Positions 1 through 21,095 of a DNA stretch of 21,095 nucleotides are shown one piece after another. The position numbers were made by a program, and so were the translations under genes. The number at the start of each line of letters is the position of its first letter. Position 1 is the stretch's first letter. Below the pieces are notes generated by a model. It worked only from the letters and a program-made list of their open reading frames with translations, was not told where the DNA came from and did not search any database. The stretch comes from a virus: the IMG/VR virus record IMGVR_UViG_3300030451_004603, positions 1 through 21,095 of that record. One strand, given 5' to 3'.

Positions 1-207
1 CCACTCAACATTAGTAATAGTTTTTGTTTTCATATCAGGATAGTCAATCAATTCGTGCCAGTGTTCTAACATAAATTCTATATCATCACCAACCCATTCA
101 TTATGTTCAATTTCTTCTTCAATTTCTTTTATAGGTACTTCAATTTCATGAGTGAAAATTAGATGTTCTTCAGTTACCACTTTAAATTTTTTTGTTTGTT
201 TATTCAT
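1..207 (-). CDS. Hypothetical protein, 3' end beyond window (partial)
   Basis: An open frame starts at an ATG at 207 and stays open to the window edge, giving 69 codons with no stop. The predicted protein begins MNKQTKKFKVVTEEHLIF and is very acidic in the middle, with an IKEIEEEIEHNEW stretch likely to form a helix. I recognise no family. It is the last visible gene of the leftward operon and shares an ATGA start/stop overlap with the upstream gene (stop at 204-206), so translation is probably coupled. Small acidic accessory proteins are common in phage early regions, but no function can be assigned. Confidence 0.7.
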   Translation of the reverse strand, partial: MNKQTKKFKVVTEEHLIFTHEIEVPIKEIEEEIEHNEWVGDDIEFMLEHWHELIDYPDMKTKTITNVEW

Positions 208-617
208 TTCTGACCCCCTTTAGGCACTTCATCGCCCCAAAACTCATAAAAAAAGCCTTGATACTCACAATCCTTTGAATCAGGTAATTCATCATAGGGT
301 ATCTGACAATCTATAGTTACAATCTTAGGGGCAATCATTTTTCTTTTTGATTTGCCGTTATACCAGTCAAACCAAATTTTTATACCTTGCTCACGATCAC
401 CCTCACCATAATGCAAGTCCTCCGTTAATTCATGCACCAATTCATAAAAATCAAGATAGGTATCACCATCAAAAAATTCTCCGTAACCTCCGTAATCTCT
501 ATCTATTACTTGAGAGCCGTCTGGTAATAAAACCTTAATAGGTAATGCACCCCTACTACTATGGCAATTAGAAACACTTTCATTAGTATCACTTGTTCTC
601 CAACTGAAAAAACCCAT
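204..617 (-). CDS. Hypothetical protein, 137 aa
   Basis: ATG start at 617, preceded on the minus strand by a strong AAGGAGGTG ribosome-binding site that overlaps the 3' end of the previous gene. The product starts MGFFSWRTSDTNESVSNC and is rich in Gly, Tyr, Trp and Asp, with YGGYGEFFDGDTYLDFY near residue 45 and several aromatic clusters further on. No signal peptide or membrane segment is visible. The MGFFSW...DT.ES..N start is a pattern I associate with uncharacterised phage and bacterial proteins, but I cannot name the family. It is the longest gene of the leftward operon, with a four-base ATGA overlap to the next gene. Soluble cytoplasmic protein of unknown role. Confidence 0.8.
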   Translation of the reverse strand: MGFFSWRTSDTNESVSNCHSSRGALPIKVLLPDGSQVIDRDYGGYGEFFDGDTYLDFYELVHELTEDLHYGEGDREQGIKIWFDWYNGKSKRKMIAPKIVTIDCQIPYDELPDSKDCEYQGFFYEFWGDEVPKGGQK

Positions 618-620
618 TTT

Positions 621-767
621 TTACACCTCCTTTTCTAAATCTTTTTCAAGTAGTTTTAAATTATCTACAATCCCCATTAAACGATCATGAGTCAAGGCAT
701 AACCCCATAACCCAAAATCTTCCGCTAATTTTTCTATTTCATAAATTGCTATTTCTAAATTTTTCAT
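621..767 (-). CDS. Small hypothetical protein, 48 aa
   Basis: A 48-codon frame from ATG at 767 to TAA at 621, between two clear genes and in the same direction. The protein (MKNLEIAIYEIEKLAEDFGL...) looks helical: two amphipathic helices separated by a Gly/Trp/Tyr turn, ending in a KLLEKDLEKEV charged helix. The region has no alternative coding frame, and the gene's last codons carry the ribosome-binding site of the next gene, typical of packed phage operons. No function can be proposed. Confidence 0.6.
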   Translation of the reverse strand: MKNLEIAIYEIEKLAEDFGLWGYALTHDRLMGIVDNLKLLEKDLEKEV

Positions 768-770
768 TTT

Positions 771-965
771 TTAAAGCTCCTTATAACTTACATAGTTTCT
801 ATTAATTTTATGTTTGAAATAATGCTTACCACCCGCACTATACATATACATATAATCATCTGGACTCATACCTTGTTTAATTGCTTCATTAAAAGCTATT
901 TTATGAGTAATCCTAATACCTAATTCTGAAATTAATTGATCATCAGTCATTTTTGAAAATTTCAC
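771..965 (-). CDS. Small hypothetical protein, 64 aa
   Basis: Starts at ATG 965, inside the end of the upstream gene (23-base overlap), so translational coupling is likely. The sequence starts MKFSKMTDDQLISELGIRI, an N-terminal helix. It is followed by a PDDYMYMYSAGGKHYFKHK segment rich in Tyr, His and Lys. No membrane segment or recognisable domain. Part of the leftward early operon of small proteins, and separated from the next gene by only three bases. A host-takeover role is possible by position only. Confidence 0.65.
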   Translation of the reverse strand: MKFSKMTDDQLISELGIRITHKIAFNEAIKQGMSPDDYMYMYSAGGKHYFKHKINRNYVSYKEL

Positions 966-1194
966 TTTGAATCCTCCTTATTTTTTTAATTGTCCAAAAG
1001 TTGCGAATACTATCTATAACAATGTCATAGACTTCATAAAATTGGTCTTGAATTTCATCTAAGTAGCCGCATTCATCCCCATATTCATTGTATTTGTATA
1101 TAACTGATTGCGGGTTATTTTCAATTACAATGTTTTCCGCTATTTTTCTAGCCAGTTCAATTTGTAATGCAACACTTGAATCAATTGTTTTCAT
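943..1194 (-). CDS. Hypothetical protein, 83 aa
   Basis: ATG at 1194, preceded by a good AAAGGAG ribosome-binding site inside the end of the upstream gene. The protein appears mainly helical (MKTIDSSVALQIELARKIAEN, then YLDEIQDQFYEVYDIVIDSI) and ends in a basic KKIRRIQSEIFKND tail. An acidic middle followed by a basic C-terminus could suit protein or nucleic-acid binding, but no motif is definitive. It overlaps the next gene by 23 bases. Unknown function. Confidence 0.7.
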   Translation of the reverse strand: MKTIDSSVALQIELARKIAENIVIENNPQSVIYKYNEYGDECGYLDEIQDQFYEVYDIVIDSIRNFWTIKKIRRIQSEIFKND

Positions 1195-1338
1195 TTAAGA
1201 CTCCTTTAAATTAAATTCTTCTTTAAATCTTTGTATTGCTTCTTTTTTGGTGTAGTCCATGTATTTTCTAGTTACATAATAAGAATCAATAAAATCAGTA
1301 ATCACAATATATCCATGAATATTTCTTTCAACAGTCAT
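1195..1338 (-). CDS. Small hypothetical protein, 47 aa
   Basis: A 47-codon frame from ATG at 1338 to TAA at 1195. Its start overlaps the upstream stop in an ATGA arrangement, and its last codons (AAG GAG) provide the Shine-Dalgarno of the next gene. It begins MTVERNIHGYIVITDFIDSYY and ends in a charged KKEAIQRFKEEFNLKES helix. The interlocking of both ends with neighbouring genes is the main evidence that it is real. No domain recognised. Confidence 0.6.
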   Translation of the reverse strand: MTVERNIHGYIVITDFIDSYYVTRKYMDYTKKEAIQRFKEEFNLKES

Positions 1339-1595
1339 AACGAACCCCCTAAAGTAGGAAATCTTTTAAAAGAATCTAAATCTTTTTCAGATATTAATTT
1401 TGCTTTTAATTCAAAATCGTCGAATTCTGTATCAATAACTTGTTGATAGAAATCATCATCATTGAGCATTTTTATATTAAAATCATCTAATACCTTATTT
1501 TCTAATTGCTCATCATTTAGCGTATCATCATCAATGATTACAATCGCTTCTTGTGTAATAGTTCTAATTTGTTGCACTAAATAAAATTTTTTCAT
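1335..1595 (-). CDS. Acidic hypothetical protein, 86 aa
   Basis: I place the start at ATG 1595 (MKKFYLVQQIRTITQEAIVI), which sits four bases after an AAGGGGGGG Shine-Dalgarno-like tract. An alternative start six codons upstream would place the SD inside the gene. The protein opens with a beta-like KKFYLVQQIRTITQEAIVII stretch and then becomes very acidic (DDDTLNDEQLENKVLDDF and LNDDDFYQQVIDTEFDDFE). No membrane segment. The high negative charge is reminiscent of DNA-mimic inhibitors of host nucleases, but that is speculation from composition alone. The stop overlaps the next start (ATGA). Confidence 0.75.
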   Translation of the reverse strand: MKKFYLVQQIRTITQEAIVIIDDDTLNDEQLENKVLDDFNIKMLNDDDFYQQVIDTEFDDFELKAKLISEKDLDSFKRFPTLGGSL

Positions 1596-1605
1596 TTTCC
1601 CCCCC

Positions 1606-1743
1606 TTAAACAAAAAATATTGCGAAGGCTAATGCAATAATGATTAGTGATAATGAAAATTGTAAAAATAAAAAGAGATTAAAAAGGAATTCTTCAATGG
1701 TATGTTTTTTAACTTGCTTGATTGGGATAGCGTGTCTTTTCAT
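1606..1743 (-). CDS. Small membrane protein, 45 aa
   Basis: A 45-codon frame from ATG at 1743 (ATGA overlap with the upstream microprotein) to TAA at 1606. The first 18 residues are basic and polar (MKRHAIPIKQVKKHTIEE). The remainder is almost continuously hydrophobic: Phe/Leu-rich, then LSLIIIALAFAIFFV to the end. This predicts one C-terminal membrane span with the basic end in the cytoplasm. Second gene of the leftward operon. Tiny membrane proteins in phage early operons include superinfection-exclusion and holin or antiholin types, but there is no sequence signature for either. Confidence 0.6.
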   Translation of the reverse strand: MKRHAIPIKQVKKHTIEEFLFNLFLFLQFSLSLIIIALAFAIFFV

Positions 1744-1874
1744 GAGAAAACCCCCATAAAGGCAGGTGATATACCATAAATTACAGCACCTATAGTGAAT
1801 ATAACAGTAGAATATTCTAAAAGATCATCTAAAAATTTTTTGTTCTGGACATTTTTTCCAATTAGTTTTTTCAT
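1740..1874 (-). CDS. Small membrane protein, 44 aa, first gene of leftward operon
   Basis: ATG at 1874 with a strong AAGGAGGG ribosome-binding site nine bases upstream, immediately downstream of the predicted leftward promoter at 1906-1934. The product starts MKKLIGKNVQNKKFLDDLLE. A hydrophobic segment follows, STVIFTIGAVIYGI (about residues 22-35), ending in SPAFMGVFS. This predicts a single-span membrane microprotein with a basic N-terminal cytoplasmic side. The strong RBS and promoter-proximal position favour a real, well-expressed gene. No family recognised. Confidence 0.65.
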   Translation of the reverse strand: MKKLIGKNVQNKKFLDDLLEYSTVIFTIGAVIYGISPAFMGVFS

Positions 1875-1905
1875 GATTCAACCCTCCTTAAAAGTTGATG
1901 AAATA

Positions 1906-1934
1906 ACTATAGCACATATACGCGTATTTTTTTT
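1906..1934 (-). promoter_or_regulatory. Putative leftward promoter with palindromic operator
   Basis: Read on the minus strand, a -10-like TATAGT (1911-1906) precedes the first gene of the leftward operon. Seventeen bases upstream there is no TTGACA, only an A-run, so the -35 is poor. The palindrome ATACGCGTAT (1927-1918) lies six bases before the -10, the same place it takes in the two rightward promoters. A weak -35 with an operator suggests dependence on, or repression by, a regulator. Start site and strength are inferred. Confidence 0.45.
1918..1927. promoter_or_regulatory. Palindromic operator candidate ATACGCGTAT (site 1)
   Basis: Perfect 10-bp inverted repeat, ATACGCGTAT. The same 10 bases recur exactly at 4511-4520, and the core ACGCGT recurs at 2217-2222. 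I saw no other ACGCGT in the window. All three lie just upstream of a -10-like hexamer in front of an operon, which is the main reason to call them operators. Confidence 0.5.
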
Positions 1935-2023
1935 ATTTTTCTTATATCTTTTTGTTATAAAGTGGTCTATTCTTATTACTATGACTTTTTGTTATAAGAA
2001 ACCAAATTTTTATTCTTTTTTGA

Positions 2024-2043
2024 TCCTGGTTGGATATACAGTA
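2024..2043. promoter_or_regulatory. Possible LexA-type box
   Basis: The bases TCCTGGTTGGATATACAGTA match 15 of 20 positions of the E. coli SOS-box consensus and keep the CTG-N10-CAG core. TATACAGTA recurs at 2052-2060, 17 bases downstream, so this could be two half-related operator copies. Host LexA specificity is unknown, so the assignment is weak. Confidence 0.2.
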
Positions 2044-2097
2044 TGTAGATTTATACAGTATTTTCAAAATTCACTGGCAAAACCCAATTTTCACAAA

Positions 2098-2202
2098 TCT
2101 AATGAAAAAGCTCCCAAAATTCTAAGAAAAGACCTCCCAAAATTTTAGAGTCAAGTTTTATAAAATATTTTTTTATCTAATAAAAAACCTCCCAAAATTT
2201 TT
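2098..2202. repeat. Three iteron-like direct repeats, possible replication-origin element
   Basis: Three degenerate direct repeats lie at 2098-2121, 2121-2146 and 2176-2202. Each reads TCTAA, then an A-rich stretch, then (C)CTCCCAAAATT(TT). Start-to-start distances are 23 and 55 bases. They sit in the only long gene-free stretch of the window, between divergent operons and upstream of the replication gene, in very AT-rich DNA. Iterons of this type often bind a replication initiator, so this is a candidate origin. A fourth, truncated copy (20 identical bases to the third) lies at 8587-8606. Confidence 0.4.
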
Positions 2203-2208
2203 AATGAC

Positions 2209-2237
2209 TTGCATGAACGCGTACTTTGAACTAAAAT
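2209..2237 (+). promoter_or_regulatory. Rightward early promoter with internal operator (site 2)
   Basis: TTGCAT (2209-2214), a 17-base spacer and TAAAAT (2232-2237) form a good sigma-70 type promoter 20 bases before the start codon of the HTH gene at 2257. The spacer contains ACGCGT (2217-2222), the core of the palindrome found at 1918 and 4511. The following TGAACTAA is also shared with the 4503 promoter. It would drive the HTH, NinG-like, PP-loop and replication genes. Confidence 0.6.
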
Positions 2238-2256
2238 AAAAAGATAAGGAGTTCTA

Positions 2257-2445
2257 ATGCAACTAACCACACCAAGCAAATATGCCAAAGAATCTGGTTT
2301 GAAAAACCTCAAAGAAGTTCAGGAAATAACTGGGGTAAACAGAGACACACTTGTCATTTGGTTCAAGAATAGACGAAGTTTATTTGATGTAATCATTCTC
2401 GGTTGTTTAGAAGTTAAATCAAAGGGTATTCAAATTGGGGATTAA
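2257..2445 (+). CDS. Small helix-turn-helix protein, candidate operator-binding regulator
   Basis: A 62-aa protein with ATG at 2257 and an AAGGAG ribosome-binding site five bases upstream. Residues 16-47 (NLKEVQEITGVNRDTLVIWF, then KNRRSLFDVII) fit a compact helix-turn-helix: a helix, the turn TGVNR, and a recognition helix with Trp and basic residues. Very small HTH proteins are typical Cro-like or excisionase-like phage regulators. It is the first gene after the operator-bearing promoter at 2209, so autoregulation through the ACGCGT palindrome is an attractive inference. The 3' end overlaps the next gene by 11 bases. An adaptor or DNA-modification accessory role cannot be excluded. Confidence 0.7.
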   Translation: MQLTTPSKYAKESGLKNLKEVQEITGVNRDTLVIWFKNRRSLFDVIILGCLEVKSKGIQIGD

Positions 2446-2866
2446 GAGAGATGCAGCTGATTCATGGTTTTCTAAGTGCGTTAGAGAGCGAACAAACTAC
2501 ACCTGCGAATACTGCCACAAACAGTATGATAGGTCGTCTACTGGTTTGCACTGTTCTCATTATTGGGGTAGGGCATCTAAATCAGTCAGGTGGGCAGGTG
2601 ACAATGCCTTTTCTCACTGTTACTCATGCCATCAAAAACTCTCAGCTAACCCCCACGACTTTACATATTGGGTAAATAAAATGCTTGGGGACACCCGATA
2701 TGAAGCACTGCTTGATAAAAAGAATGATACAAGTATTGGTAAGCAACTTCTTAAAGATAATAAGGCAGGGTTGATTGCCAAGCATTATAAAGAACAACAC
2801 AAAATTTTGACTGAAAAAAGACAACAAGGCGAAACCTTATACATAGATTTTATTGATTATTATTAA
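2435..2866 (+). CDS. NinG/Rap-like HNH zinc endonuclease
   Basis: A 143-aa protein. The likely start is TTG at 2435, eight bases after AAAGGG. It begins GIKRDAADSWFSKCVRER, the usual lead-in of NinG-type proteins. Cys24-x2-Cys27 and Cys62-x2-Cys65 would bind zinc. His39, His42 (HCSHYWGR), Asn57 (GDNAFSHC) and His66 form an HNH-like (beta-beta-alpha metal) centre, followed by KLSANPHDFTYWV. NinG/Rap of lambda is a structure-specific nuclease acting on recombination intermediates; that role is from family knowledge. The gene lies with ERF-like and NinB-like genes, as in a nin region. A generic HNH nuclease is the alternative. Confidence 0.7.
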   Translation: MGIKRDAADSWFSKCVRERTNYTCEYCHKQYDRSSTGLHCSHYWGRASKSVRWAGDNAFSHCYSCHQKLSANPHDFTYWVNKMLGDTRYEALLDKKNDTSIGKQLLKDNKAGLIAKHYKEQHKILTEKRQQGETLYIDFIDYY

Positions 2867-2876
2867 GGAGATAATC

Positions 2877-3671
2877 ATGTCATTTTATTGCGATGAGCCA
2901 ACAGTGATTAGTTTCTCTGGTGGCAGAACCTCAGCATTCATGCTTTACAAAACAATAGAAGCACACGATGGTGTTTTGCCAGACCATTGTCATGTTATTT
3001 TTTGTAACACTGGTAAAGAAATGATGCAAACACTTGAGTTTGTAGAGGAGTGTTCACTTACATGGGGCTGTAAGATTACCTGGTTGGAATACACTGGCAA
3101 GAAGTCTTACAAAGTAACAGACTACAATCATGCCTCAATCAATGGTGAACCTTTTGACCAACTTATAACAGATAGAAAGTATTTACCTAACTCATTAGCA
3201 AGGTTTTGCACCTCAGAGTTGAAAGTTCTTACTATCGATAGATATATGAAAGATCAAGGTTTTGACGAATATCAGAGTATGGTAGGTATTCGTGCTGACG
3301 AACCAACTCGTGTTATAAAGATGCGAAACAAAGAAAACTATTTAGTTCCCTTAGCAGATGAAAACATAACAAAACACGACATTTACAGCTTTTGGAATAG
3401 TCAAAAGTTTGACTTAAACTTACCAAATGAGCGTGGAATTAATAATTTGGGCAATTGTGATCTTTGTTTTTTAAAAGGCACAAAAATTAGGCTTTCAATA
3501 CTTAAACAGTACCCAGAGAAAGCAGATTGGTGGATTGCTCAAGAGAAAAAGATTAATGCAAGATTCAGAAAAAATACCCCATCTTATGAAGAACTACAAA
3601 TTATAGCGACAGATCAGTCAGGATTTGATTTCTTTGATGAGCAATCAATATCTTGCTTTTGTGGAGATTAG
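2877..3671 (+). CDS. PP-loop/PAPS-reductase-like enzyme
   Basis: I chose ATG 2877 because AAGGAG ends six bases upstream. The 264-aa product begins with the PP-loop motif SGGRTSA (residues 14-20), which binds the pyrophosphate of a nucleotide in the PAPS reductase/ATP-pyrophosphatase superfamily. Other features are FCNTGKE (42-48), RFCTSELKV (109-117), GIRADEPTRV (137-146) and a Cys pair CDLC (194-197), with CFC (260-262) at the C-terminus. The cysteines could hold an iron-sulfur cluster or carry persulfide. Superfamily members activate sulfate, thiolate tRNA or insert sulfur into the DNA backbone (DndC type). Placement among DNA-processing genes favours nucleic-acid modification, but no dndD or dndE partner is seen. 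Confidence 0.75.
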   Translation: MSFYCDEPTVISFSGGRTSAFMLYKTIEAHDGVLPDHCHVIFCNTGKEMMQTLEFVEECSLTWGCKITWLEYTGKKSYKVTDYNHASINGEPFDQLITDRKYLPNSLARFCTSELKVLTIDRYMKDQGFDEYQSMVGIRADEPTRVIKMRNKENYLVPLADENITKHDIYSFWNSQKFDLNLPNERGINNLGNCDLCFLKGTKIRLSILKQYPEKADWWIAQEKKINARFRKNTPSYEELQIIATDQSGFDFFDEQSISCFCGD

Positions 3672-3691
3672 ATAATTATTTAGGAGGTAAC

Positions 3692-3880
3692 ATGGCTAAG
3701 AATCCATATCGTGAAAAACAAAGGGCTTTAGGTAGGACAGAGATCAGAGGAATATTCTGTGATACTGAAGAACATAAAGAAATGAAATTACATATCAAAC
3801 ATATATTAAGATTGAAAGGGGAGGGCAAAACTAATGACGACATCTATAATAGATTGGCTCGAAGCAATATGGAAAACTGA
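3692..3880 (+). CDS. Small hypothetical protein, 62 aa
   Basis: ATG at 3692 follows TAGGAGGTAAC, an excellent ribosome-binding site. The earlier in-frame start lies inside the previous gene and is unlikely. The protein is basic at its N-terminus (MAKNPYREKQRALGRTEIRG), has a CDTEEHKEMKLHIKHILRLK helix, and ends in KGEGKTNDDIYNRLARSNMEN, a pattern like short helix-turn-helix tails that read 'G.s..dIA..l'. It overlaps the replication gene by 47 bases in another frame. Possibly a small DNA-binding partner of that protein, by position only. Confidence 0.65.
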   Translation: MAKNPYREKQRALGRTEIRGIFCDTEEHKEMKLHIKHILRLKGEGKTNDDIYNRLARSNMEN

Positions 3881-4511
3881 TTTACCAAGTAACAGTAAAT
3901 ATATTGCAGCTTACCTAAGAACCTACATGAATGCAAAGCGTGACTTATGTTGGCCATCAGTAGGTCGAATCAGTAAAGAAACTGGACTTTCTGAGCAAAC
4001 TGTTAGAACTCATATAAAAAAACTTGAGGAAACTGAATGGTTAATTGTAGCCAGAACGAATGGTGGTCATAACAAAACAACTAACACTTACTTAGCAAAC
4101 ATACCTAATTGGTTTATGGATGATAATTTTGTAGGGGGTAAATCATTTGACCCCACCCCTGCAACTGTTAGACCCCTACCCCTCAAACCATTAGTGACGA
4201 ATATACAAAAGAATAAACAAAAGAATAAAACAATATCTTTAGAAGTTTTAGAAAATGATTTGCCAGAGACTTGTAAACAATTAGCACTTAACTATTGGCA
4301 AAAAAAAGGTATTCAGTTAGATGTTGAAGATCAATGGCTTCTGTTTTGCTCTCATCACAAGTCAAAACCTAATAAAAAAATTAAAGACTATGGGGCGGCT
4401 TGGAAAACTTGGTATGTCAACGCTGTTAAATTCAATAAAAATCAAACAGATAAAAAAGGCGATGCGTTTACAAGATTAGTAGATAATTCTTGGGCAGATA
4501 GCTTGACATAA
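3834..4511 (+). CDS. Winged-helix phage replication protein (initiator/DnaT-like)
   Basis: A 225-aa protein from ATG 3834, with a purine-rich GGGGAGGG tract upstream. Residues about 20-75 form an HTH_36-type winged helix: CWPSVGRISKETGLSEQTVR followed by THIKKLEETEWLIV. A polar, Asn/Lys/Pro-rich linker follows. The C-terminal part has DQWLLFCSHHKSKPNKKIKD and AAWKTWYVNA, resembling the 'F..H..S....D..AAW..W' end of lambda O/DnaT-type replication proteins. The predicted role is to bind the origin and load host helicase. The nearby iterons at 2098-2202 could be its sites. The -35 of the next promoter overlaps its last codons. No phage helicase is visible. Confidence 0.7.
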   Translation: MTTSIIDWLEAIWKTDLPSNSKYIAAYLRTYMNAKRDLCWPSVGRISKETGLSEQTVRTHIKKLEETEWLIVARTNGGHNKTTNTYLANIPNWFMDDNFVGGKSFDPTPATVRPLPLKPLVTNIQKNKQKNKTISLEVLENDLPETCKQLALNYWQKKGIQLDVEDQWLLFCSHHKSKPNKKIKDYGAAWKTWYVNAVKFNKNQTDKKGDAFTRLVDNSWADSLT

Positions 4512-4531
4512 TACGCGTATTGAACTAATAT
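4503..4531 (+). promoter_or_regulatory. Strong rightward promoter with palindromic operator (site 3)
   Basis: A consensus TTGACA (4503-4508) and TAATAT (4526-4531) are separated by exactly 17 bases. The perfect palindrome ATACGCGTAT (4511-4520) fills the spacer, so a bound protein would block polymerase. The -35 overlaps the final codons and stop of the replication gene. A strong AAGGAGG site and ATG at 4561 follow. This is the best promoter in the window and probably serves the recombination/modification genes to 8176. Confidence 0.75.
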
Positions 4532-4560
4532 ATTTACATCAATTTTATAAGGAGGTTGAT

Positions 4561-4923
4561 ATGATAAACAAAAATGATGACCCTAATCGTGTAAATCCAC
4601 CAGAAGAATCTATCATAGACCAGGTTCAAGATACTGAGCATTATCAGAATGCTTTGCATGAAGAAATACAATTCACTAAAGAATCACTCAGAAAAGCTGT
4701 ATTTTATAGAAAAGTTCTCATTGAAAACCTTGTTGATGACTTTGACGATGAGCTTGCTAAATTATTAGTTGATCTGGCTTTTGACTCATTAGATACAAAT
4801 TTATCACAAGCAATTGCAAATAATGTAAGACAAAGATGTGAGCGTTTGATTGATAGAGATGCTGAAGAAGAAGCAATTGCAACAGTTAATCACAGATATG
4901 AGTGGGGTAGTGATGATGTCTAA
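4561..4923 (+). CDS. Acidic hypothetical protein, 120 aa
   Basis: First gene after the promoter at 4503, with AAGGAGG five bases before ATG 4561. The protein is acidic and largely helical: an N-terminal MINKNDDPNRVNPPEESIID tail, then long helices with FTKESLRKAVFYRKVLIENL and DDFDDELAKLLVDLAFDSLD. It ends in RYEWGSDDV. The LVDLAFDSLDTNLSQAI segment resembles TDLAFDNYQEDCNDSEELPF in the next gene, so the two may share a helical module. Function unknown; expression with the ERF-like and SSB-like genes suggests a role in replication or recombination. It overlaps the next gene by 11 bases. Confidence 0.75.
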   Translation: MINKNDDPNRVNPPEESIIDQVQDTEHYQNALHEEIQFTKESLRKAVFYRKVLIENLVDDFDDELAKLLVDLAFDSLDTNLSQAIANNVRQRCERLIDRDAEEEAIATVNHRYEWGSDDV

Positions 4924-5179
4924 AATTAAGAATTTATTTGGAGATACACAACACATGGATAACGAAACTAGAGGTGATGAGCACTCTGCAATCGCTCATC
5001 GAGGTTATGTAGAGCATGAGGTTTTAGTTGCTGTAAATAGCCTCTTAACAGAAATGATTGCAGAATCTGAGGGTCAAGTTACAAGAACTGACCTTGAGCA
5101 AGCTATCAAGGTATTTACTGATTTGGCTTTTGACAATTACCAAGAAGATTGTAATGACTCAGAGGAGTTACCTTTCTAA
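4913..5179 (+). CDS. Hypothetical protein with SSB-like acidic C-terminal tip, 88 aa
   Basis: I place the start at the double ATG at 4913-4918, after GAGTGGGG; the upstream in-frame TTG lies well inside the preceding gene. The protein has an N-terminal SKIKNLFGDTQHMDNETRGD segment, a helical middle (YVEHEVLVAVNSLLTEMIAE) and ends in DCNDSEELPF. An acidic run finishing in a hydrophobic Pro-Phe resembles the C-terminal tip by which single-strand-binding proteins recruit partners. No OB fold is evident. Its stop overlaps the next start (TAATG). Confidence 0.65.
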   Translation: MMSKIKNLFGDTQHMDNETRGDEHSAIAHRGYVEHEVLVAVNSLLTEMIAESEGQVTRTDLEQAIKVFTDLAFDNYQEDCNDSEELPF

Positions 5180-5310
5180 TGGCTTGTTATACTTGTGAAA
5201 ATTGTAATGAATTCAAAGATGATGATTTTTGCGTTGCTACTGCAACTAAAAATTTAATGTGGGTATGTGAAGATTGCTTACCAGAAGTGGAGGAAGAAGA
5301 AGATGAGTGA
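5179..5310 (+). CDS. Tiny zinc-ribbon-like protein, 43 aa
   Basis: A 43-codon frame from ATG 5179, overlapping the previous stop as TAATG and ending in TGA at 5310, eight bases into the next gene. Cysteines at 3, 6, 9, 18, 30 and 33 include two CxxC knuckles (CENC at 6-9 and CEDC at 30-33) spaced as in a small zinc ribbon. The C-terminus is highly acidic (EVEEEEDE). The knuckles and interlocked ends support a real gene. Likely a zinc-bound protein- or nucleic-acid-binding microprotein; partner unknown. Confidence 0.65.
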   Translation: MACYTCENCNEFKDDDFCVATATKNLMWVCEDCLPEVEEEEDE

Positions 5311-5866
5311 CACTGGTGTTGTTAAAATTCATGGTAAAGAGTACCAAACAGTAGGTAAAAGGATTAACGACTTCAGGGCTAACTACCCTGAGTATGAGAT
5401 CAGCACAGAAGTTTTAAGTGCGGCTGACTTGATACTTGTCAAAGCGACTATTAAAAACTCACAAGGTCAAGTTATTGCTACTGGTCATGCTGAGGAGGAA
5501 AGGGGTAGCACTAATATCAATCGCACAAGTGCAGTTGAAAATGCGGAGACAAGTGCCGTTGGTCGTTGTTTAGCGTTTATGGGTCTTGGTGGTACGCAGA
5601 TTGCTAGTGCTGATGAAGTAGTAAATGCCCAGAACCAATTAGCTGTTAAAGACATTTATGCAAGAATGGTAGACTTTACAAGGGCTTTTGCTTTTAACTT
5701 TTCTAGCGTTGAAGCTATAAAAAAACATTTATCCAACGATGAGATTGATTTTGCTAAAGAAGCATGGAACGAAATATCCCATCAAGATCAAATGGGTTTA
5801 TGGTTAGCGGTAACTAAAGGGGGTTGTTTTACAACCGAAGAAAAAAGACTTTTAAAGGAATCGTGA
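5303..5866 (+). CDS. ERF-like single-strand annealing recombination protein
   Basis: Start at ATG 5303 (MSDTGVVKIHGKEYQTVGKR), with GGAGGAAGAAG just upstream inside the zinc-ribbon gene. The 187-aa product has a beta-rich N-terminal half (STEVLSAADLILVKATIKNS, then GQVIATGHAEEERG) and the conserved-looking NINRTSAVENAETSAVGRCL at residues 71-90, followed by AFMGLGG. That 'T-S-A-v-E-n-a-E-T-s-A-v-G-R-a-L-a' helix is characteristic of phage ERF/Sak-type single-strand annealing proteins (family knowledge). The C-terminal half is helical and less typical. With NinG-like, SSB-like and NinB-like neighbours it forms a homologous-recombination module. The exact annealase family is uncertain. Confidence 0.6.
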   Translation: MSDTGVVKIHGKEYQTVGKRINDFRANYPEYEISTEVLSAADLILVKATIKNSQGQVIATGHAEEERGSTNINRTSAVENAETSAVGRCLAFMGLGGTQIASADEVVNAQNQLAVKDIYARMVDFTRAFAFNFSSVEAIKKHLSNDEIDFAKEAWNEISHQDQMGLWLAVTKGGCFTTEEKRLLKES

Positions 5867-5867
5867 T

Positions 5868-6128
5868 ATGAAAAACAAAAAAGTCACTAAACTTTGGAAA
5901 GGTCAATATGTATCGATACGAGATTATGAGCTTGAACAAGCAAAAAACTCAGGCGGTATAGTTATTGAGCATAAATCTGAAAAAATGACTCTTGGTCTGG
6001 ATAGATTAAATGTTTTAAAGCCAAGTAGTAGATTATTTAAGTCAAAGACTGGTGGAAGAAGTTATAGGCTTGTTGATGTAGTTTTTGAGCCTGACTTCAT
6101 CAATGAGAAACAAGATGGATTGTTTTGA
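5868..6128 (+). CDS. Basic hypothetical protein, 86 aa
   Basis: ATG at 5868, one base after the previous stop, with AAAGGAATCGTG as a reasonable ribosome-binding site. The protein begins MKNKKVTKLWKGQYVSIRDY and is basic in its first two-thirds, with beta-like KGQYVSIRDYELEQAKN and GIVIEHKSEKMTLGLDRLN. The C-terminus turns acidic and ends in EKQDGLF, another charged tail with a terminal Phe. No family recognised. It is the last gene before the structured element at 6133-6203 and may lie in the same transcript. Confidence 0.75.
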   Translation: MKNKKVTKLWKGQYVSIRDYELEQAKNSGGIVIEHKSEKMTLGLDRLNVLKPSSRLFKSKTGGRSYRLVDVVFEPDFINEKQDGLF

Positions 6129-6132
6129 ATTT

Positions 6133-6203
6133 CCGAGATAGCCGAGACATCCTTATCAGGGGCGAGTGCCTCCTGACTACGCTATCAGCACTCACTATTT
6201 TTT
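6133..6203 (+). ncRNA. Structured RNA element (attenuator or pseudoknot candidate)
   Basis: This 100-bp gap between two plus-strand genes holds a GC-rich block: 36 of 61 bases at 6133-6193 are G or C, in an AT-rich genome. GATAGC (6137-6142) pairs with GCTATC (6181-6186). Inside, TCAGGGGC (6156-6163) pairs with GCC-T-CCTGA (6168-6176) around a GAGT loop. Competing with these, GAGTGC (6164-6169) pairs exactly with GCACTC (6188-6193), and CTGA (6173-6176) with TCAG (6185-6188). A T6 run follows at 6198-6203. The competing set plus T-tract resembles an intrinsic terminator with an alternative antiterminator fold; a pseudoknot through the GAGT loop is the other reading. No known riboswitch class matches. 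Confidence 0.55.
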
Positions 6204-6228
6204 AATATACTTCAATGAGGAATAGAGT

Positions 6229-6495
6229 ATGGAAAACTATGACAACACAAACAAAGGGGTCTTGTTCAAAGAGCAAGGTGAAAAAAAAGAAGAATGGCAT
6301 GATGACTACAAAGGCACTATAGATGTTGAGGGTGTTGAGTATTGGATAGGTGCGGCTTTAAGAAAGTCAAAGTCTGGTGTTCCTTACATGAAACTTAATG
6401 TAAGAAAGAAAGACTCAAAGGGAAAAGATACTAAGCCCTCTTACAAAAAGCCAGAACCAGATACATCATTTCCTGATGACGACATTCCATTTTAA
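6229..6495 (+). CDS. Small SSB-like protein with DDDIPF tail, 88 aa
   Basis: ATG 6229 with GAGG eight bases upstream. The 88-aa protein has a polar N-terminal arm, then WHDDYKGTIDVEGVEYWIGA and LRKSKSGVPYMKLNVRKKD: a short beta-barrel-like core with aromatic and basic residues. A Lys/Pro linker follows and the protein ends in FPDDDIPF. That acidic terminus is the classic single-strand-binding-protein tip. Small phage proteins of this plan occur in many tailed phages. Predicted to bind single-stranded DNA beside the ERF-like annealase and recruit partners through the tip. It is about half the length of bacterial SSB, so a full OB fold is uncertain. It sits just downstream of the structured RNA. 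Confidence 0.6.
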   Translation: MENYDNTNKGVLFKEQGEKKEEWHDDYKGTIDVEGVEYWIGAALRKSKSGVPYMKLNVRKKDSKGKDTKPSYKKPEPDTSFPDDDIPF

Positions 6496-6497
6496 TT

Positions 6498-6701
6498 ATG
6501 AATAAGCCTAAAACATCACTCAAGGATTTGGCAGTCTGGATGCAGGATTGCCCTTTTCCTCTCTATAAAATAGTTCTCGCTCCAGATGAGGAGCAAATAG
6601 AAGTTATCCTAAGTTATCCTCAAGACTCTCAATCTTATGAATATACTAAAGGAGAGATTGAGTTAGAGGTCATGAAAGCATTTGACGAGACAATAAATTG
6701 A
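6498..6701 (+). CDS. Small hypothetical protein, 67 aa
   Basis: ATG 6498, two bases after the previous stop, so translation is probably coupled. The protein starts MNKPKTSLKDLAVWMQDCPF and continues with beta-like YKIVLAPDEEQIEVILSYPQ, then ends in an acidic helix GEIELEVMKAFDETIN. No recognisable domain. Its stop overlaps the TTG start of the NinB-like gene (TTGA), so it belongs to the recombination operon. A small partner of the NinB-like protein is possible by position only. Confidence 0.65.
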   Translation: MNKPKTSLKDLAVWMQDCPFPLYKIVLAPDEEQIEVILSYPQDSQSYEYTKGEIELEVMKAFDETIN

Positions 6702-7159
6702 AAGAATATATTATTAGTGAATACAACCAGGAAAGTGTTGAGACTTTTTTAACGGAGTTTAGATCAAAACTCAAAGAGGGTAGCCCTCTCAAAGTAACCC
6801 TTAAATCGTTCACTGAGGGCAGTTTGCCCCAGAAAGCTCTTATACATATCTGGATTAGAGAATACGCTTCAGCGTACTTTAAGAAGCCTATAAAGGCACT
6901 TACACCTGATGATGAAGAAGATATAAAGGTTATGCTGAAACAAAAAGCCTACAAAGAGTTTGGGTGGGATTTTTTGACTAAAAAAGTGACAAACCACGAT
7001 TTAGGTATCTCAGCTCATGTTTTAAAATCAATAGGTGATTACAGTAAAGGTGAACTTTATATGTTTATGGAGTTTGTCCAAGATTATTGTGCGGCTCAGG
7101 GAGTTATCTGTGAGTCAGTAGGTGAATACAAAAAACTTAAAAATGAATCTATGCGATAA
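6698..7159 (+). CDS. NinB/Orf-like recombination mediator
   Basis: A 153-aa protein whose only good start is TTG 6698, overlapping the previous stop by four bases (coupled translation; no strong SD). The middle carries SLPQKALIHIWIREYASAYF and, later, ISAHVLKSIGDYSKGELYMF followed by MEFVQDYCAAQGV. This matches the NinB layout: an 'S..Q....H.w' helix, a 'K..f' segment, then a 'Ts.l...em..f...i..fa...Gv' C-terminus. Lambda NinB (Orf) binds single-stranded DNA and helps replace RecFOR. Length and neighbours fit. Similarity is judged by eye and is moderate. Confidence 0.5.
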   Translation: MKEYIISEYNQESVETFLTEFRSKLKEGSPLKVTLKSFTEGSLPQKALIHIWIREYASAYFKKPIKALTPDDEEDIKVMLKQKAYKEFGWDFLTKKVTNHDLGISAHVLKSIGDYSKGELYMFMEFVQDYCAAQGVICESVGEYKKLKNESMR

Positions 7160-7164
7160 GACTT

Positions 7165-7314
7165 ATGACAATTATAGAAAGAAACTACGATTTTGAGCCA
7201 CCCACTAAAGAAGAATTAGAGTTGCTTGATTGCGAAAAACTATCAGAAAGTGAATTAGAGATGATTGGTTACACTTCTACTGAGGAGTTCTGGCAAAGAT
7301 ATGCGAGTTCTTGA
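7165..7314 (+). CDS. Small acidic hypothetical protein, 49 aa
   Basis: A 49-codon frame from ATG 7165 to TGA 7314, filling the gap between the NinB-like gene and the methyltransferase. It starts MTIIERNYDFEPPTKEELEL and ends in YTSTEEFWQRYASS. It is strongly acidic in the middle and probably helical. It overlaps the methyltransferase start by 14 bases, which would couple translation. Possible small accessory of the methyltransferase, by position only. Confidence 0.55.
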   Translation: MTIIERNYDFEPPTKEELELLDCEKLSESELEMIGYTSTEEFWQRYASS

Positions 7315-8176
7315 TCTTTTCAGTGGTATTGGTGGATTTAGTTTAGGTTTAGAAAAGTGTGGCATGAAAACAGTCGCATTTTGCGAAATAGACGAATATG
7401 CTAAAAAGGTTCTAAAAAAACATTGGTCTGATGTGCCAATATATGATGATGTTACAAAACTATCTAAAGAGGTGTTAGATAATGACAGAATCTCAGTTGA
7501 CCTTATTTGCGGTGGATTCCCATGCCAAGACATCAGTGTCGCAGGGGTCAAAAAGGGTATTGAGGGGGAGAGGTCAGGGCTGTGGAGTGAGTTCGCCAGA
7601 CTTATTAGCGAAATACGACCCAAATACGCAATCGTGGAAAATGTCCCAAACCTCCTTTCTGGAGACAGAGGGAGATGGTTTGGCAGAGTTCTCGGAGACT
7701 TGGCCAAGATCGGGTATGATGCGGAATGGCATTGTATATCAGCTTCCGAACTTGGAGCAAGACACCACCGAGATAGAGTCTGGATCATCGCATATTTGGG
7801 CAACCCCTCAAGCGATGGATGGGATGAGAATCAGTCAGAAACCCAGAGATCGAAATCAACTGTCAAGGAAAGCGAGAGGGGGAGGATGCTCCAATCTGAG
7901 GGAACAAGTAATGTTTCCAACTCCGAACGCATCGGACAATCGAGATCGAGGGTGCATGGAAGACGAATCAGTAAAGAGGAGAATAAAGATAGGGAAGCAA
8001 GTTGGCTTATCCACAGCTGTCAAGGAGACTCGTCAATCTGGCACACTGAACCCCAAGTGGGTAGAGTGGCTAATGGGATTCCCAACAGATCACACAGACT
8101 TAGATGTCTAGGGAACGCAGTTGTTCCCCAGATACCAGAGTTAATAGGAAAGGCGATTATGGATGCTGAGAGTTAA
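7301..8176 (+). CDS. C5-cytosine DNA methyltransferase (Dcm-like)
   Basis: ATG 7301 gives MRVLDLFSGIGGFSLGLE, the family's usual N-terminus; an upstream in-frame TTG would add residues the family lacks. The 291-aa protein has motif I DLFSGIGG (5-12), motif IV GGFPCQDIS with catalytic Cys75, motif VI ENV (113-115), motif VIII RHHRDRVW (154-161), and the terminal GNAVVPQIPELIG (271 onward). The short variable region between motifs VIII and IX (about 168-240) is hydrophilic and low in complexity; it is where the nested gene overlaps. The enzyme would methylate C5 of cytosine at an unknown site, protecting phage DNA from restriction. No cognate nuclease is present. Its stop interleaves with that of the convergent endolysin gene. 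Confidence 0.92.
   Translation: MRVLDLFSGIGGFSLGLEKCGMKTVAFCEIDEYAKKVLKKHWSDVPIYDDVTKLSKEVLDNDRISVDLICGGFPCQDISVAGVKKGIEGERSGLWSEFARLISEIRPKYAIVENVPNLLSGDRGRWFGRVLGDLAKIGYDAEWHCISASELGARHHRDRVWIIAYLGNPSSDGWDENQSETQRSKSTVKESERGRMLQSEGTSNVSNSERIGQSRSRVHGRRISKEENKDREASWLIHSCQGDSSIWHTEPQVGRVANGIPNRSHRLRCLGNAVVPQIPELIGKAIMDAES
7482..8111 (+). CDS. Nested gene inside methyltransferase, +1 frame, 209 aa
   Basis: A complete 209-codon frame lies wholly within the methyltransferase gene, in the +1 frame. ATG 7482 has AAGAGGTG seven bases upstream. The protein begins MTESQLTLFAVDSHAKTS. It then carries LAKYDPNTQSWKMSQ (43-57), ETWPRSGMMRNGIVYQLP (72-89), WATPQAMDG (106-114), FPTPNASDNRDRG (145-157) and NPKWVEWLMGFPTDHTDL (190-207). 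I recognise these motifs from phage proteins often annotated next to or as part of cytosine methyltransferases. Motifs in fixed order, an RBS and absence of stops argue for real coding. Function unknown; a methyltransferase partner or specificity subunit is a guess. Confidence 0.75.
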   Translation: MTESQLTLFAVDSHAKTSVSQGSKRVLRGRGQGCGVSSPDLLAKYDPNTQSWKMSQTSFLETEGDGLAEFSETWPRSGMMRNGIVYQLPNLEQDTTEIESGSSHIWATPQAMDGMRISQKPRDRNQLSRKARGGGCSNLREQVMFPTPNASDNRDRGCMEDESVKRRIKIGKQVGLSTAVKETRQSGTLNPKWVEWLMGFPTDHTDLDV

Positions 8177-8583
8177 CCATTGGCAAGCATATTAGCAACA
8201 CGAACACTTCGATCACCTACTTGCCTAGCATAATTAGAATCAAGTAATTCAGTACCTGCTAATTCAAATAAACCTTGTTCAATATAACCAATAGTTTTCT
8301 GAAACTTTTTAAAGGTAGTCAAACCCATGTTAAAAACAAGATTAACAATAGCTTCTTTACGAACATCTGTTAGTCCACTGAACCAGGAGAACTCAGCCAG
8401 ACATTGTGCTGTAACCATTTCAATATCATTTTTAAGTAAGTATCTAGCTTCTTCCTCAGAAATACCAACTTCTTCTATGTTTCTACCTACACCAATTGTT
8501 AATTTATCAGCACTACAGCGATATGGCTTCAATTTTAACCCCTCATCGATGATGAGTTGATTTGTTAGTCTTTCAATATTCAA
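8173..8583 (-). CDS. Endolysin, T4-type lysozyme (GH24)
   Basis: I place the start at TTG 8583, seven bases after GGGAGG on the minus strand; an in-frame TTG at 8598 would lie in front of that SD. The 136-aa product NIERLTNQLIIDEGLKLKPY continues to LTIGVGRN. The GH24 motif E-8aa-(D/C)-5aa-T is met exactly by Glu14, Cys23 and Thr29. AIVNLVFNMG matches the family's 'A..n..fn.G' helix and SVRVAN ends the fold. It hydrolyses the peptidoglycan glycan backbone. There is no signal peptide or SAR anchor, so export should need the holin. It is the last gene of the late operon and converges on the methyltransferase. Confidence 0.88.
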   Translation of the reverse strand: MNIERLTNQLIIDEGLKLKPYRCSADKLTIGVGRNIEEVGISEEEARYLLKNDIEMVTAQCLAEFSWFSGLTDVRKEAIVNLVFNMGLTTFKKFQKTIGYIEQGLFELAGTELLDSNYARQVGDRSVRVANMLANG

Positions 8584-8586
8584 AGG

Positions 8587-8606
8587 AAAACCTCCCAAAA
8601 TTTTTA
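8587..8606 (-). repeat. Repeat copy that includes the endolysin ribosome-binding site
   Basis: Twenty plus-strand bases, AAAACCTCCCAAAATTTTTA, are identical to 2184-2203 in the intergenic iteron-like array. On the minus strand this copy contains the holin stop codon and the GGGAGG Shine-Dalgarno of the endolysin gene. Whether it came from or gave rise to the intergenic copies, or is partly coincidence around a GGGAGG site, cannot be told here. Confidence 0.5.
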
Positions 8607-9077
8607 TTCTTTAGCGTGACTTGCACCAAAGTAAAATGAACTAATACCTGAAACAAGACCGCCTAAATAACCTAATACTAAAGATACTATAGTGTCAGAA
8701 TTAGCATCAGGTGGCTGAATAGTAACAAGGAATATATAGCCAAGAAAACCACAAAGGGAGAACAATCCAAAGATACGAGGTGTCCAATCACCTTTGTGAG
8801 CCTTTCTAGCATCTTGTACATCAGCAGTCTCCAGAGCAAATATATCAACATCCATCTTTTTCATTTGGGCTTCAAAGTCTAGTTCAGCCTTTTTGATTTC
8901 AGCTAACTGCTCTGGTGTAGCATTTTGCATAGCAGTAGAAATAGAATTAGCATCAGATTTGCACCCTAATACAGCACTTATAGCTTTTGCGGCTGTACCT
9001 CCTAATGGCCCACCTAAAGCAGTGCCTAATGTAGGTGCAACTGCACCAATAACATTCTTTAATGCACCAAAATTCAT
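8604..9077 (-). CDS. Holin of the 3TM (GTA-holin-like) type
   Basis: ATG 9077 with AAGGAGAAAGAA upstream. The 157-aa protein has a Gly/Ala-rich hydrophobic N-terminus (about 8-38: NVIGAVAPTLGTALGGPLGG and on). A charged helix ATPEQLAEIKKAELDFEAQM (53-72) and DVQDARKAHKGDWTPR (86-101) follow. Two clear membrane spans come last, about 102-120 (IFGLFSLCGFLGYIFLVTI) and 129-150. This order, especially the LAEIKKAELDFE and DWTPR blocks, is that of the phage/GTA 3TM holin family. It would form lesions in the inner membrane that let the endolysin out. It sits directly upstream of the endolysin, giving a compact lysis cassette. Confidence 0.8.
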   Translation of the reverse strand: MNFGALKNVIGAVAPTLGTALGGPLGGTAAKAISAVLGCKSDANSISTAMQNATPEQLAEIKKAELDFEAQMKKMDVDIFALETADVQDARKAHKGDWTPRIFGLFSLCGFLGYIFLVTIQPPDANSDTIVSLVLGYLGGLVSGISSFYFGASHAKE

Positions 9078-9181
9078 TTCTTTCTCCTTTTCATCCTAGA
9101 TTTCAAAACATAGTTTAATTCTTGAGCTGGCTCTTTCTTTTTTACTGCTTTTTTCTTTACTGGAGTTTTTTCATCTTCCAT
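9074..9181 (-). CDS. Tiny lysine-rich protein, 35 aa
   Basis: A 35-codon frame from ATG 9181, with GAGGTGA upstream, to a TGA overlapping the holin start (ATGA). The sequence MEDEKTPVKKKAVKKKEPAQ and its RMKRRKK end hold 14 Lys/Arg in 35 residues. The RBS and four-base overlap support translation, and its final AAAAGGAGAAAG codons also form the holin's Shine-Dalgarno. Too short for a family call; a nucleic-acid- or membrane-binding peptide is plausible, or it may mainly couple holin translation. Confidence 0.5.
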   Translation of the reverse strand: MEDEKTPVKKKAVKKKEPAQELNYVLKSRMKRRKK

Positions 9182-9184
9182 AAA

Positions 9185-9262
9185 TCACCTCATTTTAGGC
9201 TTTTTCTTTGGTTTTTTGTTTGGTTTCTTTTTAGGTTTCATAGGGCTTGAATGATATGGCAT
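9185..9262 (-). CDS. Tiny lysine/proline-rich peptide, 25 aa
   Basis: A 25-codon frame from ATG 9262, with AGAGGAAA upstream, to TGA 9185. Eleven of 25 residues are Lys or Arg in a PKKKPNKKPKKKPKMR run. It lies in the gap between two better supported genes with good spacing. It could be a translated leader only. Confidence is limited by length and low complexity. Confidence 0.4.
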   Translation of the reverse strand: MPYHSSPMKPKKKPNKKPKKKPKMR

Positions 9263-9264
9263 GA

Positions 9265-9531
9265 TTATTTCCTCTTTTTGGTTGATTTTTTAGCAATATC
9301 AGCATCAGCTTTTCTTGCACCGCCTTTGCCACTAACAAAACTGTTAACACGACCCATAGCCCAAGCCGCCATAGATACATTCCTTGAGCCACTAGATAGG
9401 TAAGCACCCTGACCTCTACGATATACTTGTTGTAGTTGACTTGCTGTAAATCTAGTGCCTTTTGCTTTTTCCCTAAGAGTTTTTTTAACGCTTTCGCTTA
9501 GGGGTTTTCTTGCGGGTTTTTTTGCTGCCAT
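9265..9531 (-). CDS. Small basic phage protein, 88 aa (conserved-looking)
   Basis: ATG 9531 (MAAKKPARKPLSESVKKTLR). The core, GTRFTASQLQQVYRRGQGAY then LSSGSRNVSMAAWAMGRVNS, has a pattern I recall from uncharacterised phage proteins: a 'yrRG.GAY.SSGSR....A.WamgRvnSF' block followed by a KGGARKADADI tail. The C-terminus is a KKSTKKRK basic tail. No catalytic motif or membrane segment. It overlaps the upstream gene by 47 bases. Probably a conserved tailed-phage protein of unknown role; a virion or packaging-associated DNA-binding role fits its charge but is unproven. Confidence 0.7.
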   Translation of the reverse strand: MAAKKPARKPLSESVKKTLREKAKGTRFTASQLQQVYRRGQGAYLSSGSRNVSMAAWAMGRVNSFVSGKGGARKADADIAKKSTKKRK

Positions 9532-9709
9532 CTTGCTCTATCCTCGATTTTTGTACTGCTTTTATATCAATAAATTCACCACGCTTGTAAGCTCTTGCTG
9601 TACGCTTTATTTCACTAGCCTTCTTTGATTTGTTTTTTGCACCTGAAAGATATTTTTTAGCAACACCAGTTTTCTTGTCTTTTGCTACTTTTCTAAATTT
9701 TCTTTCCAT
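9485..9709 (-). CDS. Small basic phage protein, 74 aa
   Basis: ATG 9709 (MERKFRKVAKDKKTGVAKKY), overlapping the upstream stop as TAATG. The middle, LSGAKNKSKKASEIKRTARA followed by YKRGEFIDIKAVQKSR, matches a short pattern I associate with uncharacterised phage proteins ('SG.s...k..ei.rt...Yk.G..id'). The C-terminus is Lys/Arg-rich (KKTRKKTPKRKR) and would bind nucleic acid non-specifically. The 47-base out-of-frame overlap with the downstream gene covers this tail, so the basic ending may partly reflect overlap constraint. Confidence 0.65.
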   Translation of the reverse strand: MERKFRKVAKDKKTGVAKKYLSGAKNKSKKASEIKRTARAYKRGEFIDIKAVQKSRIEQDGSKKTRKKTPKRKR

Positions 9710-9861
9710 TATTTGCCTACCTTTTTCATAGCATCTTTATGAGCCTGAGTGAATGTTTTGCCTTTACGCATCTCTTTTCTCATAAATGTCATGTGTTTGG
9801 CTGTATGGTGCTGTTTATGCCGTTTTAAAGCATCTTCTTGTCGTTTAGTTAACTTAGCCAT
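9709..9861 (-). CDS. Small basic protein, 50 aa
   Basis: A 50-codon frame from ATG 9861, beginning MAKLTKRQEDALKRHKQHHT. It continues AKHMTFMRKEMRKGKTFTQA and ends HKDAMKKVGK. It reads like a single helical hairpin rich in Lys, Arg and His. The 'FtqAHk.AmkkvGk' ending is familiar from small marine-phage proteins of unknown function. It overlaps the next gene by one base (TAATG) and follows the upstream stop by one base. Function unknown. Confidence 0.65.
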   Translation of the reverse strand: MAKLTKRQEDALKRHKQHHTAKHMTFMRKEMRKGKTFTQAHKDAMKKVGK

Positions 9862-9862
9862 A

Positions 9863-10147
9863 CTAACTCCATTTTACCTTATCAGACCAAAAAGCTGCAC
9901 TCATCTTGCCTTTAGCTATATTCTTTGCATGACGAGCCTTAAAAGACTTTCTCTTAGCTTTGTCAGCCTCACTTTCACCCTTTCTAGGTGGTTTTGTTTT
10001 AGCACCTTGTTGACCAAACCTAATAGTTTTTATCTTATCTCCCTCTTTAGCCACCACGATATGAGACTTAGTTGGGTGATTAGGTGTTCTTTTAGGTTTA
10101 TTGTACCCAGTAACACTTGCTCTTTTAAGTCTTGGGTCTTTAGCCAT
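9863..10147 (-). CDS. Conserved-looking basic viral protein, 94 aa
   Basis: ATG 10147 (MAKDPRLKRASVTGYNKPKR). The protein is rich in Lys and Pro. It carries TPNHPTKSHIVVAKEGDKIK, IRFGQQGAKTKPPRKGESEA, then SFKARHAKNIAKGKMSAAFW and SDKVKW at the end. This order (YNKPK.TP.HPtKSH.V..k.g...k.IRFGqQG...; FkaRHakNI.kGkmSAayW..k.kW) belongs to a small family I recall in phages and large DNA viruses, of unknown function. The RHxxN and W residues could form a small fold. It is the best conserved of the basic cluster. Confidence 0.75.
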   Translation of the reverse strand: MAKDPRLKRASVTGYNKPKRTPNHPTKSHIVVAKEGDKIKTIRFGQQGAKTKPPRKGESEADKAKRKSFKARHAKNIAKGKMSAAFWSDKVKWS

Positions 10148-10298
10148 TTTTTTTTACCTTTGGTGGTCTGCCTTTTTTCTTTGGTTTAGGCTTTATTCCA
10201 ATCATTATTTTAACATCAGTAACAAAACCTATCCATTTTGCTTTGAGTTTTAAATAATATTTAATAATTAGTTTTTTTAAATCAGTTATAAAGTTCAT
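10140..10298 (-). CDS. Small basic protein with AT-hook-like motif, 52 aa
   Basis: A 52-codon frame from ATG 10298 to TAA 10140, with AGGATAAG upstream. Its stop lies eight bases inside the next gene. The first 35 residues look like an amphipathic helix pair (MNFITDLKKLIIKYYLKLKA). The C-terminus is KPKPKKKGRPPKVKKNG, where KKKGRPPK matches the AT-hook core Gly-Arg-Pro flanked by basic residues. AT-hooks bind the minor groove of AT-rich DNA, apt for this genome. The motif is short and could arise by chance. Confidence 0.6.
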   Translation of the reverse strand: MNFITDLKKLIIKYYLKLKAKWIGFVTDVKIMIGIKPKPKKKGRPPKVKKNG

Positions 10299-10302
10299 AG
10301 TC

Positions 10303-10800
10303 TTATCCTAATGGTGATGAAGCCGCATCTAATCCTTTCCACAAATCATCAACTTCCTTTTTGAAATTATTTACTTTTTTCTCAAAATCTTTGATAGCAT
10401 CAGCCATCTTTTTATATTCATTTCTTACTTCAATCCAATCCTTTTCCATAGCATTTACTTTAGCTGTAGATTGGGAGGCATTTGTCAAGACTTCAGACTG
10501 TCGCTCCTTTATGCCATTTAATAGTGTGTCAAGTTCAGCGAGTTTGCCTTGCAAATGCCCTAGATCATTATCCTCTATTTTTGTCCGAATGGAAGCCATT
10601 TCTATCTCTAAAGGCTCTATTTTGCTCAATACTTGTACAGTTTCTTCAAAACTAGCCTCTAAATTACCTATTCTGGACACAAACTCACTTGCCGCCCAGA
10701 TACCACCACCAATCGTAGTAGCAAAAGAAAGCAGTATAGCTATGTAAATTCCTTTGAATTTAGTACCACCTATATCAAGTTCCATATCTTCAAGAGCCAT
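10303..10800 (-). CDS. Membrane-anchored coiled-coil protein, 165 aa
   Basis: I choose ATG 10800 (MALEDMELDIGGTKFKGIYI), with GGGAAGAAA upstream. One membrane span covers about residues 17-38 (KGIYIAILLSFATTIGGGIW). The rest (about 45-160) is a long polar heptad-like helix, including LEASFEETVQVLSKIEPLEI and YKKMADAIKDFEKKVNNFKK, then WKGLDAASSPLG. An N-terminal anchor with a long periplasmic or cytoplasmic coiled coil resembles inner-membrane spanins or tail-associated scaffolding. Near the lysis genes, an i-spanin role is possible, but no o-spanin lipoprotein was found, so I leave the function open. Confidence 0.75.
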   Translation of the reverse strand: MALEDMELDIGGTKFKGIYIAILLSFATTIGGGIWAASEFVSRIGNLEASFEETVQVLSKIEPLEIEMASIRTKIEDNDLGHLQGKLAELDTLLNGIKERQSEVLTNASQSTAKVNAMEKDWIEVRNEYKKMADAIKDFEKKVNNFKKEVDDLWKGLDAASSPLG

Positions 10801-10827
10801 AAGTATTTCTTCCCTATAAATCAAAAC

Positions 10828-11928
10828 TCATAATCCACCAAGATTGCCGTTTTGATTGTTATAATTAGTTGTTGGATTTTCATTAGTTACATCTATAACA
10901 TCTTGTACTAGCTGTACTGGGTCATACAACTTAGCATTTATATTATAACCACTACCCATAGATGCTATAGTTTCGCCTCTACCATAGTCATACGCTGAGT
11001 ACATTTCATCAATGGTTACTGGCGGAGTATCACCATAAAAGCCATCATAGACTTCCTGAACAGCCTGAGTCCATCCTATAGCACCCTCGTTATTAAAAAA
11101 TACACCTTGCAAGATAGTATCAGTAGCATTATCCCATGTAATCGTCATTTGATCTGACCAAGCATCATAACTAACTGTTGAGTTTGTTATGTTGGATAGG
11201 GTAGATATTGCATCATAGTTAATCATAGCAAGGGTTGCTGAATCTTGGCTTGCCCATAGGCTTGCTGTAGCTTCTTGTGCTTTATCCTCAATTGTATCAA
11301 GCGATTGGTTAAAGGTTTGAACTGTTGATTGGTCAATTTGCACATCATTAGCACGAATATAATTTTGCAATTGGATACGCTCATCATCAGTTTGAGCGTT
11401 AATAGCCTCTTGGTATATTTGCTCTGCCTTTGATATTTCTGTAGCCGCATCTGTAAACATATCCACTGCCGCTGACATTTCTGCTTTATTTTCTTCATAG
11501 CTATCCACCAACAAGTGTTCAGCACTGTAATAATTTGCATTTGCTGTATCTAATATAGATTGATTATAATAAGCAACTTCTATGAGGTCTATTTTATGGC
11601 TATCGGTTCTACCTGCAACTGGTACAGTCAATCCTTCGATATTATCTGCGGAAATTGGTACTCCCATCTGCATTTCGATAACACTTGCAGTAGCATTACT
11701 GACTTGAGTATTTATATAGTTTGCAGTATTGATAAGTTCTTGTATTTCAACGAAATCGCCTTGTGGTCGTAAAGGGTTGATATTAGGGTCAATCAATGAC
11801 CCAAAAGACACTGACTGAGGGTAGTAAACACCATTATTAGTATCACCACTTAGTTGTGCGGAAACGCTCACTAATAGACTGGCTATTATTAGTTTTAGTA
11901 GTTTCTGTATCTTCACTCTTTCCACCAT
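10828..11928 (-). CDS. Secreted or virion protein with signal peptide, 366 aa
   Basis: ATG 11928, 86 bases inside the end of the upstream gene. The N-terminus MVERVKIQKLLKLIIASLLV then SVSAQLSGD is a plausible Sec signal peptide with cleavage after VSA. The mature part contains long helices rich in Asn, Asp and Gln (YSAEHLLVDSYEENKAEMSA, then VDMFTDAATEISKAEQIYQE). Asp/Ser/Thr-rich beta-like segments follow and the tail ends NNQNGNLGGL. I recognise no family. Sec-dependent export is unusual for a late phage protein. It shares this feature with the gene just upstream, so the pair may act together in the periplasm or outer envelope. Confidence 0.75.
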   Translation of the reverse strand: MVERVKIQKLLKLIIASLLVSVSAQLSGDTNNGVYYPQSVSFGSLIDPNINPLRPQGDFVEIQELINTANYINTQVSNATASVIEMQMGVPISADNIEGLTVPVAGRTDSHKIDLIEVAYYNQSILDTANANYYSAEHLLVDSYEENKAEMSAAVDMFTDAATEISKAEQIYQEAINAQTDDERIQLQNYIRANDVQIDQSTVQTFNQSLDTIEDKAQEATASLWASQDSATLAMINYDAISTLSNITNSTVSYDAWSDQMTITWDNATDTILQGVFFNNEGAIGWTQAVQEVYDGFYGDTPPVTIDEMYSAYDYGRGETIASMGSGYNINAKLYDPVQLVQDVIDVTNENPTTNYNNQNGNLGGL

Positions 11929-12490
11929 TTATTCCTAAAGCTACTTTGAAGTATTCCTTGTTTTCTTCATAACCTCTTACAAATAATTCTGGCTTTCTTT
12001 TCATAGTTAAATAAGCATTTTTACCTGCTACCACCTTACCACCAACTATAAGTGGACAAGGTGTGCCACTTTCAAACATACTTAACCAAACATCATCAGA
12101 CTGACACATCCTGGTAATTGCCGCTATCTTCATATTTAATGTAAATAGCATTTGTGCATCTTTTCTTCTGTTACATTCCTCATCTTGAATGTACTTACCA
12201 CTACTCAAACCAAAATGTAAACTTGAAACACCACCAGTAGTTGATTGTAAGCAACTGTCATTACCACCAGACATCATGCTTGGTGCTACTGCACTTGCTA
12301 CTGGTATCTCAGAAGCTGACCCTGCACCATTGTATTGGTTGGTATTTGTAGTTGTTGTGTTATTACTGTCTACTGTTGCCCCTTGTTGGTTTGTATTTAA
12401 GTCACCAGTTTGCGAGCTTGTATTTCCGCTATCAGTCTGTGCAAAACTAGACGAACTTATCAGCAAAAAAAGTAATAAAAATCGCACCAT
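11843..12490 (-). CDS. Secreted cysteine-containing phage protein, 215 aa
   Basis: I place the start at ATG 12490 (MVRFLLLFLLISSSSFA), seven bases after TGGGGGA; upstream in-frame starts would bury the signal peptide. Cleavage after SFA is likely. The mature protein opens with a low-complexity Gln/Asn/Thr/Gly linker (SQTGDLNTNQQGATVDSNNT). A conserved-looking domain follows: GGNDSCLQSTTGGVSSLHFG, EECNRRKDAQMLFTLNMKIA, CQSDDVWLSMFESGTPCP. Cys in NDSC, EEC, MCQS and TPCP could form two disulfides, fitting a periplasmic or extracellular site. I associate this Cys pattern with uncharacterised marine-phage late proteins. The gene overlaps its neighbours at both ends. Confidence 0.75.
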   Translation of the reverse strand: MVRFLLLFLLISSSSFAQTDSGNTSSQTGDLNTNQQGATVDSNNTTTTNTNQYNGAGSASEIPVASAVAPSMMSGGNDSCLQSTTGGVSSLHFGLSSGKYIQDEECNRRKDAQMLFTLNMKIAAITRMCQSDDVWLSMFESGTPCPLIVGGKVVAGKNAYLTMKRKPELFVRGYEENKEYFKVALGINGGKSEDTETTKTNNSQSISERFRTTKW

Positions 12491-12635
12491 ATATCCCCCA
12501 GATATAATATTCGATTCGTATAAATTTCTTTGAACCCTCATCGAGTCTTTGCTTAATATGATCGTACTTTATATTGCATTCAGACTCATGCTTTTCAATT
12601 CTTGAAAGTAGTTCTTTTGTAGTAACTCTATTCAT
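12447..12635 (-). CDS. Small C-tail-anchored membrane protein, 62 aa
   Basis: ATG 12635 follows the fibre gene by one base. The first 40 residues are a charged helix (MNRVTTKELLSRIEKHESEC then IKYDHIKQRLDEGSKKF). A hydrophobic segment YYIWGIYGAIFITFFADKFV ends the protein, giving a soluble coil and one C-terminal membrane span. The layout resembles XhlA-type or other small accessory membrane proteins of phages. It overlaps the signal-peptide gene by 44 bases. A lysis-accessory or antiholin role is possible but unsupported by specific residues. Confidence 0.7.
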   Translation of the reverse strand: MNRVTTKELLSRIEKHESECNIKYDHIKQRLDEGSKKFIRIEYYIWGIYGAIFITFFADKFV

Positions 12636-12636
12636 A

Positions 12637-14517
12637 TTAGTTTAAGTCCACCCACGCACCATTAGCGTAGAGTTTTAATTTATGGTCTGTTGTATTGTAA
12701 TAAGTTTGTCCATTAGCAGGTGAACTTGGATTAGAACTTAAAGCAGGATGTTGTAATCCACCATTACTAGCTATGTGTGCTAGTGTACCAGTTGCATCAG
12801 GTAGACTAACAGTTCTATCAGCAGTAGGCTCAACATGAGTAAGTGTAGTTTTATTGCTAGAACCATCTATTACTATATTTTGACCATCATGTACGAAAAG
12901 GTCGCACTCTTTTAATTCAAAATTTGATGTAGTGATAATAACAACTGGGTCTTTATCACCTGCTACATCAGCAGTAGGGTCAGTGATGCCAGTAGTTCCA
13001 CCACTTCCATCAGCAAGATTAATCCTTAGAGATGCTTTATGTGCCCCACTAGCATCTACTTTTGGTGCTTCACAATATATCCCTGCATAAAAAACTTTCT
13101 CTGGAGTCCCTGCTCCATTGTTTCCAAAGAACCTTATACTACCCATCTCATCATTGTTAGCAGGTGAAGCTGAGTTTCTATAAAGTGAGATAACTGGTAG
13201 TTCTCCTGCACCTGCATCAGTAGATGAAAGTTCCATTAATGTTACTGATTCAGATATAACACCACTACTATTCAAGACAACAGTTCCAGTAGCATCTGGC
13301 AAAGTTATTGTTCTGTCTGCTGTTGGGTTTGTGGCTACAATCGCTGTTTCTAAGTTATTAGTTTCATCTGTGCCTTCGAATGACAATGTGCCATTTGCAC
13401 CTAAGTAGATGCTGTTTCCAGAAGCCATTATTAGACCAAACTGCTGTAAGGTCATAACTGGGTCTTCTGAACTTCCATTACTCATTAAATGAAATTTTAG
13501 AGAACCATCTTCTGTACCATCAGTAGCATCTATTAATTCTGCATATATTTTTGCGTATTCAATTTTTTCTGGTGAACCTGCATCGTTATTGCCAAAGAAC
13601 TTGATTGCACCTAATTCATGTCCATCTGCACCTGCACCGCCATTTCTGTATAACTCAAGACTTGGATTTTCAGTTGTAGAGCCAGTGGTTGTATCAGTTA
13701 TTGATAGTGTGGACTGAGCAAGAGTTCCTACACTTGTAATTGTAGGTAGTTGTGCAAAAGGAATAGTTCCAGAGTTTATCTGCTGACCACTGATTGATTT
13801 ATTAGTAAGTGTATCTGTACTCGATGCAGTTATAAATGAACTTAACTCTGAGTCTCTAGCAATCGTACTAGGTATTCTTGCATCAGCAATAGTGCCAGTT
13901 AATTGATTAGCATTTAAAGAACCAGTTAATGTTGTTGCAGATAATGTCCCATCTACTGTTACTGTTGCAGGGTCGCCAGATGGGTGAACACTCATCAATA
14001 CAGTCTCACCACCTAAATCACTAGCCGTACCTATGAACTCAAATCTATCCCCACTAGCATAACCCTCAGATGGGTCGCCTAACTTAAACTGCATTTTGAC
14101 ATTATCACTACTTACAGAAGTAGTTATCTGTCCAACATCACCAGTTGGTAGACCAGTGAATGTAAATGTCCCTGACGAAACAATAGTAGACTCCAACTGA
14201 CCAGTTGATGCGTTATAGGTGAGTGAACTTGCATCAGTCTTAGCAGCTAGATTACCAGTCGCATCCGTAGATAGTAATGGAAAACAAGTTGTATCAGATG
14301 ATTCATCTGTCGTTGTAATAGCTGTAGCAACTGTGGATAACTCTGAATACTTGGCAAGTCTATGCCCACCTACTTGAGAACCATCGTGAACACGAATGGT
14401 GTCATTAGTAGTATCGACTGTGATCTCACCTTCTAATCCAGTGAACCCAGACCCATCACCTTTATCTGAATCATGCTCTGTTGCTGTACCTCGTCTTTGT
14501 TTTACTGCTGTAGCCAT
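12637..14517 (-). CDS. Tail fibre/receptor-binding protein with Mtd-like N-terminus
   Basis: A 626-aa protein from ATG 14517. The N-terminus MATAVKQRRGTATEHDSDKG then FTGLEGEITVDTTNDTIRVH and DGSQVGGHRLAK matches the major-tropism-determinant/fibre attachment repeat ('RRGT...h..f.G..gEi.vDt....l.vHDG...GG..la'). A Thr/Ser/Asp-rich beta shaft follows. Two related blocks repeat in the C-terminal half: GAIKFFGNNDAGSPEKI and GSIRFFGNNGAGTPEKV, each followed or preceded by PTADRTITLPDATGT or PTADRTVSLPDATGT. The end NPSSPANGQTYYNTTDHKLK plus LYANGAWVDLN is a common fibre tip cap. Predicted trimeric fibre that binds the host surface. No reverse transcriptase or variable-repeat cassette is seen here. 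Confidence 0.82.
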   Translation of the reverse strand: MATAVKQRRGTATEHDSDKGDGSGFTGLEGEITVDTTNDTIRVHDGSQVGGHRLAKYSELSTVATAITTTDESSDTTCFPLLSTDATGNLAAKTDASSLTYNASTGQLESTIVSSGTFTFTGLPTGDVGQITTSVSSDNVKMQFKLGDPSEGYASGDRFEFIGTASDLGGETVLMSVHPSGDPATVTVDGTLSATTLTGSLNANQLTGTIADARIPSTIARDSELSSFITASSTDTLTNKSISGQQINSGTIPFAQLPTITSVGTLAQSTLSITDTTTGSTTENPSLELYRNGGAGADGHELGAIKFFGNNDAGSPEKIEYAKIYAELIDATDGTEDGSLKFHLMSNGSSEDPVMTLQQFGLIMASGNSIYLGANGTLSFEGTDETNNLETAIVATNPTADRTITLPDATGTVVLNSSGVISESVTLMELSSTDAGAGELPVISLYRNSASPANNDEMGSIRFFGNNGAGTPEKVFYAGIYCEAPKVDASGAHKASLRINLADGSGGTTGITDPTADVAGDKDPVVIITTSNFELKECDLFVHDGQNIVIDGSSNKTTLTHVEPTADRTVSLPDATGTLAHIASNGGLQHPALSSNPSSPANGQTYYNTTDHKLKLYANGAWVDLN

Positions 14518-14520
14518 AAT

Positions 14521-15069
14521 TTACCTCAATCTAAAACCTATAGATATTCTATTACAATCAGAAGTAACTTGATGAGTTAACATCCTCTCAAAATCACCAC
14601 AATAAAACGAATTAACTGAGAATCCTTTAGGTGCAAGTATAGACTTTTTCTCACCTTTTTCGTAATAGTCAAAAGATGATTTTTTATCTTCTTCTGCCCA
14701 AATTAAATATATTCTTTGACCAAACTGGTATTTATTGGTGTGCCAACCCATATAGTCATCTTTTCTATACATAATACAATTTCGCACTTCATTACCACAA
14801 TCTTTATAACACTCCATAAGGCTACTTTTCAGATTGTTTATATGTATTGCCATATTTCCTCTTTGCCTAATAGATGTAAATTTAGCATTAACAGCTAAAT
14901 TATGACTTTTACAATCTTCATAAATATTTGCAGATTTACTGCCTCTATCTTCTTCAGCTAATTTAGTTTTTGGCTCTTTAGACAAAATATCTTCTTTGAT
15001 AAATTTTTCAAATACATCAAAATCAAAATCTGGAAATATCTCTTGTGGGTTGAGTTTTTCAACACTCAT
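14521..15069 (-). CDS. 2-oxoglutarate-Fe(II) oxygenase-like protein
   Basis: A 182-aa protein from ATG 15069. The C-terminal half has IMYRKDDYMGWHTNKYQFGQ (99-118), RIYLIWAEEDKKSSFDYYE, then NSFYCGDFERMLTHQVTSDC and NRISIGFR. This fits the jelly-roll of phage 2OG oxygenases: first ligand His110, second His166, and Arg174 to hold 2-oxoglutarate. The usual HxD is HTN here (Asn112 for Asp), so iron binding may be altered; I recall HTN in related phage proteins. It lies between fibre genes with four-base overlaps, suggesting it modifies a tail or fibre residue. The substrate and activity are inference. Confidence 0.65.
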   Translation of the reverse strand: MSVEKLNPQEIFPDFDFDVFEKFIKEDILSKEPKTKLAEEDRGSKSANIYEDCKSHNLAVNAKFTSIRQRGNMAIHINNLKSSLMECYKDCGNEVRNCIMYRKDDYMGWHTNKYQFGQRIYLIWAEEDKKSSFDYYEKGEKKSILAPKGFSVNSFYCGDFERMLTHQVTSDCNRISIGFRLR

Positions 15070-15680
15070 GTTAAAAGTCCTCTTACATCTACACCATACA
15101 TAGCTTCTGGGTCAGATACTCCTATTAAAATAGTAACACTCCCTTGTGCTACAGATATCTCATCAAATTCAACTATTAAATCATCATCTGCTTGCAGGTC
15201 TAAATCAACATCATAACGGATTTCATTACCATTAGGACTATCAGCATTTGTTTCTGACTGCTGACTTAGTGCATTGTCAGTTCTTAAAGTCGTAACTGTT
15301 CCACCTCTATCTCTTTTAAGAATTAAGTTGTAACTTCCAGTTGGCGGTCGATTATCCCCACCTGCCTCACTCGTGCCGCATCTAGCTAACATTCTAATTC
15401 TATATTGACCAGTAGTATGAATGTTAATCTGAAACAAAGAAGCATCATCACTATCCTGGTATGAGGTTTGCGACCATATAGTGTGGATACCTGCTGATGG
15501 TGTTCCTCGTTTCAAAGCATCTACACCAATAACAGAACTTGAACTTGAAACAGTAGTTGTTGGTGCAGTAGCATCACCAGTTCTGATAGCTTCAAGATTA
15601 TCTCTTATCGCTGTCAACAACTCGTTAGTTATTGGTGCATCAACACCAACTTCATGGTCATGTATTTCTCTAAATGCCAT
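15066..15680 (-). CDS. Tail protein, paralogue 3 of a tandem family, 204 aa
   Basis: ATG 15680 (MAFREIHDHEVGVDAPITNE), overlapping the upstream stop by one base. It shares with the next two genes the N-terminal plan 'fR.I.d.Ev.VgaP.t..Ll.al.dN..a...GDa..P'. All three also have a central TGqYRiRm strand, a 'L.a.D.l.v..de' strand and a C-terminal V.i.iGVsD..a..GVD segment. The fold appears to be all-beta, as in fibre or baseplate adhesin modules. This copy carries an extra Ser-rich linker (TTTVSSSSSVIG). It is followed by the 2OG oxygenase gene. Role inferred from position among tail genes; no catalytic motif. Confidence 0.75.
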   Translation of the reverse strand: MAFREIHDHEVGVDAPITNELLTAIRDNLEAIRTGDATAPTTTVSSSSSVIGVDALKRGTPSAGIHTIWSQTSYQDSDDASLFQINIHTTGQYRIRMLARCGTSEAGGDNRPPTGSYNLILKRDRGGTVTTLRTDNALSQQSETNADSPNGNEIRYDVDLDLQADDDLIVEFDEISVAQGSVTILIGVSDPEAMYGVDVRGLLT

Positions 15681-16267
15681 TACATTAATGCGTAAACCGC
15701 CGCTCCAGTTATTGCTTTACTATCATCAATAGCAACGCATAAATTAACACTACCTAAAGGAAAATTACCACTTGAATCTAACACTAAGGTAACTGTATCT
15801 CCTGCGTTTAAACTTTGGTCTGATGTTGTTTCTGCGTATGCTTCTTGGTGTCCACCATCAGTATCAGTCGTTTTTGAAAGATTAAATAATAAATCAGTAA
15901 CACCACCACTATTTGTCCTATTAACATTTATACTGACAGCATTACTCTCAATTACACCATCAGCAGAATCTTGGTTAGGTACATCACCAAACCTTAATTC
16001 TAATCTCATTCTGTATGTGCCAGTAACTCTTACTTTAAATTGAATAAATGTATCATCATCACCAGTATAGACTTCTGCAATAGATAAAATACAGTGATTC
16101 CCTGCTGTGGGAGTTTCTCTTACCAATGCAGCCATCAGTATCGGTGGTGAAGTATCATCACCTTGAAATAAAGCATCAATATTATCTTTCAAACTTTGCA
16201 TAGTAGTTTGTTTTAAGGCATTACCAACTGTAAGTTCATCATCTGGTATTGTTCTATATGTTGGCAT
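15680..16267 (-). CDS. Tail protein, paralogue 2 of a tandem family, 195 aa
   Basis: ATG 16267 (MPTYRTIPDDELTVGNALKQ). It shows the family start 'YR.I.ddEl.VG..l...t...l.dNi.al..GDd.sP', then LVRETPTAGNHCILSIAEVY, a VTGTYRMRLELRFG strand, LNAGDTVTLVLDSSG and the C-terminal VNLCVAIDDSKAITGAAVYA. It is the most diverged copy: GVD at the end is GAA here. Beta-rich, Asp/Thr-rich, no signal peptide. One-base overlaps at both ends imply coupled translation and equal dosage with its paralogues, as expected for subunits of one tail structure. Confidence 0.75.
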   Translation of the reverse strand: MPTYRTIPDDELTVGNALKQTTMQSLKDNIDALFQGDDTSPPILMAALVRETPTAGNHCILSIAEVYTGDDDTFIQFKVRVTGTYRMRLELRFGDVPNQDSADGVIESNAVSINVNRTNSGGVTDLLFNLSKTTDTDGGHQEAYAETTSDQSLNAGDTVTLVLDSSGNFPLGSVNLCVAIDDSKAITGAAVYALM

Positions 16268-16839
16268 TATCCTATCCTCGCTACTGCATCAACACCCCAA
16301 AGAGCATTGGTATCAGCTACACCTACACTTAAAACAACAGTGCATTCTAGTGGAGTATCAGCTTCTGTAACATCTACATAGACAATATCACCCTCTGTCA
16401 AAGATAAATCAAATGTGTTACTTGATGTTTGAGCAGAACTTATTATTGCTGTATGTATAAGTGTAATTTCACCTGCTGATAGTTTTCGCAATCTAAATTG
16501 TGCTTGTGCAGGATTCCTATTACCATCTTTACTATCTTTAATAGTAGATGAACCTTGATAACCAGTCATTCTTACTCTAAATGAGCCAGTTCTTTTTATA
16601 TTAACGCTAACTAAAGCACCGATACTTTGGTTTGAATGTCCTACGCACTGAGCAATCATTACTTCCCCTGCTACTGGCGGATCTTGACTACGAAATGCCT
16701 TAAAATTTATAGGGTTAGGCAAAGAAGCATCACCTTCTCTATAAGCAAGAGCATTATTTGCAAGTGCATGAAACAGTTGTTGGGTAAATGGTGCACCAAC
16801 AGCAACTTCTGATTCTGATATTTTTCTATAACTTGTCAT
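16267..16839 (-). CDS. Tail protein, paralogue 1 of a tandem family, 190 aa
   Basis: ATG 16839 (MTSYRKISESEVAVGAPFTQ), first of three tandem related genes. Shared elements are YRKISESEVAVGAPFTQQL, NNALAYREGDASLPNP, KRTGSFRVRMTGYQG, LSLTEGDIVYVDVTE and VVLSVGVADTNALWGVDAVA. It is predicted to be all-beta. It overlaps the large tail protein gene by four bases (ATGA). It probably forms part of the tail tip or side fibres. No known domain identified by eye; the family assignment rests on internal similarity and position. Confidence 0.75.
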   Translation of the reverse strand: MTSYRKISESEVAVGAPFTQQLFHALANNALAYREGDASLPNPINFKAFRSQDPPVAGEVMIAQCVGHSNQSIGALVSVNIKRTGSFRVRMTGYQGSSTIKDSKDGNRNPAQAQFRLRKLSAGEITLIHTAIISSAQTSSNTFDLSLTEGDIVYVDVTEADTPLECTVVLSVGVADTNALWGVDAVARIG

Positions 16840-19800
16840 ACAATTATATAAGGTTCTCCACCAGTAGACATTTTTGCAGATGGTGTGATTCTTACAGTAG
16901 CACCAGTTCCACTATGTCCAGTTAAAGTTACTACTTGCTCAGTATAGCCCTTATGACTAGATTCGTCTATTTCATCACCAGTAGCAGGATTGCTTGTAAC
17001 ACTGACTGCTGTTACAGCATTACCACTGACAGTAACACTTAATTCCAATCCAGTACCTTGTGTAACACCCTCAATCTCTGCACCACTAAAAGTATGAGTT
17101 CCATTAGCATATCCAGAACCTGCTGTTACTAATGATACTTCAATGAATTGTTTGCTATTATTTCCACCATTTGCTGTAGGTATTGGTGAGTCGCATGATA
17201 TGTATGCTTTGGCAGCTCTATTTCCAGTATAAGGGTCAGTTTCTGTACCAGTTCCACCACCATCAGAAGCAAAAAATCCACTTGCAAAAGTGATTGTAAA
17301 TCCACTACCAAATGAAACTACATCACCACTTGCAAGACCTACTCCATAATTTGTAACAGTGTGATCAGTAATAACACCACTACCATCAACACTATTTATT
17401 CTTATAGCCATTCCAGAGCCACTACCAGTTGTTGCTGTCTGTGATTGTGCACCAGTGCTGTAACCTCCACCAGTTGCGTTTGCAGTAGAATTACCTGCTA
17501 TCAAACCTAAATTGTTCGTACCAAACCTAAATGATTTAGCTTTTATTTTGTTAGTTTGTTTTTTAGAATCATAAGTTACTGATAAACACTGCATCTCTAA
17601 ATTCTTTTGAGTGCCATCTGGTTTTAAAATATGTTTGGTTTCTAAAAAAAAGTGGTCTCCAGTTTGTAAATAATCATTTGATGAATCTAGTTCAAATTCA
17701 CAAGTAACTGGAGTTTGATTAAAACGATTAATTAATCTTTGTGCTATTGTAGTCGCAGTAGATGTGTCTTTAATTGCCCAACCAAATATAGTTTTCGTTG
17801 CTTTTTGATTGTACTCAGTTGAACCCTCAGATGAACCATCTATATTTACATATAAATTTTTAAAGTTTTTAGGCTCGTTTTTATCTTCTGTGCTATTTTT
17901 TAAAGAATAGTAATAAAACAACCTAGATATTCTTTCTTTTTCAGAGTTTTTTAATTTAAAAGATTTGTAAATAATATCATTATCTGTGACTGTAATGAAA
18001 TCTGACTGGTCTATTATTGGTGCTTCTGCTTTGAGTCTAATCTTTCCTGCATTGTCATCATAAAAGAAATGTGCTCCAACACTGGTAGCAATTTCTGAAA
18101 GAGTTTTATTTACTTCTTTTGGCTCACTTAATACTGTATTAATTTTGAAAGCATCTAACCAAGTTTTTCTTTCATCAGTCCAACTATAAATAACACCTTC
18201 ATCTGTTTCTATTAAATCAGATGATATTCCTGCCTGATTGACTAAAAGTTCATTCGCTACAGTATCAATAGTTGAACCTAAACTTGTAGTATTGTAATCA
18301 CCAAACACAAGGCACTTTTGAACAGAATCTCCTACTTCATAGTTATCACCTGCATCAGTAGAAGTTGATCTTTTTGTTCCCCACTGATCTCTGCTTGTTA
18401 TATCAAGTGCAGCCTCACTACCACTTACATCAACTCTATAACCGAGTATTTCTTCATTGATACGAATAAAACCCGTAGCATTGTCAGCACCAAAGTAATC
18501 AGTAACTTTTGCTTTGTCGTCAGAACTTGAGCCATCTAAAGTAAGATCGTCAAATTTAAGATTAATATGACTATAAGTATTATTGTTACCAAGTTCTTCT
18601 GCCAATGAAAATCTTGTTGGTTCTGGTACTTTAGATTTTAAATCATCGCCTAAAGAGAATGGGTCTTTTGCTTTGATAGTAACCATATCATTTGTAAGGT
18701 GCATACTATCAATAATATATTCTCTACGACCATCGAAGTATTGGAATTCATTTCTTGTACCAGAAGAAGCATCAAAGTTGTCATCAACAAAACCTTCAAA
18801 TATTTCTATTCTTCTTCCAAGATAGTAAGGATTTTGTGCCATAAACTTTGAAAAGAAACTAACAGTATCATCACCTCTGATAAAATCTGCAAGTTTAACT
18901 GTAACATTACCTCTTAGTGCTACACCTTTAGTTGGCACTATTTCTACTGGTGCAGGAGTTATTGATTGCAAACAAGGAAATGAATAATCAACTAAGCCAG
19001 ACATTACATCACCAACTTCTTGAGTAAAGTAATATTGTTTTATTCCACCCCTTGCTTCGATACCATCTCCATAAGTAGAGTCTGAGTTATCGTTATTTTC
19101 ATCTAAAGATAAACGAACAAAGGTAAATGGTGTTCTTGGATTTTTTCTATGTAAACCTTGAAATAAATCAGGTAAAGTATTTGTAACACTTCCACTTATA
19201 GTTGTAATTACACTATCGTTTACTTTTGGTGCTTCTGTTAAAAATCTATGAAAATCGTAATCAGCTTCAGCATCGTCTTTACCTGCTAGTAAAATAGAAT
19301 CAGCTAATCCATACTTATGTTTAAGATAACCTTGTATGGCTAATCTATCTTGCTTGGGTAGTAACTTTTTGAACATTAATACTTCGTGTATAGTTCCGAC
19401 TGTTTCTTGTTCAGCACTTTCATTATTTTTCATTAACTTTAAATTATATTCATTAACAAAATGTGCTGTTATTGAGTTAACACCTTGCTGCCCATTTGAA
19501 CCGACAAAAATATTTCTATTATTTACATCTGTAAATGTTGTTGTAGCTGAACCTGCTAATACTTCAAATATACCTACAGTGCCATCACCTGCATCAAAAT
19601 TACTTGAGCAAGATGTAGCCCCTGCTGTACTTAATCCTTGATAACTAAACACTGGTCTTACTTGGTCAACGACTCCATCTGTATCTGAATCTGTATCAGT
19701 GTCATGTTCTGCTACAAATGTAAAGTCATGGTTGGTAGTTGCATCACCTGCTAATATGACATTTAACTCTGAGTTTTGAGTAAGAGTAATTGAACCAACA

Positions 19801-20075
19801 ATGAATAAATGATATTGGTCATCTGGAAAGTTAGAAACAGTACAAGCCATGTGTTCACTACCATCAAATTCTACTTTTTTGTTGGTAGCATTGTAAGTTG
19901 GCTCGTTACCAGATGTAGCTGTGAATAGGTATCTGTTTATACTTTTGTCATACCAAGTAGACAAAGAACTATTATGTGTTGGTGTGCTTGCATTTTCGTT
20001 TCCGTATGGGTCTGCACCATCCAACCACAACAATAGTTTATCGAAGTAATGATAAGGGTTAATTAACTTAGACAT
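16836..20075 (-). CDS. Large tail-tip protein with N-terminal LamG-like domain, 1079 aa
   Basis: The largest gene here. Residues about 10-255 look like a concanavalin/LamG lectin-type domain: LLLWLDGADPYG, LSTWYDKSINRYLFTATSGN, VEFDGSEHM, then LFIVGSITLT and GTIHEVLMFKK. The middle (about 265-860) resembles phage tail-hub/baseplate proteins. It includes LRGNVTVKLADFIRGDDTVS, GFIRINEEILGYRVDVSG followed by ITSRDQWGT, and a tail-protein-like segment ISRLFYYYSLKNSTEDKN. The C-terminal 230 residues are Gly/Ser/Thr-rich and carry loop-strand repeats typical of adhesins. Predicted to lie at the tail tip and contact the host. The lectin-like domain at the N-terminus of a hub protein is the odd feature. 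Tail role is likely; exact homologue not identified. Confidence 0.72.
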   Translation of the reverse strand: MSKLINPYHYFDKLLLWLDGADPYGNENASTPTHNSSLSTWYDKSINRYLFTATSGNEPTYNATNKKVEFDGSEHMACTVSNFPDDQYHLFIVGSITLTQNSELNVILAGDATTNHDFTFVAEHDTDTDSDTDGVVDQVRPVFSYQGLSTAGATSCSSNFDAGDGTVGIFEVLAGSATTTFTDVNNRNIFVGSNGQQGVNSITAHFVNEYNLKLMKNNESAEQETVGTIHEVLMFKKLLPKQDRLAIQGYLKHKYGLADSILLAGKDDAEADYDFHRFLTEAPKVNDSVITTISGSVTNTLPDLFQGLHRKNPRTPFTFVRLSLDENNDNSDSTYGDGIEARGGIKQYYFTQEVGDVMSGLVDYSFPCLQSITPAPVEIVPTKGVALRGNVTVKLADFIRGDDTVSFFSKFMAQNPYYLGRRIEIFEGFVDDNFDASSGTRNEFQYFDGRREYIIDSMHLTNDMVTIKAKDPFSLGDDLKSKVPEPTRFSLAEELGNNNTYSHINLKFDDLTLDGSSSDDKAKVTDYFGADNATGFIRINEEILGYRVDVSGSEAALDITSRDQWGTKRSTSTDAGDNYEVGDSVQKCLVFGDYNTTSLGSTIDTVANELLVNQAGISSDLIETDEGVIYSWTDERKTWLDAFKINTVLSEPKEVNKTLSEIATSVGAHFFYDDNAGKIRLKAEAPIIDQSDFITVTDNDIIYKSFKLKNSEKERISRLFYYYSLKNSTEDKNEPKNFKNLYVNIDGSSEGSTEYNQKATKTIFGWAIKDTSTATTIAQRLINRFNQTPVTCEFELDSSNDYLQTGDHFFLETKHILKPDGTQKNLEMQCLSVTYDSKKQTNKIKAKSFRFGTNNLGLIAGNSTANATGGGYSTGAQSQTATTGSGSGMAIRINSVDGSGVITDHTVTNYGVGLASGDVVSFGSGFTITFASGFFASDGGGTGTETDPYTGNRAAKAYISCDSPIPTANGGNNSKQFIEVSLVTAGSGYANGTHTFSGAEIEGVTQGTGLELSVTVSGNAVTAVSVTSNPATGDEIDESSHKGYTEQVVTLTGHSGTGATVRITPSAKMSTGGEPYIIV

Positions 20076-20896
20076 TAGCTATACCCTAATGCTTTTATTG
20101 TCCAAGTCATATTTGTTGAATCTATAAATTTTGGCTGATCTAACTTTTTATCTACTATACAATAGTAAGCCGCAGTATTACTTTCAACAGTCAAATCATA
20201 GGAAGTACATACCATAAATCCACCACTTTGTAATCCTTGATAAGTATTTAAGACTAATTGGGACATATCTGATTGAGTCATCAATCCAGTTTTTAAAGTA
20301 ACTTTTGTAGCAACTGGAAGTCTGTCAGATATTAATGGATTACCATTATTATTTCTTTTTTGTGTTAATTCAAAGTTTTTAAAAGTGTTTGGATTGTATG
20401 GGGATGTAATATTTATTTCTCTTACTTCACCAATTTGTATGTAGTTCACGACATCATCTGTTGATGATAGATTAGTAAATGTAAGTTTAACTGCTCTTGT
20501 ATCTGTTTTTGTTGTATTTGAAATACCCATAGCAGCAGATGTTGTATTATTAGCTACTGATACAGTAGTAAGAGTTCCAGTATTGCTTCCACTTTTATCA
20601 AAGACCATATTTGTCCAGTTTGCATGAGAAGCATCAGTTGTCGAAGTATCGTTAGTTTGCATAGATACACTAAAAGAACTGTCAGGTGCATATATACCTA
20701 AAGCATTAATTCTTTGAACAGATGGAAAATTAATTATCACTACTGGTTGTGTTGATGTACTTGATTTAAAACCAGTGCTAGGATTGCCATCAAATGATTT
20801 GGTAAAAGGAAAGAGAGATTGTTGTCCACCAGTGCTTATAGTTACATCACTGCTTGTTCTATCAGTTAAAATATTGTTTGTTAGTAAGTAAGCCAT
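20075..20896 (-). CDS. Tail protein with discoidin-like N-terminal region, 273 aa
   Basis: ATG 20896 (MAYLLTNNILTDRTSSDVTI), one base overlap with the next gene. SLFPFTKSFDGNPSTGFKSS then VVIINFPSVQRINALGIYAP fits an F5/8 type C (discoidin) jelly-roll: 'a.DGn..TgW......' followed by 'i.idf......v..i.iya'. The C-terminal part, PVATKVTLKTGLMTQSDMSQ then LVLNTYQGLQSGGFMVCTSY, ending WTIKALGYS, looks like a distal-tail-type structural domain. It sits between the probable tape-measure end and the large tail-tip protein, where distal tail proteins are found. Sugar binding by the discoidin region is inferred. Confidence 0.65.
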   Translation of the reverse strand: MAYLLTNNILTDRTSSDVTISTGGQQSLFPFTKSFDGNPSTGFKSSTSTQPVVIINFPSVQRINALGIYAPDSSFSVSMQTNDTSTTDASHANWTNMVFDKSGSNTGTLTTVSVANNTTSAAMGISNTTKTDTRAVKLTFTNLSSTDDVVNYIQIGEVREINITSPYNPNTFKNFELTQKRNNNGNPLISDRLPVATKVTLKTGLMTQSDMSQLVLNTYQGLQSGGFMVCTSYDLTVESNTAAYYCIVDKKLDQPKFIDSTNMTWTIKALGYS

Positions 20897-21095
20897 TTAT
20901 GCCACCAATGCGTTTATTTCTAAGCCATCTTCCGTTGCTTCATTTAGTGCTTCAACAATTCTTCTTGCACCACCAGGATCAATAGAGTCATTGATTGTAA
21001 CATTAATAACACTGCTTGGAGCACTTGGAGTCTCTGGTATTTCTGGGGCTAACGGAGCTGTATTTGCAGCAGAACTACCCGACATACCTGCACCA
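20897..21095 (-). CDS. C-terminal end of a large protein, possibly tape measure (partial)
   Basis: The frame is open to the right edge of the window: three more codons (Gly-Ala-Gly) precede the Met at 21085, so that Met is probably internal. The visible 65 residues are an Ala/Pro/Ser-rich linker (APLAPEIPETPSAPSS) followed by INVTINDSIDPGGARRIVEA and an acidic end. A flexible linker followed by 'v.iN...dP.g.rr.v.aL.ea' is what I recall at the C-termini of phage tape-measure proteins. Position just before the distal-tail-like gene agrees. The rest of the gene is needed to confirm. Confidence 0.5.
   Translation of the reverse strand, partial: GAGMSGSSAANTAPLAPEIPETPSAPSSVINVTINDSIDPGGARRIVEALNEATEDGLEINALVA

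Follow-up and report, generated by a model that had tools for sequence, protein, structure and literature searches.

The window, a virus record of 21,095 bases, carries a structured leader between recombination genes, directly upstream of a small gene whose product resembles phage single-stranded DNA-binding proteins (SSBs; Table 1). The first-pass annotation had placed a structured RNA before this gene and described three complementary pairs within 57 bases, i.e., GATAGC/GCTATC, TCAGG(GGC)/(GCC)T(CCTGA) and GAGTGC/GCACTC. Both observations hold, with the helices P1, P2 and PK spanning 6137-6193 and every pair being Watson-Crick. The run of six Ts was said to follow the helices directly; it begins four bases (ACTA) beyond the 3' strand of PK.

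Table 1. Coordinates of the leader pseudoknot and flanking genes in the window
Feature	Coordinates	Strand	Remarks
Upstream gene, 86 aa, function unknown	5868..6128	+	Stop codon 6126-6128; ends 8 bases 5' of P1
P1 5' strand, GATAGC	6137..6142	+	Read from sequence; holds UAG 6139-6141
J1, unpaired, CGAGACATCCTTA	6143..6155	+	CCUU immediately 5' of P2 common to relatives
P2 5' strand, TCAGG	6156..6160	+	Inner extension GGC 6161-6163 in the window only
PK 5' strand in P2 loop, GAGTGC	6164..6169	+	
P2 3' strand, CCTGA	6172..6176	+	Inner extension GCC 6168-6170; bulged T 6171
P1 3' strand, GCTATC	6181..6186	+	Read from sequence
PK 3' strand, GCACTC	6188..6193	+	One base (A) 3' of P1
A/U-rich linker	6194..6228	+	77% A+T; T6 6198-6203; one UUAA; Shine-Dalgarno-like GAGGA 6217-6221
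SSB-like gene, 88 aa	6229..6495	+	Acidic tail PDDDIPF; matches PHROG families named single strand DNA binding protein

P2 and PK overlap at 6168-6169 only, the competing part being the inner GGC/GCC of P2, so that P1, a 5-bp P2 and PK can coexist as one pseudoknot. The first-pass annotation had left it open whether the folds compete or form a pseudoknot; the pseudoknot stands, as the helices are largely compatible, and mutually exclusive folds are not supported as the working principle, as the competing inner P2 pairs are missing in the relatives, where the P2 loop, mostly of 7-8 nt, holds the PK strand. The switch suggested in that annotation is therefore unlikely as a conserved principle. 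In the window itself, energies computed without a pseudoknot energy model were -17.2 kcal/mol for P1 with the full P2, -10.0 kcal/mol for P1 with the short P2 and -7.6 kcal/mol for PK alone with its loop, and the two states may, on these model values, be close in energy. The folding energy is weakly unusual (z -1.8, with 11 of 200 shuffles folding equally well). The three-helix topology is rarer, dinucleotide shuffling of the 100-base leader (6129-6228) having reproduced it 5 times in 5000; a similar descriptor gave 28 matches in 881,778 bases of shuffled locus DNA (one strand).

Farther downstream, a 209-aa ORF at 7482-8111 lies wholly inside a DNA methyltransferase gene (7265-8176) in another frame. 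The inner ORF matches PHROG 1008 (E 7.8e-31) and the outer frame PHROG 363 (E 1.6e-84), and the same overlap of two conserved proteins in one stretch is found in L001, L211 and, by ORF list, L028.

Relatives of the leader and covariation

Relatives were fetched from viral contigs through homologues of the SSB, the upstream gene, an HTH_39 gene and the downstream NinB-like gene. The close relatives of the window SSB (L001 and L028-L033) all carry a knot of the same plan with different letters, and a scan with the NinB-like gene yielded many further knots. With the family defined by P1, P2 and a loop-to-3' PK in this order, and by a link of 0-1 base before the 3' strand of PK, the arrangement is present at 6137-6193 of the window and in 34 phage records altogether (window included), with one copy per record in all 11 whole records searched.

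A covariance model (R1) was built from P1 and P2 only, without PK, using 12 training sequences and leaving out the window, L001 and L211. Among 42 sources it matched 35 places, which represent 32 distinct records since L226, L228 and L235 duplicate the contigs of L032, L033 and L001, respectively; L207-L210, which duplicate those of L028-L031, lay outside this search. L001 scored 32.7 bits and the other matches 63-77 bits, most of these in sequences that equal or closely resemble one used for training. Seven sources gave no match, namely the window and L211, which are too diverged, four loci that start downstream of the expected RNA site as judged from the NinB position (L227, L231, L233 and L241), and L232, a true negative in which an L211-type SSB-like gene occurs with no knot. 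Across 84 other SSB-bearing loci, R1 gave a single match of 12.8 bits (E 3.1).

The exact pattern of the window P2 had no match in viral contigs, and a looser RNA pattern retrieved 66 stretches, of which, by eye and from the descriptor list, only those in contigs already known to carry the RNA combined the topology with family letters. Blastn against phage isolates gave no match for the window block, only chance-level matches for an RNA block and, for the L221 RNA plus gene, matches inside the gene only. Among genome contigs, the SSB alignment had no match and the RNA pattern hit 14 stretches, none of which showed P1 and PK by eye; R1 matched three of four genomes from this RNA-pattern search, over model positions 15-40 only, and had no match in 369 genomes of one class in a run without a positive control genome. 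The view that the leader matches no phage regulatory RNA class is borne out by Rfam 15, where neither gathering nor loose thresholds gave a relevant match and from which the RNA family is absent. Searches of the open-access literature likewise listed no report of this RNA.

The first-pass annotation had named compensatory changes in homologous regions as the confirming sign, and such changes were found, clearly in P1 and PK and more weakly in P2. In an alignment of 18 distinct sequences, without the window and L211, 94.4% of the 324 cells of P1, P2 and PK are paired and two-sided changes occur at 12 of the 18 pairs. The covariation score was 0.346 vs. 0.142 in shuffles, none of 500 of which reached it, and sliding the partners out of register left at most 47.9% of cells paired. 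All seven pairs of P1 show two-sided changes. PK, which the alignment model did not include, is paired in all cells and shows them at four of six pairs, each change coming from one or two sequences (L001, L234). P2 shows a two-sided change at one of five pairs, and its outermost pair is unpaired in 9 of 18 cells. The count of further pair types was unremarkable (77 of 500 shuffles). Five types of PK were seen (GCTGGT, GCTACC, GCCGCC, GAGTGC and GTGGCT), the last two from the window and L211 and thus outside the 18-sequence count. Judged by this comparison, the pseudoknot is real, with its shape kept while its letters change in the relatives.

Against R1 the window scored 8.0 bits, which is the best match within the 501 bases searched and is correctly placed (E 0.057, valid for these bases only), so its membership is not provable by sequence alone. 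It shares with the relatives the topology, the CCUU before P2, the one-base link before the 3' strand of PK and the AC after it, and the closest relatives of its SSB (L001 and L028-L033, 71-78% identical) are clear knot carriers. We assign the window to the family on the grounds of its architecture, its position and its sister L211. L211 is close to the window downstream, with identity of about 0.9 per 60-column block in a 67-aa gene, and falls to background-level identity across the knot and the SSB gene. All three helices of its knot differ in sequence from those of the window (PK being GTGGCT/AGCCAC), and the three-helix arrangement appeared in 3 of 5000 shuffles of its leader. Knot and SSB gene together look like a stretch that was exchanged while the fold was kept.

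The 101-aa gene behind the L211 knot ends in DDDLNDDIPF; its body shows no recognisable relationship to the window SSB, its sole PHROG match is to a PHROG of unknown function, and a structure model of the protein was unusable (pLDDT 40.6). From its tail, its place and its relatives beside recombination genes, we infer that it encodes an SSB; those relatives, in Vibrio phages and phage Venkman, adjoin Erf, SAK-neighbouring or Rad52-like genes, and there the gene abuts the preceding one and has no leader. A perfect 10-bp hairpin, ATAGGTACTG/CAGTACCTAT, lies directly 5' of the knot in L211 (858-900) and is absent in the window (alignment, by eye). In L232 (990-1035), an HTH_39-like gene is followed by an L211-type gene with an A/U-rich, UUUAAA-rich leader and no knot, which this record may have lost.

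Genes and linker around the RNA

Downstream of the knot, all 34 records have a small gene whose product ends in an SSB-type acidic -PF tail, as the next gene in 30 and as the second in four; in L028-L031, one 63-aa gene stands between knot and SSB. The distance from knot to SSB start is 6-104 bases in the 30 next-gene records (the value of 6 is from L214, which has Ns in the linker), and in L001 an internal in-frame start at 3001 matches the SSB start of the relatives. The structure model of the window SSB is of moderate quality (pLDDT 71.8), and a fold search with it found no significant match among solved structures. Two further records, L190 and L191, have a different structured leader about 100 bases upstream of distant SSB-like gene starts, with a GGACTC/GAGTCC stem inside whose loop an upstream TAGGC or AAGG can pair (by eye). 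This leader is possibly another SSB-leader pseudoknot; it was rejected as a family member because it is not the P1-P2-PK fold.

On the upstream side, the stop codon of the preceding gene falls inside the P1 5' strand in 26 of the 30 loci examined, and it is retained there, with the base pair kept, where UAG became UAA. The other four are L001, where the stop overlaps P1 by one base, L216, which is cut off upstream, and the window and L211, where the stop lies 5' of P1. The identity of the upstream gene varies: it is HTH_39-like in most records (by eye, with Pfam run for L032 and L001 only), has an Erf-like tail in L234 and is the 86-aa gene in the window. Since the next gene follows the 86-aa gene directly in 15 of 17 relatives (L007-L021), the RNA does not go with that gene. 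The HTH_39 gene was also considered and rejected as the partner of the RNA, given that L114-L118 have its relatives without the RNA and that the window, L211 and L234 carry the RNA without an HTH_39 gene directly upstream.

The 17 linkers counted are 72-81% A+T. UUAA occurs at 29 places in them vs. 11.4 in mononucleotide shuffles, a count reached by none of 2000, in a set of related sequences that includes L222 with its linker shortened to 24 bases and L028 with no UUAA. A T-run is absent from most relatives' linkers. Ten records (L215-L220, L229, L230, L237 and L238) share additional linker sequence around AAATTTGAGAGTTATTTTCCACC, which their near relatives L212 and L236 lack, and the long linker of L221 contains an additional GGCG/CGCC hairpin (2611-2684, by eye).

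Possible functions and known systems

The knot is probably a control element of the SSB gene that follows it, much like the one in T4. We see about an even chance that it serves, by analogy with gene 32 of T4 and RB69, as a cis-acting translational operator for SSB autoregulation. SSB binding, repression and coupling are the steps that we infer: SSB in surplus over the single-stranded DNA to be covered would nucleate on the knot and spread over the unstructured, UUAA-bearing linker, blocking initiation, and single-stranded DNA would titrate SSB away from the leader. A ribosome finishing the upstream gene would open the knot, given the stop codon in P1 in most relatives, and could thereby provide a second input through translational coupling. 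This reading is supported by the covariation of P1 and PK and the constant SSB-type gene, by an RNA that stays with the SSB while the upstream gene varies, by the UUAA-rich linkers, single copy and T4/RB69-like layout, and by the retention of the knot where the SSB was replaced by an unrelated SSB-like gene (L211). It is weakened by the 84 SSB-bearing loci and L232 without a knot, by the extra gene in L028-L031, by the moderate SSB model with no significant structural match and by the relatedness of the sequences behind the UUAA count. A knot before two unrelated SSBs could equally well fit a reader other than the SSB.

A broader version of autoregulation, possible though tentative, is an operator read by its shape that travels with phage SSB genes, in which the same knot in different letters would serve two unrelated SSB-like proteins (window and L211) and join the inputs of upstream ribosomes and free SSB, so that SSB synthesis would track single-stranded DNA. 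If true, this would be an independent invention of the T4 gene 32 principle in other phages.

The strongest competitor, which we consider doubtful, is that the RNA is a coupling or stability element bound by no SSB. The knot would restrain initiation or shield the 5' part of the SSB mRNA; ribosomes terminating on the upstream gene would open P1 and thereby set the SSB level. The frequent stop codon inside P1, kept through the change from UAG to UAA, and the retention of the knot before two unrelated SSB-like genes are both consistent with this; however, the window and L211 keep the knot though their upstream stop lies 5' of P1, and the UUAA linker is left unexplained. An unlikely explanation is a leader read by another ligand, either a protein of host or phage that is not the SSB, or a small molecule acting on a riboswitch. 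Several known small riboswitches are pseudoknots, and the RNA here is compact and conserved with an unpaired CCUU(U) core, but all helix letters and much of this core change in the window and L211, and the downstream gene is always SSB-like and never metabolic.

It is very improbable that the repeats act as a DNA-level element, as protein-binding inverted repeats or as a single-stranded DNA structure in replication or recombination. They do sit among replication and recombination genes, and single-stranded DNA was considered by the authors of the STAXI motif for that motif (PMC2864571); an mRNA leader nevertheless accounts better for inverted repeats that interleave on one and the same strand, precede an SSB-type gene in all 34 records and are joined by an A/U-rich linker to the ribosome-binding site (RBS). 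The attenuator with mutually exclusive folds put forward in the first-pass annotation is the least credible reading: the T6, the two-base overlap of the inner P2 extension with PK and the possibly similar energies of the two states speak for it in the window, but relatives conserve neither the T-run nor the competing pairs, and in the window, L032 and L028 no terminator-like site (G+C stem with a T-run within 0-2 bases) was called here. The window resembles an intrinsic terminator in having a G+C-rich hairpin and a T-run; unlike one, it has four bases between the PK strand and T6, and fold and T-run are not kept together in the relatives.

Two known systems bear on the preferred reading, autoregulation by the SSB. 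The STAXI motif (RF01728) is a pseudoknot near SSB and other DNA-handling genes that is repeated two to three times (PMC2864571). The RNA described here is likewise a pseudoknot near SSB genes, yet it occurs singly in contrast to the tandem STAXI, and RF01728 had no match up to E 10 in the records of five of five relatives.

SSB autoregulation through a leader pseudoknot is a classic of T4-like phages, and the present RNA is a second family with clear covariation. This, together with the exchanged SSB of one member and the stop codon that forms part of the knot, allows simple reporters to test in general whether phages gauge single-stranded DNA by way of SSB binding to its own mRNA. PMC535899 states that similar autoregulation by other SSB proteins was an open question. 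In PMC535899 and PMC3014915, the operator of T4 and RB69 gene 32 consists of a pseudoknot and, 3' of it, an unstructured linker that carries UUAAA/UAAA elements together with the RBS; binding of gp32 nucleates at the pseudoknot and then spreads; and the sequence is relaxed while the structure is kept, with the 5' part in T4 overlapping the end of the upstream ORF. This layout, a pseudoknot, an A/U-rich RBS region with UUAA and a phage SSB gene, is also found here, together with relaxed sequence, kept structure and, in most relatives, overlap with the end of the upstream ORF, the likeness being one of layout. In contrast to T4, where the same sources give a pseudoknot of ~28 nt, three helices extend over about 50-57 nt, and, unlike in T4 and RB69, the SSBs are short proteins of other families with a -DDIPF tail, encoded by other phages.

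Follow-up and report, generated by a model that had tools for sequence, protein, structure and literature searches.

The C5-cytosine methyltransferase gene of the viral DNA studied here almost certainly codes for a second protein in another frame, and the two products most likely form one two-subunit enzyme of the M.EcoHK31I kind, in which the small subunit (beta) acts as an exchangeable, possibly multispecific small domain for the catalytic subunit (alpha). The window, which is the whole stretch that was analysed, is a 21,095-base IMG/VR virus contig in which replication, SSB, NinB-like, endolysin and tail genes were recognised, and no near relative of it was found in the annotated phage collection. 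A phage-borne homologue of phosphoadenosine phosphosulfate reductase (phrog_424, E 1.3e-54) is also present at 2853-3671.

The nested reading frame and its start

Beta lies entirely within the alpha gene, in the +1 frame of alpha, and starts behind a Shine-Dalgarno (SD) site. The features of the locus are as follows.

7301..8176, + strand: alpha, C5-cytosine methyltransferase, catalytic large-domain subunit (291 aa from ATG 7301)
7313-7336, + strand: alpha motif I
7469..7474, + strand: SD site GAGGTG, 7 nt upstream of the beta ATG
7482..8111, + strand: beta, nested gene, predicted small-domain / target-recognition subunit (ATG, 209 aa)
7482..7793, + strand: beta N-terminal region over alpha motifs IV-VIII, with similarity above the synonymous-shuffle null
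7511-7528, + strand: alpha motif IV (GGFPCQ)
7614-7643, + strand: YDPNTQSWKM in the beta N-terminal region
7637-7657, + strand: alpha motif VI
7692-7748, + strand: SETWPRSGMMRNGIVYQLP in the beta N-terminal region
7760-7786, + strand: alpha motif VIII
7797..8038, + strand: alpha variable segment, shadow of the beta modules, predicted disordered
7797..7910, + strand: beta module 1 (type C), WATPQAMDGMRISQKPRDRNQLSRKARGGGCSNLREQV, putative target-recognition domain (TRD) cassette; same type in 24 loci
7914..8021, + strand: beta module 2 (type A), FPTPNASDNRDRGCMEDESVKRRIKIGKQVGLSTAV, putative TRD cassette; its type recurs in 35 viral and cellular loci
8046..8084, + strand: motif IX in the beta frame (LNPKWVEWLMGFP), with the strongest beta-frame selection
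8105-8131, + strand: alpha motif X (CLGNAVVPQ)

The program-listed alpha ORF begins upstream, at TTG 7265. A 49-aa ORF of no clear family at 7165-7314, which overlaps the alpha start by 14 nt, is possibly translationally coupled to alpha. The original prediction of a 209-codon, ATG-started ORF in the +1 frame of the methyltransferase was borne out at 7482-8111, and all the peptides that it quoted occur in the beta translation.

With the alpha protein fixed and its own codon usage kept, about 5 in 10,000 synonymous shuffles left the +1 frame open over the beta span, where about 6.5 stops would be expected, and the +2 frame of that span contains 17 stops. The same shuffle gave a median openness probability of 0.002 for 54 relatives that were fetched without reference to beta; their summed log10 probability is -137, which overstates the evidence because kinship was left uncorrected. 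As a rough baseline, 12% of the other long ORFs of viral loci stay open in the +1 frame for at least 600 nt, and the openness of a single genome is therefore suggestive only. The argument that decides for the coding of beta, as judged from the sequences, is conservation and not openness.

The site GAGGTG is a six-base match to the anti-Shine-Dalgarno sequence. An SD match of at least 6 nt was detected at 43 of 148 beta starts, compared with 7 of 444 control positions, while 22 of the 148 have no recognisable SD and five have no start codon in range. This enrichment favours the internal initiation of beta.

Conservation and selection in both frames

Beta has a significant full-length match to phrog_1008 (PHROG 1008; residues 4-207, E 7.8e-31), whose label "DNA methyltransferase" was probably inherited from gene context; the window beta itself carries no catalytic motif, and searches of Pfam and NCBIfam returned no family matching it. 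Beta queries matched 39 phage records, 67 IMG/VR loci and eight plasmid records, as well as 80 loci in cellular DNA from many phyla, including an archaeal MAG, and 11 of 274 gammaproteobacterial genomes gave a match at E <= 1e-10. For an unbiased viral sample, 80 loci were fetched by alpha residues 1-66 only, which lie nearly all upstream of the overlap. A beta homologue was present in the +1 frame of 79 of them, and the remaining contig stops short of beta. The cellular loci have beta in the +1 frame in 80 of 80 cases, which describes spread and not frequency, since they were fetched by the beta motif IX.

Several annotated records (L069, L070, L071, L236, L237 and L243) list alpha only in their gene tables, and the beta frame is open wholly or partly in them. 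At 2995-3002 of locus L031, alpha is broken at motif IV (GGFP, stop, PCQ) by an apparent 6-nt insertion with TGA, which adjoins an ATG, and beta is open. The prophage of E. coli PCP07014 (L242, 3000-3761) carries an alpha pseudogene with an in-frame stop, and its beta is interrupted at about the same place; both frames are open in its relative from E. coli PT62 (L243).

For pairs of relatives, one frame was shuffled among its synonymous codons and the similarity of the other frame was re-scored, with 54 alpha-selected viral genes and 44 cellular genes as samples. The z values obtained are descriptive and not a test, because the pairs are non-independent; for beta given alpha, the viral and cellular medians are -0.1 and 0.0, respectively, upstream of the overlap, which serves as the control, 2.6 and 2.0 over motifs IV-VIII, 1.4 in both samples for the variable region and 6.0 in both for motif IX. 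For alpha given beta, the viral genes gave medians of 10.1 (motifs IV-VIII), 1.4 (variable region) and 2.9 (motif IX). When the window was compared with its homologues, the similarity of beta reached z 15.9 (L001) and z 9.9 (L002). The similarity of each frame exceeds the shuffle null, and thus selection acts on both proteins within one stretch of DNA. The variable region, which contains the modules, appears to evolve fast in both frames, and its weak selection (median z 1.4 in each) is what would be expected for fast-evolving TRDs and is not decisive.

The beta ORF is, by this sequence evidence, almost certainly real and coding. The claim of true two-frame coding in the original prediction is upheld by the homologues, by the open frame in relatives and by a suppression limited to the overlap, i.e., the third-position freedom of the methyltransferase is suppressed within the overlap and not upstream, the comparison that had been proposed. 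A search for homologues had also been proposed, and phrog_1008 answers to it; frequent stops in the +1 frames of related phages had been named as a refutation, and the frame proved open in essentially all related methyltransferases.

Division of the motifs and exchange of modules

Alpha possesses motifs I, IV (PCQ), VI (ENV), VIII and X of the C5-cytosine methyltransferases (PF00145), and its residues P74, C75, Q76, E113 and N114 are invariant in alignment A4. The match to PF00145 (E 1.2e-53) extends only up to profile position 197 of 324. Motif IX was not found in the alpha chain, and the motif IX peptide sits in the +1 frame. In the AF2 model of alpha, pLDDT is mostly >94 for residues 1-160, mostly 40-60 for residues 170-265 and about 93-97 over the C-terminal helix (last 20 residues), and there is no confidently folded small domain. 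The model fits M.HhaI (Z 26.0, rmsd 2.0 A) along 200 of its 327 residues. The large domain of M.HhaI comprises residues 1-193 plus 304-327, which is about the size of the fitted length. The early end of the profile match, the gap in the AF2 model and this large-domain-sized fit make alpha look like a large domain without its small domain.

The variable segment of alpha is poorly conserved and shows weak selection in the alpha frame. It had been pointed out as an unusually hydrophilic variable region of the methyltransferase; as a correction, it is best taken for a shadow cast by the nested recognition modules. Alpha residues 247-261 (8039-8083, WHTEPQVGRVANGIP), which lie directly over the beta motif IX, are highly conserved in the alpha frame and have AF2 pLDDT mostly <50, and they may reflect a true constraint on alpha, the shadow of motif IX or a mixture of the two. 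Beta alone was modelled by AF2 with low confidence (pLDDT 58.5, pTM 0.24), and a Foldseek search with this model gave no fold match, both of which count against the two-subunit reading. The only matches of the beta profile in the PDB are to plant DRM methyltransferase at motif IX, with E about 1, which is not significant alone.

Behind motif VIII, beta consists of modules of about 37 aa with the frame [WLFYM]xTPxAxD...L..xV, which number 1-7 per beta at a median spacing of 37 aa and are nearly absent from the alpha frame. The clustering of 514 modules revealed recurring types in differing orders, such as C-A in the window, H-A in L002, x-C-E in L001, J-N-Q-A in L175, Q-N-T-A in L180, C-B-D-L-A in L014 and C-K-B-D-L-A in L017. 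L014 and L017 are 97% identical except for a clean 120-nt insertion in the gene, and L017 and L018 differ by a whole module of 114 nt (compared genes 97-98% identical). The window and L001 share 95% nucleotide identity in module 1 and 87-100% elsewhere in the gene, compared with 64% in module 2, while identity to L002 is 61-73% over alpha motifs I-VIII, module 1 and the tail and 82-83% in module 2 and motif IX. Judging by these comparisons, the modules are gained, lost and exchanged as whole units, and the window gene is a mosaic of L001-like and L002-like modules. The known module size of multispecific methyltransferases is about 40 aa, and the arrangement here, in which several modules of about that size lie between motifs VIII and IX and vary as units, is that of a tandem-TRD methyltransferase.

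In some relatives, the motifs have moved between the frames. Motif IX directly precedes motif X in the alpha frame of L058, L065 and the Candidatus Megaera plasmid gene L237, and the coverage of PF00145 becomes 2-323 of 324 in L065 and 3-322 of 324 in L237; the modules are kept in beta although motif IX has moved. In L006, L011, Anthony gp80/gp79 and Samy gp49/gp50, alpha stops behind motif VIII, and the modules, IX and X belong to the beta frame, beta being annotated in Anthony and Samy as a stand-alone or partly overlapping gene. The mycobacteriophage gene Estave1 gp75 encodes its modules, at the TRD position, as well as IX and X in the methyltransferase frame. The strongest argument that beta completes alpha is that motifs switch frames while the whole enzyme stays constant. 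The original suggestion made the nested product a partner of the methyltransferase or a factor for its specificity; a specificity role is supported by the relatives whose beta outruns the alpha ORF and by those with modules and motif IX in the methyltransferase frame.

The N-terminal part of beta is retained in L058, L065 and Estave1, though modules or motif IX moved to alpha; this points to a role beyond what the two-subunit model explains and counts against it. In Estave1 (Mycobacterium phage, L244, 2311-3414), the +1 frame is still open for this part (EYSETWPKTGYMSDGRAYELP), which seems to be kept for a reason of its own. An open and conserved beta frame extends well beyond the annotated gp50 start on its upstream side in Streptomyces phage Samy (L073, 2501-2858), and this start is therefore probably placed too far downstream. 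A candidate natural fusion, L153, was rejected, as an indel breaks its motif VIII.

Proposed enzyme, alternatives and known systems

In the proposed enzyme, alpha would be the catalytic large domain, with SAM binding, the catalytic Pro-Cys, motifs I-VIII and the terminal motif X. Beta would be translated from its own ribosome-binding site inside alpha and would supply the missing small domain, consisting of the conserved N-terminal region, the tandem modules and motif IX. The two would bind each other and act as a heterodimer on DNA, in which alpha methylates while the binding and choice of the site fall to the beta modules and motif IX, and beta would be needed for activity. Gain, loss or exchange of modules may reset the specificity, and hence the protection from host restriction, while the catalytic half is kept. 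As an orphan phage methyltransferase with a multispecific array, the enzyme could shield phage DNA against several restriction enzymes; no restriction gene was recognised beside the locus among some neighbouring ORFs searched with general family libraries, which makes an orphan protective role natural. We lean slightly towards regarding the modules as recognition cassettes, i.e., an exchangeable array of about 37-aa units in the second frame of a catalytic gene, which would define a large unrecognised class in phages and bacteria with beta as a plug-in multispecific small domain. If so, inserted cassette DNA must stay open in two frames.

It is extremely improbable that the beta ORF is a by-product of codon bias and conserved methyltransferase motifs and encodes no functional protein. 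The conservation of alpha does force some similarity in the +1 frame (null identity about 24% over motifs IV-VIII), and the 12% baseline for +1 runs of at least 600 nt fits such an origin, but the similarity of beta rises above the shuffle null in the overlap and not upstream, SD sites are enriched at beta starts, Anthony and Samy have annotated beta genes that stand alone or overlap partly, and the recurring modules occupy the beta frame and almost never the alpha frame. Ribosomal frameshifting, by which the beta frame would be entered as an alternative C-terminus of a fused alpha-beta chain with no internal initiation, is decidedly unlikely. It would agree with the constant +1 relation, with the missing clear SD in about a sixth of relatives and with the single-chain Estave1, which shows that the joined order is viable. 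However, in most relatives beta begins close to alpha motif IV, with an SD of its own and a start that varies little in position, a shift after motif VIII would skip the conserved N-terminal region of beta, and the fused chain in the window would be without motif X.

The assignment of the TRDs to beta is not forced, because the predicted TRD of M.EcoHK31I has been placed in the large subunit, the small one having only motif IX (PMC3404938). Beta might accordingly provide motif IX and help folding, with target recognition in the alpha variable segment and the modules as structural repeats, and the weak selection of the module region in both frames is compatible with this. Such a division of labour is nevertheless unlikely here, as the alpha variable segment is predicted to be disordered and is poorly conserved, the modules persist in beta where motif IX went to alpha (L058, L065 and L237), and in Estave1 they occupy the TRD position of the methyltransferase frame. 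Finally, beta could be an overprinted protein with an unrelated job, such as anti-restriction or host takeover, given that its N-terminal region has no assigned function and occurs only over methyltransferase genes in this material; motif IX and the homologues in the methyltransferase frame tie its C-terminal half to the enzyme, and we consider this reading very unlikely.

If the two-subunit enzyme is real, a long same-strand overlapping gene pair would be conserved in bacteria, archaea and phages and yet omitted by annotation, the inspected records usually giving alpha only. It would also explain the apparent absence of a recognition domain in these methyltransferases, and clones of alpha in which the beta frame is damaged may lack activity. 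Moreover, the family would offer natural swappable recognition cassettes for cytosine methylation and a clean case for evolution under two-frame constraint.

For M.EcoHK31I, Lee, Kam and Shaw are said to have found in 1995 that the large gene contains the small one in a different frame and that both proteins are needed, and the window beta is likewise nested in another frame. The motif division is also shared: the large polypeptide of M.EcoHK31I contains motifs I-VIII and X together with a predicted TRD, and motif IX is in the small polypeptide (PMC3404938), as the window alpha contains I-VIII and X and the small beta contains IX. The likeness described here is one of motif division and gene layout; searches of plasmids and E. 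coli for M.EcoHK31I found nested relatives, none identifiable as M.EcoHK31I. Unlike the window enzyme, which is phage-borne and has two recognisable exchangeable modules in beta, M.EcoHK31I (YGGCCR) is described as a restriction-modification methyltransferase with its TRD predicted in the large subunit. M.AquI is a split C5-methyltransferase whose alpha carries motifs I-VIII (PMC3404938), and its layout, with IX and X in beta, is shared by L006, L011, Anthony and Samy, whereas the window has motif X in alpha and a nested beta gene instead of one that follows or partly overlaps. As two-polypeptide C5-methyltransferases are thus known from M.AquI and M.EcoHK31I, the window does not represent a new kind of enzyme.

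The multispecific methyltransferases of Bacillus phages (SPR, phi3T, rho11 and H2) possess tandem TRDs in one chain (PMC8936443), which lie between VIII and IX, and the window resembles them in this arrangement; they are single chains in one frame, whereas the window array is in a second frame and a second protein. A phage methylase gene that conceals a protein in a second frame is also known from the ShiLan type, in which an out-of-frame HNH endonuclease lies within the methylase (PMC11855218). That nuclease is a mobile insertion, sporadic and in another frame, while beta is near-universal in its methyltransferase family. The mycobacteriophage methylases of the dual-frame family (cluster F1, L244; PMC11855218) may be the genes that the ShiLan HNH element enters. 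No description of the nested overlap, the dual-frame selection, the motif migration or the cassette arrays was found in the literature searched, which did not extend to subscription literature and REBASE. Compared with these known systems, what is apparently new is the near-universal nesting in a widespread phage and cellular family, the selection in both frames, the migration of IX and X between frames and the second-frame arrays of cassettes.
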